This document shows positions 1 through 64,000 of a stretch of 64,000 bases of DNA, in pieces. Made by a program: the position numbers and the translations under genes. Each line of letters starts with the position of its first letter. Position 1 is the first letter of the stretch. The DNA comes from Mycobacteroides chelonae. Its GTDB lineage: Bacteria; Actinomycetota; Actinomycetes; Mycobacteriales; Mycobacteriaceae. Below the pieces are notes generated by a model. That model was given only the letters and a program-made list of their open reading frames with translations. It did no database searches and was not told the origin of the DNA. Where the stretch lies: NCBI RefSeq assembly GCF_016767715.1, contig NZ_CP050145.1:3348001-3412000 (forward strand). The letters are read 5' to 3'.

Positions 1-761
1 ATCACAACCAAGACATGTGGGTGACACTCGCGGCCGCGGCAGCGGTCACCGAACGAGTCCGGATACTCGCGAATGTGTCTGTGCTGCCGGCACATCCGGT
101 GCCGTTGGTCGCCAAACAGGCGGCGACGCTGGATGTGTTGTCCGCCGGCAGGTTCACCCTGGGAGTCGGGGTCGGTGGCCGCGAACACGATTACCGCTCA
201 CTGGACGCATCCTTTGACCGACGCCACCAGCGCCTCGATGACCAGGTGGCCGAGCTGCGGCGGCTGTGGCGGGGCGAGCCCCCGTTCGAGGGTGCCGACC
301 CGGTGGGACCCGCACCTGTTCAACCCGGTGGTCCGCCCATCGTTGCCGCCGCGATCGGCCCGAAATCATTGGCCCGCGCGGCACAATGGGCCGACGGCAT
401 CACCGGGTTCAGTGTCTCCGGCGCACCCGCAGAGCTTGCTTACTCAGCAGGAGCGGCGCGCGCGGCATGGCAGGAAGCCGGACACGCCGAACCGCCGCTG
501 TTATCAAGTGGCTGCTTCTACACGCTGGGTATCCCCGACGCTGAGTCCGAACTCAAACAGTTCACCAGCGACTACCTGGCCATCTTCGGATCGCAGATCG
601 CCGAGAATGTCCCGAAAACGTTGACCAACTTCGATGCCGATGCATTGAACCGCACCCTCGACGGAGCGCACGAGGCCGGGCTCGATGAATTCATCCTGGT
701 ACCGGGGGCATCCGATATCGCCGTGATCGAGGCGACGATCGAACTCATCGAGAAGCGCTAG
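1..761 (+). CDS. LLM-class F420-dependent oxidoreductase (5' end outside window)
   Basis: The reading frame is open from the first base, so the N-terminus lies outside the window. The visible part contains the luciferase-like TIM-barrel signatures: an AAAVTERVRI segment, the LSAGRFTLGVGVGG motif and a C-terminal helix region ending in IEKR. This family reduces or oxidises substrates with F420 or FMN; the substrate cannot be told from sequence. The last 27 codons are part of a 113-bp stretch repeated at 2925-3037. The gene ends converging on the remains of a cutinase 3' end, which suggests it once directly faced the cutinase now at 2989-3702. Confidence 0.85.
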   Translation, partial: HNQDMWVTLAAAAAVTERVRILANVSVLPAHPVPLVAKQAATLDVLSAGRFTLGVGVGGREHDYRSLDASFDRRHQRLDDQVAELRRLWRGEPPFEGADPVGPAPVQPGGPPIVAAAIGPKSLARAAQWADGITGFSVSGAPAELAYSAGAARAAWQEAGHAEPPLLSSGCFYTLGIPDAESELKQFTSDYLAIFGSQIAENVPKTLTNFDADALNRTLDGAHEAGLDEFILVPGASDIAVIEATIELIEKR

Positions 762-793
762 CCGACTCCACCGTCGAGGCGATCTGCCGGGCT
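681..793. repeat. Left copy of 113-bp direct repeat
   Basis: This stretch matches 2925-3037 with 109 of 113 bases identical (differences at 683, 686, 701 and 770) at a constant offset of 2,244. It covers the last codons of the LLM oxidoreductase plus a fragment (745-793, minus strand) equivalent to the 3' end of the cutinase gene. Three of the four differences are synonymous third-position changes in the oxidoreductase frame. Confidence 0.95.
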
Positions 794-821
794 AGAGGCG
801 CGAAAGTTACTCGGGGAGCGT

Positions 822-908
822 GTGATCCAGATGTCATCCGAGGAACTCGTCCGCGAGGAAATGACCTCGTATCAGCGGTTGCGGATCCACGAAGACCGCC
901 ATACGTGA
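822..908 (+). other. Short unexplained reading frame at island left end
   Basis: A GTG (822) or ATG (831) opens a frame of 28 or 25 codons that ends in TGA at 906. It is charged (many Glu and Arg, ending HEDRHT). It follows a GGGGAG stretch at 813-818. It could be a tiny gene, the tail of a gene disrupted when the neighbouring segment was inserted, or chance. No family is recognised. Confidence 0.2.
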
Positions 909-980
909 GACGTTAATGTATCATTTGAGTCGATAATGACGCAGTGCGGGCGGTTTGCGTCCGCTGAAGGAGTAGTGGTG

Positions 981-2222
981 GTGTCCAGGAATATTGAACG
1001 GCGATGGGGCGCGGTTGCCGGGGTAGCGATCTTGGCCGGAGCCCTGGTCGGGTGTTCCTCACCGCAATCGCCACCGGACAGGGTGCAGATGAATTTTCAG
1101 GTGAGTACGGATTCTCAGGGCACTTACGACGTACCGCCCCACCTGCCCGACGGCAATCGCGGCGATGTGATTGCGTCGGCCAGCCAGGGAGTCGATGTGG
1201 GCTTGGGGGCGTCGAATCGGGTAACCCTTCTCTATCGCTCAGTGAACTCACGCGGGCAGGACGTTGTTGTAAGTGGAGTTTTGCTAGTACCACAGGGAGA
1301 AGCACCCGACGGAGGCTGGCCGCTGATTTCCTGGGCGCACGGAACAGTGGGTATCGCGGACCGCTGTGCCCCCTCCCACTCGCCGACAATGGGTGGCGAA
1401 TTTAACGGGGAGTACGTGAAGTCACTATTGAATGCGGGCTACGCGGTCGCGGCCACCGACTATATCGGTTTAGGCACCCCTGGAGATCACACGTACATGG
1501 GTGCCATCGACCAAGGTAATGCGGTGGCCGATATCGTCCCGGCCGTCCGCCAAATTAACCCCCAGTTATCCGAGAATTGGTTCGTCATCGGACATTCGCA
1601 AGGTGGGGCGGCAGCACTGTCTGCCACACGTGCAGGCGCCAAGGGCCAGCGCCCCAGCGGTCTTAAGGCCGTCATCGCGATCGGTCCAGGCAACTCGGCG
1701 GAGAGTGCGCTTCAGGCGGTGATTGATGGGACGGACACTGACCCATTCGCTCCAGCCCTGGACCTCTTTGTTTTAATCGGCGCTGCCGCTGCGGATCAAA
1801 ACATACATCTGGAAGAGATTTTGTCGCCACAAGGACAGAAAATCGTGGACGAGGTGCGAAACAATACGTGCCTGGCGGACCTGCTGAATAACACAAGAAG
1901 TCTGCCTGGAGCTGACATCTTTCTCCATGATTCTCGAACAATTGCAGAACTAAGCCAACGCCTGAGAATATATGGAAACCCGGACAACGGGCCTACCAAT
2001 GGCCCTGTATTAATCATTACCGGGGATGCCGACACTATCGTCCCTACCGCTGGCACGCTAAAACTTATCGATAATCTCCGCCGGCAAGGGTCAGAAATCG
2101 ACGACCTTGTCTTACCCGGACAGGGCCACATACAACCCCTCTACGATTCCTTCTGTGAACAACAACGATTCCTAGCAGCCCATAGCGGCCCACCAGCACC
2201 ACAAACCTGCCCTAAACGCTAA
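981..2222 (+). CDS. Secreted lipoprotein lipase (secretory lipase / LIP family)
   Basis: The start is taken as GTG 981 because AAGGAG lies at 967-972; the further upstream ATG at 936 has no such site (GTG 975 and 978 are alternatives). The product of about 413 residues begins with a positively charged stretch, a hydrophobic core and a lipobox LVGC with the acylated Cys near residue 25, so it should be an envelope lipoprotein. A GHSQGG nucleophile elbow near residue 205 and a WAHGTVG motif place it in the alpha/beta-hydrolase secretory lipase family. Codon use is visibly less GC-rich than the neighbours. It converges with a TetR gene, and the pair is bracketed by 113-bp direct repeats, which suggests acquisition. 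Confidence 0.85.
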   Translation: MSRNIERRWGAVAGVAILAGALVGCSSPQSPPDRVQMNFQVSTDSQGTYDVPPHLPDGNRGDVIASASQGVDVGLGASNRVTLLYRSVNSRGQDVVVSGVLLVPQGEAPDGGWPLISWAHGTVGIADRCAPSHSPTMGGEFNGEYVKSLLNAGYAVAATDYIGLGTPGDHTYMGAIDQGNAVADIVPAVRQINPQLSENWFVIGHSQGGAAALSATRAGAKGQRPSGLKAVIAIGPGNSAESALQAVIDGTDTDPFAPALDLFVLIGAAAADQNIHLEEILSPQGQKIVDEVRNNTCLADLLNNTRSLPGADIFLHDSRTIAELSQRLRIYGNPDNGPTNGPVLIITGDADTIVPTAGTLKLIDNLRRQGSEIDDLVLPGQGHIQPLYDSFCEQQRFLAAHSGPPAPQTCPKR

Positions 2223-2252
2223 TGCAGGCCCCTCAGAAAGGTTGCGGAAGCC

Positions 2253-2795
2253 TCAGGGAGTGAGCACGCCCTGCAGAATTAAACTGGTAATCATGTGGGA
2301 GAAGTCGCGGCGAGCGACCCTTCCACTCTGGATCGCCCAGGCCGCCCCGGCGACCAAGCTGAAGAAGACTTCGGTAAGCCACACCGCCGTCAAATCGGTA
2401 CGGAACTGGCCGCTTTTTTGCCCTCGCACAAACAACGCAGTGATCTGACCTTCAACACCCGAAAAGCCTTCCAGAGTCTGAGGAAGGTCAAGATTCTGAT
2501 ACTGGGCATATATGAGAACCAGCTCGTCTGCTACCGGCTCACAGGCGCGGACCAGCCGCTCCAAGGCATCGGTCGCCGAATCCTCGGTCAAACGCGCTCC
2601 GGTCAACGCCGACTCCATATTGGTCATCGCCAGCACGGTCAGTGCTTCTATTAATGCGGCTCGGCCTACGAAATGTCGATGAAGCGTCGCGCGGCTCACC
2701 CCCACTGCCGCCGCGATCTCATCCATAGTCGCCGCGGGCTGCCTCCCCAAGAAGACAGCCGCCGCATGTAACAAGCTGTCTCGACTTACAGCCAT
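2253..2795 (-). CDS. TetR-family transcriptional regulator
   Basis: The 180-residue protein has an N-terminal helix-turn-helix of TetR type (residues about 20-45, with a VGVSRATLHRHF motif) and a helical ligand-binding remainder ending in a hydrophobic segment. It converges on the lipase gene with 30 bp between them. Upstream lie two palindrome-like sites 20 bp apart (2828-2839 and 2848-2859) that are the likely autoregulatory operators. It shares the island between the two 113-bp repeats with the lipase and may control it. The effector is unknown. Confidence 0.88.
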   Translation of the reverse strand: MAVSRDSLLHAAAVFLGRQPAATMDEIAAAVGVSRATLHRHFVGRAALIEALTVLAMTNMESALTGARLTEDSATDALERLVRACEPVADELVLIYAQYQNLDLPQTLEGFSGVEGQITALFVRGQKSGQFRTDLTAVWLTEVFFSLVAGAAWAIQSGRVARRDFSHMITSLILQGVLTP

Positions 2796-2825
2796 CGGCC
2801 CTCCCGATTGCTCCGCGACTAGCGG

Positions 2826-2859
2826 TATCGCATATGCGACATAATCATCTCATATTCGA
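2826..2859. promoter_or_regulatory. Putative TetR operator (two tandem palindromes)
   Basis: TCGCATATGCGA at 2828-2839 is a perfect 12-bp palindrome. TCTCATATTCGA at 2848-2859 matches it at 10 of 12 positions and starts exactly 20 bp (two helical turns) later. Both lie 30-65 bp upstream of the TetR start at 2795. Binding is inferred. Confidence 0.6.
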
Positions 2860-2924
2860 CAGAGTTGACCTGGTGCGCTGACACTGGACCAGACCGAACG
2901 GCAACAGAGCCGCAGTATCACTGA

Positions 2925-3005
2925 CTTGACGAATTCATCCTGGTTCCGGGGGCATCCGATATCGCCGTGATCGAGGCGACGATCGAACTCATCGAGAAGC
3001 GCTAG
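2925..3005 (+). pseudogene. C-terminal fragment of LLM oxidoreductase
   Basis: The last 26 codons of the oxidoreductase at 1-761 recur here in frame, including the TAG stop, with three synonymous differences. There is no upstream coding sequence, so this is a remnant left by the event that placed the lipase/TetR segment between the oxidoreductase and the cutinase. Confidence 0.8.
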
Positions 3006-3037
3006 CCGACTCCGCCGTCGAGGCGATCTGCCGGGCT
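2925..3037. repeat. Right copy of 113-bp direct repeat
   Basis: This copy has 109 of 113 bases identical to 681-793. It contains the C-terminal codons of an LLM oxidoreductase without the rest of the gene, and the intact 3' end of the cutinase gene on the minus strand. The two copies bound a 2,131-bp segment (794-2924). Confidence 0.95.
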
Positions 3038-3702
3038 GCGAAGTCGGCAGCCTGATTGGTCATCCCGTTGTCTCCGTACGAACCGTGGGCGGCGTTGTCG
3101 CTGCCGTCCGCGGAGCAGATCGGGTCCTCAGGGACGCACATGTCGACCGTTTTGTCCGCGTACAGGTGCCCGATGTTGATCGGCGGAGCCGTGTTGTCGA
3201 TGCGCTGCAGGAATCCCGTGGAGGGCTTACCAAACAGCGCTACCGCCGCGACGTGGTCGGCGACCTCGGGCGGCATCGGCCCGGTGATCCCCTCCGGCAA
3301 TTCGAACCCCGGGGGCACCGCGTCGGCCGTGGTGTAGGCGACAACCGCCGCACCCTGCGAGAATCCGCCCATCACGATCTTGGTGTTGGGGCACCGCGCG
3401 GCAACATCTTTGACCCGGTTGCTGGCGTCGATCACACCGTCGGCCGCAGTCGCAAAGGCCAGGGACGCCGGGTACTCGACGGGATAGACCTCCACCGACT
3501 TGCCCTTGGTCCGTGCGCGCAGCGCGGACACGAACGCTTCGCCGGTTCCACCGACACCCGGCGGCTCAAAAGTGCCTCGTGCGAACACGATCTCGACGTC
3601 GGGACACGCAGCAGCTGCCGCGGACGGCATACCGACGGGCGAACCAATCAGGGCGCACATGACCACAACGGCAAGTAACCAGCCCCACCGAACTCTCTTC
3701 AT
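2989..3702 (-). CDS. Secreted cutinase-family serine esterase
   Basis: The protein of 237 residues begins with a typical Sec signal peptide (cleavage after the Ala run near residue 32). It carries the cutinase catalytic triad: Ser115 in GFSQGA, Asp193 in EDPIC and His206 in AAHGSY, with conserved Cys residues at 33, 104, 189 and 196. Mycobacterial cutinase-like proteins are secreted or wall-associated esterases or lipases acting on fatty esters. Its last 17 codons lie in the right direct repeat. Substrate specificity cannot be read from the sequence. Confidence 0.93.
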   Translation of the reverse strand: MKRVRWGWLLAVVVMCALIGSPVGMPSAAAAACPDVEIVFARGTFEPPGVGGTGEAFVSALRARTKGKSVEVYPVEYPASLAFATAADGVIDASNRVKDVAARCPNTKIVMGGFSQGAAVVAYTTADAVPPGFELPEGITGPMPPEVADHVAAVALFGKPSTGFLQRIDNTAPPINIGHLYADKTVDMCVPEDPICSADGSDNAAHGSYGDNGMTNQAADFAARQIASTAESASASR

Positions 3703-3737
3703 TAACGACCACCACCTGTTCGGGCTTCAGTCCCTGT

Positions 3738-4463
3738 CTACCACAGATTCAACGGTTGTGGACAGGTCTGCGCCGCCTCACGGATGGCCTTGGCCGAACG
3801 CTCATCGATCGAAAGATGGTATCCACGAACTACTTCCGCGAATTGCATGGAGTACTGGCACCAGAATGCTTTGTTTGGCGGCATCCAGCTCGCGGGCGGC
3901 TGATCTCCCTTGTCCTTGTTCGCCTGGCCCTGCACGGCGATGAGATTGGCCGGGTCATTGGCAAAACGCCAACGCATGGAGGGTTGCCACTCACGTGCAC
4001 CCATGTCCCATGCATACGCCAAGGGAACAATGTGATCGATCTGGACGGCTTCACCGCTCTTCGGGCCACGGGCGAAGCCCACCATTGCTCCCGTGTACGG
4101 ATCGTGCAGCATCCCAGCCCCCACCGCATTAGGGCATCTGCTGGTGTACACGAAGCTCTTGTCGGCCAGGTCGCGGTTCAGGATGTCGTTGCGCGTGTCG
4201 CAGCCGTTATGACCGCCCGGAGCATCGGTGTCATCGGACCACGCGTCGCCGAACTCAAGGCGCTGATAGTCCTTGCCGCGCACCCTCTTGGGCACCACCG
4301 TTACCCCGGCCAGTGGATCGACACCCGGAGCCAGAGTCGGGATATTCGATTGCCCGGCAATAGCATTGGCACGCTGCAGCCGATACCGGGCCGATACCTG
4401 ATACGCCACCACCACTGCGATCGCCGCCGCGATGGCGACGACGAGAATGGTGCGATTCCTCAC
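3738..4463 (-). CDS. Membrane-anchored HNH endonuclease-fold protein (DUF1524 type, Rv2972c-like)
   Basis: The GTG start at 4463 overlaps the recG stop codon in a GTGA junction, which fixes the start despite a longer open frame. The 241-residue protein has an N-terminal hydrophobic anchor (residues about 4-22) followed by an exported domain. The domain carries a DHIVPL motif and a downstream NDPANL / NKDKGD segment characteristic of the DUF1524 HNH fold, plus four Cys residues. It corresponds in position to Rv2972c of M. tuberculosis. Nuclease activity has not been shown by anything here; an extracytoplasmic location would be unusual for a DNA-repair role despite the recG operon. Confidence 0.85.
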   Translation of the reverse strand: MRNRTILVVAIAAAIAVVVAYQVSARYRLQRANAIAGQSNIPTLAPGVDPLAGVTVVPKRVRGKDYQRLEFGDAWSDDTDAPGGHNGCDTRNDILNRDLADKSFVYTSRCPNAVGAGMLHDPYTGAMVGFARGPKSGEAVQIDHIVPLAYAWDMGAREWQPSMRWRFANDPANLIAVQGQANKDKGDQPPASWMPPNKAFWCQYSMQFAEVVRGYHLSIDERSAKAIREAAQTCPQPLNLW

Positions 4464-6703
4464 GACTTGTCCAGGTACTCGATCTGGTCGGCGATCAGGA
4501 AGCGCCGCGCCATGCCCGCCAGCGCGGGTTGGCTCGTCAATTCGGGATCCTCGGCGCACGCCCGCACGGCCATATCCCGGGCGGTCTCGATCATGTCGCG
4601 ATGATCCATCAGTGACAGCAATCGCAGATTCACCGCGCGGCCAGACTGGTCACGCCCCAGCACATCGCCCTCGCGGCGCTCCTCCAGGTCGAGTTCGGCC
4701 AGGGTGAATCCATCGAGAGTGTCCTGTACCGCACGTAGCCGCCGTCCTGCCGAACCTGCTGGGCTGCAAGGGCTTACCAACAGGCACAGGCCCTTGTTGC
4801 CGCCGCGGCCCACACGGCCGCGCAACTGGTGCAGCTGGCTGATACCGAACCGGTCCGCATCCATGATCAGCATCACGGTGGCATTGGGGACGTCCACACC
4901 GACCTCGATCACGGTGGTACAGACCAGAACATCGATCTCACCCGCGTTGAATGCCGTCATGACGGCGTCCTTCTGCTCCGACGGGAGCCGGCCGTGCAGC
5001 AGCCCGATGCGCAGCCCCGGAAGCAGCGAGCCACGAATGGTCTCGTACAACTCCGTGACGGGGACGGGCGGTGGGCGTTTCTCCTCGGCCTCGTCGGGAC
5101 CACTGTCCTTGTCATCGGCATCGATCCGGGAGGCCACCACGTAGGCCTGCCGCCCGGCAGCCACTTCCTCGGCGATCCGTTCCCAGCCGCGCGCCAGCCA
5201 GCCCGGCTTCTCGCGGGTGAACACCGCGGTGGTGGTGATGGGCTGGCGCCCGCGCGGCAACTCACGCAGTGTCGAAGTCTCCAGATCGCCGAACACGGTA
5301 AGCGCCACCGTGCGCGGAATCGGAGTGGCTGTCATCACCAGCAGATGCGGCACAATGCCCTCGGGAGCCTTGGCCCGCAATCGATCCCGCTGCTCAACAC
5401 CAAACCGGTGCTGCTCGTCGACGACCACCAGCCCCAGATTGTGGAAATCCACCGAGTCCTGCAACAACGCGTGGGTTCCGATGACGATGCCGGCCAGTCC
5501 GGTCGCCACGTCGGCCTTGATCTGCTTCTTGAGCGCCGGCGACATCGAGCCGGTCAACAGCGCGATGCTGGTCGCGTCGTCGGGAGCCCCCAACTCGCCT
5601 GCGGTGGCCAACGATCCGAGCATCGCACGCAGCGATCGGGCGTGCTGAACCGCGAGCACCTCGGTGGGCGCCAAGAGCGCGCACTGGTACCCGGCGTCGA
5701 TCGCCTGCATCATCGCGAGCAGCGCGACGACCGTCTTACCCGAGCCCACCTCACCCTGCAGCAGCCGGTTCATCGGCTTGACCCCGCCGAGATCGGCACC
5801 GATCTCGGCGACAACCTGCTGTTGTCCCTCGGTGAGCTCGAAAGGCAATTGGCTCAGTAGGTCATCGCGCAGCTTGCCGTCGGCGGGCTGCATCGGCGGT
5901 CCCGCCGACCCGACATCACTGCCGCGCCGGATGGCCAGCGCCAGCTGCAGACCCAGCGCTTCATCGAATGCCAGACGCCTCCGCGCCTGCTTCTGTTCGG
6001 TGGCGTCCTCCGACATGTGAATCTTGCGCAAGGCTTCGTCGAGGGACATCAGGTTGTGCTCTGCCAGAACTGCCTCCGGGAGCGCCTCGGGCACCGGGTC
6101 GAGCTGCGCCAGCACCTGGTCGATACAGCGGTAGATGTCCCAGCTTTCCAGATTCTTGGTTGCGGGATAGATGGGAAACACGTTGCGCTGGAATGCCGAA
6201 ATGGCAGTGGACGCATCCCGCGCGTTTCCGGCGATACCGCGTAGCGCCGTACTCCCCCGCGTCGTGGTGGTGCTCTCACCGAGCGCGGTTTCCAGCACCA
6301 GGTAGTCGGGATGAGTCAGCTGGGGTTTACCCCGGAACTCCCCGACCGCTCCGGAAAGCATCACCCGGTTGCCCACCTCAAGATCGCGTTTCACCTTGTG
6401 CGGATGGAAAAAGGTGGCCTGCACGGCATGTGGGGCGCTCCCCAGCATGACCGAGAGAAACTGCCCCTTGCGGTTGCGCATGCTCTTCAGCTCTGCCGAG
6501 GTGATGAACCCCACCAACGTGGTGTGCTCACCGGGTTTGGCCCGCTCGCCGTCCTGCTCGTCGCGCAGGCTGAAGTCGGTGCTGTACCGGCGCGGGTAGT
6601 GATGGAGTAGATCCTCGACAGTCAGCAGGCCGAATTCGGCGTCGAGAACATCGGATGCCTTGTGTCCCAATACATGATCGAGACGATCGGAAAGTTGCGC
6701 CAT
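4460..6703 (-). CDS. recG: ATP-dependent DNA helicase RecG
   Basis: The 747-residue protein has the N-terminal wedge/OB region, a Walker A motif GEVGSGKT (about 317-324), a DEQH box followed by RFGVEQR, motif III TATPIPRT and a C-terminal helicase domain with HQLRGRVGRG. RecG remodels stalled forks and branch-migrates Holliday junctions. It lies 10 bp downstream of the DAK2-domain gene and overlaps the HNH-protein gene by four bases, so the three are probably one transcript. An internal acidic/proline insertion follows the ASRID segment. Confidence 0.97.
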   Translation of the reverse strand: MAQLSDRLDHVLGHKASDVLDAEFGLLTVEDLLHHYPRRYSTDFSLRDEQDGERAKPGEHTTLVGFITSAELKSMRNRKGQFLSVMLGSAPHAVQATFFHPHKVKRDLEVGNRVMLSGAVGEFRGKPQLTHPDYLVLETALGESTTTTRGSTALRGIAGNARDASTAISAFQRNVFPIYPATKNLESWDIYRCIDQVLAQLDPVPEALPEAVLAEHNLMSLDEALRKIHMSEDATEQKQARRRLAFDEALGLQLALAIRRGSDVGSAGPPMQPADGKLRDDLLSQLPFELTEGQQQVVAEIGADLGGVKPMNRLLQGEVGSGKTVVALLAMMQAIDAGYQCALLAPTEVLAVQHARSLRAMLGSLATAGELGAPDDATSIALLTGSMSPALKKQIKADVATGLAGIVIGTHALLQDSVDFHNLGLVVVDEQHRFGVEQRDRLRAKAPEGIVPHLLVMTATPIPRTVALTVFGDLETSTLRELPRGRQPITTTAVFTREKPGWLARGWERIAEEVAAGRQAYVVASRIDADDKDSGPDEAEEKRPPPVPVTELYETIRGSLLPGLRIGLLHGRLPSEQKDAVMTAFNAGEIDVLVCTTVIEVGVDVPNATVMLIMDADRFGISQLHQLRGRVGRGGNKGLCLLVSPCSPAGSAGRRLRAVQDTLDGFTLAELDLEERREGDVLGRDQSGRAVNLRLLSLMDHRDMIETARDMAVRACAEDPELTSQPALAGMARRFLIADQIEYLDKS

Positions 6704-6713
6704 CTATACCCTG

Positions 6714-8375
6714 TCACTCCACGCCGATGTGAACGACATCGGTGTGTTGCCCGGTGCGGTAGATCATCACCTCGACACCGCCATGGTGCGATCGGGTGTG
6801 CTCGATCAGCGCCTCGGCAAGAGACTCATCCACCTGGTCCGACAGCAGGATCGTCACCAACTCTCCACCAGAGGACAACATGATGCTCACCAAAGCCTTT
6901 GTGGCATTGGCAACTTCATGGTTCAGGACCAGTACCTCATCGCCGATGATGCCCATCGCATCTCCCGGCTCGCAGGTTCCCGACCAGGTGAGAGCACGCT
7001 CGGTGGCCACCCGCACCAGCCCGAATCGGGTGGCCCCGGCCGCACGCGCCATGGTGTAGCTGTCATCGACGGCCATCCGCTCAGGATCGTGCACCGCCAA
7101 CGCCGCCAACCCCTGCGCCATGGACGCCGAGGGCAACGGGATGACCGTGATCCCCCATCCACGGGCCGCGGCACAGACCGCCACCAATTCCTCGGCGGCC
7201 ATCAATCCGTTGGGCAGCACCATGATCTGATGCGCGCCACTGTCGACTACCGCGTCGAGGAGACGTTTGGCACTCGCCGGAGGTTCGTCGACGCGCAGGA
7301 CCTGCGCACCCTCACTGGAGAAGAGTGTGGCCGCGCCGTCGCCCTCGGCCAGCGCCAGTACCCGGCGATGCCGGTGCCGTCCATCGTGGTGTCCCCCGCC
7401 CACATCACCGCGCAGCGATGAGATCTGGATCGATTGCGGAGTACCGAATTTCATCCCGGCCTCGATGGCGGCCCCCGCGTCATTCACGTGCGCGTGCACC
7501 GAATACCCCATGTCGCCGTCTCCGGCGATGGCGATGGAATCGCCCATCCCGTCGAGCTGCGTTCGCAGGTCTGCGATCTGCAGCTCATCACAGCCGGATA
7601 GCAGGTACATCACCTCGAACTCGGGCGGCAGTTCCCGTGGAGGATCCAGGTTCAGTCCGCCCGAGCCACGTCCGGGCCCGGCCACCCACACCTGTGAAGC
7701 CGCGTTCTTCGGTGGTGATGGGCTGTACTCGCGGCGAGTGGGCAGTTCCCCGGCCACCACCAACACCAGGGCGTCGAGAATGACGACTAGACCGCGAGCG
7801 CCGGCATCGACCACACCGTTATCGGCGAGGATGTCGAGCTGCTTGGGCGTCTTCTCCAGGGCCGCCACTGCGGCGTCGGCGGCGGTGCTGACAAGGCCGG
7901 CGAGATCATCAGTAGTAGGCGTGCCATCGGCGACGCGGTCCGCGGCCTCGGCGGCGGCGGCCAGGACCGACACGATGGTGCCCTCGACGGGAGTGCTCAT
8001 CGAGGCGATCACGAACTGCGAGGCCTGCCGCAGCGCCCGGCGCACCACCTCGGCGCCGATGGCGTCCTGATCGGCGGCGGCATCGGCGATCCCCCGCACA
8101 ATCTGCGACAGGATGACCCCTGAGTTGCCGCGGGCACCGTGGACTGCGCCCCGGGCCAGCGCCGCGGCAACCTGTGCGACCGTGGCGCCATCCCCCAGCG
8201 CCTCGGCGGCGTTCACCGCCGAACGCATGGTGAACAGCATGTTCGTGCCGGTGTCCGCATCGGCGACCGGAAACACATTCAGCCGGTTGATCTCGTCACT
8301 GCGGGTGATCAACCCCTCGACGGAGGCGCGCGCCCAATTGAGCAGCGCAGCGCTGTCCAATACCGAGAGCTGCAT
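6714..8375 (-). CDS. DAK2 domain-containing protein (YloV/FakA-like kinase)
   Basis: The start is set at ATG 8375, because TAGGCT at 8383-8388 sits 7 nt upstream as a -10 element for a leaderless transcript; an open frame extends to 8435 but has no support. The roughly 553-residue protein has an N-terminal DhaL domain with the metal/ADP motif DADTGTNM and an HGARGNSG loop, and a C-terminal half of the YloV/FakA type. FakA phosphorylates fatty acids bound to FakB; no fakB-like gene is in the window, so the substrate here is inferred only. First gene of the DAK2-recG-HNH operon and the orthologue of Rv2974c by position. Confidence 0.9.
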   Translation of the reverse strand: MQLSVLDSAALLNWARASVEGLITRSDEINRLNVFPVADADTGTNMLFTMRSAVNAAEALGDGATVAQVAAALARGAVHGARGNSGVILSQIVRGIADAAADQDAIGAEVVRRALRQASQFVIASMSTPVEGTIVSVLAAAAEAADRVADGTPTTDDLAGLVSTAADAAVAALEKTPKQLDILADNGVVDAGARGLVVILDALVLVVAGELPTRREYSPSPPKNAASQVWVAGPGRGSGGLNLDPPRELPPEFEVMYLLSGCDELQIADLRTQLDGMGDSIAIAGDGDMGYSVHAHVNDAGAAIEAGMKFGTPQSIQISSLRGDVGGGHHDGRHRHRRVLALAEGDGAATLFSSEGAQVLRVDEPPASAKRLLDAVVDSGAHQIMVLPNGLMAAEELVAVCAAARGWGITVIPLPSASMAQGLAALAVHDPERMAVDDSYTMARAAGATRFGLVRVATERALTWSGTCEPGDAMGIIGDEVLVLNHEVANATKALVSIMLSSGGELVTILLSDQVDESLAEALIEHTRSHHGGVEVMIYRTGQHTDVVHIGVE

Positions 8376-8382
8376 GTGAGAA

Positions 8383-8388
8383 AGCCTA
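8383..8388 (-). promoter_or_regulatory. -10 element of DAK2-recG operon (leaderless)
   Basis: TAGGCT on the minus strand ends 7 nt before ATG 8375, matching the TANNNT-N6-8-start arrangement of mycobacterial leaderless promoters. Confidence 0.6.
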
Positions 8389-8544
8389 TCTACCGATGCT
8401 GACAGTGTCTGACGGTCTTCCCTCGAAGAGCTCATCTACGACCATTTTGGTGTTCACGGGCCGGTCAAGCTATTCTTGCAGGGTTGTGGGCCACCCTGAC
8501 TGAACAGGTCGTTGGCCGGAATCGCGAGTTTGAGGAGTTTCACT

Positions 8545-8742
8545 ATGGCTGCCGTCTGCGACGTGTGCGGCAAGGGACCCGGCTTCGGCAAGTCGGTTTC
8601 GCACTCGCACCGGCGTACCAACCGTCGCTGGAACCCGAACATCCAGACGGTTCACGCCGTCACCTCCCCCGGTGGCAACAAGCAGCGCGTCAACGCCTGC
8701 ACCTCCTGCATCAAGGCCGGCAAGGTCGTCCGCGGCGCCTGA
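8545..8742 (+). CDS. rpmB: 50S ribosomal protein L28 (zinc-binding, C+ form)
   Basis: The 65-residue protein starts at ATG 8545 behind a GAGGAG site. It has the L28 signature [14 protein letters not shown] and two CxxC pairs (VCDVC near residue 4 and CTSC near residue 53), marking the zinc-binding form. Actinobacteria often carry additional zinc-free L28 paralogues used when zinc is scarce; this copy would be the zinc-replete one. It is divergent from the DAK2 gene and lies 18 bp upstream of the crotonase gene. Confidence 0.97.
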
Positions 8743-8760
8743 TCGCGTCCGGAACCTGCC

Positions 8761-9528
8761 GTGTCGTCTGATTACGTCGCCGTTCACAACGGCGTTCTGC
8801 ACATCACCATCGCCACTGCGGCGGCTGGTACCTCTCTGGACTTCGCGGGAGTAGACGCTGCGGTTCCGGTCTTGCAGAATCTGCCCGCCGAGGTCGGCGC
8901 CATCCTGCTGACCAGTAGCGGACCCAATTTCTGTGCCGGCGGTAACGTGCGCGATTTCGCCGGTGCCGAAGACCGGGCGGCCAAGCTCAACGATCTCGCC
9001 GGTCGGCTGCATGCCTTCGTGCGCGCGGTGGACGCCGCCGATCGTCCGGTGGTGGCCTCCGTGCACGGGTGGGCTGCCGGTGGCGGGCTGAGCCTGGTGC
9101 TGCTGGCCGATATCGCCATCGGTGGCGAGTCGACCAAGCTGCGTGCCGCGTACCCGGGCATCGGATACTCCTCTGACGGTGGCATGTCCTGGGCGCTGCC
9201 CCGCGTCGTCGGCAAGGCCCGCGCCGCCGACATTCTGCTGACCGATCGCGTTGTCGAGGCGACCGAGGCGCTCTCCATCGGGCTGCTGAGCCGCGTCGTC
9301 GCCGACGACGAGGTGCAGAACACTGCCGTGGCCGCCGCCGAGAAGCTGGCAGCCGGTCCGCGTGAGGCACAGAACCGCATCCGTCGTCTTCTGCGCCTGA
9401 GCGCGACCAACACCCTGGACGCACAGCTGGACCTGGAGCAGGCCAGCATCGCCGAGGCCTCGGTTAGTCCGACGGGTATCGAGGGTGTCAACGCCTTCGT
9501 GGGCAAGCGCAAGCCCGTCTGGCCCTGA
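8761..9528 (+). CDS. Enoyl-CoA hydratase/isomerase (crotonase) family protein
   Basis: The 255-residue product (GTG start) has the crotonase oxyanion-hole segments FCAGGNVRDF (near residue 60) and GWAAGGGLS (near 103). The two glutamates that act as acid/base in true enoyl-CoA hydratases appear to be absent: the GGGCE position reads GGGLS, and the QPE position reads YPG. The reaction may therefore be isomerisation, thioester hydrolysis or something else on an acyl-CoA. It is 18 bp downstream of rpmB and probably cotranscribed, with no obvious functional link. Confidence 0.85.
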   Translation: MSSDYVAVHNGVLHITIATAAAGTSLDFAGVDAAVPVLQNLPAEVGAILLTSSGPNFCAGGNVRDFAGAEDRAAKLNDLAGRLHAFVRAVDAADRPVVASVHGWAAGGGLSLVLLADIAIGGESTKLRAAYPGIGYSSDGGMSWALPRVVGKARAADILLTDRVVEATEALSIGLLSRVVADDEVQNTAVAAAEKLAAGPREAQNRIRRLLRLSATNTLDAQLDLEQASIAEASVSPTGIEGVNAFVGKRKPVWP

Positions 9529-9547
9529 CCTAGCGAGCCCATCACCC

Positions 9548-9605
9548 CGAGCGCATACCAGGCGCATGGGTTTCTCTCCGATCGCATACACCAGGTATGC
9601 GCTCG
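9548..9605. repeat. Intergenic hairpin element, copy 1 (probable terminator)
   Basis: Perfect 12-bp inverted arms CGAGCGCATACC (9548-9559) and GGTATGCGCTCG (9594-9605) enclose a 34-nt loop. It sits between the convergent crotonase and lipase genes. A second copy with almost identical arms and the same loop length is at 60207-60264. Confidence 0.8.
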
Positions 9606-9618
9606 GCGAGCCGCGTTC

Positions 9619-10869
9619 TCAGCCCTGCAGTTTCTTACGAATCCAGTTCACAACCCACGGGATCGCAAGCATGTCCGCGGTGATGTGCTCACCGGGCAGA
9701 GCCCAGTAGTCCACGTCGGCACCGTTGGCGCGCCAAGTATCGCGCAGCGCCAGAGCTCCCTCTTCGGGGATGAACAGATCGCCGACCGCCTTACTGCGCG
9801 AGCCGTGATACAGCAGCACCGGCATCGTCGGGGTCAGGTCACCGGGCCGGTTGGCGCGGATAACGTGTTGCCCCAGCTCCGATTCGAACGGTGCCTCGAT
9901 CGCCGAGAGCAGGTCCAGGTCGAATCGCAGCAGACCCGCAGCGGCCAGCGGTGGCTGCGGCAAATTCTTGGCCCGGATCGCACAGTAGAGCGCGAAATCC
10001 CCGAAAATGGTCGCCAATTCCGGGAATTCACGAGCCTGGCCAATGGTGGCGGCCGCGAAGAGCCCCGCGCCGACGCCTCGATTCATGCTGCCGTGCAACA
10101 GCGCGTAATCGGTGGGGGTCCCTCCCGCCGCCGCGGCCGCGATGCGCAGCTCGGGTGCATAGGACGGCTGCAGCTGTGCGGCCCACACTGTGGCGATGGC
10201 CCCGCCGCTGTATCCGTGCATCACGATCGGCGAATCGGCGAGATCGGGCCGTTCCGAGAGCATTCCGCGTACCGAGTCTAGTACCGCGTGCCCCGCCATC
10301 TTCCCGGCCGCATACGACATCCGAGGGCCTTCATGATCCGGAAACAGCACGGCGTAGTTCTGCGCGGACAGGAAAGGGAACATCGGCGGATTGTCCCGAT
10401 ACCACAGGTGCGCCAAACGATACGACGGCGTGAACTTGAGCCCCAGGGAGTTGATCGCCTGGTTGCGTACCACCACCGGACGTGAACCGGGACCATGCCA
10501 CGGGCGGTCCGGCTCGATCAATGCCGCGGTCACGGGGACGGCATTACCCGCGGTATCGGTGGAGCGCGCCATGATCCGCTGCATGGTGGCCTTGCGCAAC
10601 GGAAGCCGGGGCGAGACCCTATCGGCGCGAATGACCTCGCCGGGTGCCAGCAGGCTCAGATCGCCCGGGTCGCTGTAGAAGTCGTCACCGTCGATCGGTG
10701 TCGGCAGGATCGCCGAGTACGGGTCCGCCCGTTGCTCGTCGGTGAGGTGGCGCACCGCCCAGGCATTGAGCCGGTCGACCACCGCCGGAGTACGCAGCGC
10801 GGTTCCGCCGGTCGCCAGGGCCGCTGTCAGGCCACCCACGGCGGTCAATGCACCTGTAGACCAACGCAT
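9619..10869 (-). CDS. Secretory lipase family protein
   Basis: The start at ATG 10869 overlaps the ung stop (TAATG), so the protein has 416 residues. An N-terminal hydrophobic stretch after MRW suggests export or anchoring. The nucleophile elbow HGYSGGA and the flanking layout (long cap, WALPGEH region near the C-terminus with the probable catalytic His) fit the secretory lipase family. It is the last gene of the thiL-ung-lipase unit; no metabolic link is obvious. Substrate is probably a fatty ester. Confidence 0.82.
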   Translation of the reverse strand: MRWSTGALTAVGGLTAALATGGTALRTPAVVDRLNAWAVRHLTDEQRADPYSAILPTPIDGDDFYSDPGDLSLLAPGEVIRADRVSPRLPLRKATMQRIMARSTDTAGNAVPVTAALIEPDRPWHGPGSRPVVVRNQAINSLGLKFTPSYRLAHLWYRDNPPMFPFLSAQNYAVLFPDHEGPRMSYAAGKMAGHAVLDSVRGMLSERPDLADSPIVMHGYSGGAIATVWAAQLQPSYAPELRIAAAAAGGTPTDYALLHGSMNRGVGAGLFAAATIGQAREFPELATIFGDFALYCAIRAKNLPQPPLAAAGLLRFDLDLLSAIEAPFESELGQHVIRANRPGDLTPTMPVLLYHGSRSKAVGDLFIPEEGALALRDTWRANGADVDYWALPGEHITADMLAIPWVVNWIRKKLQG

Positions 10870-11549
10870 TACGGCAGCCGCCAATCAATCGGTTGGGCAC
10901 CCAATCCGGCGAGCAGCTCGTTGGCCCGGCTGAACGGTTTGGAGCCGAAGAATCCGCGCGAGGCAGACAGCGGTGAGGGATGCACCGATTCGATGGTGGG
11001 CACACTCGCGCCCAGCATCGGCTTGAGTGTCGCCGCGTCACGCCCCCACAGAATGGCGACCAACGGCGTGTTCCGCGCGACCAGCGCCCTGATCGCACAT
11101 TCGGTCACCGTCTCCCAGCCCTTGCCGCGATGGGAGGCCGGGGTGCTCGGCTGCACCGTCAGCACTCTGTTCAGCAGCATCACCCCCTGCTGTGACCATG
11201 GCGTCAGGTCGCCGTTGGCGGGCTTGGGCAGACCGAGATCGCTCTGGTACTCATCGAAGATGTTGGCCAGGCTGCGCGGCACCGGTCGCACGTCGGCGGC
11301 CACCGAGAAACTCAGACCCATCGCATGCCCGGGCGTCGGGTAGGGGTCCTGTCCGACGATGAGTACCCGGACATCGGCCAACGGATAGGTGAACGCGCGC
11401 AGCACGTTTGCCCCGGCGGGGAGATATCCGCGGCCCGAGGAGTTCTCGTCGCGCAGGAACTCCCCCATCTTGGTCACCTGATCGGCAACGGGTCCCAGTG
11501 CATCGGCCCAGCCGGGGTCAACCAGCTCGGTGAGAGGTCGGGCGGTCAC
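10869..11549 (-). CDS. ung: Uracil-DNA glycosylase
   Basis: The 226-residue protein has the family-1 UDG motifs: water-activating GQDPYP (about 66-71) and the DNA-intercalation loop HPSPLSA near the C-terminus. It removes uracil from DNA to begin base excision repair. The GTG start has a possible -10 TAAGTT (11558-11563) 8 nt upstream, inside the end of thiL. The gene overlaps the lipase start by one base. Confidence 0.97.
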
Positions 11550-11555
11550 GGAGAG

Positions 11556-12503
11556 TCAACTTAGCCGAAAAGAATCCCACCCGGTCGCCCGAGTCCAGGG
11601 TGCGCCGTCAACCGTCACACCCGTTTGCCCCGCCGTCACCTGGCCGATAGGTATCCAGCCCGCGGGGACCTCATCGGGAAAGGTCGCGACCAGGGCATGC
11701 TCCTCGCCGCCGGTGAAGATCCACTCCCATGGGTCGGCACCGAGTAGCCCCGCGGCGCCCGCCAGCGGCACCAGATACGGCTCCATGTTCGACGAGCTCA
11801 GGTCGACGCGGACCGCGCTGGACTCCGCGATATGTCCCAGATCGGCCAACAGACCGTCTGAGACATCCGTCATGGCCGTCGCTCCGGCCCGCGCGGCCAC
11901 CGCACCCTGCCCATACGGTGGTGACGGCACCAGGTGGACCGCGCGGAGCTGCGGGAACTCGTCAATACCGTCCTGCCACAGGCGGAGTCCTGCCGCCGAG
12001 GTGCCCAGCGCGCCGCAGAGGGCAACCGTGTCTCCCACGGTGGCCCCGCCGCGGGTCACCGGGGCACGCCCCTGCAGGTCGCCGAGCGCGGTCACCGAGA
12101 TCACCAGCTCGCGCGAAGCCACCAGATCTCCGCCCGCGACCGATGCTTGCACCCGCGCCGCTTCGGCCCAGATTCCGTCGTTGAGCTGGTCGAGGAACGC
12201 GATGTCGGTTTCGGCGGGCGCACCCACCGCGACCACAAAGGCCGTGACCCGTCCCCCCATGGCCTCGATATCTGCAGCGTTCTGCGCCACCGCTTTTCGG
12301 CCGATATCCGATGGCGATGACCAGTCGAGGCGAAAATGTCTGTCCTGCACCAACATATCCGTTGACACCAGAACTCTGCTGTCCGGCGCGCGGACCACTG
12401 CGGCGTCGTCGCCCGGGCCGAGCTGGACGTCTGCACCGGGCACACGACCCGCTGTGAGCCGGCTGATCACGCCGAACTCGCCGGTATCGCCCAGATTTGG
12501 CAC
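11556..12503 (-). CDS. thiL: Thiamine-monophosphate kinase
   Basis: The 315-residue PurM-like kinase has the GDDAAV metal-binding motif near residue 32, the MTDVSDGL motif and a C-terminal FTGGEEHAL segment. It phosphorylates thiamine phosphate to the active cofactor thiamine diphosphate, which IlvB in this window requires. The GTG start at 12503 is 6 nt downstream of a minus-strand -10 element that overlaps the -10 of the divergent DUF3515 gene. Confidence 0.95.
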   Translation of the reverse strand: MPNLGDTGEFGVISRLTAGRVPGADVQLGPGDDAAVVRAPDSRVLVSTDMLVQDRHFRLDWSSPSDIGRKAVAQNAADIEAMGGRVTAFVVAVGAPAETDIAFLDQLNDGIWAEAARVQASVAGGDLVASRELVISVTALGDLQGRAPVTRGGATVGDTVALCGALGTSAAGLRLWQDGIDEFPQLRAVHLVPSPPYGQGAVAARAGATAMTDVSDGLLADLGHIAESSAVRVDLSSSNMEPYLVPLAGAAGLLGADPWEWIFTGGEEHALVATFPDEVPAGWIPIGQVTAGQTGVTVDGAPWTRATGWDSFRLS

Positions 12504-12508
12504 TCGGT

Positions 12509-12515
12509 TAGTGTA
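12509..12515. promoter_or_regulatory. Shared symmetric -10 element for thiL and DUF3515 gene
   Basis: The heptamer TAGTGTA reads TAGTGT on the plus strand (12509-12514) and TACACT on the minus strand (12515-12510). Exactly six nucleotides separate it from each GTG start (12521 on plus, 12503 on minus). Both genes would be leaderless and compete for one element. Confidence 0.65.
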
Positions 12516-12520
12516 GGCCC

Positions 12521-13063
12521 GTGCAATCCGAAGACGGCCCGCCCCGCAAGCTCCTCATCGGTATCGCCATTTTTGGCGCGGTCGCAGCGTTGGCCGTTCT
12601 CTTCGGCGTCCTGAAATTCGCGCAGTTCCAGGACGATAAGAAACCCATGGCCATCACCAATATCCCTGCACCTCAGGCTAATTCGCCACTGTGTGTGGAT
12701 ATGACCAAGGCCTATCCGGACAACATGGCGGGCGACTGGAAGCGGGCGCAGATCGTCGAGCCCAAACCGCCCGCGGCGGCCGCGTGGCGCCGGGGCCAAG
12801 ATTCGGTGGTCGCACGCTGCGGTGTGGACCGACCGGCCGAGTTCGCCGTCGGCACCTCGGTCGAGCAGATCAACGGGGTGCAATGGTTTCGGGTCACCGA
12901 TGCCGCGGTGGGCATCACCACCTGGTTTGCCGTGGATCGCGGCGTCTACATCGCCGTGACCATGCCCGACGGTTCGGGCACGGAGCCGTTGGTCGAGATG
13001 TCCGACGCCATCGGCAAGGCGCTGCCGGCCGTCAAACCCGATCCGCTGCCACTACCCCGCTGA
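12521..13063 (+). CDS. DUF3515 membrane-anchored protein (Rv2980-like)
   Basis: The 180-residue protein has one N-terminal transmembrane segment (residues about 11-29) and an exported domain with two conserved Cys residues (in SPLCVDM and ARCGV). It matches the actinobacterial DUF3515 family and the position of Rv2980. No function is established. It is divergent from thiL and converges with ddl, whose stop lies 2 bp away. Confidence 0.85.
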   Translation: MQSEDGPPRKLLIGIAIFGAVAALAVLFGVLKFAQFQDDKKPMAITNIPAPQANSPLCVDMTKAYPDNMAGDWKRAQIVEPKPPAAAAWRRGQDSVVARCGVDRPAEFAVGTSVEQINGVQWFRVTDAAVGITTWFAVDRGVYIAVTMPDGSGTEPLVEMSDAIGKALPAVKPDPLPLPR

Positions 13064-13064
13064 A

Positions 13065-14174
<1,110 letters not shown>

Positions 14175-14178
14175 AGTG

Positions 14179-15291
14179 TCAGACCGTACCGGCTGCGAGC
14201 GCGGTCTCAATGTCGGCCAGCAGATCGTCGGTGTCCTCGATACCCAGGGAGATCCGCGCGAATCCTTCCGGAACCGCGTCACCCCAGCGCGCCCGGCGAT
14301 CCACCGAGGTGTGCACGCCACCAAAACTCGTCGAAGCAGCCAATAGCTCGCTGGCACGCACCAGCGCATGCACGGCGTCGGCACTGGCCAGTTCGATCGA
14401 TACGAGGGAACCGAACCTGCTCATCTGGGCGGACGCCACGGGATGGGAGGGATCGCCCGCAAGCCCGGGGTATCGCACCGACACCACACTGGGGTGCTCA
14501 CCCAGCATCGTCGCGAGTGCGAGCGCGTTCTGGCACTGACGTTCGAATCGCAGCCCGGCGGTGGCGAGGCTGCGCGCCCCCAACCAGGCCTCGAACGGAC
14601 CGAGGATCGCCCCGGCGCGCGATCGTTCCTGTAAGACGGCCGACAGCAGATCCTCGCGCGACCCCGCGACGTACCCGGCGATCAGGTCACTGTGACCGGA
14701 AAGCGCCTTCGTCGCGCTCGCGACCACCAGGTCGGCGCCCAACTCCAGCGGAAGCTGACCCATCGGGGTGGCCGTGGTGTTGTCCACCACCAGCACGCCA
14801 CCGCGGGCGTGCGTCTCACGGGCCAGCAGAGTCAGGTCCACCACGTCCAGGCGCGGATTGGAGGGAGTCTCCGCCACCACCACATCGGCCTGCGCGGCGG
14901 CGGCCACGATCTCATCCGACTTGGCAGCGATCACATTAATACCCAGCGCTGCAAGGTTTTCCGTGGCATAGCGCCGCGTCTGATAGTAACCGTCCTCCGG
15001 AACCACCAGCGTCTGTCCGGGGCGGACCAGCGCACGTAACGTCGAGGCGATCGCACCCATACCCGAGCCGAACACCAGCGCGCTATCGGCGCGCTCCAGC
15101 GCCGCCAGACCCGATTCCCACTGTCTCCAACTGGGATTGGATGCGCGCCCGTATGTGTCCAGAGAGTCGTCCTCGGGCACCGGCAGATGGTAGGCAGAGG
15201 CGAATACCGGCCCCGCAAGAAAAGGCTGCCCGGCAACAGGTTCGGCGGTGGCGGCCACAACGGCCCGGGTCGATATCCCTGGCTCTGGCAT
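14179..15291 (-). CDS. Cys/Met metabolism PLP-dependent enzyme (cystathionine gamma-synthase/lyase family)
   Basis: The 370-residue fold-type I enzyme carries the PLP lysine in [11 protein letters not shown] (near residue 192), an upstream VVDNTTATP aspartate motif and a SGMGAI phosphate-binding segment. A GGAG site lies 7 nt before ATG 15291. Family members carry out gamma-elimination or replacement on homoserine esters, cystathionine or methionine; which reaction applies here cannot be decided. It sits between gpsA (4 nt gap) and ddl (4 nt gap). Confidence 0.87.
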
Positions 15292-15295
15292 GTGC

Positions 15296-16294
15296 TTACT
15301 CCGGTTTGGTACTGCGCCCTAACAACTGCGCGACGGCATCGGTGACGCTCAGTCCGCGATGACAGACGCCATGAACAGCTTCGGTGAGCGGCATCTCGAC
15401 GTCATAGCTCGATGCCAACGCCAGGATGGACTCACAGGAGGTGACTCCCTCCGCGACCCTACCGCCGGCGGCGTTACGTGCCTCCTGCAGCGTCTCACCG
15501 CTGCCCAGCCGCATACCGAAGGTCCGGTTTCGCGAGTGCGTCGAGGTGCAGGTGGCCACCAGGTCGCCGACCCCCGCCAGACCCGCAAGCGTGGTGTGGC
15601 TGGCGCCCAGCGCCAGCCCCAGCCGGGTGATCTCGGCCAGCCCGCGCGTGATGATGGTGGCTATCGTGTTCTCCCCCAACCCGACTCCGGCGGCCATGCC
15701 GCAGCTCAGGGCGATCACGTTCTTGCACGCGCCCCCCACCTCGCAGCCGACCACGTCTGCGTTGGTGTACGGGCGGAAGTAACGCGTGGAGAAGGCGCGC
15801 TGCAGGGCGACGGCCCTGGTCGAGTCGGTGCACCCGATGACGGTGGCCGCGGGCTGGCCCGCCGCGATCTCACTGGCCAGATTCGGGCCGGTCAGCACCG
15901 CAACCCGGCTGGGATCGGTGCCCAGCACCTGAGTGACGACCTGACTCATCCGCATGAGCGTGCCGACCTCGATGCCCTTGGCCAGGCTCACCACCGAGGA
16001 CCCGGGTTCGATGAGGTCGGCCCAGGGGGTCAGGTTGGCGCGCAGAGACTGCGACGGCACCGCCAACAGCACCAAGTCGGCGCCCTGCAGGGCTTCTTCG
16101 GCCACTCCCGTGGCGACTATCGAAGCGGGCAGATCCACATCGCTGAGGTACACCGAGTTCCGGTGCGTCGCATTGATCTCATCGGCTAGTTCGGATCGGC
16201 GTGCCCACAACCGCACATCGTGTCCGGCGTCGGCAAGCACCTTGCCCAACGCGGTCCCCCAGGAACCAGCACCCATCACCGCAGCCGTGGCCAT
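15296..16294 (-). CDS. gpsA: NAD(P)-dependent glycerol-3-phosphate dehydrogenase
   Basis: The 332-residue protein starts at ATG 16294 with the Rossmann motif [12 protein letters not shown]; a longer open frame to 16894 overlaps the divergent fbiD gene and is not credible. TAGGGT (16302-16307) lies 7 nt upstream as a leaderless -10. A VGLGENT segment and the Lys-containing [10 protein letters not shown] motif mark the catalytic domain. It makes sn-glycerol-3-phosphate for phospholipids from dihydroxyacetone phosphate. Equivalent to gpdA2 of M. tuberculosis. Confidence 0.96.
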
Positions 16295-16301
16295 GGCAGA
16301 C

Positions 16302-16307
16302 ACCCTA
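16302..16307 (-). promoter_or_regulatory. -10 element of gpsA operon (leaderless)
   Basis: TAGGGT on the minus strand, 7 nt before ATG 16294; it fixes the choice of that start. Confidence 0.55.
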
Positions 16308-16331
16308 GCCGGGGCTGGCACCATGTAGTAC

Positions 16332-16946
16332 GTGGGCAGACAGGCTGGCACAGACTTCGGCGTGATCATCGCGGTCAAGAACTTGGCGACCGCGAAGAGC
16401 CGCCTGGCGCCGTCCCTGCCCGCACCTGAGCGGGAACGGCTGGTGCTGGGCATGCTGACGCACGCCATCTCGGTGGCCTTCTCCGCCGCCCGAACCGTGG
16501 CGGTGATCAGCCCTGATCCCGCGGCTAAGGCGGCGGCCGGCGAGGCCGGGGCCCGGTTCATCTTCGATGACACCCCTGAGGGCCACCCCGACCCGCTGAA
16601 CAACGCGTTGCGCGGCGCCGCTACCCAGCTGCGGGCGGCATCTCCGAATCTTGTTGTGTTGCAGGCCGACCTTCCCGCGGTGACGGCCCAGGAATTCGCG
16701 GCCGCGATGCAGGCTGCCCGCAGCCATGCGCGCAGCTTCGTCGCCGACCGGCACGGCACCGGCACGGCGGCGCTGTTCAGCACCGACGGCGAGCTGAATC
16801 CGCTGTTCGGAATCGATTCGGCACGGCGACACCGGGATTCGGGGGCCGTCGAGCTCGCCGGCGATTGGCCGGGTTTGCGTTGTGATGTGGACACCCCGGA
16901 AGATCTGAGCGCGGCCCGTGAACTGGGAGCTACGCTGCCGCTCTGA
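16332..16946 (+). CDS. fbiD: Phosphoenolpyruvate guanylyltransferase (F420 synthesis)
   Basis: The 204-residue nucleotidyltransferase begins [18 protein letters not shown], the signature nucleotide-binding loop of the CofC/FbiD family, and has an LQADLPAV segment holding metal-binding aspartate. In mycobacteria FbiD joins GTP with phosphoenolpyruvate to form the lateral-chain precursor of cofactor F420. Several likely F420 users lie in the window (LLM oxidoreductase, PPOX protein). GTG start at 16332; divergent from gpsA. Confidence 0.93.
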
Positions 16947-16963
16947 GTCGGGCCGATAACTCT

Positions 16964-19099
16964 ATGATCACAAGGGTGACCACACCCAGCGTTCCTCCGG
17001 CCGCAACCACGATCGCGTCGGGTGAGGAGCTGCCCGAAGACCGGTACCTCAACCGGGAGCTCTCGTGGCTGGATTTCAACGCGCGCGTGCTCGCTCTGGC
17101 CGCCGACGAATCACTGCCCATCCTGGAGCGCGCCAAGTTCCTGGCGATCTTCGCCTCCAATCTGGACGAGTTCTACATGGTCCGCGTGGCCGGCCTGAAA
17201 CGCCGCGACGAAACGGGCCTCTCGGTGCGTTCGGCCGACGGCCTGTCGCCGCGTGAGCAGTTGAAACTGATTGGTGAGCGCACGCAGGAGATCTCGGTCC
17301 AGCACGCCCGCGTGTTCAGCGAGTCGGTACGGCCCGAACTCGCCGAGAACGGCATTTTCGTCGTCACCTGGGCGGACTTGTCGGAGAACGAGCGCAGTTA
17401 CCTCTCGTCGTATTTCACCGACCAGGTCTTTCCGGTGCTGACCCCCTTGGCCGTCGACCCGGCGCATCCGTTCCCTTATATATCGGGCCTGAGCCTGAAT
17501 CTCGCGATCACCGTCCAGGTTCCCGAGACAGGTGGCCAGCACTTCGCCCGAATCAAGGTGCCTGACAACGTCGATCGATTCGTCAGGCTGCGCAGTCCGG
17601 AAGGCGCCGAGGCCGCGCAGGCGGCCCACACCGCCCGCTTCCTTCCCATGGAAGAACTCATCGCCGCGCATCTGTCGGCGCTGTTCCCGGGTCTGGAAGT
17701 CGTGGAGCACCATGCATTCCGCATCACACGGAACGCCGATTTCGAGGTCGAGGAAGACCGGGACGAAGATCTTCTGCAGGCACTGGAACGTGAATTGGCT
17801 CGTCGCCGGTTCGGCTCACCGGTTCGGCTCGAGGTCGCCGACGATATGACCGAGCACATGCTCGAGCTGCTCTTGCGTGAGCTGGATGTGAATCCCGGCG
17901 ATGTGGTGCAGGTACCGGGCTTGCTCGACTTGTCCTGCTTGTGGCAGGTCTATGGCGTGGACCGTCCCGCACTCAAGGACCCCACGTTCGTCCCGGCAAC
18001 CCACCCCGCGTTCGGTCAGGGCGAGACCCCGAAGAGCATCTTCTCCACCCTGCGCGACGGTGATGTGCTTGTTCATCATCCCTACGACTCGTTTTCCACC
18101 AGCGTGCAACGGTTTATCGAGCAGGCGGCGGCCGACCCGCAGGTGCTGGCCATCAAGCAGACGCTGTACCGCACCTCCGGCGACTCGCCCATCGTCAATT
18201 CGCTCATCGACGCCGCCGAGGCCGGTAAGCAGGTGGTCGCCCTGGTCGAGATCAAGGCGCGCTTCGACGAGCAGGCCAATATCAAGTGGGCCCGAGCCCT
18301 GGAAGATGCCGGCGTGCACGTGGTCTACGGCTTGATCGGCCTGAAGACGCATTGCAAGACTGCACTGGTGGTGCGCCGCGAGGGGTCCGCCATCCGTCGG
18401 TACTGCCATATCGGTACCGGAAACTACAACCCGAAAACCGCCCGGCTCTATGAGGACGTCGGCCTGCTGACCAGCGCCCCGGAGATCGGCGCGGACCTCA
18501 CCGACCTGTTCAACTCGCTCACCGGGTATTCACGGAAGGTGTCCTACCGCAACCTGTTAGTGGCACCGCACGGAATTCGCGCGGGGATCATCGACCGCAT
18601 CGACCAGGAGATCGCAGCTCATCGGGCCGGGCAGGATGCCCGCATCCGAATGAAAATGAACGCGTTGGTGGACGAGCAGGTCATCGACGCGCTGTACCGG
18701 GCATCGCAGGCCGGTGTTCCCGTCGAGGTGGTGGTGCGCGGGATCTGCGCGTTGCGACCTGGCGTTCCGGAGTTCTCCGGCAACGTCACGGTGCGATCCA
18801 TTCTCGGCCGGTTCCTTGAACATTCGCGCATCATTCACTTCAACGCCATCGATGAATTCTGGATCGGCAGCGCCGACATGATGCATCGTAATCTGGACCG
18901 ACGGGTCGAGGTGCTTGCACGCGTCACCGATCCGAAGCTCACCGCACAGCTCGACGATATGTTCACCTCCGCGTTGGACTCCCGGACCCGCTGCTGGGAG
19001 CTGCAGTCCGATGGTCAGTGGTTGGCCTCGCCTGCGGACGGCGAGGAGGTGCGCGACCATCAGGTCGAAATGATGAAACGGCACCGCTCACATACCTGA
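16964..19099 (+). CDS. ppk1: Polyphosphate kinase 1
   Basis: The 711-residue protein has the PPK1 layout: N-terminal [16 protein letters not shown], a middle PHP-like domain, the autophosphorylated His in [10 protein letters not shown] (near 481) and a second His in [11 protein letters not shown] (near 640). It makes inorganic polyphosphate from ATP reversibly, a store and stress signal in mycobacteria. ATG 16964 is chosen, with GTG 16976 as an alternative. It is 17 bp after fbiD and upstream of mutT1, as in M. tuberculosis. Confidence 0.97.
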
Positions 19100-19148
19100 G
19101 CTAGCCCAGGTTCTTCTGGCTGAACAACTCTCCCCCGAAGGAGCTTTC

Positions 19149-20069
19149 GTGCCCGATCCGACGACGCGGACCGGTGCTGCGGTCCTTGCTGCCGGAGCCG
19201 CACTCTGGCGGTACAAGGAAGACACTGCCGGAGCCATCGAAGTGGCGCTGGTGCACAGGCCACGGTACGACGATTGGTCATTACCGAAAGGCAAGCTCGA
19301 TCCCGGTGAGACGGCGGCCATCGCCGCCGTCCGCGAGATCGCCGAGGAGACCGGATTCAGCGCCCGGCTCGGCAGACGATTGCCATCGGTGAGTTACCCG
19401 GTGGCCCAGGGAACCAAACGCGTCAGATATTGGGCGGCACAAGCTTTGGACGGGAAGTTTGAAGCCAACAATGAGGTCGATGAGATTCAGTGGATGTCGG
19501 TGGCGCGGGCGATCAAGACGGTCAGCTACGCCGTTGATCGGAAAGTGCTGCGAAATCTCGCAAAGCACGAAATTGACACTCGGACATTGATCATTGTGCG
19601 CCACGGAAAAGCGGGGCGAAAGGAACGCTATTCCGGCGATGACACGCTGCGTCCGTTGGACAAGAAAGGCCGCGCCCAGGCCGAAGCGCTTACCAGTCAA
19701 TTACTCGCATTCGGCGCCAGTGCCATTCACGCTGCCGATCGATTGCGCTGCCGGCAGACCGTCGAACCGCTTGCCGAGGAACTGAACACGGTGATCTATA
19801 GCGAGCCCGCACTCAGTGAAGAGGCCTACTGGGCTGATCGAAAGCGTGCACATCGCCGAATTCTCGAAATCGCCGGGTCGGACGGCATCCGGGTGGTATG
19901 CACTCAGGGACGGGTCATCCCAGACCTCATCCAATGGTGGGCAGATCGCGACGGTGTCCGCCCCGATAAGTCACGTAACCGCAAGGGCAGCATGTGGGTG
20001 CTGTCGATGCACGGCCAGAAACTGCTGGCCGCAGACCATCTGGACAGCCCGCTGCCTACCGGCGGCTAG
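19149..20069 (+). CDS. mutT1: Nudix hydrolase / histidine phosphatase fusion MutT1
   Basis: GTG 19149 is preceded by AAGGAG. The 306-residue protein joins a Nudix domain (complete Nudix box beginning GKLDPGE near residue 47, ending REIAEETGF) to a C-terminal histidine-phosphatase domain with RHGKA near residue 152. Mycobacterial MutT1 removes oxidised nucleotides such as 8-oxo-GTP and diadenosine polyphosphates. It converges with hupB across a strong hairpin. Confidence 0.95.
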   Translation: MPDPTTRTGAAVLAAGAALWRYKEDTAGAIEVALVHRPRYDDWSLPKGKLDPGETAAIAAVREIAEETGFSARLGRRLPSVSYPVAQGTKRVRYWAAQALDGKFEANNEVDEIQWMSVARAIKTVSYAVDRKVLRNLAKHEIDTRTLIIVRHGKAGRKERYSGDDTLRPLDKKGRAQAEALTSQLLAFGASAIHAADRLRCRQTVEPLAEELNTVIYSEPALSEEAYWADRKRAHRRILEIAGSDGIRVVCTQGRVIPDLIQWWADRDGVRPDKSRNRKGSMWVLSMHGQKLLAADHLDSPLPTGG

Positions 20070-20091
20070 CCGCCTACACTGCCCCCAAAAG

Positions 20092-20129
20092 CAACATCGG
20101 GCCCCACCCTGAGGTGGGACCCGATGTTG
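20092..20129. terminator. Bidirectional terminator between mutT1 and hupB
   Basis: Arms starting CAACATCGGG pair with CCCGATGTTG at the other end; 16 of 17 positions pair around a CTGA loop. On the minus strand (hupB side) the hairpin is followed by CTTTTGGG, giving a short U tract. Confidence 0.85.
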
Positions 20130-20137
20130 TCTTGAAA

Positions 20138-20773
20138 CTACTTGCGGCCCTTCTTGGCCGGAGCCTTCTTGGCCGGAGCCTTCTTGGCGGGAGCCTTGGT
20201 CGCAGCCTTCTTGGCAGGAGCCTTGGTCACGGCCTTCTTGACGGGAGCAGCCTTCTTAACGGCGACTGCCTTCTTCACGGGCGCCTTCTTGGCGGGAGCG
20301 GCCTTCTTGACCACTGCCTTCTTCACGGGCGCCTTCTTGGCGGGAGCAGCCTTCTTGACGGCGACTGCCTTCTTGACCGGGGCGGCCTTCTTGGCGGGAG
20401 CCTTCTTGGCCGGGGCTGCCTTCTTGGCGGCGGCACGCTTCGCCGGGGCGGCGGTGGAGCCACGCTTCACAGCGGGACCGTCGGCCGGAAGCTTCTGCGA
20501 GCCAGAGACAACCGCCTTGAACTGTGCACCGGGACGGAACGTCGGAACCGACGTCGGCTTCACCTTGACGGTCTCACCGGTACGCGGGTTGCGGGCGACA
20601 CGTGCGGCGCGGCGACGCTGCTCGAAAACGCCAAAACCGGTGATGGTCACGCTCTCACCCTTATGCACGGTGCGAACGATGGTGTCGACGACGTGCTCCA
20701 CCGCGGCGGTGGCTTGCCGGCGATCCGAGCCCAATTTCTGTGTCAGAACGTCGATGAGCTCTGCTTTGTTCAT
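20138..20773 (-). CDS. hupB: HU-family nucleoid protein with Lys/Ala/Pro-rich tail
   Basis: The start at ATG 20773 has a GGAGGG site 6 nt upstream, giving 211 residues. Residues 1-90 form the HU domain ([15 protein letters not shown] start, RNPRTGE DNA-binding arm). The rest is a histone-H1-like tail of repeated [13 protein letters not shown] units. Mycobacterial HupB compacts DNA and its tail modulates binding and is modified in vivo. The coding repeats give a periodic DNA pattern over 20140-20450, not an independent repeat element. Confidence 0.98.
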
Positions 20774-20905
20774 GTAAAACCCTCCGAAGCCAGTGGTCCA
20801 CTTTGAACCGACTTCGAACACGGTAAACCCAACTGCACCTGATTTCCAAGTGCCACGCGTAATTTCGGCAAAATTCTCTAAGCCTTTTGCCGACCTAAAA
20901 GGAAT

Positions 20906-20924
20906 GCCCTTGGCCCCCAAGGGC
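20906..20924 (-). terminator. Putative leuD terminator
   Basis: GCCCTTG and CAAGGGC (7-bp arms, 5-nt loop) lie 10 bp beyond the leuD stop. The minus strand continues ATTCCTTTTAGG, a weak U tract. Confidence 0.5.
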
Positions 20925-20934
20925 GCCCAATCAG

Positions 20935-21534
20935 CTACTCGGAGGGCTCCAAAGTGCGGGGTTTGAACTCCGGCCGAGAGGCCTCGAAAGCTTCGATTTC
21001 GTCGACTTTTCGCAGCGTAAGGCCTATATCGTCCAGTCCTTCGAGCAGCCGCCACCTGGTGTAGTCGTCAATCTCAAACGGCACCACCGCCGTTCCGGCG
21101 GTCACTGTCCGATCGTCAAGATTCACAGTGAGTTCCAAACCAGGATTCTGCTCGATCAGTTTCCACAGCAGCTCGATGTTGGACTGATCCACCAATCCGG
21201 CGACTAGACCGGCCTTACCGGCGTTGCCCCGGAAGATGTCTCCGAAACGGGACGACAGTACTACTCGAAATCCGTAGTCCATCAAGGCCCACACGGCGTG
21301 CTCGCGGGACGATCCGGTGCCGAAATCGGGCCCGGCGACAAGCACGCTGCCCCGGTTGAACGGCTCCTGATTGAGAATGAATGACGGATCGGCACGCCAA
21401 CCGGCGAAGAGACCGTCCTCGAAACCCGTTCGGGTGACACGCTTGAGGTACACCGCCGGGATGATCTGATCGGTATCGACGTTGGAACGACGCAGCGGCA
21501 CACCAATTCCGGTGTGAGTGTCGAATGCCTCCAC
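20935..21534 (-). CDS. leuD: 3-isopropylmalate dehydratase small subunit
   Basis: The 199-residue protein has the LeuD hallmarks: [13 protein letters not shown] near the start, the [13 protein letters not shown] substrate-binding motif near residue 68, and a [14 protein letters not shown] segment. With LeuC it isomerises 2-isopropylmalate to 3-isopropylmalate in leucine synthesis. It begins 20 bp after leuC. Confidence 0.98.
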
Positions 21535-21554
21535 TATTTCCTCTCCCTGCTGGT

Positions 21555-22997
21555 CTAGAGCGCGGATTTTGCCAAATCAGCTGGCGATGAGAGCTTTCCC
21601 CGCACCGCCGTGGCCGCGGCGACGGCCGGTGACACCAAGTGGGTACGACCGCCCTTGCCCTGGCGGCCCTCGAAATTCCGGTTCGAGGTCGACGCGCACC
21701 GCTGCCCGGGAGACAGCTGGTCGGGGTTCATCCCCAGACACATGGAACATCCCGCCTGGCGCCATTGAGCGCCCGCGGCCGTGAAAATCTCACCCAGTCC
21801 CTCGGATTCGGCCTGCGCACGCACCCGCATCGAGCCGGGAACAATGAGCATGGTGACCCCCTCGGCCACCTTCTGGTCCCGCAGTACGTCGGCCACCGCG
21901 CGCAGATCCTCGATCCGCCCGTTGGTGCAGGACCCCACGAACACGGTGTCCACCGGGATCTCACGCATGGGGGTACCCGGGGTGAGATCCATATAGGTCA
22001 GCGCCTTCTCGGCCGCCAGCCGCTCCTCCTCATCGGCCATCAGCTCCGGATCAGGCACATCCGCGCTCAGGGGCACTCCCTGCCCCGGATTGGTGCCCCA
22101 GGTGACAAAGGGCGTCAAAGTACTGGCATCGATGTGCACTTCGGCGTCGAACTGAGCACCCTCGTCCGTGCGCAGCGAGTCCCATTCGGCCACAGCGGCA
22201 TCCCACAGCTCCCCCTCGGGGGCGTGCGGACGACCCTTCAGATACGCATATGTCGTCTCGTCGGGGGCGACCATGCCCGCCCGCGCACCCGCCTCAATGG
22301 ACATATTGCACATAGTCATTCGGGCCTCCATCGACATCTCTTCGACGGCCTGCCCGCGGTACTCCAGGACATAGCCCTGGCCGCCGCCGGTGCCAATCTT
22401 GGCGATCACCGCCAAAATGACGTCCTTGCTGGTGACGCCCGTCGGCAGGGGGCCGTCGATGTTGATGGCCATGGTCCGAAAGGGCCTCAGTGGCAAGGTC
22501 TGCGTGGCCATCACGTGCTCGACCTCGGAGGTCCCGATGCCCATCGCCAGTGCCCCAAATGCCCCATGTGTAGAGGTATGGCTGTCGCCGCACACGACTG
22601 TGGTGCCCGGCTGGGTCAGGCCCAACTGCGGTCCGACCACGTGCACGATGCCCTGTTCGGAGTCGCCCATCGGGTGCAGGCGGATGCCGAATTCTTGGCA
22701 GTTGCGCCGTAGCGTTTCCACCTGAGTGCGCGACACCGGATCAGCGATCGGCTTGTCGATGTCGATCGTCGGCACATTGTGGTCTTCGGTCGCGATCGTC
22801 AGATCCGGCCGGCGCACCTGCCGCCCGGCGAGCCGCAGGCCGTCGAAGGCCTGCGGGCTGGTCACCTCGTGGACCAAATGGAGATCGATATAGATGAGGT
22901 CTGGCTCTCGGGCCTCACCCTCACCGGTTCCGCGTACCACTACGTGGGAGTCCCAGACCTTCTCTGCCAGGGTCCGGGGCTGTTGGACACTAGTCAT
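21555..22997 (-). CDS. leuC: 3-isopropylmalate dehydratase large subunit
   Basis: The aconitase-family protein carries the [4Fe-4S] ligands in the VGSCTNGR and [10 protein letters not shown] regions and the GDSHTSTHG motif. Three start codons are close together; ATG 22997 is preferred because GGAG lies 6 nt upstream, with ATG 23000 and ATG 23015 as alternatives. Catalyses the leucine-pathway isomerisation with LeuD. Transcribed away from the IclR gene, across an operator-like region at 23019-23056. Confidence 0.97.
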
Positions 22998-23018
22998 CAT
23001 TGGCTCCGTGCTCATTGC

Positions 23019-23056
23019 GTCTCATTATTTGGAACGCTAGTATCGTTCCGTGAGAC
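23019..23056. promoter_or_regulatory. Nested inverted repeats: putative IclR operator for leuCD and iclR
   Basis: GGAACG (23031-23036) and CGTTCC (23044-23049) form an inner inverted repeat with a 7-bp spacer. GTCTCA (23019-23024) and TGAGAC (23051-23056) form an outer one. TAGTAT (23038-23043) inside the inner repeat is a -10 element 6 nt before the iclR GTG start, so binding would block the regulator's own leaderless promoter and probably affect leuCD. Confidence 0.65.
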
Positions 23057-23751
23057 AGCATAGCGGTATCGGCGTCCTCGACAAAGCGGTGCAGGTCCTG
23101 ACGGCCATCGGCGACTCCCCCTGCGGGCTGGCGGAATTGTGCGAACGCACCGGGCTCCCCCGGGCCACCGCTCACCGGCTGGCGGCGGGGCTGGAAGTCC
23201 ACCGACTCCTCTCCCGTGACGGTGACGGGCAATGGCAGCTCGGCGCCGGGCTGACCGAACTCGCCGCACATGTGAACGATCCGCTGCTCAGCGCCAGCAC
23301 CCAGGTGCTGCCGAAACTGCGTGAGATCACCGGCGAGAGCGTGCAGCTCTACCGCCGCGAAGGCACCGTCCGCATCTGCGTGGCGGCACTCGAACCACCA
23401 GCTGGGCTTCGCGATACCGTGCCGGTCGGATCACGCCTGCCCATGTCCGCCGGATCAGGTGCCAAAGTTCTGCTAGCCCACAGCGACACCGCCACCCAGG
23501 CCGCGGTGCTGCCCGAAGCGACATTCACCGAGCGCGCTCTGGCCGACGTACGCAAGCGCGGTTGGGCGCAAAGCGCCGCCGAACGGGAGGCGGGGGTCGC
23601 CAGTGTGTCGGCGCCCGTTCGCGACCGGCACGGCAATGTCGTTGCGGCGATATCGGTTTCCGGCCCCATCGATCGGATGGGCCGGCGGCCGGGCGCTCGC
23701 TGGGCCGCCGATCTCGTGGCCGCATCAGAGGCGATAACAGCCCGGCTTTAA
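23050..23751 (+). CDS. IclR-family regulator of leucine genes (NdgR/LtbR-like)
   Basis: The 233-residue protein has an N-terminal winged helix (TGLPRATAHRLAAGL near residue 36) and a C-terminal IclR effector domain. It lies divergent to leuCD, as do NdgR of Streptomyces and LtbR of Corynebacterium, which control leucine genes. GTG 23050 is 6 nt after a TAGTAT -10, so the mRNA is probably leaderless. Orthologue of Rv2989 by position. Effector not known from sequence. Confidence 0.92.
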   Translation: MRQHSGIGVLDKAVQVLTAIGDSPCGLAELCERTGLPRATAHRLAAGLEVHRLLSRDGDGQWQLGAGLTELAAHVNDPLLSASTQVLPKLREITGESVQLYRREGTVRICVAALEPPAGLRDTVPVGSRLPMSAGSGAKVLLAHSDTATQAAVLPEATFTERALADVRKRGWAQSAAEREAGVASVSAPVRDRHGNVVAAISVSGPIDRMGRRPGARWAADLVAASEAITARL

Positions 23752-23760
23752 GCTCCGAAG

Positions 23761-24258
23761 ATGGGAACCAACCAGCGCTCGCAGATCGTCATGTCTGACG
23801 AAGAGATCACCGCGTTCATCAACAACTCACGCAACACCACCATGGCGACCATCGGCGCCGACGGGCAGCCGCACCTGGTCGCCATGTGGTACGCGGTGAT
23901 CGACGGCGAGCTGTGGTTCGAGACCAAGGCCAAGTCGCAGAAGGTGGTCAACCTCAAGCGCAACCCCACCATCACATGCCTCATCGAGGACGGACTCACC
24001 TACGACACCCTGCGCGGCGTGGCGATCGAGGGCCAGGCAGAAATCGTCGAGGATCCGGACAAGCTGTTCCAGGTGGGCGTCAGCGTCTTCGAGCGGTACA
24101 CCGCCCCGTACACCGAAGAAATGAAGCCATTTGTCGAGACGATGCTCAACAAGCGCATCGCGGTCCGGGTGCGCCCTACCCGCATTCGGTCCTGGGATCA
24201 CCGCAAGCTCGGCATGCCCGCGATGCCCGTGGGCGGGTCGACGGCGCCGCAACAGTAG
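23761..24258 (+). CDS. PPOX-class F420-dependent oxidoreductase (Rv2991-like)
   Basis: The 165-residue split-barrel flavin/F420-binding protein has the family segments TTMATIGADGQPHLVAMWY and SQKVVNLKRNPTITC. Such proteins reduce substrates with F420H2 or bind flavin; the substrate is unknown. It starts 9 bp after the IclR gene and corresponds to Rv2991. The following small gene begins 8 bp after its stop. Confidence 0.88.
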   Translation: MGTNQRSQIVMSDEEITAFINNSRNTTMATIGADGQPHLVAMWYAVIDGELWFETKAKSQKVVNLKRNPTITCLIEDGLTYDTLRGVAIEGQAEIVEDPDKLFQVGVSVFERYTAPYTEEMKPFVETMLNKRIAVRVRPTRIRSWDHRKLGMPAMPVGGSTAPQQ

Positions 24259-24266
24259 GCACGGCG

Positions 24267-24569
24267 GTGGGCCGGCTCGCGCGCGATGCGTTCGACTCTT
24301 TCCGTGAGGGTCTACGCCATAAGAAGATCAAGCGGCCATTGAGCGATGCGCTGGTCCACCACCTCAGTTCTGGCGAGGTATCCGGAGAGCAGGGCGACCG
24401 GATCCGCGAATTGTGCGCCGAGACCCTCGACCTCGAGGTGGACGTCGCAAAGGCCGGCGCGCAACAAGCACGCAAATTTGTGATCTGGACCCTGCGTAAC
24501 CGCCATCCCGAGCTGACCGAGGAAGCACTGCGGATGTTAGGTGACTACCGCGCCGAGAGTTGGCGCTAG
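24267..24569 (+). CDS. Small conserved-looking hypothetical protein
   Basis: A GTG at 24267, 8 bp after the PPOX gene, begins a 100-residue frame with strong codon bias. The product is helical and charged (HHLSSGEVSGEQGDRIREL near the middle) with no signal peptide or membrane segment. It is not recognised. The frame continues open upstream inside the PPOX gene, but that part is only a shadow. Likely cotranscribed with the PPOX gene. Confidence 0.6.
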   Translation: MGRLARDAFDSFREGLRHKKIKRPLSDALVHHLSSGEVSGEQGDRIRELCAETLDLEVDVAKAGAQQARKFVIWTLRNRHPELTEEALRMLGDYRAESWR

Positions 24570-24586
24570 CTTCGAAGAAGAGCTGG

Positions 24587-24659
24587 TACCCCCGATGGGA
24601 TTCGAACCCACGCTACCGCCGTGAGAGGGCGGCGTCCTAGGCCGCTAGACGACGGGGGC
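24587..24659 (-). tRNA. tRNA-Glu (CTC)
   Basis: Cloverleaf on the minus strand: acceptor GCCCCCG pairs with CGGGGGT, anticodon CTC sits in a CCGCC/GGCGG-closed arm, the T-loop is GGTTCGAATCC, and CCA is encoded at 24586-24584. It charges with Glu for GAG codons and lies beside gltX. Confidence 0.96.
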
Positions 24660-24756
24660 TAGAACATTTCCGTGCAACGCGCGTGGCGCGCAGACTTGAC
24701 AGTCTAGCTCACCGGTACGCATCACACCAAATCACTTGTCGTGCAAATGATTTGCG

Positions 24757-24828
24757 CTGGGGTACCAGGACTCGAACCTAGAATGGCGGTACCAGAAACC
24801 GCTGTGTTGCCAATTACACCATACCCCA
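24757..24828 (-). tRNA. tRNA-Gln (CTG)
   Basis: Cloverleaf on the minus strand: acceptor TGGGGTA pairs with TACCCCA, discriminator G, anticodon CTG within TTTCTGG, T-loop GGTTCGAGTCC. No CCA is encoded. In mycobacteria this tRNA is first charged with Glu by GltX and then amidated by GatCAB, whose A and B subunits are encoded at 58.6-64 kb. Confidence 0.96.
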
Positions 24829-24906
24829 TTGGCCTCGCAGAACCGCAGGTCAGCGCGCCGACAGCGGACTTTGGAGCCGACGAGCAGACTACCAAACCAA
24901 GGGCGA

Positions 24907-26409
24907 TTAACCCGAATCGGTTTGACCCTCTACCTCATTTTCCCAGGTCCGAGCGTTTCTCAGCCGCTGCAGGGTGCGTTCGGAACCCAGCAGTTCCATA
25001 GATTCGAACAGCGGCGGGCTCACCGTCGCACCGGTGACGGCGACACGCAGCGGCCCGAACGCCTTCCGGGGTTTGAGTTCGAGTCCCTCGATGAGCGCGC
25101 CCTTGAGCGCCTCCTCGATCGCAGGTGTGGTCCAGGCATCGACGGACTCCAGCGCACCGATCGCCGCATCCAGCACCGGCAGTGAGGCCTCCCCCAGTTC
25201 CTTGCGGGCCGATCCCGGATCGATGGCATAGACATCGTCGTTGAGGAACTTCAGCAGCCCCCAGGCGTCGCCCAGCACCACAACCCGCGTCTGCACCAGA
25301 TCCGCCGCCACCGCGAAGGCGCTGTCCTCAAGTCCGAGCTCGTACCCGTGGGCGGCGAAGAAGGTCTGCAGCCGCGCCACGAACTCCTCCGGGGCCAGCA
25401 GCCGGATGTGCTCGGCGTTGAGGGCGTCGGCCTTCTTCTGATCGAACCGCGCCGGATTCGAGTTGACGTTGGCGACGTCGAAGGCGGCGACCATCTCCGA
25501 CAGGCTGAAGATGTCGTGATCGTCGGCTATCGACCATCCCAGCAGGGCAAGGTAATTCAGCAGCCCCTCGGGGATGAACCCGCGGTCGCGGTGCAGGAAC
25601 AGGTTGGACTGCGGATCGCGCTTGGACAGCTTCTTGGTGCCCTCGCCGAGCACCGACGGCAGGTGCGCGAACACCGGTATCGAGTCGGCGACTCCGATCC
25701 GGATCATGGCCTCATACAGGGCGATCTGGCGCGGTGTCGACGGCAGCAGATCCTCACCGCGCAGCACGTGAGTGATCTTCATCAACGCGTCGTCGACGGG
25801 GTTCACCAACGTGTACAACGGATCTCCGTTACCGCGGGTCAGCGCGAAGTCGGGCACCACACCCGCGGCGAACGTGGTCTCCCCACGCACCAGGTCGTTC
25901 CAGGTGACGTCGTGATCGGGCATCCGCAGCCGGACAACAGGGTTGCGCCCTTCCGCCTGGAAGGCCGCACGCTGCTCATCGGTGAGGTCGCGGTCGTAAT
26001 TGTCGTATCCGAGCTTTGGATTGCGTCCCGCGGCCAGATGGCGCGCCTCCACCTCCTCCGGGGTGGAGAACGACTCATAGGCCTCCCCCGCCGCCAGCAG
26101 CTTGCGCACCACCTCGAGGTGCAGCTCCTTGCGCTGCGACTGCCGGTACGGCGCGTACGGCCCACCGACCTCGGGCCCCTCGTCCCAGTCCAGGCCAAGC
26201 CACCGCAGGGCGTCCAGGATCGCCAGATAGCTCTCCTCACTGTCGCGGCCCGCATCGGTGTCCTCGATACGGAATACGAAGTCGCCTCCGCAGTGTCGCG
26301 CATAGGCCCAGTTGAACAGCGCGGTCCGAATCAATCCGACATGCGGGGTACCGGTCGGCGAAGGGCAGAAACGTACCCGGACCTTGCCAGATCCAGTGGT
26401 GTCACTCAT
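24907..26409 (-). CDS. gltX: Glutamyl-tRNA synthetase (non-discriminating)
   Basis: The 500-residue class I synthetase has a HIGH-like motif in [14 protein letters not shown] (near residue 18) and a KMSKS-like motif KKLSKRDPQ (near 250). It charges both tRNA-Glu and tRNA-Gln, since no glutaminyl-tRNA synthetase is expected in this group and gatA/gatB are nearby. It starts 2 bp after the FAH-family gene and is followed by the two matching tRNA genes. Confidence 0.97.
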
Positions 26410-26411
26410 TG

Positions 26412-27188
26412 TTACTTCGCCTTCCGCACAACAGGATTGGACAAGGTGCCGATACCTTCGATGGTGACGCTCACGGTATCTCCGTCGACGATGGGGCCGA
26501 CGCCCTCAGGTGTTCCGGTAAGGATCACGTCGCCGGGCAGCAGGGTCATCACTGCCGACACCCACTCCACGATCGCGCCGACATCGTGCAATAGCAACGA
26601 GGTTCGGCTGCTCTGCCGGACTTCGCCATTGACCTCGGTGCGGATGGCCAGATCCGAGGGATCAAGATCAGTGACAATCCACGGCCCCAGCGGGCAGAAC
26701 GTGTCGTGTCCCTTGGCTCGTGTCCACTGCCCGTCGGCACGCTGGTGATCGCGCGCGGAGACGTCGTTGCCGATCGTGTACCCCAGAATGACCTCGGCCG
26801 CCCGGGAGGCGGGGACGTCCTTGCACGGCCGGCCGATCACGATCGCCAACTCGCCCTCGTGGTGGACCTCGGATGCGCTGGGCGGCAGCTGAATCGGCAG
26901 ACCCGGACCAATGATCGAGGTGTTGGGCTTGATGAAGATCACGGGCGACTCCGGTGGGGCACCACCCATCTCGGCGGCATGGGCGGCGTAGTTCTTACCC
27001 ATGGCCACCACCTTGCTGGCCAGAATCGGCGCCAGCAGCCTGACGTCGGCGAGCGGCCACTGGCGCCCGGTGAAAGTGGGCGTCCCGAAGGGATGCTCGG
27101 CGATCTCCCTGGCGGTCTCGGTGCCGTCATCTCCCTCGATACTGACGAAGGCGACACCATCTGGGCTGGCAATACGTCCTAGGCGCAT
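26412..27188 (-). CDS. Fumarylacetoacetate hydrolase family protein (Rv2993c-like)
   Basis: The 258-residue protein has the FAH-fold metal ligands in [11 protein letters not shown] (about 108-118) with further acidic residues in [11 protein letters not shown], and a [13 protein letters not shown] segment. Family members hydrolyse or decarboxylate beta-diketo acids (for example 2-hydroxyhepta-2,4-diene-1,7-dioate isomerase). The substrate here is unknown. TAGGCT (27196-27201) lies 7 nt upstream, inside the end of the TetR gene, as a leaderless promoter for this gene and gltX. Confidence 0.9.
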
Positions 27189-27195
27189 TTACATG

Positions 27196-27201
27196 AGCCT
27201 A
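27196..27201 (-). promoter_or_regulatory. -10 element of FAH-gltX operon (leaderless)
   Basis: TAGGCT on the minus strand ends 7 nt before ATG 27188 and overlaps the last codon of the TetR gene. Confidence 0.5.
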
Positions 27202-27858
27202 GTTGCCGGGCTTTGCACCTTCCTCGGCATCCTCACGTTGGTCCTCCCGGATGTTGGCGCGAGTGACCAACGCCACCAGAAAGTCCTCCAACCGGTCGTG
27301 GGTGATATCGAGTTCCCCACGAAACCAAGTGGTGACCAAGTCCAGTCCACCGGAAACCAGCGTGAAGGTGGCCAGGTCCAGATCGGGGTCCAGCGCATCG
27401 TCGGCGGGAAGCAGCACGCGGCCCTGATCGGCCATCACCTGTGCCAGCGTCTTGACCAGATCGCGGCGGCGGGCCGCCAGCCCCTCGGTGGCCTGCGATT
27501 CCACCAGCAGCCTGCCCCGACGCGGGTCGGCGGTGAGAAATCGCAAGCCGCTACCGATGGCCGCACGGGTACGTACCACCGGATCCTTCGACGTCGAGCT
27601 CTTCGCGATGGCCTCGATGATGGCTGCCGATCCCGCCAGCATCTGTTCATCGAGCATCGCGAGCACCAACTCATCGGTGCTGCGGAAGCTCTCGTAGAAG
27701 TACCGATCGTTGAGCCGGGCCTCGGCACATACGCCGCGCACCGTCAGCCCCTTCACGCCGCCACCGGCGACCAGGTCCAGCGCGGCGTCCAGGAGCGCCG
27801 CGCGTCGTCGTGCGCGTCGCTCGCCGGAGGTGGCACCGCCATAGGTCCGGGATGGCAT
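27199..27858 (-). CDS. TetR-family transcriptional regulator
   Basis: The 219-residue protein has a TetR helix-turn-helix (LTVRGVCAEARLNDRYFYESF, near 38-58) and a ligand domain with an acidic, hydrophilic C-terminal tail. It is divergent from the MpaB-like gene at 27973, with a clear inverted repeat between them at 27912-27929. It probably represses itself and that gene. The ligand is unknown. Confidence 0.9.
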   Translation of the reverse strand: MPSRTYGGATSGERRARRRAALLDAALDLVAGGGVKGLTVRGVCAEARLNDRYFYESFRSTDELVLAMLDEQMLAGSAAIIEAIAKSSTSKDPVVRTRAAIGSGLRFLTADPRRGRLLVESQATEGLAARRRDLVKTLAQVMADQGRVLLPADDALDPDLDLATFTLVSGGLDLVTTWFRGELDITHDRLEDFLVALVTRANIREDQREDAEEGAKPGN

Positions 27859-27911
27859 CCGCCGATTGTCGCACTTTGGTTCTTGACCTCACGGCATTTT
27901 CTGGTGATGAT

Positions 27912-27944
27912 TCTCACCAGATGGTGAGACGTGTCACCAGATGG
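27912..27944. promoter_or_regulatory. Putative TetR operator upstream of MpaB-like gene
   Basis: TCTCACC-AGAT-GGTGAGA (27912-27929) is a perfect inverted repeat with 7-bp arms. Its TCACCAGATGG core recurs at 27934-27944, exactly 20 bp later. The site lies between TTGACC (27883-27888) and the start codon at 27973. Confidence 0.65.
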
Positions 27945-27972
27945 CCCGTTCAACGAGGAAAGGACCTCATTC

Positions 27973-29190
27973 ATGGCTTCGAGCTGGCAGAAGCTCCCCA
28001 ACCCGCCGCAACTTCGCGAGTTCCCGTTCAACGTGTTCACACGCTTCCTGGCCGGACGGGACATCCGCGCGACCGCCGAGCAGCGGGAGACCTTCCGTCA
28101 GTACGCGCACGTCGGCGACCCGCTCGCCGATGCCGTGGTCGCGATGTTCGCGCGTTTCCCGGCGGGCCAGGGGCGACGGATGTTCGAGATGGCATTGGAG
28201 TCCGGCATCGAATCGGTCGACAATCCCCCCGAGGAACTCGTTGCGTTCTTCACACAGGTCGATGCCCGGCCGTATTGGCTCGACGACGCGAAGCTTGAGC
28301 TGGCCGCGCGGGTCAGCATGCGCACCGGAGTGGTGGGCCTGGGCCTGGCACTGCCCGGCCTTGCCCTCACCGGGGGCTATCTCTCGTCCCGCGCCGACAA
28401 ACCCCTGGTCGGTACCGGCAATCTGAATCTGCAGGCCGCGGCCCCGCGCCGGCTGCACGAGACGGCGCAATGGCTCATCGATGTCACCTCTCCCGGTGGA
28501 CTCGAGCGGTTCGCCACCGGTTTCAAGGGAGTGTCTCGAGTCCGTCTCATGCATGCGCTGGTTCGCGGCGCCATGAATCGGCGCGATGACTGGGATTACG
28601 AGAACTGGGACACCCCGATCAATCAGATCCAGTTGGCGGGGACGCTGATGCTCTTCTCGCTGGCCAATCTGGCGGGATGCCAGGCCATGGGCATGAGTTT
28701 CTCGGACACTGAGCGCGAGGCAGTCTTCCATTTCTGGCGATATGTCGGGCAGCTCATGGGAATTCACCCCGAACTCGTACCCACCAGCGAGGAGGACACC
28801 TGGCGGTTGTTCTGGCTGGAGGCCGATACCGAGTTCCTGCCCGACGAGGACTCGTACTCGCTGACGCAGGCGCTACACCGGTCCATGCCGGACGAGCCCG
28901 CGTTCATGCGGCTTTCCCGCGCCTATCTTTCGTCCTACAGCCGCCTCATCCTCGGCAAGACACATGCCGACCACCTGGGGCTTATCGACAGCAAGTCGAT
29001 GCAGGCCGCGGTCCTGGGGACGTCGGTGGTCAATTGGTTCTTCGAGCGCCGCAATGTCTTGCCGGGAATGACCCGCATCAGCGAGGAATTCGGTCACTTT
29101 GCGCGGCGCCAGATCGTCTCGCGCGGCATGGCACAGACCGGGGGCGATCGCACCTACCGGCAGCACGACAAGCTCGCGACGGCCAGCTAG
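27973..29190 (+). CDS. MpaB-like oxygenase family protein (DUF2236)
   Basis: ATG 27973 follows AGGAAAGG, giving 405 residues. The protein resembles the DUF2236 family, related to the haem-b latex-clearing oxygenases, with a conserved Arg/His pattern in a helical core (RVSMRTGVVG, RLMHALVR, NQIQLAGTLMLF segments). The reaction is not established. It is regulated most likely by the divergent TetR. A second DUF2236 gene is at 41177. Confidence 0.8.
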   Translation: MASSWQKLPNPPQLREFPFNVFTRFLAGRDIRATAEQRETFRQYAHVGDPLADAVVAMFARFPAGQGRRMFEMALESGIESVDNPPEELVAFFTQVDARPYWLDDAKLELAARVSMRTGVVGLGLALPGLALTGGYLSSRADKPLVGTGNLNLQAAAPRRLHETAQWLIDVTSPGGLERFATGFKGVSRVRLMHALVRGAMNRRDDWDYENWDTPINQIQLAGTLMLFSLANLAGCQAMGMSFSDTEREAVFHFWRYVGQLMGIHPELVPTSEEDTWRLFWLEADTEFLPDEDSYSLTQALHRSMPDEPAFMRLSRAYLSSYSRLILGKTHADHLGLIDSKSMQAAVLGTSVVNWFFERRNVLPGMTRISEEFGHFARRQIVSRGMAQTGGDRTYRQHDKLATAS

Positions 29191-29193
29191 CAA

Positions 29194-29210
29194 ATCCCAT
29201 ATATTGGGAT
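29194..29210. promoter_or_regulatory. Inverted repeat upstream of MFS gene
   Basis: ATCCCA (29194-29199) and TGGGAT (29205-29210) flank TATAT. It is a candidate operator for the MFS gene at 29244; no adjacent dedicated regulator is obvious. Confidence 0.4.
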
Positions 29211-29243
29211 ACTAGTTCAACAATTTGAGATAGATGTGGAACC

Positions 29244-30446
29244 ATGGCACTCATGGTTCGTGTTGATGAGGTTGGTACAGCACGCCGTTGGGCGATGCTG
29301 GCCATTTCCCTGGGGTCCACCGCCGCCGCCAATGTCTTCATCAACGGTGTGGCGTTCCTCATCCCCGCCTTACACACCGAACGCGGCCTGGATCTCGCCA
29401 ACGCGGGGCTGCTGTCGGCGATGCCCAGCTTCGGGATGGTGCTGACACTCATCGCATGGGGCGCGCTCATCGACAGATTCGGTGAGCGGATCGCGTTGGT
29501 AAGCGGTCTAGCGCTGACCGCCCTGGCCGCGTTCGCCGCGGCCGAGGCACCGTCATTGGTGCTCACGGGCGTCTTCCTGCTGTTGGGCGGGGCGTCTGCG
29601 GCAGCGTGCAACTCGGCCAGTGGGCGCGTGGTGGTGGGGTGGTTCCCGCCGAGCCAGCGGGGCACGGTGATGGGCATCCGGCAGATGGCGCAGCCACTCG
29701 GGGTTGCGCTGGGCGCCCTGGTGATCCCCCGCATCGCGGAAAGTCACAGCGTGGCAACGGCATTGATCTTTCCGGCGGCCGTATGTGCGGTGTCCTCGGC
29801 GATCTGCCTGGTGGGCATCATCGACCCGCCGCGACCACCGCGCTCGGAAGCACCCGAGGAACACCTGTCCAACCCCTATCGCGGTTCGCGGGTGCTGTGG
29901 CTGATCCACGCGGTGTCGGTGCTGCTGGTGGTGCCCCAGGTGGTGGTGTGGACCTTCACCCTGGTGTGGCTGGTGACCGACAGAGGGTGGAGCATCGGCG
30001 CGGCCAGCATCATGGTGACGGTGGCGCAGCTGGCCGGCGCACTCGGCCGGGTTGTCGCCGGAATGTGGTCTGATCGTTGGGGTTCACGTATGCGCCCGAT
30101 CCGCGCCATCGCGGTGGCCGCATCAGCCGCCATGGCGCTATTGGCCCTCACCAATCAACTGGACTGGTCCATTAGCGTCGTCGTCATGCTGGTGGCTTCG
30201 GTGATCACGGTGTCCGACAACGGTCTGGCGTACACATCGATCGCGGAAATCGCGGGACCGTTCTGGAGCGGCCGCGCCCTGGGCGCACAGAACACCGGCC
30301 AGCTGCTGGCCGCCGCCGTGGCACCGCCGGTTTTCGGGGCGATCGCCACGGCGGTGGGATTCTCCGCAGCCTTCGCCGTGTGTGCGTTGTTCCCTTTGGC
30401 CGCTGTCGGTTTGGTGCCGGTGAAGCTGGAGAAACCCGCCCAATAA
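29244..30446 (+). CDS. Major facilitator superfamily transporter (Rv2994-like)
   Basis: The 400-residue protein has about twelve hydrophobic segments, a GALIDRFGER motif (the MFS loop 2-3 signature) and a repeat of it in the second half (GMWSDRWGSRMRP). The position corresponds to Rv2994. The substrate is unknown; efflux is possible. ATG 29244 is used, though ATG 29253 and GTG 29259 are alternatives. It converges with leuB over a hairpin. Confidence 0.88.
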   Translation: MALMVRVDEVGTARRWAMLAISLGSTAAANVFINGVAFLIPALHTERGLDLANAGLLSAMPSFGMVLTLIAWGALIDRFGERIALVSGLALTALAAFAAAEAPSLVLTGVFLLLGGASAAACNSASGRVVVGWFPPSQRGTVMGIRQMAQPLGVALGALVIPRIAESHSVATALIFPAAVCAVSSAICLVGIIDPPRPPRSEAPEEHLSNPYRGSRVLWLIHAVSVLLVVPQVVVWTFTLVWLVTDRGWSIGAASIMVTVAQLAGALGRVVAGMWSDRWGSRMRPIRAIAVAASAAMALLALTNQLDWSISVVVMLVASVITVSDNGLAYTSIAEIAGPFWSGRALGAQNTGQLLAAAVAPPVFGAIATAVGFSAAFAVCALFPLAAVGLVPVKLEKPAQ

Positions 30447-30453
30447 CGCCGAA

Positions 30454-30501
30454 TGCGAGCCTGACGCGATTTTCCGGCTGGATTTCCGCGTGAGGCTCGC
30501 A
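30454..30501. terminator. Hairpin between convergent MFS gene and leuB
   Basis: TGCGAGCCTGACGCG (30454-30468) pairs with CGCGTGAGGCTCGCA (30487-30501) at 14 of 15 positions around an 18-nt loop. Lacks a clear U tract but probably stops or blocks read-through both ways. Confidence 0.6.
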
Positions 30502-30512
30502 CTCGATCAGGA

Positions 30513-31526
30513 CTACAGGAAGCTGGCGATCCGATCGCCGGTGGCCGAGGTGGACAGCTTCTCCGCGCCCCGGGTGGCCAGGTGCTGTTCGACAGCCTTC
30601 TCCACACGCGCCGAGGCTTCCTTCTCGCCAAGGTGATCCAGCAGCAGGGCCACCGACACCACAGCGGCGGTGGGATCGGCGATCCCCTGCCCCGCGATAT
30701 CGGGCGCACTGCCGTGCACCGGCTCGAACATCGAGGGATTCTTGCCCGAACCGTCGATGTTTCCGCTTGCAGCCAAACCGATTCCACCGGTGACGGCGGC
30801 CGTCAGGTCGGTGATGATGTCGCCGAACAGGTTGTCGGTGACGATGATGTCGAACCGGCCCGGGTCGGTCACCATGTGGATGGTGGCGGCGTCGATGTGC
30901 TGGTAAGACACCTGCACGTCCGGGTGCTCAGCGGCGACTTCGTCGACGGTCCGCGTCCACAGCGAACCGGCGTACTTGAGCACGTTGTTCTTGTGCACGA
31001 GCGTCAGGTTCTTGCTACGGGCCTCGGCGCGCTGGAAGGCGTTGCGCACCACACGCTCGACTCCGAAGCGGGTGTTGAGACTGACCTCGGTGGCGACCTC
31101 GTGCGGGGTCTCTACGCGGATGGCGCCGCCGTTGCCGGTGTACGGCCCCTCGGTGCCCTCGCGCACCACGACCAAGTCGATGGCCGGGTTACCCGCCAGC
31201 GGACCCGTCACGCCCGGGTACAGCTTGGCGGGGCGCAGGTTGATGTGGTGATCGAGTGCGAATCGGGTGTGCAGCAGCAGACCGCGTTCCAGCACTCCGC
31301 TCTGCACCGAGGGATCGCCAATGGCACCAAGCAGAATGGCGTCGTGCCCGCGCAGCTCGTCGAGCACCGAATCGGGCATGAGCTCACCGGTGGCCAGGTA
31401 CCTACGGGCACCCAGGTCGTATTCGGTCTTCTCGACACCGGGCAGTACGGCGTCGAGCACCTTTACCGCCTCGCCGATGACCTCGGGGCCAATACCGTCG
31501 CCGGCGATGATCGCAAGCTTTGTCAT
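30513..31526 (-). CDS. leuB: 3-isopropylmalate dehydrogenase
   Basis: The 337-residue enzyme has GDGIGPEV near the N-terminus, the Tyr-containing YTGNGG substrate loop and [12 protein letters not shown] metal-binding region. It oxidatively decarboxylates 3-isopropylmalate in leucine synthesis. Its ATG overlaps the serA stop (ATGA), so the two are translationally coupled. Confidence 0.98.
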
Positions 31527-33112
31527 GAAAGATCCACCAGCTCAAGGGTTGTCGCACCGACAGCAGCGCGGATCTCCTCGAGTACGGCGTCCGGGGCGCT
31601 GCGGTCGATACGCAGGATGATGGTGGCCGCCTCGCCCGAAGCGTCCTGGCTCAGCTGCGCGGCCTGGATGTTGACGTCTGCCGAACCCAGCACGGTGCCG
31701 ATCTTGCCGAGGGCACCGGGCACGTCGGCGTAGTTGATGACCAGGTTCTCGCCCTCGGCACGCAGGTCGAAGTTGCGTCCGTTGATCTGGACGATCTTCT
31801 GCACCTGCTGCGGGCCGGACAGAGTGCCCGCCACATTGATGACCGAACCATCGGCGTACACGGCGCGTACGTCGACAACGCTGCGGTGGTTGGGGCTCTC
31901 GGTGGCCGTGCTGATCTCCGCACTCACGCCACGCTCCTCGGCGATCGACGGAGCGTTCACGAAGGTCACCTGATCCTCGATCACCGACGAGAAGAGTCCG
32001 CGCAGCGCGGAAAGCTTCAGCACCGCAACGTCTTCGGAGGCCAGTTCGCCGCGGACGTCGACCGACAGCGAGGTGGGCAGCTGCTCGGAGACGGCCCCGA
32101 TGAGCACACCAAGCTTGCGGACAACCTCAAGCCACGGCGCGACCTCTTCGCTGACGACTCCCCCGCCGACGTTGACGGCGTCGGGCACGAATTCGCCTGC
32201 CAGGGCCAACTTCACGCTTGCCGCCACATCGGTACCGGCGCGGTCCTGGGCCTCGCTGGTGGAGGCGCCCAGGTGCGGGGTCACCACAACCTGGTCGAGC
32301 TCGAAAAGCGGGCTGTCGGTGCACGGCTCGGTGGAGAACACGTCGAGCCCGGCGCCGCGGACGTGACCGCTGCGGATCGCGTCAGCCAGGGCGGCCTCGT
32401 CGATAAGCCCACCGCGTGCGGCGTTGACGATGATGACGCCCGGCTTGGTCTTGGCGAGGGCTTCCTTGCCGATCAGACCCGCGGTCTCCGGGGTCTTGGG
32501 CAGGTGCACCGAGATGAAATCTGCCCGACCCAAAAGTTCGTCGAGGGTCAGCAGCTCGATGCCGAGCTGGGCGGCGCGAGCGGCCGAGACGTAGGGGTCG
32601 TAGGCGACGATGTGCGTCCCGAACGCGGCAAGGCGCTGCGCGAACAGCTGGCCGATGCGGCCCAGGCCCACCACACCGACCGTCTTGCCGAAGATCTCCG
32701 TGCCGTTGAACGACGAACGCTTCCAGGTGTGCGCCTTGAGCGAGGCGTCGGCGGCCGGGATCTGCCGCGCGGCGGACAGCAGCAGGGTGACGGCATGCTC
32801 GGCAGCGCTGTGGATGTTCGAGGTGGGTGCGTTGACCACCAGGACACCGCGGGCGGTTGCGGCCTTGACGTCGACGTTGTCGAGTCCGACGCCGGCACGC
32901 GCGACGATTTTGAGCTTGGTGCCGGCTGCCAGTACCTCGGCGTCCACGGTGGTCGCCGAACGCACCAACAGCGCGTCAGCATCGGGTACCGCGGCCAGCA
33001 GTGCGGGACGATCCGGGCCGTCGACCCAGCGCACCTCCACACCATCACCAAGTGCTTCGACGGTCGACTGGGCAAGTTTGTCGGCAATCAGCACGACTGG
33101 ACGTTCGCTCAC
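31523..33112 (-). CDS. serA: D-3-phosphoglycerate dehydrogenase
   Basis: GTG 33112 gives 529 residues, the usual length of the mycobacterial long form. The order is substrate domain, NAD domain ([16 protein letters not shown] near 150), the intervening ASB domain, and a C-terminal ACT domain (from about 455) that binds serine for feedback control. It starts serine synthesis. TAGGCT (33121-33126) 8 nt upstream suggests a leaderless mRNA. Coupled to leuB. Confidence 0.97.
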
Positions 33113-33120
33113 GTCGCCAT

Positions 33121-33126
33121 AGCCTA
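33121..33126 (-). promoter_or_regulatory. -10 element of serA-leuB operon (leaderless)
   Basis: TAGGCT on the minus strand, 8 nt before GTG 33112; supports that start over the longer open frame to 33166. Confidence 0.5.
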
Positions 33127-33235
33127 GTGTGCCGCCGTAAGCGGCGGACATCACAGTCGCCGACAACCGTGGTCACGGCCCGCCATATCGAGTAGCGCAC
33201 TACTCGCGACCCAGGACGCACACCCGGATGACGCT

Positions 33236-33925
33236 ATGCGCATGACCGAAACACATGTACTACCTGTCAGTGGCCCATACACGGTCCGCAGTGGTGACAC
33301 CCTGTGGAAACTGTCCGAAATGTTCTACGGCGACGGACGCCGCTACCGCGTGATCGCGGTGGTCAACGATCTGTCCGAACCTGATCTCATCGAGGTGGGG
33401 CAGGAACTTGAGATTCCGTACGTCACCTATCGCTACCAGGTCAAGGCGGGTGACACCAAGGGCTCAATCGCCGAACATTTCTACGGCAGCTTCTCGATGA
33501 GTGGGGTGTTCGAAAGCCCCAGCGGTGTGTCGCAGCGCGACCTGATTGTCGGCGAATGGCTGCTGATGCCGGACCTCGCCAACGTGGGACATCACACCGT
33601 GATGCCGGGCGAGACGCTGCAGGTGCTCGCGGACCGCTGGTATGGCGATTGGACGCTCTGGATCGTGATTGCCATCGCGAATCAGCTCAGCGGTGACAAC
33701 CCCGAACCCGGCTCCGTGCTGATCCAGCCTCGGCTCAACCGGCGCCACACCGTCGTCTCCGGCGACACACTCTGGAAGCTGGCGCAGCAGAACTACGGCG
33801 ACTACAACACCGCACGGACACAGATCGCGGTCCAGATGGTGGCGGCGGCCAACCTCATCGAAAACCCCGATCACCTTTCCGTGGGGCAGGTCATCTACTT
33901 CCCCTCGATCGACCTGGGCAGCTGA
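33236..33925 (+). CDS. Protein of four tandem LysM domains, no signal peptide
   Basis: The 229-residue product is made almost entirely of four LysM-like units: about residues 13-61 (YTVRSGDTLWKLSEMFYGD), 64-116, 120-167 (HTVMPGETLQVLADRWYGD) and 175-226 (HTVVSGDTLWKLAQQNYGD). The second unit is divergent. LysM binds peptidoglycan or chitin-like glycans, but there is no signal peptide, lipobox or membrane segment at either plausible start (33236 or 33242). It could be cytoplasmic, exported by another route, or an adaptor like the LysM proteins of contractile particles, though no such particle genes are nearby. Confidence 0.85.
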   Translation: MRMTETHVLPVSGPYTVRSGDTLWKLSEMFYGDGRRYRVIAVVNDLSEPDLIEVGQELEIPYVTYRYQVKAGDTKGSIAEHFYGSFSMSGVFESPSGVSQRDLIVGEWLLMPDLANVGHHTVMPGETLQVLADRWYGDWTLWIVIAIANQLSGDNPEPGSVLIQPRLNRRHTVVSGDTLWKLAQQNYGDYNTARTQIAVQMVAAANLIENPDHLSVGQVIYFPSIDLGS

Positions 33926-33926
33926 A

Positions 33927-35285
33927 TCAGACCTCGGCGAGATCCACTCCACGGGTCTCGCGCGCGGCGAGCAATGCGACGAATGTCAACACACCGGCGA
34001 TCGACAGGTAGACCCCTACCCACGCGACGCCGAAGTCGTGCACCAGCCAGGTGGCGATGAACGGCGCGACGGCGGCTCCGATGATGGAGGCGAAGTTGTA
34101 CGCGATCCCCGACCCGGTGTAACGCACGTTCGTGGGGAACAGCTCGGGCAGCAGGGCGCTCATCGGGCCAAAGGACAGGCCCATCAATGCCATTCCAACA
34201 CTCAAGAACACCAACATCATCGGCTTGTTCACCGTCGAGGGGTCGAGGAACCAGCCGAACGACAGCCCGAACACGATGATCCCGGCCGTGAACGTCAGCA
34301 GCACCGGTCTGCGGCCGTACCTGTCGGCCAGCCGTCCGGATATCGGCACGCACGCCGCCAGGAACAGCACCGAAATCAGCTGCATCTGTAGGAAATCGAC
34401 GTAACTGATCGCGAGCTTGACCCCGGACTTGTCGACCACCTTCCCCGTTCCGTACGACGCCGCCCAGGTCGTCACGACGTAGAAGATCGTGTACGTGGCC
34501 AGCATGACGAACGTGCCGATCACGAGCTGGCGCCAGGAAGTCTTAGCCACCTCGGCCAGCGGCGCGCGCACCTTCTTGCCCTCGGCGACTGCCTGGGTGA
34601 AGACGGGCGTCTCGGTGAGTTTGAGCCGGACGTAAAGGCCGACAACCACGATGACCGCGCTGGCCAAAAACGGGACTCGCCAACCCCAGGACAGGAATGC
34701 ATGGTTGGTCGTGGCCGTCTTGGCGTCGAAGCCCATGACGAGCATCAGCAGCAGGAAGGTGCCGTTGGCGAAGAAGAATCCGATCGGGGCGCCCAACTGT
34801 GGCCACATCGCCGCCCAGCCCCGCTTCCCCTCCTCGGCGGTTTCGGTCGCCAGCAGCGCAGCCCCCGACCACTCCCCGCCCAATCCCAGACCCTGACAAA
34901 AGCGCAACAGCGAGAGCAGCGCGGGCGCCCAGTAGCCAACGGTGTCGAAGGTGGGCAGCAGCCCGATCGCGAAGGTCGCCACCCCCATGGTCATCAGCGA
35001 TCCGACGAGGGTGGCCTTACGGCCGATCCGATCGCCGAAATGCCCGAACACCATGGAGCCGACGGGGCGGGCGACGAAGGCCAACCCGAACGTCGCGAAC
35101 GACGACAGCAGCGCCGCGGTGTCATCCCCCTTGGGAAAGAACAACGTTGGGAACACCAGCACCGCCGCGGTGGCATAGATGTAGAAGTCGAAGAACTCGA
35201 TACTTGTACCCACCATGGAGGCGACGACGATCCGGCTGCGCGGTACCGCAGACTCAACGGGCACGGTCTCCGGTGTCATGGCCAC
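33927..35285 (-). CDS. MHS-family metabolite:H+ symporter (MFS)
   Basis: The roughly 450-residue protein (GTG 35285 or ATG 35279) has twelve hydrophobic segments. The metabolite:H+ symporter signatures include GTSIEFFDFYIY in helix 1 and GHFGDRIGRKATL in loop 2-3. Relatives carry shikimate, alpha-ketoglutarate, proline/betaine or citrate; the substrate here is not known. It lies 10 bp downstream of the TetR gene at 35295 in the same direction and may be cotranscribed with it. Confidence 0.88.
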   Translation of the reverse strand: MAMTPETVPVESAVPRSRIVVASMVGTSIEFFDFYIYATAAVLVFPTLFFPKGDDTAALLSSFATFGLAFVARPVGSMVFGHFGDRIGRKATLVGSLMTMGVATFAIGLLPTFDTVGYWAPALLSLLRFCQGLGLGGEWSGAALLATETAEEGKRGWAAMWPQLGAPIGFFFANGTFLLLMLVMGFDAKTATTNHAFLSWGWRVPFLASAVIVVVGLYVRLKLTETPVFTQAVAEGKKVRAPLAEVAKTSWRQLVIGTFVMLATYTIFYVVTTWAASYGTGKVVDKSGVKLAISYVDFLQMQLISVLFLAACVPISGRLADRYGRRPVLLTFTAGIIVFGLSFGWFLDPSTVNKPMMLVFLSVGMALMGLSFGPMSALLPELFPTNVRYTGSGIAYNFASIIGAAVAPFIATWLVHDFGVAWVGVYLSIAGVLTFVALLAARETRGVDLAEV

Positions 35286-35294
35286 CGGCGGAGA

Positions 35295-35891
35295 CTAGCG
35301 CAGCGATTCGATCCTGGTAGCCAGTACAGCCGTCCATTCCGCGATGTAGTCCTCGTCGGCAATGGTGGCGGTCGGCGCCCGGAAAACCGTACTGGTCGCA
35401 CGCTTGCCCAAGAGGGCGTTGACGCCCAGCGCCCCAATCGATTCCGCTTGCGCCTTGCCGATGTCCGGGGCCCAGCCATGTACCCAGTCGGTGAGCTCGG
35501 CGTAGAGGCCATCGAAGAGTGCGGCATAGGCGGTATCGAGCCGGGCCAGGTGACCGGCCGGAACACTCGATGCGATCTGCAGCAGCTGCGACTCCTCATC
35601 GAGCACGGTCAGCAGGTAGCGACCCATCATGGTGAGTTCGTTACGCAGGTCGCCGAGTCCACCGAAGAGCGCGCGAATGTCACGCATCGCGCGCCGGCGA
35701 TCGAGCTGACGATCGATGCCCGCCTCCAGCAGCGCTTCTTTGGACTTGAAGTGGTGATAGAGCCCGCCCGATCCGGGAGTAAGACCGGCCGCCTTCTCGA
35801 TCTGGGCGACGCTAGTCGCCTTGTACCCCTGCTCGCCAAAGAGCCTCATGGCCTCGGCGACCAGGCGTTCTTTTGTGGAAATCTCAACCAT
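35295..35891 (-). CDS. TetR/AcrR-family transcriptional regulator
   Basis: ATG 35891 has GGAG 6 nt upstream, giving 198 residues. The helix-turn-helix is near residues 25-45 (SVAQIEKAAGLTPGSGGLYHHF). It is divergent from the ABC1-ABC1-P450 operon and upstream of the MHS symporter. TCACT/AGTGA palindromes in the intergenic region (35909-35929) overlap the operon's promoter and are the likely operator. Confidence 0.9.
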   Translation of the reverse strand: MVEISTKERLVAEAMRLFGEQGYKATSVAQIEKAAGLTPGSGGLYHHFKSKEALLEAGIDRQLDRRRAMRDIRALFGGLGDLRNELTMMGRYLLTVLDEESQLLQIASSVPAGHLARLDTAYAALFDGLYAELTDWVHGWAPDIGKAQAESIGALGVNALLGKRATSTVFRAPTATIADEDYIAEWTAVLATRIESLR

Positions 35892-35908
35892 TGACGTCTC
35901 CCAAGTAA

Positions 35909-35936
35909 TCACTTAGTGTCACTCAGTGAGTACTTT
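35909..35936. promoter_or_regulatory. Putative TetR operator and -10 element of ABC1-P450 operon
   Basis: TCACT-C-AGTGA (35919-35929) is a perfect palindrome directly preceded by a near copy, TCACT-T-AGTGT (35909-35919). TACTTT (35931-35936) just downstream is a plausible -10 for the plus-strand operon, so a bound repressor would cover the -35/spacer. Confidence 0.6.
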
Positions 35937-35970
35937 AACAGCTGCTCTGGCTCACCGGTAGGAGGTAGTC

Positions 35971-37401
35971 ATGACAGAGGACCTGGTTCCCCGGGGCCGC
36001 ATCCGGCGCACGATGCCGCTGGCGGGATTCACCGCCCGGGCCGCGGGCGGCCGACTGGTCGCAGGCTTGCGCGAAAAGGCCGGAGACACCGGCGCCGTGG
36101 ACCGCTTCCATGAAAAGACCGCCGAGCGTTACACCGAACTACTCGGGCACTCCAAGGGCGTCCTGATGAAGGCCGGCCAGATCTTCTCGAGCATCGACAC
36201 GAGCGCGATGGGTGATGGGCGCATCTCGCCGTACGAGCGAGCGATGGCCAAGCTGCAGACCCAGTCGCCGCCCATGGACCCCGCGTTGGCACGAAGCATC
36301 GTCGAATCCGAGCTCGGGCTCTCGGTGGACAAGGCATACGCCGAGTTCACCGACGAGCCGATATCGTCGGCATCCATAGGTCAGGTTCATCGCGCGGTCC
36401 TTCACGACGGCCGCGAGGTCGCCGTCAAGATCCAGTATCCCGGTGTGGCCCAGGCCATTCAGGAAGATCTTGCCAACACCGAACTCGTCACGACCTTCCT
36501 GCGGACCTTCTTGTCCCTGCTCGGTCGCAGCGTCGCCATTGACCTACGCGCGACGGCCGAAGACATTTCGGAACGGATCGCCGAAGAACTCGACTATCGC
36601 CGCGAGGCCGCCAACATCGCCTCATTCCACGAGCTGTTCCGTGGGCATCCCTTCATCCGAGTCCCCGAGGCCGTGCCGGAGCTATCCAGCGACCAGGTAC
36701 TCACCATGACCTACGTCGACGGAATCGGCTGGGCGCAGGCTCAGCAGTCCAGCCGTGAACTCAAAGACACGTGGGGTGAGGCGCTGTGGAGATTCAGCCT
36801 CTCCCCTCTACAACACGCCTCGGCGTTCTACACGGACCTGCACCCGGGAAACTACCGGTTCGGCCTCGACGGATCGATCGGGATCGTCGACTTCGGGTCC
36901 GTGAAGATCATTCCCGAACGCCTGCGCCTGGCATGGATACAAATGATCGTCGCCAACCTGCAGAAAAGAATCGGGGACCTGCACTCGATCATGACCGAAG
37001 CCGGGTTCATACCCGCCGGATCCACCATGACGACCGATGAAGTGCACCGGTGGATGGACCAGAACAATCCGGATGTTGTTGGTCCGCAACCTGTTACCTA
37101 TACGGCCCAACTGGTCAGCCGGAATATGGCCACCCTGGACACCAGCAGCCCGAACTCACTGTCTGCACGCGTCGCGCTGCCGCCCGATCTCATCTACTTC
37201 GTCCGGGTTCCGCTGGGTGTGCGGTCAACCCTGTCCAAATTGGGTGCCACGGTGGACGCACGCGCAGTCGTCGAAGACATGACCGGTGTCGCCGAGCCCA
37301 CCACTGCGCTCGGGGTACGACATGTGGCGTGGGTGCGGGAGCGCGATCTGCCGTTCGGATTGGAGCCGCGAGACCCGTCAAAGATTGGTGCCCAGCTGTG
37401 A
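35971..37401 (+). CDS. ABC1/UbiB-family atypical kinase, first copy
   Basis: AGGAGG precedes ATG 35971. The 476-residue protein has the UbiB-family elements: KxGQ motif in LMKAGQIFS (near 67), the Ala-rich loop SASIGQVHRA, nucleotide-binding VAVKIQYPG, and catalytic region TDLHPGN followed by DFG. The usual HADPHPGN reads YTDLHPGN, so the leading His is Tyr and the first Pro is Leu. UbiB kinases support isoprenoid quinone or lipid metabolism; mycobacteria make menaquinone, so the client is unknown. Its stop overlaps the second copy's start (GTGA). Confidence 0.9.
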   Translation: MTEDLVPRGRIRRTMPLAGFTARAAGGRLVAGLREKAGDTGAVDRFHEKTAERYTELLGHSKGVLMKAGQIFSSIDTSAMGDGRISPYERAMAKLQTQSPPMDPALARSIVESELGLSVDKAYAEFTDEPISSASIGQVHRAVLHDGREVAVKIQYPGVAQAIQEDLANTELVTTFLRTFLSLLGRSVAIDLRATAEDISERIAEELDYRREAANIASFHELFRGHPFIRVPEAVPELSSDQVLTMTYVDGIGWAQAQQSSRELKDTWGEALWRFSLSPLQHASAFYTDLHPGNYRFGLDGSIGIVDFGSVKIIPERLRLAWIQMIVANLQKRIGDLHSIMTEAGFIPAGSTMTTDEVHRWMDQNNPDVVGPQPVTYTAQLVSRNMATLDTSSPNSLSARVALPPDLIYFVRVPLGVRSTLSKLGATVDARAVVEDMTGVAEPTTALGVRHVAWVRERDLPFGLEPRDPSKIGAQL

Positions 37402-38801
37402 GCGACAATCCCATCCCGCGCGGCCGAATCCGGCGCACCATGCCGCTGGCCGGCTTCACCGCCCGAGCCGCAGGCGGGCGACTCGTCGCGGGCCTGCGCG
37501 AAAAGGCCGGGGACACCGGCGCCGTCGAACGGTTCCACGAACGCACCGCCGAGCGCTACACCGAACTACTCGGCCACTCCAAGGGCGTCCTGATGAAGGC
37601 CGGCCAAATCTTCTCGGTCGCCGATATAGCATCCCACGGCTACAACCAGCTTTCCCCATATCAAAACGCCTTGACGCGCCTGCAGGCTGACGCACCGCCC
37701 ATGCATCCCTTGTTGGCACGCCAGGCCCTCGAAGAAGATCTTGGGAGCTCCGTCGAAGAACTCTTCTCCGAATTCAGCGATGATCCGATCGCCGCGGCGT
37801 CGATCGGGCAGGTGCATCGAGCGACCCTCCACGATGGCCGCCCGGTCGCCGTCAAGGTCCAGTATCCCGGTGTGGCACAAGCCATCGAGCACGATCTATC
37901 GAACGCGGAGCTGATGGCCACTTTCCTGCGCTTCGCAACAGGTATTGCCGGGCCGCGGCCACAACTGGACCATCGACTCATGGCCGACGAGGTGGCCGCA
38001 CGCATATCCGAGGAGTTGGACTATCGGCACGAAGCGGCGAATATCAGGGCCTTCGCGGCGCTCTACGCGGACCATCCCTTTATCCGGATACCCGAGGTGA
38101 TATCTGAAGCGTCCGGCAATCGGGTGCTCACCATGGCCTATCTGGACGGCTTGGATTGGATGGCCGCACAACAGGCCGACCAGGACCTCAAAGATGTTTG
38201 GGTGGAGACGATCTGGCGTTTCAGCACCGGATCGTTTCGGCACGCGAATCTGTTTCACGCCGACCCGCATCCGGGCAACTATCGGTTCGGGATGGACGGG
38301 TCCGTCGGTTTTGTCGACTTCGGTTGCATCAAGGTGGTGCCCGAGTCCTTGCGCTATCGGCTCGTGCAGATGATTCGCGCGGCCGCCGAGGAACGGCGCG
38401 AAGACCTACGCCAGCTGATGGTCGACGCCGGATACTTCGCCGCCGACGCCCCACTGTCTGCTGACGACGTCTTTCAGTGGCTCGGGGCGACCGTGCAGGA
38501 CATCCGAGGCGCTCAGCCGGTGACATTTACCCGAGAGATATCGAACAGCGCGACCCGTTCCCTGCTGAACTTCCAGACGCTGCATCAGATGTCGATACCC
38601 AGCGATCTGATATTCCTGGCCCGGATCAATCTGAACATCAGCGCGCTGTCGGCAACGCTCCACGCGACGGTGCACACGCACGCACTGCTCGATGATCTCG
38701 ACGGCGTGGCCGAACCCGTTTCCCCACTAGGTAAACAGCATGTCGGGTGGGTCCGCGAGCGAGGTCTGCCCTTCGGATTGGATCACCATGACCACTGCTA
38801 A
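37398..38801 (+). CDS. ABC1/UbiB-family atypical kinase, second copy
   Basis: GTG 37398 overlaps the preceding stop by four bases. The 467-residue paralogue keeps canonical motifs (KAGQIFS, AAASIGQVHRA, VAVKVQYPG, HADPHPGN, VDFG). Residues 7-73 are almost identical to the first copy at both protein and DNA level, while the rest is much more diverged, which suggests gene conversion over the KxGQ region. The P450 start lies inside its last codons. The pair may form a heterodimeric or regulatory kinase set. Confidence 0.9.
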   Translation: MSDNPIPRGRIRRTMPLAGFTARAAGGRLVAGLREKAGDTGAVERFHERTAERYTELLGHSKGVLMKAGQIFSVADIASHGYNQLSPYQNALTRLQADAPPMHPLLARQALEEDLGSSVEELFSEFSDDPIAAASIGQVHRATLHDGRPVAVKVQYPGVAQAIEHDLSNAELMATFLRFATGIAGPRPQLDHRLMADEVAARISEELDYRHEAANIRAFAALYADHPFIRIPEVISEASGNRVLTMAYLDGLDWMAAQQADQDLKDVWVETIWRFSTGSFRHANLFHADPHPGNYRFGMDGSVGFVDFGCIKVVPESLRYRLVQMIRAAAEERREDLRQLMVDAGYFAADAPLSADDVFQWLGATVQDIRGAQPVTFTREISNSATRSLLNFQTLHQMSIPSDLIFLARINLNISALSATLHATVHTHALLDDLDGVAEPVSPLGKQHVGWVRERGLPFGLDHHDHC

Positions 38802-39972
38802 CCCCATCGCACCCCGGATTCCCTGGGACTCACGGGATCCCTACCGCTACTACGAAAACCTGCGGGCCCGCGGCGACGTGGTCTGGGACGACAATGCCGG
38901 AACCTGGGTCGTTCTGGGCTATCACCCGGCCCGCGAGGTTCTGGGTGGCACCGGATGGTCGAGCGACCCCCTCGCCAGCCCGCAGATGCGGGCCTCGGTC
39001 CCCGAGTACCTCGACCTGTCCGACTTCGGCAGAAACATGCTCTTCGTCGACGGACCCGACCACACCGAGCTCAGGGGCGCCGTCCGCGACGTATTCACCC
39101 CGGGTTTCATCGCCGGTCTGCGCGAAGGCGTGCAATCCATCACCGCTCAGGTCGTCGAATATCCGCAAGCTGGAGAAACTTTCGACTTCATGACCGATAT
39201 CGCCCTGCCGTTGCCGATCGCGATCATCGGCGAATGGCTCGGCCTGGACGATGCGGCCTCAGCCGTCCTTCGCCAGGAGTCCCCGATCATCATCCAGATG
39301 CTCGGGGCCTTCGCCGACGTCGAGACTGTCCTCGCCGGCACCTCCGCGGGCGCGACCCTCGCTACCGAACTTCTGCCGCTGGCCGCGGACCGCCGCGTAC
39401 ACCCCGGAGACGACCTTCTCAGCCTGATCGCATCCGATATCAACCTGTCGCTGGAAGACGTGGTCACCATGGCGTTGATGATCGCCATCGCGGGTCATGA
39501 GACGACGGCAAACCTACTGGGCGCGAGCATGCTTCGACTGCTTGCCCCACGCCCCCATGGCCTTCGGCTAGCCGACGAGATCGACCCCGGCGACCCGGCG
39601 GTCGTTACTGAACTGCTCCGGCTCGACGGTCCGGTGCAGGGCACCGCGCGCGTTGCGACCGAGGACCACAATCTGGCCGGGCACATGATCCGGGAGGGCC
39701 AGACGGTGCTCATCGCGATTGCCGCCGCAAACCGCGATCCGCAGGTGTTCGTCGATCCCGCGGAGTTCCGGCTGGGCCGCAAGAGCACCCCACCGCTGGC
39801 CTTCGGATATGGCGCACACCATTGCCTGGGCTCGGCGTTGGCCAAGCTGGAGACCACGGTGGCCATCGGTGAAATCCTGGCGCGCGGGCCCGAGGTGATT
39901 GGCCCCGTCAGCTGGCGGGGCGCCCCCGCCATCCGGGGACCGCGCAGCATCCCCATGCGGTTTCACAGGTAG
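38788..39972 (+). CDS. Cytochrome P450
   Basis: ATG 38788 overlaps the second ABC1 gene by 14 bases, giving 394 residues. P450 signatures are AGHETTAN in the I helix (near 234), ELLRLDG as the ExxR motif, and FGYGAHHCLGSALAK with the haem-ligating Cys near residue 347. It is a soluble class I bacterial P450 needing ferredoxin partners, none of which are adjacent. Translational coupling to the kinases suggests a shared substrate, perhaps a lipid or quinone-like molecule (inference). Confidence 0.95.
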   Translation: MTTANPIAPRIPWDSRDPYRYYENLRARGDVVWDDNAGTWVVLGYHPAREVLGGTGWSSDPLASPQMRASVPEYLDLSDFGRNMLFVDGPDHTELRGAVRDVFTPGFIAGLREGVQSITAQVVEYPQAGETFDFMTDIALPLPIAIIGEWLGLDDAASAVLRQESPIIIQMLGAFADVETVLAGTSAGATLATELLPLAADRRVHPGDDLLSLIASDINLSLEDVVTMALMIAIAGHETTANLLGASMLRLLAPRPHGLRLADEIDPGDPAVVTELLRLDGPVQGTARVATEDHNLAGHMIREGQTVLIAIAAANRDPQVFVDPAEFRLGRKSTPPLAFGYGAHHCLGSALAKLETTVAIGEILARGPEVIGPVSWRGAPAIRGPRSIPMRFHR

Positions 39973-40081
39973 TTTGCGTTCCCGACAGTTCCACGCAGAC
40001 ATTTCATGGGTGTGCGGGCAGGTATGGGCATATTGTGTGGAAATGCTCGTCAAAGCGGTCCGCAGCGGGTTGTAGGCCAGC

Positions 40082-41047
40082 GTGTTGCGACTCATCTTCA
40101 CAGCGAATGACCTTGCTTTGACGAGGTTTCTGCCTATGCCTGCGCCATTGTTGGAGATGAAGTTCGCCACACGAGCACTACGGCAAGGTATTCGCACACC
40201 GTGGGGCGAGCGGTGGCGTTGTCGCGCACTGGCAGCATTTCCCATCGCGGCAGCACCGGGACGTACAGTGGTGAGCCACTTTTCATGGTCACTGTCGCCC
40301 ACCGTGCTGGGCGACAGCTTCGATGAGGGTATGCGGTCCATCGAAAAGCTGAATCGCCAGCAGGCGCTGGCAGAGTTGGCCGTCTTCGAGCGCGGCCCCA
40401 CCGAAGGTGCCGGGGCGCCACCGTATCTCCGGCATGCCATCGCCGGTGATCACGAAGCCACTGTGGCATTGGGGCGCATGACGAAAGGCGCCTACAAAGC
40501 GGTGCTGGAACCGTACTGGCCCGACATCCAGGCGAACCATCAGATTGAACTCGTGCGGCAGGGACGCGTGATGGCGCGCCACGGTGTGCGGGCCGCCCTC
40601 GGCAAGATTGTCCCCGGCGCACGATGGAATGGCGACTGCCTAGAGATCGACAGTCCCCAACGCACCACCATCGCGCTGCGTGGCCGCGGCATCGTGTTGA
40701 CGCCCAGCGTTTTCTGGGCGGGACCACCCCTGGTCGGTGAGCTCGGCGAGCAACCGGTCGTCCTGGCGTACCCCGCCCCCATCGATTTGCCCCTCAGTGT
40801 CGGTGCTGAATCCGACCCACTCGCGGCAATACTCGGATCGACCCGCGCCGCGGTACTGCGCGTGCTGACCGCGGAGCACACCACCGGTGATATCGCCCGC
40901 AACCTCGGGATCAGCCCCGCATCAGCGTCCGAACACACCTCGGCTCTGCGGCAAGCACGCTTGGTGCGCAGCCGCCGTGACGGTAAAGCGGTCATCCACG
41001 ACGCCACCGCCCTGGGCCTTGACCTGATCGATGCAAACCGCCGGTAG
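40082..41047 (+). CDS. ArsR/SmtB-type winged-helix regulator with long N-terminal domain
   Basis: The 321-residue protein (GTG start) has a C-terminal ArsR-like winged helix (TTGDIARNLGISPASASEHTSAL near 265-290) after a long N-terminal domain resembling DUF5937. No cysteine metal site is apparent. It lies 129 bp upstream of an MpaB-like gene on the same strand, with an inverted repeat at 41112-41133 between them that is a likely operator. Confidence 0.85.
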   Translation: MLRLIFTANDLALTRFLPMPAPLLEMKFATRALRQGIRTPWGERWRCRALAAFPIAAAPGRTVVSHFSWSLSPTVLGDSFDEGMRSIEKLNRQQALAELAVFERGPTEGAGAPPYLRHAIAGDHEATVALGRMTKGAYKAVLEPYWPDIQANHQIELVRQGRVMARHGVRAALGKIVPGARWNGDCLEIDSPQRTTIALRGRGIVLTPSVFWAGPPLVGELGEQPVVLAYPAPIDLPLSVGAESDPLAAILGSTRAAVLRVLTAEHTTGDIARNLGISPASASEHTSALRQARLVRSRRDGKAVIHDATALGLDLIDANRR

Positions 41048-41111
41048 CTGGCGTTTCATCGGCAGAGATCACAACACGAGAGCCACTCCGATAACAGATG
41101 TGCGCGCCACT

Positions 41112-41133
41112 GTTGACAACTGACGTTGTTAAC
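41112..41133. promoter_or_regulatory. Inverted repeat between ArsR-type gene and MpaB-like gene
   Basis: GTTGACAAC (41112-41120) and GTTGTTAAC (41125-41133) are 9-bp arms with one mismatch around TGAC. It contains a TTGACA -35-like hexamer, so binding would block transcription of the gene at 41177. Confidence 0.55.
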
Positions 41134-41176
41134 GTCTCCAATGAGGAGGAAGCGAACCGCTCCCTGGGAGGCAACG

Positions 41177-42223
41177 ATGCCAAGCACAGCTGCACACGCC
41201 GCAACATCACGCTCGGCGGGCATGCCGCCACGCGGTGATGCCAAAGCCCGAATCTGGCGCCGCGGAGACGGTGCCACTCCCGCCGGTCAACGCACCGGCC
41301 CCGACGGACACCCGGATTACGGCTACTTCGGCCCCGGCTCAGTGACCTGGAAGGTGTTTCTGCATCCCTCGGTGGCACCGATGATCGTGCTGGTGACCGC
41401 CCTCCTGGAGGGCAGCCATGAGGGGCTGCAGGCCGTCGAGATCAACCACGATCCGGTGTTCACCAAGAGCAAGCGCAATCAGGTCGACTTCGACGACACC
41501 GTCAAGCGCATCCAGCGCACCGCCGGCGTCCCGATACCGATCATCTTCGGCGACACCGCAAGTGCCGACGCGCTCGCCGCGCACCTGCGTCACTATCACC
41601 GCAACATGAAGGGTGTCATTCCCGGCACCGACCGGCCCTACGACGCGCAGGGCCCGGCCCTGGTGCTCTTCGCGCATGTGACGATCATGCATGCGGCGCT
41701 ACGGATCTACGAGAACACTCCCGCGCCGGGGCGTCTTATCCCCCGGCGCCTCCCTAAAGCCGAACGCGACCAATTCTTCTTGGAAGTCAAGACATTCGCC
41801 GAACTCATGGGAGCCGACCCGGACACGGTACCGGTGACCTCCGAGGAGGTGGAGGCCTATTACGACTCGATCGAATCCGAATACCGGATGGTCAAAGGTT
41901 TTGTGCCGGGCGGCATGCGATTCGCTTTGTCGGTGATCAGAAACGCACGAGGCTTCGGCGGACTGACGGCGGCGGCGGTTGCCGCGATCACCCTCGTCAC
42001 CGCCGTGCCGTCTGTTGCCGTGGTGCCGCCAAAGGTGCGGCGCCATTTGGGGATTCCCCGCATCGCCGACCCGGTGCTGGCCCTGCTGCTACGGGTGGCG
42101 CAGCCTGCCTTTGTGCCGTTCACACTCGAGCCGTTGGCTCGCGAGATCTCGAGACTGTTCATCGGTGATGACGGTATTACGTTGGGAGAGAACGCCCGCG
42201 AGCTTATGGAGCAGTCCGCCTAG
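41177..42223 (+). CDS. MpaB-like oxygenase family protein (DUF2236), second
   Basis: GGGAGG lies just upstream of ATG 41177, giving 348 residues. It has the DUF2236 features: DYGYFGPGSVTWKVFLHPS near the start, a Gly/Arg-rich helical core, and conserved His residues in HLRHYHRNMKG and LFAHVTIMHAAL. It is more typical of the family than the copy at 27973. Haem binding and oxygenase activity are known for related Lcp proteins, but the substrate here is unknown. Probably controlled by the upstream ArsR-type regulator. Confidence 0.85.
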   Translation: MPSTAAHAATSRSAGMPPRGDAKARIWRRGDGATPAGQRTGPDGHPDYGYFGPGSVTWKVFLHPSVAPMIVLVTALLEGSHEGLQAVEINHDPVFTKSKRNQVDFDDTVKRIQRTAGVPIPIIFGDTASADALAAHLRHYHRNMKGVIPGTDRPYDAQGPALVLFAHVTIMHAALRIYENTPAPGRLIPRRLPKAERDQFFLEVKTFAELMGADPDTVPVTSEEVEAYYDSIESEYRMVKGFVPGGMRFALSVIRNARGFGGLTAAAVAAITLVTAVPSVAVVPPKVRRHLGIPRIADPVLALLLRVAQPAFVPFTLEPLAREISRLFIGDDGITLGENARELMEQSA

Positions 42224-42227
42224 GCCC

Positions 42228-42659
42228 TCACACCCGGAGCGCGGTGAACGGCGCGATCGGAATCAGCCTGATGACAAACCAGGCCGCGAACACCACCAGG
42301 ATGATGGACGCGACCCATCCACGCAGCCATGGCGGATTCCAATCAGCGGCCCCCCGCCAGCGGCTGCGCGTCCACGCGACAAAACAGACCGCGAGGAACC
42401 CCAAGGCCACCAAGGCAACCGCGTTGTAGCGCAGTGCTGCCAGCACGTCACCGTGCATCAACGAGTAGACCATCCGCAGACCACCGCACGCGGGACAGTC
42501 AAGGCCGGTGAGGGCCTTGAATGGGCACACCGGAAGCACTCCCCCGGGCGTTGTCGGGTCTCCGAGCCAGATCGCCGCACAACCCGCGACAGCCACCGCA
42601 CCCACGGCTACGGGTGCGGCGAGTCGGGAGGCGACGGTGGACGGACGGGAGGTGGTCAT
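42228..42659 (-). CDS. DUF2752 membrane protein
   Basis: The 143-residue protein has about three hydrophobic segments and the family signature CPFKALTGLDCPACGGLR near residue 45, with three Cys residues. DUF2752 proteins are small membrane proteins of unknown function. It converges with the MpaB-like gene (4 bp gap) and lies 26 bp downstream of the nuclease-like gene on the same strand. Confidence 0.88.
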   Translation of the reverse strand: MTTSRPSTVASRLAAPVAVGAVAVAGCAAIWLGDPTTPGGVLPVCPFKALTGLDCPACGGLRMVYSLMHGDVLAALRYNAVALVALGFLAVCFVAWTRSRWRGAADWNPPWLRGWVASIILVVFAAWFVIRLIPIAPFTALRV

Positions 42660-42685
42660 CGATTTCCAGTATCCACCGAGGACGG

Positions 42686-43870
42686 CTAGGGCAGCGAGCT
42701 TTCTCCATCTCCCGACGGCTGTCCCGACAAGGCACCCCCACGTTCATACTCGCGGATTGTCTTCCTGATGTGTTCAGCTGCCACCGTATAGATGTCAACC
42801 ACAGATTTGATATCCCGGCGAATTCCATCTTTGCCGGCCTCAAACGTTGTTACGAACTTGACGCTCTTGCCGTTCAGATGCAACCGAATGATCGGCTTTC
42901 GGTTGTTGTTGTCCAACAGGATCGCAAAGTACGACTTCCCATCTCGATGATGGATGCGCTCTGGGCCTACTTCCGAAACCGCAATTGCACGAACAATGTT
43001 GAATCCTTCCAGCTCTTCGTCCGTGGTCACGATGTCGGGATCGGCGGTGTCAGTAGCTTCGCCGGGAAGCTCTGCGGTGACTGCCTGTCCAACAGCGGCA
43101 TACGCCCGCGTGGGCGGTGAAACGAGTTCAGTCGACCGATTCGGGTCTGGGGCATCATCGCCCAGTGCGGTCTTAAGCCGACTGTTCACCTGATCACCGA
43201 CGTACTGGTTCAGTGCCTTGGCGACCAGCGGGCGAAACTGTTCCAGGATTCGTTGGGTGGTTCGTCCCTCGTATATGCGATTCACGAAGAATCTCACCCA
43301 TTCCTCTGAAGGGTCCTTCACTTCGGCAGCGATGATCCGACGGATACCTCCTATGTACTTCAGTTCTTCGGCGGCGCTGACAACAGAATCGATGTCGAAC
43401 GATTCCTTCGAAAACTTCTGAATCTCGGGGACCAAAGTGCGATCGATGTCAAGCAGGTCGAATATGAGGAATGGCTTCTCGTCCATACGATTCGGAAGGT
43501 CGCCATCGGTGTAGACGTGATATTGCTGACCGTTGGTCAAAATCGCAATCCGAGCAGAGGTCACGGCGAAGTACCGGAACAACTGTGATGCGTAGCGAAG
43601 GTCTAGCGGATCACCAATCTTCTTGCATTCAATGAGAATCTGGACCTGACCGTCTTTGAAGATCGCGTAGTCGACCTTCTCACCCTTCTTCACACCGACA
43701 TCAGCGATGAATTCGGGCACTACCTCCGACGGGTCAAATACGTCGTAACCGAGCACGTTCGATATGAACGGCATGATGAAGGCATTCTTGGTTGCTTCTT
43801 CAGTCTGCACCGAATCTCTGGTATCGCGAATCTTCTTCGCTAAGCCCGCAAGCCCATCTGAAAACGCCAT
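42686..43870 (-). CDS. Stand-alone HsdR-N-like PD-(D/E)XK nuclease-fold protein
   Basis: The 394-residue protein resembles the N-terminal nuclease domain of type I restriction enzyme R subunits: a helical start, EVVPEFIADVG, VDYAIFKDGQ and ILIECKK (near 48-85) supply the acidic and Lys residues of the PD-(D/E)XK site. There is no helicase domain and no hsdM or hsdS nearby. A Pro/Ala/Thr-rich linker precedes a C-terminal domain (about 295-385). Codon use is clearly more AT-rich than neighbouring genes, suggesting transfer. Defence or DNA maintenance is inference. Confidence 0.85.
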   Translation of the reverse strand: MAFSDGLAGLAKKIRDTRDSVQTEEATKNAFIMPFISNVLGYDVFDPSEVVPEFIADVGVKKGEKVDYAIFKDGQVQILIECKKIGDPLDLRYASQLFRYFAVTSARIAILTNGQQYHVYTDGDLPNRMDEKPFLIFDLLDIDRTLVPEIQKFSKESFDIDSVVSAAEELKYIGGIRRIIAAEVKDPSEEWVRFFVNRIYEGRTTQRILEQFRPLVAKALNQYVGDQVNSRLKTALGDDAPDPNRSTELVSPPTRAYAAVGQAVTAELPGEATDTADPDIVTTDEELEGFNIVRAIAVSEVGPERIHHRDGKSYFAILLDNNNRKPIIRLHLNGKSVKFVTTFEAGKDGIRRDIKSVVDIYTVAAEHIRKTIREYERGGALSGQPSGDGESSLP

Positions 43871-44022
43871 AGAATCCGCCCCTCAATCGAAACCCGTGCC
43901 ATACCCCTCAAGGTCGCTGCTGAGCACCCTAAACGAAGTACACGACAGAGCGCCCCCGAATGACCGACAGGTTTGATGGAGGCCGAAATGACTTCGAGAG
44001 TCAACAGACCCCGCACGCAAAA

Positions 44023-44051
44023 GCCCCCGACACTCCGTGGAGTGCGGGGGC
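44023..44051 (-). terminator. ilvBNC terminator
   Basis: A GCCCCCG / CGGGGGC outer stem with a CACTCC / GGAGTG inner stem (one unpaired A) lies 22 bp after the ilvC stop. The minus strand continues TTTTGCG, so it acts as an intrinsic terminator for the ilv operon. Confidence 0.85.
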
Positions 44052-44073
44052 CTTGCGTTCAGATAAACAGAGA

Positions 44074-45102
<1,029 letters not shown>

Positions 45103-45121
45103 TTACCTTCTCTTTTAAGTA

Positions 45122-45625
45122 TTACTTGGCGGCGGCGATGGACCGCGGGCCGCGCGACAGCGCGACCACGCCGGATTGCACGATCTCCCGAATACCGTAC
45201 GGGTCGAGCATCCGCAGCAGTGCATCCAGCTTGGACTGGGTGCCCGTCGCCTCGATGGTCACCGACTCCGGCGATACATCCACGACCTTGGCACGGAACA
45301 GGTTCACCACCTCGATGACCTGCGCCCGCACCGTCGCATCGGCGCGCACCTTGACGAGCATCAGCTCGCGGGCCACCGAATTCTCCTCGTCCTGTTCGAC
45401 GATCTTGATCACGTTGATGAGCTTGTTGAGCTGCTTGGTGACCTGTTCGAGCGGAAAATCGTCGACGGTGACGACGATTGTCATGCGCGAAATACCTTTG
45501 AGCTCCGTCGGACCCACCGCCAACGATGCGATGTTGAAGCCACGACGGGAGAACAGTGCGGCGACACGGGCGAGCACACCGGGACGGTCCTCGACCAGAA
45601 CGCTCAGAGTGTGGGTGCTGGTCAT
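45122..45625 (-). CDS. ilvN: Acetolactate synthase small (regulatory) subunit
   Basis: The 167-residue protein begins with an ACT domain ([31 protein letters not shown] region) that binds valine for feedback inhibition of IlvB. Its ATG overlaps the ilvB stop (ATGA), which is the usual coupling for a 1:1 complex. Confidence 0.98.
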
Positions 45626-47472
45626 CGTGACCCTTCCTGCTCCGCAGTTTCATCATCGTCGAACAGCGGTCGGATGCCCCGCGCCGCCTGGATCTCGTCA
45701 TTGCTGGTGCCCGCCGCGACCATCGGCCACACCTGGGCGTCGGCACCGACGATGAAGTCGATGACCACCGGGCGATCGTTGATGGCCCGTGCCTCTTCGA
45801 TCACCTTGGCGACGTCCTCTTCACGCTCGCAACGCAATCCGACGCAGCCAAGCGCCTCGGCCAGCTTCACGAAATCGGGGATGCGGCGCGAGTGTGTGGC
45901 CAAGTCGGTCTGCGAGTAGCGCTGCTCGTAGAACAGCGTCTGCCACTGACGCACCATGCCCAGGTTGCCGTTGTTGATGAGCGCCACCTTGATGGGCACG
46001 CCCTCGATGGCGCAGGTGGCCAGCTCCTGGTTGGTCATCTGGAAGCAGCCGTCACCGTCGATGGCCCACACCTCGGCCTCGGGCCGCGCCATCTTGGCAC
46101 CCATGGCCGCGGGAACCGCGAAGCCCATGGTGCCCAGGCCACCGGAGTTGAGCCAGGTACGCGGGTTCTCGTACTTCACGAACTGCGCGGCCCACATCTG
46201 GTGCTGCCCAACGCCCGCCACGTAGACCGCGTCGGGTCCGGCGATCTTGCCCAACGTCTCGATGACGAACTCCGGGCCCAGGCTGCCGTCGTGCTGTGCG
46301 TCGTATCCCAGCGGGTAGGTCGCGCGGATACCCGAGAGGTACTCCCACCACTCGGACAGATCGGTGGTCGCACCCGTCGCACGGTCGTTCCGGATGGCTT
46401 CGGTCAGCTCGGCGATGACGTTCTTCACGTCGCCGACGATCGGCACATCCGCATGGCGGTTCTTACCGATCTCGGCGGGGTCGATATCGGCGTGAATCAC
46501 CTTGGCGTCCGGCGCGAACGAGTCCAGCTGCCCGGTGACGCGGTCGTCGAAGCGCGCGCCCAGGGTGATCAGCAGATCGCTGCGCTGCAGTGCTGCCACC
46601 GCGCCGACGGTGCCGTGCATTCCGGGCATACCCATGTGCAGCTCGTGGCTGTCGGGGAATGCACCGCGCGCCATAAGGGTGGTGACGACGGGGATGCCGG
46701 TCAGTTCGGCCAATTCCTTGAGTTCCGGGGATGCGTCCGCGCGGATGACACCGCCACCGACGTACAGCACCGGACGCTTGGCGGCGGCGATGAGCCGAAC
46801 CGCCTCACGGACCTGCTTGCCGTGCGGCTTGGTGACGGGCTTATAGCCGGGCAGGTAGATCTGCGGCGGCCAGCTGAACGTGGTCTGCGCCTGCAGCACG
46901 TCCTTGGGGATATCGACGAGCACCGCACCGGGACGGCCGCTCTGGGCGATGTAGAAAGCCTCGGCGATGACCCGCGGGATGTCCTCGGCGTTGTTCACCA
47001 GGAAGTTGTGCTTGGTGATCGGCATGGTGATGCCGGAGATGTCGGCTTCCTGGAAGGCGTCAGTGCCGATGAGGCCCCGCCCCACCTGCCCGGTGATCGC
47101 GACCACCGGGATGGAATCCATCTGCGCGTCGGCCAACGGGGTGACCAGGTTGGTGGCACCCGGGCCAGAAGTGGCCATCATGACGCCGACCTTGCCGCTG
47201 GCGTGGGCGTACCCGCTGGCGGCGTGCCCGCCACCCTGCTCGTGCCGCACCAGGACATGCCGGACCTTCACCGAGTCGTACAGCGGGTCGTACACGGGCA
47301 GCACCGCACCGCCGGGAATACCGAAGATGACCTCGACACCGAGCTCCTCAAGCGAGCGCACTACCGACTGCGCGCCGGTGACGCGCTGGGGTGCGACGGT
47401 GTTCGCTTCCGGAGCTGCTGCTGGGGCCGGCCCAGAAGCAGAAGCCGGCTTGGGCTTTGCAGGTGCACTCAT
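45622..47472 (-). CDS. ilvB: Acetolactate synthase large subunit
   Basis: The 616-residue thiamine-diphosphate enzyme has an Ala/Pro-rich extension of about 30 residues, the catalytic Glu region [11 protein letters not shown] near 75, and the ThDP-binding [14 protein letters not shown] motif near 480. It makes acetolactate and acetohydroxybutyrate, the first step of valine, leucine and isoleucine synthesis. A leader peptide and terminator lie upstream (47519-47641), indicating attenuation. Confidence 0.98.
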
Positions 47473-47518
47473 GGTGGTCTGTCCTCTTGTTGTGTCCGTG
47501 CTGAAAACCTATGGCAAC

Positions 47519-47554
47519 AAAAAACCCCCGCCAGCGGTCTGCTGTACGAGGGTT
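47519..47554 (-). terminator. ilvBNC attenuator terminator
   Basis: On the minus strand, AACCCTCG-TA-CAGC pairs with GCTG-G-CGGGGGTT around an AGACC loop, followed directly by further T residues (six T in total). It lies after the leader peptide and before ilvB, so it is an attenuator rather than a gene-end terminator. Confidence 0.8.
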
Positions 47555-47590
47555 GCGCGTCGAGTGTGCGCGAGTTGCCTTGGACTCGGG

Positions 47591-47641
47591 CTACGCGTCG
47601 ACGCGCATACCGATTACTACGAGCAAGGCGGGGTTGTTCAC
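47591..47641 (-). CDS. ilvB leader peptide with Leu-Leu-Val-Val-Ile codons
   Basis: GTG 47641 opens a 16-codon frame translating as MNNPALLVVIGMRVDA, ending in TAG. Five consecutive branched-chain codons (TTG CTC GTA GTA ATC) are the control codons expected for a leader that senses charged tRNA-Leu, -Val and -Ile. A promoter TTGACT-N18-TACCGT ends 7 nt upstream, so translation is probably leaderless. A 10-nt stretch at 47607-47598 is exactly complementary to 47563-47554, next to the terminator. Attenuation of ilvBNC by a leader peptide is known in Corynebacterium glutamicum. Confidence 0.75.
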   Translation of the reverse strand: MNNPALLVVIGMRVDA

Positions 47642-47648
47642 ACCGCGT

Positions 47649-47678
47649 ACGGTAGTCGTTTCTGGAGGTCCGAGTCAA
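47649..47678 (-). promoter_or_regulatory. Promoter of ilvBNC leader
   Basis: TTGACT (47678-47673) and TACCGT (47654-47649) are separated by 18 nt. The expected start of transcription coincides with the GTG of the leader peptide at 47641. Confidence 0.7.
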
Positions 47679-47769
47679 ATCCCTGCTAGGGGCGGCTTCG
47701 CCGAGCGTGAAGCCACTGAGTTCCGGGCCGAATTCTCGCCCTGGCCTCACCGTCGGGGACAATGGAGGG

Positions 47770-48159
47770 ATGACCGAGGAGAAGCGCACAGTCATCAGGA
47801 CGTCGCCGATGGCGCATTTCATGTCCGGGTTCCTGGCGCTCGGCATCCTGACGTTCGTCCTGTACCTCCCGGTCCTCGCGCCGCTGCTGCTGATCCCCGC
47901 CGCCATGTCCTATGCCATCTTCCGGTATCGGACCGCAGTCGACACCGAATCAGTGCAGGTACGAACGCTGGCAAGCACCCGGACGCTGCCGTGGACAGAG
48001 GTCAAGGGCCTCGGATTCGACAGGCACGCCTGGGCACGCGCCGAACTCGTCGACGGCACCTCGCTGCGTCTCCCGGCGGTCACCTTCTCGACGCTGCCGA
48101 TCCTGTCGGCGGCCAGCAATGGCCGGGTGCCGAATCCGTACCAAGGGGTTCAGCGCTAG
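47770..48159 (+). CDS. PH-domain membrane protein similar to Cfp6 (Rv3004)
   Basis: The roughly 129-residue protein has two hydrophobic segments (about 22-50 counted from 47770) and a bacterial PH domain ending LRLPAVTFSTLPILSAASNGRVPNPY, which closely resembles the low-molecular-weight antigen Cfp6 of M. tuberculosis. The start is uncertain: ATG 47770 has GGAGGG immediately before it; ATG 47809 corresponds to the known start of Cfp6. Function unknown. Its stop overlaps that of the convergent gene by four bases. Confidence 0.85.
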   Translation: MTEEKRTVIRTSPMAHFMSGFLALGILTFVLYLPVLAPLLLIPAAMSYAIFRYRTAVDTESVQVRTLASTRTLPWTEVKGLGFDRHAWARAELVDGTSLRLPAVTFSTLPILSAASNGRVPNPYQGVQR

Positions 48160-49382
48160 GCGGCCAAACGGTCCTGCATGCCCCACGGGGCACCGAAGGT
48201 ATTGAGCCGGTCCAGGAACGGGAGACTGTCGAAGGCCTCCGGCCCCAGCACACCGGTGCCGCTCCACGCACCCTCGGCGAGCAGTTCCAGGGCCACCACC
48301 GGGTTCACGGCGGTCTGCCACACGACACATTGCGCACCGTCGCGTGCCATCGTCCACTCGTTGTCGACGACGTGATGCAGGTAGACCTCGCGGGGCTTGC
48401 CGTCCTTACCGGTCCCAGTCACCCACAGACCCGCACAGGTGGCCCCGCGCATCAGATGCCCCAGCCCGGCCGGGTCCGGTAGGCACGCCGCCACCACATC
48501 ACGAGGACTCACCGCGGCGGCGCGGCCGTCGGCGTGCACGCTGACCGGGTCGGTGCTGTCCAGCCCGACCAGGCGCAGGGTGCGCAGCACGTTGATGAAT
48601 TCGGCGCCGAGGCCGTATTTGAATGTCACCCGCCGGGCATTCACCCAGCGCGGCATGAGCACCACTTCCTCGTGCTCGACGTTGACGCATTCGACGGGGC
48701 CGATGCCTCCGGGGAAGTCGAAAACCTCCGGTTCGCTGAACGGTTCGGTGGTGAAGAACCCCTTGTTGCGTTCCCAGATCAGGGGCGGATTCAGGCATTC
48801 CTCGATGGTCGTCCAGATCGAGAAGGACGGCGCGAATCGGTATCCCTGCACTTCGAGATTGGATCCGTCGCGAGTGCCCAGCTCGTCGATCTCGGAGAAC
48901 AGATGGTCGGCGGCGTACCGCGCGAACACGTCGCTCAGGCCCGGCTCGACCCCGATACCGACCAAGGCCAACAGCCCTGCGGCTTCCCATTTTTCGGCCG
49001 CGGCGAACTGCTCATCGCCCAGCATAACCCCGGGCAGTTCGTACGGTCTTTCCGGATGGCGATGCGACAGACTCATCGCCATGTCGAGGTAGGTCACGCC
49101 TGCCGCGAAGCACCCGTCGAACACACTCATCACGAATCGAGGGTCGACCGCGTTGAGCGCGTGGGTGATTCGATGCTCCCGGCACAGCGCCGCGACATCG
49201 TCAGCCGAGGAGGCGTCGATGCGGGCCGCCGTGAATCGGGGATCACCGAGCCGATCCACCACCGCCTGCGCCCGGGCCATGTCATAGTCCGCGATCACCA
49301 GCGCCTCGAAGAACTCGCGACGGGCCGCGATGAACGCGGCCGCGCTGCCCACTCCCCCGGCACCCACGATGAGAATTCGCAT
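48156..49382 (-). CDS. Saccharopine dehydrogenase-like oxidoreductase
   Basis: ATG 49382, two bases after the aminotransferase stop, gives 408 residues beginning with a Rossmann motif MRILIVGAGGVGSAAAF. The family includes saccharopine reductases/dehydrogenases and carboxynorspermidine dehydrogenase, which join an amino group to a keto acid or aldehyde carbon. With the aminotransferase and Lrp regulator in the same operon, action on a diamine- or lysine-derived compound is likely, but direction and substrate are inferred only. Confidence 0.85.
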   Translation of the reverse strand: MRILIVGAGGVGSAAAFIAARREFFEALVIADYDMARAQAVVDRLGDPRFTAARIDASSADDVAALCREHRITHALNAVDPRFVMSVFDGCFAAGVTYLDMAMSLSHRHPERPYELPGVMLGDEQFAAAEKWEAAGLLALVGIGVEPGLSDVFARYAADHLFSEIDELGTRDGSNLEVQGYRFAPSFSIWTTIEECLNPPLIWERNKGFFTTEPFSEPEVFDFPGGIGPVECVNVEHEEVVLMPRWVNARRVTFKYGLGAEFINVLRTLRLVGLDSTDPVSVHADGRAAAVSPRDVVAACLPDPAGLGHLMRGATCAGLWVTGTGKDGKPREVYLHHVVDNEWTMARDGAQCVVWQTAVNPVVALELLAEGAWSGTGVLGPEAFDSLPFLDRLNTFGAPWGMQDRLAA

Positions 49383-49384
49383 GT

Positions 49385-50770
49385 CTATAACCGCGCCCAC
49401 GCCTCGGTGAGCACCCCGCGCAGGATCTGCTCGATCGCATCGAACTCCTGCTTCCCCGAAATCAGCGGCGGTGCAAGCTGAATCACCGGGTCGCCGCGGT
49501 CGTCGGCGCGACAGTACAGGCCAGCATCCCAGAGCGCGGCAGACAGGAAGCCGCGCAGCAGCCGCTCGCTCTCCTCGCCGCTGAACGTCTCCTTGGTCGT
49601 CTTGTCCTTGACCAATTCGATTCCATAGAAGTACCCCTCACCGCGCACGTCACCGACGATCGGCAGGTCGTGGAGCTTCTCCAGGGTGGCCCGGAACACC
49701 GGGGCGTTCTCATGCACCCGATCGTTGAGGCCCTCCCGTTCGAAGATATCGAGGTTGGCAAGAGCCACCGCCGCCGAAACAGGATGTCCGCCAAAGGTAT
49801 ATCCGTGCGGGAAGGTGGTCTTACCGTCGTTGAACGGCTCGAACAGACGGTCCGTGGCGATCATCGCCCCGATCGGCGAGTACCCGGAGGTCATGCCCTT
49901 GGCACAGGTGATGATGTCCGGCTGGTATCCGAAATCCTCGCAGGCGAACATCGATCCGATACGGCCGAAGGCGCAGATCACCTCGTCGGACACCAGCAGC
50001 ACGTCGTACTCGTCGCAGATTTCCCGCACCCGCTCGAAGTAGCCGGGCGGGGGCGGGAAGCAACCGCCCGCGTTCTGCACAGGCTCGAGGAAGACCGCCG
50101 CGACCGTGTCGGGTCCCTCGAATTCGATCGCCTCGGCGATCCGGTCGGCACAGTAGCGCCCGAACGCCTTGGGATCGTGGGCGTATGCCTCCGGGGCCCG
50201 ATAGAAGTTGGTGTTCGGTGCGCGGAATCCGCCCGGGGTCAGCGGTTCGAAGGGTGCCTTGAACGCCGGCAGACCGGTGATGGCCAATGCGCCCTGCGGG
50301 GTTCCGTGATACGCGATGGCGCGCGAAATCACCTTGTGCTTACCAGGTTTACCGGTCAGCTTGAAGAACTGTTTGGCCAGCTTCCACGCGCTTTCCACCG
50401 CTTCTCCCCCGCCCGTGGTGAAGAAGACGCGGTTCAGGTCGCCCGGGGCGTACCCGGCGATCCGATCGGCCAGCTCGATCGCGGTCGGGGTGGCGTAGGA
50501 CCACAGCGGGAAGAACGCGAGCTTCTCGGCTTGCCGGGCGGCGGCCTCCGCCAGTTCGGTGCGGCCGTGCCCGGCCTGCACGACGAACAATCCCGAAAGA
50601 CCGTCGAGATAACTCTTACCGCGGTCATCCCAGATCCGCACGCCCTCACCGCGCGTGATGATGGGCGGCGATATGCCCTCACCGTGGCGGGCGAAGTGGC
50701 CCCACAGATGGCGGGACGCCTTTTCCTGCAGGTCGCCGGAGATCTCGTGTGCTACATCGACGGTTGTCAC
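49385..50770 (-). CDS. Class III omega-aminotransferase (putrescine or diamine type likely)
   Basis: GTG 50770 overlaps the lrp stop (GTGA), giving 461 residues. Fold-type I features: TTGGGEAVESAWKLAK phosphate loop, Asp in LVSDEVICAFGRIG and the PLP Lys in TCAKGMTSGYSP (near 285). Class III enzymes of this kind move amino groups from putrescine, GABA, beta-alanine or similar to pyruvate. A PatD-like aminobutyraldehyde dehydrogenase and an APC permease nearby favour putrescine (inference). Confidence 0.9.
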   Translation of the reverse strand: MTTVDVAHEISGDLQEKASRHLWGHFARHGEGISPPIITRGEGVRIWDDRGKSYLDGLSGLFVVQAGHGRTELAEAAARQAEKLAFFPLWSYATPTAIELADRIAGYAPGDLNRVFFTTGGGEAVESAWKLAKQFFKLTGKPGKHKVISRAIAYHGTPQGALAITGLPAFKAPFEPLTPGGFRAPNTNFYRAPEAYAHDPKAFGRYCADRIAEAIEFEGPDTVAAVFLEPVQNAGGCFPPPPGYFERVREICDEYDVLLVSDEVICAFGRIGSMFACEDFGYQPDIITCAKGMTSGYSPIGAMIATDRLFEPFNDGKTTFPHGYTFGGHPVSAAVALANLDIFEREGLNDRVHENAPVFRATLEKLHDLPIVGDVRGEGYFYGIELVKDKTTKETFSGEESERLLRGFLSAALWDAGLYCRADDRGDPVIQLAPPLISGKQEFDAIEQILRGVLTEAWARL

Positions 50771-51273
50771 CGTGTACCCCAATTGTATTGTTGTTTCACT
50801 AGTTTCAGATAAACCAGGGTTTCCGTGGAGGTCACCCCGGGCACGGCACGAATCTGCTTGTTCAGCAGAACCAACAGGTCGTCGTCGTCCTCGCAGACCA
50901 CCTCGACGATCGCGTCGAAGGTTCCAGCAGTGAGCACTACGTAGTCGACCGCATCCAGCTCCGCGAGCCGGTCGGCCACCTCAGTGGTGTCACCGGAGCA
51001 TTTGATGCCGATCATGGCCTGGCGCGCGAACCCCAGCTGCATTGGATCGGTGACCGCCACGATCTGCATGACACCGGCGTCGATCATGCGTTGCACTCGT
51101 TGACGCACCGCCGCCTCCGAGAGGCCCACCGACTTACCGATGGTCGCGTATGGGCGCCGCCCATCCTGCTGAAGCTCCTCGACAATCGCTTTGGAAGCCT
51201 CATCGAGCTGGAATGCAGCCGAGCCGTTACCCGGATCGGCGACCCGCAACAGACGCCGTTTCGTGTTGGTCAC
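50767..51273 (-). CDS. Lrp/AsnC-family regulator
   Basis: The 168-residue protein (GTG start) has an N-terminal helix-turn-helix (ATIGKSVGLSEAAVRQRVQRM near 43-63) and a C-terminal RAM domain. It is the first gene of the Lrp-aminotransferase-dehydrogenase operon and divergent from the aldehyde dehydrogenase, so it probably controls both in response to an amino compound. Confidence 0.92.
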   Translation of the reverse strand: MTNTKRRLLRVADPGNGSAAFQLDEASKAIVEELQQDGRRPYATIGKSVGLSEAAVRQRVQRMIDAGVMQIVAVTDPMQLGFARQAMIGIKCSGDTTEVADRLAELDAVDYVVLTAGTFDAIVEVVCEDDDDLLVLLNKQIRAVPGVTSTETLVYLKLVKQQYNWGTR

Positions 51274-51383
51274 GAACTCGATTGTGCACGGATTCCGTCA
51301 TCCATTGCAATGTTTTACGACGAATTACCGTTAAGAGCGGACTATTGACGATGGAATCCGTGGCTTAAAGCACCGATTTTCGA

Positions 51384-51389
51384 TACCGT
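51384..51389 (+). promoter_or_regulatory. -10 element of aldehyde dehydrogenase gene (leaderless)
   Basis: TACCGT ends 6 nt before GTG 51396. Confidence 0.5.
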
Positions 51390-51395
51390 GGCCAG

Positions 51396-52871
51396 GTGAG
51401 CGCACCAAGCAGCTGGATCAATGGCCGCCTCGTCACAACCCGCGGCGATACGCATCGCGTGATCAACCCCGCGACCGGGACAACCGTCGCCGAACTAAGC
51501 CTGGCGACCCCCGACGACGCCGATGCGGCAGTGGCGGCAGCCAGGGCCGCGGGGCCCGGCTGGGCCTGCTCAACCCCCGCCGACCGTGCCGCTGTCCTGG
51601 CCAAACTGGCCGCCGCCATGGCAGCCAACGCCGACACGCTGGTGGCCGAGGAGGTCTCCCAGACGGGTAAGCCGGTGCGCCTGGCATCGGAGTTCGATGT
51701 GCCCGGCAGCATCGACAATGTCGAGTTTTTCGCGGGTGCCGCAAGACATCTGGATGGTAAGGCCACGGCCGAATACTCGCCCGACCACACCTCCAGCATC
51801 CGGCGCGAGGCCGCCGGGGTGGTCGCCACCATTACCCCGTGGAACTACCCGCTGCAGATGGCGGTGTGGAAGGTGCTGCCCGCACTGGCGGCGGGGTGCA
51901 CGGTGGTGATCAAGCCCAGCGAGCTGACACCGCTGACCACACTGACGCTGGCACGCCTGGCCACCGAGGCCGGGCTGCCCGATGGTGTGCTCAACGTTGT
52001 CACCGGACGCGGCGATGACGTGGGCAGCACCCTCGCGGGCCACCCCGATGTGGATTTGGTGACCTTCACCGGGTCCACCGCTGTCGGCCGAAAGGTGATG
52101 GCCGCGGCCGCCGTTCATGGGCATCGAACACAGCTGGAGCTCGGCGGCAAGGCACCCTTCGTCGTGTTCGACGACGCCGACCTGGATGCCGCCATTCAGG
52201 GCGCGGTCGCCGGCGCGATCATCAACTCCGGCCAGGACTGCACGGCCGCGACCCGGGCGATCGTCGCCCGCGATCTGTACGACGACTTCGTCGCCGGAGT
52301 CGGCGAGGTGATGAACAAGATCGTCGTCGGCGATCCCTTGGATCCGAACACCGATATCGGACCGCTCATTTCGGCCCCCCATCGCGCCAGAGTCGCGAGC
52401 ATCGTGGACCGCGCCCCCGCTCAGGGCGGCCGAATCGTCAGCGGTGCAAGCTCACCCGATCTGCCGGGATTCTTCTACCGGCCCACCCTGATCGCCGATG
52501 TCGCGGAGACATCCGAGGCCTACCGCGACGAGATCTTCGGCCCGGTGCTCACCGTGCGCGCATTCTCCGATGACGACGACGCACTACGGCAGGCGAACGA
52601 CACCGCCTATGGCCTTGCCGCCTCGGCATGGACGCGCGATGTCTACCGCGCGCAGCGGGCCTCGCGCCAGATCAAGGCGGGTTGCGTGTGGATCAACGAC
52701 CACATCCCCATCGTCAGCGAGATGCCACACGGCGGATTCGGCGCGTCCGGCTTCGGCAAGGACATGTCCGACTACTCCCTTGAGGAGTATCTGACCATCA
52801 AGCACGTGATGAGCGACATCACCGGTACCGCCGAAAAGGACTGGCACCGAACTATTTTCGCGAAACGTTAG
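51396..52871 (+). CDS. Gamma-aminobutyraldehyde dehydrogenase (PatD-like)
   Basis: The 491-residue NAD-dependent aldehyde dehydrogenase has the general base Glu in LELGGKAP (near 248) and the nucleophile Cys in GQDCTAA (near 282). Segments such as HTSSIRREAAGVVATITPWN and VSEMPHGGFGASGFGKDMS closely follow E. coli PatD, which oxidises 4-aminobutyraldehyde to GABA in putrescine breakdown. It is divergent from lrp and its stop overlaps the convergent MarR gene by four bases. Confidence 0.88.
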   Translation: MSAPSSWINGRLVTTRGDTHRVINPATGTTVAELSLATPDDADAAVAAARAAGPGWACSTPADRAAVLAKLAAAMAANADTLVAEEVSQTGKPVRLASEFDVPGSIDNVEFFAGAARHLDGKATAEYSPDHTSSIRREAAGVVATITPWNYPLQMAVWKVLPALAAGCTVVIKPSELTPLTTLTLARLATEAGLPDGVLNVVTGRGDDVGSTLAGHPDVDLVTFTGSTAVGRKVMAAAAVHGHRTQLELGGKAPFVVFDDADLDAAIQGAVAGAIINSGQDCTAATRAIVARDLYDDFVAGVGEVMNKIVVGDPLDPNTDIGPLISAPHRARVASIVDRAPAQGGRIVSGASSPDLPGFFYRPTLIADVAETSEAYRDEIFGPVLTVRAFSDDDDALRQANDTAYGLAASAWTRDVYRAQRASRQIKAGCVWINDHIPIVSEMPHGGFGASGFGKDMSDYSLEEYLTIKHVMSDITGTAEKDWHRTIFAKR

Positions 52872-53338
52872 GGCCGCGCGTCCAAGTTGTCGTTGATGAG
52901 CGCCGCGAGCCGGGTAAGGCTCGTGGTCATCGCACGGCGGTCAGCACCCGCCAATTCGGCGAAGACCGCGTGCTGCCGTGCCCGAAAGGCCACCTGTGCG
53001 TTGACCACCCGAGTGCGCCCGGCGGTGGTCAAGCCCACCAGGACCAACCGGTCATCCGACGCCGAGCGGGTGCGTTCGACCACACCCCGTTCTTCTAACT
53101 GCTTGAGCGCGCGCGTGGCCGTCGGCACCGCCACTCCCGCCGTCCCGGCCAGCTGACTCACCGACATCGATTCCCGGTCCAGTAGCGGTGCCAGCAGCTC
53201 GAGCTGCGAGCGACTCATCCCCGCCTGCGTCCCCGCGGGCGACGTTCGCCCCCGGCGCATCGCGAAGTACAGCGCGTCCGTGGCCGCCACCAGCTCTTCG
53301 ATCTCACGGGCACTGTTTCCGCTCGGTTGTCCTGGCAC
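52868..53338 (-). CDS. MarR-family transcriptional regulator
   Basis: The 156-residue protein has a winged helix (VSQLAGTAGVAVPTATRALKQLEERGVV near 59-86) with the DDRLVLVGLT wing. It is divergent from the FAD monooxygenase, and a long palindrome lies between them, so it probably represses both. GTG start at 53338. Confidence 0.9.
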   Translation of the reverse strand: MPGQPSGNSAREIEELVAATDALYFAMRRGRTSPAGTQAGMSRSQLELLAPLLDRESMSVSQLAGTAGVAVPTATRALKQLEERGVVERTRSASDDRLVLVGLTTAGRTRVVNAQVAFRARQHAVFAELAGADRRAMTTSLTRLAALINDNLDARP

Positions 53339-53353
53339 CCCGACAGTCTAAGG

Positions 53354-53391
53354 GTTAGCATGACAATAGTTAGCATGCTAACGTTATTGTC
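53354..53391. promoter_or_regulatory. Putative MarR operator
   Basis: GTTAGCATGCTAAC (53369-53382) is a perfect 14-bp palindrome flanked by GACAATA (53362-53368) and TATTGTC (53385-53391). An extra half site GTTAGCATG is at 53354-53362. Confidence 0.7.
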
Positions 53392-53414
53392 GAAGCCAAC
53401 GAAAGGACACGAAC

Positions 53415-54587
53415 ATGCGTGTAGCGGTCATCGGCGCCGGAATCGGTGGGCTCACTGCAGCGGCGGCATTGCGCGCCAACGGTATCGACGTCATCGTCTA
53501 TGAGAAGGCGCACGAACTGCGCGAGGTGGGCGCGGGCGTCGTCGTCGCGAACAACGGCCAGCGCGCACTCGATGCCGTGGGCCTTGGCGATCGGGTACGG
53601 GAGGTCGGCACGCATATCGAACGCACCGTGTGGAGCACCTGGCACGGAGAAGATGTCCCGGTGCCGCCTGCGTGGCCGTCGGTCACCCCGGGACGCCCGG
53701 TGACCTCCCTGCCCGTACACCGCGGCGAACTACAACAGGCGCTGCTGGGCGCACTACCCGCCGGGGCCGTCCACCTCGGGCGCCCCTGCCAGGACGTGAT
53801 CGAAACCGCCGAAGGAGCCCGCATCGTCTTCGCCGACGGCTCCGAGGAGCACGCCGACATCGTCGTCGGTGCCGATGGCATCCACTCGGCGGTGCAGCAG
53901 ATAGTCGCAGGCCCCGTTGAGCTGTCCAGCGAGGGCATCATGGCCTACCGCGGTTTGATTCCCGTCGAACGCCTCGACGACTCCGTCGACCTCCAGCGGA
54001 TGCAGATGTGGCTCGGCCCTGGGCGCAGTTTCCTCATCTATCCGGTCTCCCGAGGGCGGTTGCTGAACATCGTGGCCTTCACGGCCACCGATCTCGATGC
54101 CGAGGAATCGTGGACGGCACCGGGTGATGTGCGGGCCCTCGCGGCGGAGTTCGCGGATTGGGCACACCCCGTTCCGGCCATTATCGACGCACTTCCAGAA
54201 ACCTTCCGGTGGGGACTTTACGATCGAAAGTCGTTGGGCCGATGGTCAACTGACCGCATCACCCTTCTCGGCGACGCCGCGCACCCGGTAACCCCGCATC
54301 TGGGCCAGGGCGCGAACATGGCGATCGAGGACGCGGTCGTGCTCGCCACCGTTCTCGCGGGCGCTTCGGTGGCCGATGTCCCCCAGCGGCTGGCCTTGTA
54401 CGAGTCCCTGCGGCGTGACCGCACAAGTCGTATTCAGCAGAACGCACGCCAAGCGGGCGCGATCTACCGCGCCACCGATCTCAGCGCCCAGGAGCAAGCC
54501 GCCGGACTCACCGCGATCCTGGCCGGTGATTGGATACCCGACTACGACGCCGCCGCGGCGGCCGAGGCGGCGTTGGCCTCGCTCTAA
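53415..54587 (+). CDS. FAD-dependent aromatic monooxygenase family protein
   Basis: The 390-residue group A flavin monooxygenase has the FAD motif VIGAGIGGLTAAAAL at the N-terminus, a DG-type motif VVGADGIHSAV and the GD motif LLGDAAHPVTPHLGQGANMAIEDA near 275-298. Relatives hydroxylate aromatic acids or inactivate drugs; which applies is unknown. It is controlled most likely by the divergent MarR. Its stop overlaps that of the convergent permease. Confidence 0.9.
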   Translation: MRVAVIGAGIGGLTAAAALRANGIDVIVYEKAHELREVGAGVVVANNGQRALDAVGLGDRVREVGTHIERTVWSTWHGEDVPVPPAWPSVTPGRPVTSLPVHRGELQQALLGALPAGAVHLGRPCQDVIETAEGARIVFADGSEEHADIVVGADGIHSAVQQIVAGPVELSSEGIMAYRGLIPVERLDDSVDLQRMQMWLGPGRSFLIYPVSRGRLLNIVAFTATDLDAEESWTAPGDVRALAAEFADWAHPVPAIIDALPETFRWGLYDRKSLGRWSTDRITLLGDAAHPVTPHLGQGANMAIEDAVVLATVLAGASVADVPQRLALYESLRRDRTSRIQQNARQAGAIYRATDLSAQEQAAGLTAILAGDWIPDYDAAAAAEAALASL

Positions 54588-56278
54588 TCCTTGGTGAACT
54601 CCTCACCCGTCTGCGGATTCACCGCGACCTCACCCTCGGGGAGGTTGGACAGATCGCCGGCGATGACGGTCTGTTGCGCCTCGACCGCATCGGGCACCCC
54701 GAAGTGGGCGGTGGCCCCGGCCGGAGCCAGCACCAAATCGGCGCTGCGCCGCGGCAACGTCTCCCCCAGGAAGAACGGCGGCGCGGCCACCCGCCACAGC
54801 AGCATCACAACCACGCCGAGCACCAGCGCGCCGATACCGACCACCGCCACAGCTCCGTATCCGAAGACGGTGACGTTGTTACCGGCATCATCGATGAGCC
54901 AGTCGGGCTTGGCGTACTGAATCAGTCCGTAAGCGAAGATGACCGTCAGCGCGATTCCACCGAGCAACGGGATCGCACCTCGCATCATGAAATTGCGAGC
55001 ACTCTGTGTGAGCGTCCGACGGTAAAACCACACACACGCGAAGCCGGTGAGCCCGTAGTAGAAAGCAATCATCAGGCCGACCGATCCGATCAGCGCGGTC
55101 AGCAGGTTGGTGCTGATGATCGTAAAGAGCACGTAGCACGCGATCGAGACCGCACCCATCGCCACGGTGGAGGTGGTCGGCGTCAAGTACGTGCGGTGGA
55201 TCGAGGCGAACGATTCCGGTAGGGCCTTGTAGACACCCATCGACAGGGTCGTGCGGGCCGTCGGCAGGATCGTGGTCTGGGTGCAGGCCGAGGCCGACGT
55301 CAGGATGGAGGCGGAGAGCAAGAGCATCCCCACATGTCCGAGGAAGCTGTCACCGAACAGTTCGGGACCGATAGCCGCGAACACATCCGCCGCATTCTCC
55401 TGATTACCCAGGCCTATCCCCTCCGTGCCGACTCCCGCGAAGGCCACCGCGGCCACACTGACCAGCGCGTAGGTGGCCAGCAACAGGAAGGTGGACAGCA
55501 CCGCGGCGCGCCCGGGCGTACGTCCGGGGTCATCGGACTCCTCATTGCAGGCCACCGCGGTATCCCAGCCCCAGTAGATGAAGATCGTCGTCAATACTGC
55601 CGGTGCGATCACGGTGCCGAAGTCCAAGCCCCCGGGCCAGAACCAGGACAAGGACGGCAGCAGCGAGTAGGCCTCGGCGTTATGGGTGTAGACCTTGATC
55701 AACGCGATGATCGAGACGACGACCAGAACAACCATCTCGACCAGCAAGAGTCCGTACTGCAAGCGCACCGAGACTTCGATACCGCGGTAGCAGATATACG
55801 TCATGATCACGATCCACAGAACGCCCGCCACTGTGGACCACAGGGTGCTGTCAGCCAGACTGGCTGCCGCCGACCAGCCCAGGTCGCCGACGAAGGTGAA
55901 CGAATAGGCGCCCGCGATCTGGGCCAGGTTGGCCATCACGATGACGTCCGCGGCGATGATCCCCCAGCCGCCCAGCCATCCGACGATCGGCCCGAAGGTG
56001 CGCGACGCCCAGGTGAACGTGGTCCCGCAGTCCGGTTCGGCCTTGTTCAGTTCCTGATAGGCCACCGCGATCAGATAAATCGGGATGAACGAGATCAGCA
56101 CGATGGCGGGCGCCTTGACGCCGGCGAGCAGGGCGCCGCCGCTGGCGACGATCAGCCCCAGGGTGGCGGCCAGGCTGTAGGCCGGTGCCGTGGACGCCAG
56201 CCCGACGACAACGCTGGACAGCAGCCCCATCGCGCCGCCCCTGAGTCCCTTGCTCTCGACGGGGTTATCTGAGCTCAT
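54584..56278 (-). CDS. APC-family amino acid/polyamine permease
   Basis: The 564-residue protein has about twelve to fourteen hydrophobic segments and the APC helix-1 pattern (GLASTAPAYSLAATLGLIVA). GGAG lies 6 nt before ATG 56278. The hydrophilic C-terminal tail ends EEFTKD. The nearby diamine-catabolic genes make uptake of a polyamine or amino acid likely. The 215-bp region between it and the DoxX gene holds no gene that I can see. Confidence 0.88.
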   Translation of the reverse strand: MSSDNPVESKGLRGGAMGLLSSVVVGLASTAPAYSLAATLGLIVASGGALLAGVKAPAIVLISFIPIYLIAVAYQELNKAEPDCGTTFTWASRTFGPIVGWLGGWGIIAADVIVMANLAQIAGAYSFTFVGDLGWSAAASLADSTLWSTVAGVLWIVIMTYICYRGIEVSVRLQYGLLLVEMVVLVVVSIIALIKVYTHNAEAYSLLPSLSWFWPGGLDFGTVIAPAVLTTIFIYWGWDTAVACNEESDDPGRTPGRAAVLSTFLLLATYALVSVAAVAFAGVGTEGIGLGNQENAADVFAAIGPELFGDSFLGHVGMLLLSASILTSASACTQTTILPTARTTLSMGVYKALPESFASIHRTYLTPTTSTVAMGAVSIACYVLFTIISTNLLTALIGSVGLMIAFYYGLTGFACVWFYRRTLTQSARNFMMRGAIPLLGGIALTVIFAYGLIQYAKPDWLIDDAGNNVTVFGYGAVAVVGIGALVLGVVVMLLWRVAAPPFFLGETLPRRSADLVLAPAGATAHFGVPDAVEAQQTVIAGDLSNLPEGEVAVNPQTGEEFTKD

Positions 56279-56493
56279 ACGCGTCTCCTCGCTTGGCGGA
56301 CTGCGAGCAGAATACGTTTTCCGTTGACATTTCGCCCATCAAGAGCGGAATTCGTCATGAAATATCGGTTTCGCACCGGATTCGGCAACAATGTCGTCGC
56401 CTCATCGGCGCACTGAACCGCCGCCGAAACTACGGGTTACGCCGCACTTCTGTCGCCGACACCAAATATCACGTGTCGGCGAGAGTGGGTGAT

Positions 56494-57300
56494 CTAAGCG
56501 AGTGGGTTCGTTCCGTTGAGGAACACCCAGATGGCAGCCGCGGCACCCAGGCCCAGCAGCAGCGCGGCGAAGGAGCCCACAAACGGCCTGCGGGCCCAGC
56601 CCCTTCCGGCGTCAAACCCGTACCGACCAGGGCCTACGAGGATCACCGCGATGAGCGCGACGATCATCAACAGCTCGAACTCGTGCCCGTCGGGCCAAAA
56701 GATCGCGTACCGGTTCGCCTTGTCGGACACCATGTCAGACAGCAGCACATTGACCATGAAGGCCAGCCCGGCCGCCCCCGCCAGCGGCGTCAGCAGACCG
56801 AGAATCAGCAGTACCCCGGCGCCGAGCTCTGCGGTGACACCGACATAAGTAAGGATGTCGGCGTACTTGAAGCCGCGATCAGTCAGCGTCGATTCGAAAC
56901 CATTGAGGCCGGTGCCGCCCCACCAGCCGAAAACCTTGCGCAATCCGTGCGCGATGAGCACCGCGCCCACGCCGACACGCAGCAACAACAGTCCAAGGTC
57001 TTGGGTGCCGCGACGGTCGCCCGTCGGGTCTTGGGTGCCCCACGGCGCAGCATGTCGCGCCTGCACCGCCTCGGAAGATATCTGGGTGGTGGCAGGTTCG
57101 GCATAGGGCAGCGGCGCTGGATCGTACAACGGTCCAACCTCTTTCACGTCGTGGGAGCTCGTCAGCTTTTCCCCCTGGTAATGCGGGATTGCCGTGGTCT
57201 CGAAATCGCCGCCATAGGTGGCCGACGGCACATCGTCTTCAGGGTCGACCAGTTCGGGCGGCTTACGCCACACCTGCGGATCGTCCGAATGACCGGTCAC
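56494..57300 (-). CDS. DoxX-family membrane protein (Rv3005c-like)
   Basis: GTG 57300 gives 268 residues: a hydrophilic Pro/Asp-rich N-terminal region of about 100 residues, then a four-helix DoxX domain (LGLLLLRVGVGAVLIAHGLRKVFGW start). In M. tuberculosis the Rv3005c protein is part of a membrane oxidoreductase complex with SodA and SseA. TACTCT (57307-57312) lies 6 nt upstream, so the transcript is probably leaderless. Divergent from lppZ. Confidence 0.9.
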   Translation of the reverse strand: MTGHSDDPQVWRKPPELVDPEDDVPSATYGGDFETTAIPHYQGEKLTSSHDVKEVGPLYDPAPLPYAEPATTQISSEAVQARHAAPWGTQDPTGDRRGTQDLGLLLLRVGVGAVLIAHGLRKVFGWWGGTGLNGFESTLTDRGFKYADILTYVGVTAELGAGVLLILGLLTPLAGAAGLAFMVNVLLSDMVSDKANRYAIFWPDGHEFELLMIVALIAVILVGPGRYGFDAGRGWARRPFVGSFAALLLGLGAAAAIWVFLNGTNPLA

Positions 57301-57306
57301 GGCCCA

Positions 57307-57312
57307 AGAGTA
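57307..57312 (-). promoter_or_regulatory. -10 element of DoxX gene (leaderless)
   Basis: TACTCT on the minus strand ends 6 nt before GTG 57300 and supports that start over the longer open frame. Confidence 0.55.
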
Positions 57313-57357
57313 AGTCCATTGGAGGCCTGAATGTGGCGAGCAACGCCGTAAGGTCCG

Positions 57358-57363
57358 TAATCT
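57358..57363 (+). promoter_or_regulatory. -10 element of lppZ (leaderless)
   Basis: TAATCT ends 7 nt before ATG 57371. Confidence 0.55.
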
Positions 57364-57370
57364 TGCGGGC

Positions 57371-58564
57371 ATGCTCATTCGCTGCCGGAGCCGCAGGGCC
57401 GGCGACATCCGGCCAAATCCCACGACGGGACCGACCAATGAGCCATCGGGGAGAAGACTGATTGTCGGTTCGGTGGCGGCGTTGGCCGGGACGGTGACCC
57501 TGCTCTCGGGTTGCGTGCGGTTCGATCCCACCCAGGATCAGCCGTTCACCGAGGTCCCCAGCCGCGGGATTGCCCAGACCACGACCACCCCGCCGCCACC
57601 GTTGCCGGGTAAACCGTTTCCCAAGCAGTGCGCCGCCGACGGCGTGATGCAGGGATGCCTGGAAGCCACCAGCGGCCTCATCATGGGCAGCGATGGCAAG
57701 ACCGCTTTGGTCGCCGAGCGGGCGACGGGTGCCGTCAAAGAGATCGCGACGAGCGCCGAGCCGAAGGTGAAGACCACCATCCCCGTCGACCCCTCCGGGG
57801 ACGGTGGACTGTCCGATATCGTGCTCTCCCCCTCATACCAGCAGGACCGGCTGATGTACGCTTACATCAGTACCCCCACCGACAACCGGGTGATCCGCAT
57901 CGCCGACGGCGATGTGCCCAAGGACATTCTCACTGGAATTCCGAAGGGCCCCAACGGTAATGCCGGATCGCTGGCGTTCATCAGCCCCACCACGCTGGTG
58001 GTCCAGACCGGCACCGGCGGTAATCCGGCCGCAGCCAATGATCCGAACTCGCTGGCCGGCAAGGTGATCCGCATCGAACAGCCGACCACCATCGACCAGG
58101 CCGCACCGACCACCGCCATCAGCGGCCTCGGCGACGGCGGATCGATGTGCGTGGACGCTGCTAACGGCGCGCTATACGTCACCGACCGCTCCCCCGTCGG
58201 CGACCGGCTACAAAAGCTGACCAAGGACGGCAAGATCACGACAGTCTGGACCTGGCCCGACAAACCCGGGGTGGCGGGCTGCGCCGCGTTGGACAGCTCG
58301 GTGATGGTCAACCTGGTCTTCAACCAGACCACCGTCGTGGTGCGCCAGAACCCGGAGACCGGCGCGGTCACTGGCGATCCCGAAGTGCTCCGCCAGAAAG
58401 AGCAGCACGGTCACGTACGCGCGCTCAAGCTCTCGGCCGACGGGAACGTCTGGGGCGGTTCCATCAACAAGGACTTCGGCACCGCCACCCCCACCGAGGA
58501 CGTGGTGTTCCCGCTGTTCCCGAAGGGCGGCGGATTCCCCCGCGCCAACGACGACCTGGACTAA
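57371..58564 (+). CDS. lppZ: Lipoprotein LppZ, beta-propeller
   Basis: The 397-residue protein has a basic N-terminal stretch, hydrophobic core and lipobox LLSGC with the lipidated Cys near residue 48. The mature part resembles glucose/sorbosone dehydrogenase-type beta-propellers (GDGGLSDIVLSPSY, PVGDRLQKL segments). It occupies the position of lppZ (Rv3006). It is an envelope lipoprotein; no enzymatic activity is established. Confidence 0.9.
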   Translation: MLIRCRSRRAGDIRPNPTTGPTNEPSGRRLIVGSVAALAGTVTLLSGCVRFDPTQDQPFTEVPSRGIAQTTTTPPPPLPGKPFPKQCAADGVMQGCLEATSGLIMGSDGKTALVAERATGAVKEIATSAEPKVKTTIPVDPSGDGGLSDIVLSPSYQQDRLMYAYISTPTDNRVIRIADGDVPKDILTGIPKGPNGNAGSLAFISPTTLVVQTGTGGNPAAANDPNSLAGKVIRIEQPTTIDQAAPTTAISGLGDGGSMCVDAANGALYVTDRSPVGDRLQKLTKDGKITTVWTWPDKPGVAGCAALDSSVMVNLVFNQTTVVVRQNPETGAVTGDPEVLRQKEQHGHVRALKLSADGNVWGGSINKDFGTATPTEDVVFPLFPKGGGFPRANDDLD

Positions 58565-58573
58565 TTCCTCGCC

Positions 58574-58628
58574 GACTGTCGACTTTTCGCGGTGCTCACT
58601 CGCACTTTGTCGCGAGAAGTCGCCAGTC
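58574..58628. terminator. Hairpin between convergent lppZ and gatB
   Basis: CGACTTTTCGCG (58580-58591) pairs with CGCGAGAAGTCG (58611-58622) with one G-U, extended by GACTG (58574-58578) with CAGTC (58624-58628). Seventeen pairs in all. Confidence 0.65.
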
Positions 58629-58637
58629 AGCGTGTGA

Positions 58638-60137
58638 TTACGCCTGGCCGCAGGCCTTCAGCACCAGATCCTTGACCAGCGCGGCATCCGCTTGCCCCCG
58701 GGTGGCCTTCATCACCGCGCCCACGATGGCGCCCGCGGCCGCCACCTTGCCGTCGCGGATCTTCTGCGCGACATCGGGGTTGGCCGCCAATGCCTCATCG
58801 ACGGCGGCCTGGATCACCGAATCGTCGCGCACCACGGTCAACCCGCGGGCGGTCATCACCTGCTCGGGCTCGCCCTCTCCGGCCAGCACACCGTCGACCA
58901 CCTGGCGCGCCAACTTGTTAGACAGCTTGCCGTCGTTGATCAACGCGGCAACAGCGGCCACCTGCTTTGGCGTGATGGGAAGCTCAGCCAGCTCGACCTC
59001 GCGCGAATTGGCTTGCTGGACGAGGTAGTTGCCCCACCACGAACGCGCCTCCTCGCTGCTGGCCCCCTCGACGACGGTGGCCTGTACGAGTTCGACGGCG
59101 CCGTTGTTCACCAGGTCGCGCATCACCTCATCGGAGACGCCCCATTCCTGCTGAATGCGCCCCAACCGCAGCCAGGGCAGCTCGGGCAGGGTGCCGCGTA
59201 GCCGCTCGATCAGCTCGCCGCTGGGCGCGACGGGTTCCAGGTCGGGCTCCGGGAAGTAGCGGTAGTCCTCGGCCGTCTCCTTGCGGCGCCCCGCACTGGT
59301 CGAGCCGTCCTGCTCCAGGAAGTGCCGGGTTTCCTGAATGACGTCCTCACCCGCATCCAGAACAGCTGCCTGGCGGCGCATCTCGTAGCGCACCGCCACT
59401 TCGACGCTCTTGAGTGAGTTGACGTTCTTGGTCTCGGTGCGGGTGCCGAACTGGTCGGCGCCGGTGGGCATCAGCGACACATTCGCATCGCAGCGCATGG
59501 ACCCGTGATCCATGCGCACATCGGAAACGTCCAACGCGCGCAACAGGTCCCGCAGCGCCGTGACGTAGGCGCGGGCGATCTCCGGAGCACGTTCCCCGGT
59601 GCCCTCGATGGGCTTGGTGACGATCTCGACAAGCGGCACGCCCGCCCGGTTGTAGTCGAGCAGGGATTCGGTGGCCCCGGAGATGCGGCCGGTCTCGCTG
59701 CCGATATGCGTCAGCTTGCCGGTGTCTTCCTCCATGTGGGCGCGCTCGATCTGCACCCGCCAGGTGGTGCCGTCTTCGAGCGGGACGTCCAGGTACCCGT
59801 TGAACGCGATCGGCTCGTCGTATTGAGAGATCTGGTAGTTCTTCGGCTGGTCCGGGTAGAAGTAGTTCTTGCGGGCGAACCGGCCCCACGGGGCGATCTC
59901 ACAGTTCAGCGCCAGCCCGATACGGATGGCCGATTCGACGGCCTTCTCGTTGACCACCGGCAACGAGCCCGGCAGCCCCAGACAGACGGGGCAGATCTGG
60001 GTGTTCGGCTCCGCGCCGAATGTGGTGGGGCAGCCGCAGAACATCTTGGTGGCCGTGGACAGTTCGACGTGGACCTCCATGCCGAGCACCGGCTCGTATC
60101 GGGTCAGCACATCGTCGTAGTCCAGCAGTTCTGTCAT
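58638..60137 (-). CDS. gatB: Aspartyl/glutamyl-tRNA amidotransferase subunit B
   Basis: The 499-residue protein has the GatB signatures: [18 protein letters not shown] with the [15 protein letters not shown] zinc-site region, [16 protein letters not shown], and the C-terminal YqeY-like tail. It guides Glu-tRNA-Gln into the amidation site of GatCAB. TAGGAT (60144-60149) lies 6 nt upstream as a leaderless -10. Confidence 0.98.
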
Positions 60138-60143
60138 GCTGCG

Positions 60144-60149
60144 ATCCTA
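60144..60149 (-). promoter_or_regulatory. -10 element of gatB (leaderless)
   Basis: TAGGAT on the minus strand ends 6 nt before ATG 60137. Confidence 0.55.
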
Positions 60150-60206
60150 ATAGGTCGGCTTTGCCGCCCGAGGGCTGAGCTGGCCCTACCCAACAGGCCC
60201 CTCCGT

Positions 60207-60264
60207 CGAGCGCATACCGCACGGAGGTGAATCGCGTGCATCATCCACACCACGTATGCGCTCG
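60207..60264. repeat. Intergenic hairpin element, copy 2
   Basis: Arms CGAGCGCATACC (60207-60218) and CGTATGCGCTCG (60253-60264) pair at 11 of 12 positions across a 34-nt loop, the same architecture and arm sequence as 9548-9605. It lies between pfkA and gatB, both on the minus strand, so it probably ends pfkA transcription. Confidence 0.8.
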
Positions 60265-60278
60265 GCGAACCTGCCCGA

Positions 60279-61310
60279 TCAGCCGAAGAAGGCCGCAGCG
60301 TCCTCGTAGCGGTTTTTGGGGACCAGCTTGAGATGACGGGTGGCCTCGGACAGGGGCACCCGTCCGATGTCCTGGCCCCGCAACGACACCATCACCCCGT
60401 ACTCACCGGCATGGGCGGCATCCGCGGCGTTCACTCCGAATCGGGTGGCGAGCACCCTGTCGAACGGTGTCGGGGTGCCGCCGCGCTGCACATGGCCCAG
60501 CACGGTGGTGCGCACCTCCTTGTTGATGCGCTTCTCGATTTCCACACCCAGCTGCTGCGCCACTCCGGTAAACCGCTGATGCCCGAACTCGTCAATTCCG
60601 CCGTCGCGTAACTCCATTGAGCCCTCGGCCGGCTTGGCGCCCTCTGCCACCACACAGATGAAATGCGAATCCCCACGCTGGAAGCGGCCTTTGATGAGTC
60701 GACACACCTCTTCCACGTCGTACGGCACTTCGGGGATCAATGTCATGTGCGCACCGGAAGCCAGTCCGGAGTGCAGGGCGATCCAGCCCGCGTGCCTGCC
60801 CATCACTTCCACCAGCATGACGCGCTGATGCGATTCGGCCGTGCTGTGCAACCGATCGATGGCGTCGGTGGCGATGGTCAGCGCGGTATCGAACCCGAAA
60901 GTGACATCGGTACAATCGATGTCGTTGTCGATCGTCTTGGGCACCCCAACCACGGGGACATTCTCGTCGGCGAGCCAGCTCGCCGCGGTGAGCGTGCCCT
61001 CCCCACCGATCGGGATCAGCACATCGATCCCGTTGTCGTCGAGGGTCTGTTTGATCTGGTCCAGCCCGGCACGCAGCTTGTCGGGATTGGTGCGGGCGGT
61101 GCCCAGCACCGTGCCGCCCTTGGTCAGCAGCCGGTCGTTGCGGTCATCGTTGGCCAGCTGGATGCGCCGGTTCTCCAACAGACCCCGCCAGCCGTCCTGA
61201 AATCCCACGACCTGCGAGTCGTAGCGGTTGGCACAGGTCCGTACGACCGCCCTGATGACGGCGTTCAGCCCGGGACAGTCGCCGCCACCGGTAAGCACTC
61301 CGATACGCAT
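60279..61310 (-). CDS. pfkA: 6-phosphofructokinase (ATP-dependent)
   Basis: ATG 61310 gives 343 residues starting [17 protein letters not shown]. The PKTIDNDI substrate motif marks a group III enzyme. A Gly follows the Glu in GGEGT, which points to ATP rather than pyrophosphate as donor. It phosphorylates fructose-6-phosphate in glycolysis. Two more ATG codons upstream (at 61319 and 61322) are possible but less usual starts. Confidence 0.96.
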
Positions 61311-61348
61311 AGGCCCCATCATGCCCGTGACATGGCCGGGCGGCAGCG

Positions 61349-62845
61349 CTACGACGCCTTCGGTGGACGCTGCGGGGCGCTCAGCGTGAACCCCGCCCAC
61401 ACATCACGGCGGTCGACGCCGAGGTTCTTCTCGACGCATGTCACACGGTCGAAGACCATCACCGGCCAGTCCGGTCCTCGGTATGCCGGCCAGTCCTCGC
61501 TCGGAACACCGTTGCGCGCGAACGCCACCCAGCGCTCTTGCACATCGTCGACCACCCGCGAGGCATCACGATGAGTAAAGCTCCCCGCCAAGAGCGGTCC
61601 GGCCGGACCACGGTAATTGCCGAAGACCGCGAGCAACTCGGTGGCATGCGAGCCGTTCAGGCCGGCGGCCCGCACGGGCCAGGGCGCATAGTCGAACTGG
61701 TACACGTAAACCGGTGCGAATTGCTGATGCGCCCGGGCGATCCGCCACACCGAAGAGGTAAAGAACATGTCTCCAGCCAGCCGCAACCGGGCTTCCTTCG
61801 ATGGATATCCCGGGTAGGCGCCAACAATCCGCTCGAGATACCCAGGGCCTCCGCGCGCAAGAATCTCCAGCTGTTCGGCTTCAGATAGCGGCATCACCTT
61901 GATGGCCTTGGTGAAAAGCCTGGCTTCATCGGCGTTACTTCCGATGATCAGCGGAACTCGTTGCGCATCACCGCGTTCGATGGCATCGACGGGAGCGCTT
62001 GGCAAGTAGTCGCCATCGACCGAAGGCCCGAATGGAAATCCACCCTCGGCGATCAACTTGCGCTGTGCACGCAGGAGCTGCCGCGGCGAGGCGTTCATGA
62101 CCGTCTCGGCAGCGTTATCAGGGCCAGCCCCAAGCAGTTCGGCGAATCGCCGGGCCTCATGCGCGATCGTGTCGGCGCCGGCGGCCAGGCCACTGGCGGT
62201 GCTTTGGATGATCGCGCGGTGGAACAACCCCGCGGCGGCGGGGGTGGTCATCAGCGTCTCGACGGCGCTGGCGCCGGCACTCTCGCCGAAGATGGTCACA
62301 TTGTCCGGATCTCCGCCGAAGGCCCGGACATTGTCGCGAACCCACTGCAGGGCCAGCACGAGATCACGCAGGTAGACGTTACTTTCGATGACGTGCTCGG
62401 CATCAGACAGCGAGGACAGATCGAAGGCGCCCAGCGCCCCCACGCGATAGTTGGCCGACACATAGACGCATCCGCGACGCGCCAGTATCGATCCCTCGTA
62501 GGGAGGCGAGGCACTGGCACCGAGGAAATACCCACCGCCGTAGATGTAGAACATCACCGGTAACGGACCGTCGGGTAGTTCCTCCGGCGTCACCACATTG
62601 AGTGTCAGACAGTTCTCGCTGCGACGTTTCTGCGGGGTGAACACCTTGGGCTGGTAGGGCACCGCACCGAATCTCGTGCAGCGCCGGACGCCCTCCCAGG
62701 GCTGCACGGGACGCGGCGCCTTAAGCCGCAGCAGCCCTACCGGCGGTTCGGCATAGGGGATTCCCCGGAAACGGCGCATTCCACGCCGCACAAAGCCTTC
62801 AACAATGCCGCTGTTGACTTGCACTCGCTTCAGCGCCGCTGCCAC
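61349..62845 (-). CDS. Type B carboxylesterase
   Basis: GTG 62845, 7 nt after TAGGTT (62858-62853), is preferred, giving 498 residues. The protein has the type B elements: [13 protein letters not shown], the oxyanion [10 protein letters not shown], nucleophile Ser in GESAGAS (near 183), Glu/Asp region SNADEARLF and His in NGSHATEL. No signal peptide. It hydrolyses carboxylic esters; substrate unknown. Confidence 0.93.
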
Positions 62846-62852
62846 GGATGCC

Positions 62853-62858
62853 AACCTA
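62853..62858 (-). promoter_or_regulatory. -10 element of carboxylesterase gene (leaderless)
   Basis: TAGGTT on the minus strand ends 7 nt before GTG 62845. Confidence 0.5.
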
Positions 62859-62875
62859 GCTCCCGCCGCGGGTGG

Positions 62876-63148
62876 TCACCGCCCCGGGCGCACTGCCGTG
62901 GGGCCTGGCCTGGTTGTCACGATGGTGGCCTGCGGTGGCGCGTTCCCCGGATCAGGCGCCGACGACAAGTGATTGTCGCCGGGAGCGAGACAGTCGGGCT
63001 CCGTCGATCCGCTGCACGCGGCCGGTTTCACCTGCACTACCGCCTGCGGGGCCTCGATGCGGCTCGTCACCACCACTCCAGCCAGAACGGCCGCGCATGC
63101 ACCGGCCGCGGCCATCCGACGTATCGACATCCTCGTCATGCCGGTCAC
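62876..63148 (-). CDS. Small secreted two-cysteine protein, second of tandem pair
   Basis: GTG 63148 overlaps the stop of the preceding small gene (GTGA); ATG 63139 is an alternative. The 90-residue product has a signal peptide (AAAGACAAVLAGVVV core) and a short mature part. The motif CSxxTxxxCxxxGDxHLxxxPxPGNxxPxATI is shared with the neighbour at 16 of 32 positions without gaps. No known family is recognised. A 30-bp gap precedes the carboxylesterase gene on the same strand. Confidence 0.65.
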   Translation of the reverse strand: MTGMTRMSIRRMAAAGACAAVLAGVVVTSRIEAPQAVVQVKPAACSGSTEPDCLAPGDNHLSSAPDPGNAPPQATIVTTRPGPTAVRPGR

Positions 63149-63402
63149 GCTCGCGGCAAGACTGTGCTGGGGCGTGTCTTTGTCTGCGGGATGGTCGCCC
63201 GCGGCACCATGTTGCCGGGGTTCGGTCGCGCCGTCAGATGAGGATCGCCGGAGTGATCGCAGGTGGTATCGGTCTGCACCGAGCACTGGATCTTCGTCTG
63301 CGGCGTCGCGGGAACCGATTGCGAAATCGCCAACGCCGCCGGCACCGCTGCCACCACGCTGACGGCGATCACTGCACCACTGCACCTGGCCATCATATGC
63401 AT
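63145..63402 (-). CDS. Small secreted two-cysteine protein, first of tandem pair
   Basis: The 85-residue product (ATG 63402, or ATG 63396/63393) has a signal peptide with core SGAVIAVSVVAAVPAALA and a mature part of about 60 residues with two Cys eight residues apart, followed by GDPHLTARPNPGNMVPRATI. The same pattern occurs in the next gene. The upstream sequence is AT-rich with overlapping ATGCAT/ATAT palindromes. Function is unknown; a disulphide-bonded extracellular peptide is likely. Confidence 0.65.
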   Translation of the reverse strand: MHMMARCSGAVIAVSVVAAVPAALAISQSVPATPQTKIQCSVQTDTTCDHSGDPHLTARPNPGNMVPRATIPQTKTRPSTVLPRA

Positions 63403-63468
63403 ATATGCAAATATGACAGCTCTTGCTGCCCCGGAAGGGCCGGATCCCTACTAATTGCCTGTGAATCT

Positions 63469-64000
63469 CTACAGTGCGGACGGCAGCGGCCCACGCGCCG
63501 TCTCATACGCCGCCCCGACCCGATACAGCCGGTCGTCGGCGAGGGCGGGCGCCATGATCTGCAGACCCACCGGCAGCCCGTCGTCGGCCGATAGTCCCGA
63601 GGGCACCGACATTCCGCAATGCCCGGCCAAATTCAGCGGCAGGGTGCACAAGTCGAACTGGTACATGGCCAGCGGGTCATCGACCTTCTCCCCCAACCGG
63701 AACGCGGTCGTGGGCGTCGCCGGGGTGACCAGCACATCCACCTGTTCGTAGGCCTGCTCCAGGTCGCGCTTGATCAGGGTGCGCACCTTCTGTGCCCGGC
63801 CGTAATAGGCGTCGTAGTACCCGGCCGATAGCGCATAGGTGCCGATCATGATGCGCCGCTTGACCTCTGGGCCAAAGCCCGCGGCCCGGGTGAGCGCCAT
63901 GACTTCCTCGGCGCTGTGCGTTCCGTCGTCGCCGACGCGCATCCCGTACCGCATGGCATCGAACCGAGCCAGATTGGAGGACACCTCCGACGGCAGGATC
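63469..64000 (-). CDS. gatA: Aspartyl/glutamyl-tRNA amidotransferase subunit A (5' end outside window)
   Basis: The reading frame is open to the window edge. The visible 176 C-terminal residues match GatA amidase: [38 protein letters not shown], and [13 protein letters not shown] near the end. GatA supplies ammonia from glutamine for Gln-tRNA formation with GatB and GatC. The catalytic Ser/Lys region lies outside the window. Confidence 0.95.

Follow-up and report, generated by a model that had tools for sequence, protein, structure and literature searches.

A probable ribosome-mediated transcription attenuator with a putatively leaderless leader peptide upstream of ilvBNC in a mycobacterium

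Attenuation in the ilvB leader is already known as a kind of control: it was predicted in 2005, the upstream open reading frame (uORF) was profiled in M. abscessus in 2016, and the leader was tested in M. tuberculosis in 2026. According to the available text of the reports cited here, leader peptides and terminators were predicted in 2005 for ilvB of Corynebacterium, Mycobacterium and Streptomyces (PMC1262725). These predicted actinobacterial leaders share both elements with the locus described below, and that text names no antiterminator for ilvB and discusses no transcription start. For the M. tuberculosis ilvB1NC leader, a short RNA of approximately 120 nt and a response to an IlvB1 inhibitor have been described, and reporters combined with end sequencing showed that an LVVI-to-AAAA change abolishes induction (PMC13236596). 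Like our locus, this leader has a uORF rich in branched-chain codons with a Leu-Val-Val-Ile run and a terminator with a U-tract, and stalling at the regulatory codons was proposed to let an anti-terminator form; the available text does not state whether the M. tuberculosis uORF is leaderless or by what means the anti-terminator excludes the terminator. In M. tuberculosis, the end of the U-tract is at +126 and the start of ilvB1 at +168 (PMC13236596), versus +123 and +170 from GTG 47641 at our locus, which differs in having two Leu codons and a GTG start. The "fast attenuator" of C. glutamicum ilvBNC is similar in having a terminator and Leu-Val-Val-Val as its codons, and a single nucleotide separates its transcription start from the start of the uORF; its antiterminator overlaps the terminator by the boundary trinucleotide only (PMC11857589), which serves below as the analogy for our locus. 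It differs in its peptide (MTIIRLVVVTARRLP), its longer leader (292 bp) and a proposed additional antiantiterminator hairpin (PMC11857589). In M. abscessus, probably a close relative, ribosome profiling showed a uORF upstream of the ilvB gene MAB_3323c (PMC4974804), for which the available text gives no attenuation mechanism, and the ilvB leader peptides of C. diphtheriae (PMC5784534) and S. lividans (PMC8079986), other genera with other peptides (MNIIRLVVITTRRLP and MRTRILVLGKRVG), are reported to be leaderless.

We analyzed 64,000 nucleotides of Mycobacteroides chelonae DNA (hereafter the window), in which ilvB, the regulated gene, is followed by ilvN and ilvC, all three identified by passing NCBIfam equivalog cut-offs (Table 1). 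The ilvB frame begins at ATG 47472 on the minus strand. The window ilvB is 78–85% identical to ilvB of seven Mycobacterium/Mycolicibacterium records; within the genus, one genome carries an essentially identical IlvB protein and two others are 96 and 94% identical. Downstream of ilvC, the minus strand also encodes a protein of 394 residues (42686-43870) that carries HSDR_N (PF04313), the N-terminal domain of type I restriction enzyme R. On the other side, Pfam identified three consecutive genes, for a saccharopine dehydrogenase-like protein, a class III aminotransferase and an Lrp/AsnC regulator (48156-51273, minus strand), perhaps a lysine-related cluster.

Table 1. Coordinates of the operon genes and of the leader elements within the window.
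Feature	Position	Strand	Basis
ilvB, acetolactate synthase large subunit	45622..47472	minus	NF005860.0, 1164.5 bits vs cut-off 881
ilvN, acetolactate synthase small subunit	45122..45625	minus	NF008864.0, 230.1 bits vs cut-off 119
ilvC, ketol-acid reductoisomerase	44074..45087	minus	NF004017.0, 544.4 bits vs cut-off 336
-35 hexamer TTGACT	47678-47673	minus	base-by-base readout; TTGAC at 17-18 nt spacing in 81/81 leaders
-10 hexamer TACCGT	47654-47649	minus	readout; TANNNT 6-9 nt before in-frame ATG/GTG in 81/81 leaders
uORF, 16 codons, VNNPALLVVIGMRVDA*, GTG at predicted transcription start	47641-47591	minus	orthologous uORF in 81/81 leaders
Regulatory codons TTG CTC GTA GTA ATC (Leu Leu Val Val Ile)	47626-47612	minus	readout; GTA-GTA in 80/81 leaders
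Putative antiterminator 5' arm b, TGCGCGTCGA 47607-47598, with 5' extension GGU 47611-47609	47598..47611	minus	readout, folding, covariation
Putative antiterminator 3' arm b', TCGACGCGCA 47563-47554, one nucleotide from terminator CCC	47554..47563	minus	readout, covariation, RNAalifold
Intrinsic terminator hairpin, CCCTCGTACAGC 47552-47541 / AGACC / GCTGGCGGGGG 47535-47525	47525..47552	minus	readout, alignment, folding
U-tract, six T	47519..47524	minus	readout

To compare the leader with its orthologues, we used 81 mycobacterial leaders, among which the same species may occur twice: 74 from genomes of the genus (the best-scoring loci plus 20 picked by hand, from 142 genomes with a match among 148 searched) and 7 from records titled Mycobacterium or Mycolicibacterium. 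The anchors used to locate a leader were GTAGT(A/G), a run rich in G and at least four T; none of the 81 failed. Those that differ between the GTA and the U-tract form a set of 74 distinct leaders, whose equality in number with the 74 genomes is coincidental.

The initial annotation had placed a TTGACT-N18-TACCGT promoter 7 nt before GTG 47641 and, from the predicted transcription start, a 16-codon frame with five consecutive Leu-Leu-Val-Val-Ile codons. Both are exact in the sequence readout, the frame running from the GTG, read as Met, to TAG 47591. A scan with consensus promoter and terminator models picked up neither the leader promoter nor the leader terminator, its sole match being a plus-strand terminator-like site at 47801. 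The arrangement recurs in the orthologues: TTGACN precedes TANNNT by 17–18 nt in every one of the 81 leaders, and the distance from the -10 hexamer to an in-frame start codon (ATG in 75, GTG in 6) is 8 nt in 71 leaders, 7 in 7, 6 in 2 and 9 in 1. While this promoter-to-start spacing is confined to 6–9 nt, the GTA lies anywhere between 15 and 51 nt from the start codon. A Shine-Dalgarno-like stretch was found within 20 nt before the uORF start in 19/81 leaders; 18 of these 19 end before the -10 hexamer and would lie outside the transcript, and one lies behind it. The simplest reading of the mycobacterial ilvB leaders, which we infer strongly from these spacings, is that transcription begins at the uORF start codon. 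The earlier proposal that the sensing peptide is read from a leaderless mRNA is backed in this way by the 81 leaders and by the published orthologous leaders, and stays at the strength of a strong sequence-based prediction.

The Val pair of the regulatory codons is nearly invariant, the single departure from GTA-GTA being one GTA-GTG. GTA makes up only 62 of the 1260 Val codons (4.9%) in the 35 predicted genes of the window, and the retention of this rare codon throughout the genus would fit a sensor that needs easy stalling. When both strands of the window are counted, three ATG/GTG frames of 8–40 codons contain at least five consecutive Ile, Leu or Val codons, two of them nested together, and the ilvB uORF is the only one with six T within 110 nt past its stop and TANNNT 6–9 nt upstream. 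It is highly improbable that the region is an ordinary constitutive terminator with a chance short frame and that ilvBNC is controlled otherwise. Codon substitutions without effect in the S. coelicolor leader (cited in PMC1262725) would suit such an arrangement, and we count them against our preferred explanation as well. However, the near-invariant GTA-GTA, the conservation and covariation across the 74 distinct leaders (see below), the ribosome-protected uORF before M. abscessus ilvB (PMC4974804) and the codon-mutant reporter in M. tuberculosis (PMC13236596) all argue against a constitutive terminator.

A terminator with six T between the uORF and ilvB had also been annotated, and it too is exact in the readout; its base, CCC:GGG, is paired in all 74 distinct leaders. 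The fold of the 126-nt leader has a z-score of -3.34, with 0/200 shuffles equally stable. Loss of AACC or AACCC would weaken the window terminator from -18.9 kcal/mol to -10.9 or -7.8 kcal/mol, respectively, a cost of 8 or 11 kcal/mol, and would leave the hairpin further from the U-tract. Within the terminator stem, a U-G wobble (columns 91 and 116 of alignment A1) occurs in 71/74 leaders and U-A in 3; the wobble is maintained although U-A would pair better. A ligand- or protein-binding RNA in place of a ribosome sensor was considered because some bacteria have ppGpp riboswitches that control ilvB (PMC10272879). Yet conservation in the leader follows the codons and two hairpins, and we give this possibility next to no probability. 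At family cut-offs, Rfam reported only two tRNA genes across the window (24587-24828, minus strand) and no ilvB-leader family match, and below cut-off it gave only two matches, the best with 21.2 bits vs 50. An Rfam riboswitch class for the leader was rejected on this lack of a match at cut-off.

Arm b occupies the 3' half of the uORF, mostly Arg-Val-Asp/Gly-Ala codons, and arm b' is the stretch just before the terminator. The 10-nt complementarity between them had been noticed in the window sequence alone; each arm is the exact reverse complement of the other, and the pairing belongs to a helix conserved in the 74 distinct leaders. Folding and covariation analysis of orthologous leaders, suggested by the initial annotation as a check, put b:b' above shuffles in three of five measures. 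In the 74 distinct leaders, 96.8% of b:b' cells are paired versus 93.8 +/- 0.4% in shuffles, both sides are changed in 37 cells versus 13.8 +/- 7.0, and the covariation score exceeds all 500 shuffles. The other two measures, both of them pair counts, are not above shuffles for b:b' (113 and 171 of 500). Controls in which b:b' was slid pair 18.5–55.2% of cells. Most of the covariation signal is carried by a single pair, which is G-C in 37 leaders, A-U in 28, G-U in 7 and other in 2. The RNAalifold consensus contains the core of b:b' (8 pairs) together with the terminator, both found unaided. In 7/81 leaders, arm b is shifted by one base toward the start of the uORF with respect to the codons, and the peptide reads CALVVA instead of RVGA or RVDA as elsewhere; it is the arm that is kept rather than the encoded residues. 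A parsimony analysis of 61 loci, run on a nucleotide tree of ilvB, placed many double changes at a single pair; it was not relied on, the tree being a single-gene tree without a support filter.

Some leaders vary around these arms. Seven of them (L006, L007, L116, L118, L119, L122 and L148, with the uORF MDNGMLVVA[HP]CALVVA) have a second Leu-Val-Val run inside arm b, and a ribosome stalled on this run would cover the arm. The uORF stop lies 27–36 nt past the first GTA, just behind b, in 38/74 distinct leaders and 42–48 nt past it in the other 36/74 (RVDAALALCRA type); in the late-stop class, the added codons may offer b an alternative partner, as in the fold of L031. In five leaders (L011, L012, L028, L133 and L143), CTACGAG just before b' is a possible extra switch element: it is the reverse complement of CTCGTAG in the Leu-Val-Val codons, while the ACGAG within it matches CTCGT of the terminator as well. 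As a part of the switch it was dropped because it is not general, being confined to these five leaders.

We also asked whether b, b' or the loop between them could pair with a terminator arm in the classical way. In a duplex test against shuffles, a z-score below -2 was reached for the loop with the 3' arm in 1/74 leaders, for b' with the 3' arm in 0, for b with the 5' arm in 5 and for b' with the 5' arm in 0; b with b', the positive control, reached it in 74/74. Classical arm pairing was rejected on these counts. An antiterminator formed by the b-b' loop and the terminator 3' arm, as drawn for C. ulcerans and proposed for the ilvB-II motif (PMC10272879), is accordingly very unlikely here, its duplexes being no better than those of shuffled loops (mean z 0.14). 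Without a ribosome, a pairing between CCCCGCC of the window leader (47633-47627) and the terminator GGCGGGG is possible, and it occurs in the minimum-energy fold. This pairing was rejected as well, since two close relatives, L112 and L113, do not retain it and the site lies under the stalled ribosome.

The effect of the ribosome was then mimicked by masking 27 nt around a codon, similar to the 26 nt used for M. tuberculosis (PMC13236596). In the predicted folds, the probability of b:b' is above 0.5 in 74/74 distinct leaders when the ribosome occupies the codon before the GTA or the first GTA, and in 65/74 when it occupies the second GTA. It is above 0.5 in 0/74 with the ribosome on the codon after the second Val, in 1/74 with the ribosome at the stop codon, and in 68/74 without a ribosome. 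In the model, the folding of b:b' is a sensor of ribosome position for a translated leader. The terminator base behaves differently from what a simple strand-exchange switch would require: it is formed in 74/74 leaders when the ribosome sits on Leu or the first Val, in 64/74 when it is at the stop and in 52/74 without a ribosome, and being commoner with a stall than at the stop is the opposite of such a switch. As b:b' forms without a ribosome, an untranslated leader should be ON. This fits badly with C. glutamicum, in which expression fell by 80% when the uORF had lost its start codon (cited in PMC11857589), and it weakens both our preferred explanation and the abutment reading given below.

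The initial annotation could not resolve a full antiterminator and stated that the pairing abuts the terminator stem rather than breaking it. This doubt was justified, since at equilibrium the conserved pairing and the terminator do not exclude each other: the two coexist, and the terminator stays folded in 74/74 leaders. To this extent the abutment holds, but it is not abutment alone, because with one bulged A the helix extends by GGU (47611-47609) : ACC (47553-47551), taking two C of the terminator base. Before the terminator 3' arm exists, and if the RNA from GTA+9 onward is free, the helix takes two or three nucleotides of the terminator CCC in 53/74 leaders, the window included. If the RNA is free only from GTA+12, this overlap falls to 5/74. 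The G that meets the first terminator C is present in 68/74 distinct leaders and absent in 6/74. The overlap needs GTA+9 to +11 to be free, and a footprint of +/-13 nt covers these positions unless the stall occurs one codon before the last Leu. That codon is Leu in 16/81 leaders, including the window, and any branched-chain codon in 25/81. Two readings of antitermination survive: overlap, in which the helix extends into the terminator CCC by G-C pairs, and abutment.

In the abutment reading, b:b' butted against the terminator without a linker would antiterminate by position, blocking closure of the terminator base inside the RNA exit channel of RNA polymerase without strand competition. We hold this to be possible but rather unlikely. 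With the 5' end free from GTA+9, the spacer between helix and terminator is 0 in 74/74 leaders, with 8–14 continuous pairs and the terminator intact in all; from GTA+12, it is 0 in 72/74 and 1 nt in 2. However, with free RNA only from GTA+15 onward, just 5 of the 74 leaders have a spacer of 0; it is 1 in 44, 2 in 23 and 4 in 2. A helix of at least 8 bp at a spacer of 0–1 was found in 74/74 leaders versus 30/1480 shuffled leaders, whereas any paired base within 1 nt of the terminator was found in 774/1480. Adjacency through weak helices is thus common, and the special feature is a long helix ending at the terminator, not adjacency as such. The 6 leaders without the overlapping G still form b:b', and contact would serve them too; in addition, neither terminator arm pairs with b, b' or the loop clearly better than in shuffles. 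On the other hand, adjacent double hairpins are treated as terminators in the available text of PMC8355165, b:b' also forms when no ribosome is present, and abutment is confounded with overlap, as the leaders that can overlap are a majority. In C. glutamicum, expression rose seven- to eight-fold when the terminator stem was mutated in the overlap region, which speaks for our preferred explanation; against it, A73G and G37A, which affect only the antiterminator and antiantiterminator, had moderate-to-weak effects, and expression tracked terminator stability (PMC11857589).

Altogether, we consider it likely that the element in the window is a ribosome-mediated transcription attenuator of ilvBNC that includes a boundary antitermination step. 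The window holds a run of branched-chain codons in a short uORF, a terminator before ilvB and a computed RNA structure that depends on ribosome position. Transcription would start at the leader-peptide GTG or right beside it, and the ribosome would initiate there without a Shine-Dalgarno site. With enough Leu, Val and Ile, the ribosome would reach the stop codon and, according to the computed folds, prevent b:b'; the terminator (47552-47519) would then stop RNA polymerase, as the orthologues suggest. When Leu, Val or Ile is short, the ribosome would wait on TTG CTC GTA GTA ATC, and b, left free, is predicted to pair with b' against the terminator base. By analogy with C. glutamicum, b:b' may then take or block the last two or three terminator base pairs beside the U-tract (GGU:ACC here), so that termination would fail and RNA polymerase would continue into ilvBNC. 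The well supported part of this explanation is attenuation through a leader peptide that is probably leaderless, and antitermination at the terminator boundary, drawn from C. glutamicum, is the least certain. Against the explanation as a whole we also count U23A in C. ulcerans, a change at a strictly conserved nucleotide that had no effect (PMC10272879).

We extended the comparison to 93 other loci, which include archaea, Firmicutes and cut contigs. A mechanical rule, applied without a shuffle control, gave a candidate leader in 49 of them and none in 44, with an upstream hairpin in 48/49 candidates. The start lies 5–9 nt behind TANNNT in 17/49 candidate leaders, so the spacing rule is less clear there than in mycobacteria. 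A similar tandem is present in other Actinobacteria: in 33/49 candidates, at most 3 nt separate the terminator from the end of a helix of at least 6 pairs, a count again without a shuffle control that would favor abutment. A search of titles and abstract openings, with most subscription journals outside reach, returned no abutting-hairpin antiterminator for actinobacterial ilvB beyond the C. glutamicum overlap model (PMC11857589).

The ilvB leader of the window ties a mapped sequence to a switch that would control an amino acid pathway in mycobacteria, and the analysis brings together a genus-wide alignment, a leaderless spacing rule and the putative antiterminator arms. A textbook attenuator needs two mutually exclusive hairpins, whereas here both coexist in 74/74 computed folds. 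As a tentative and, in our estimate, rather doubtful generalization, ilvB attenuators across Actinobacteria may work without strand exchange: stalling would free a hairpin butted against an intact terminator, and this hairpin would steal or sterically block the last 2–3 bp in the exit channel of RNA polymerase.
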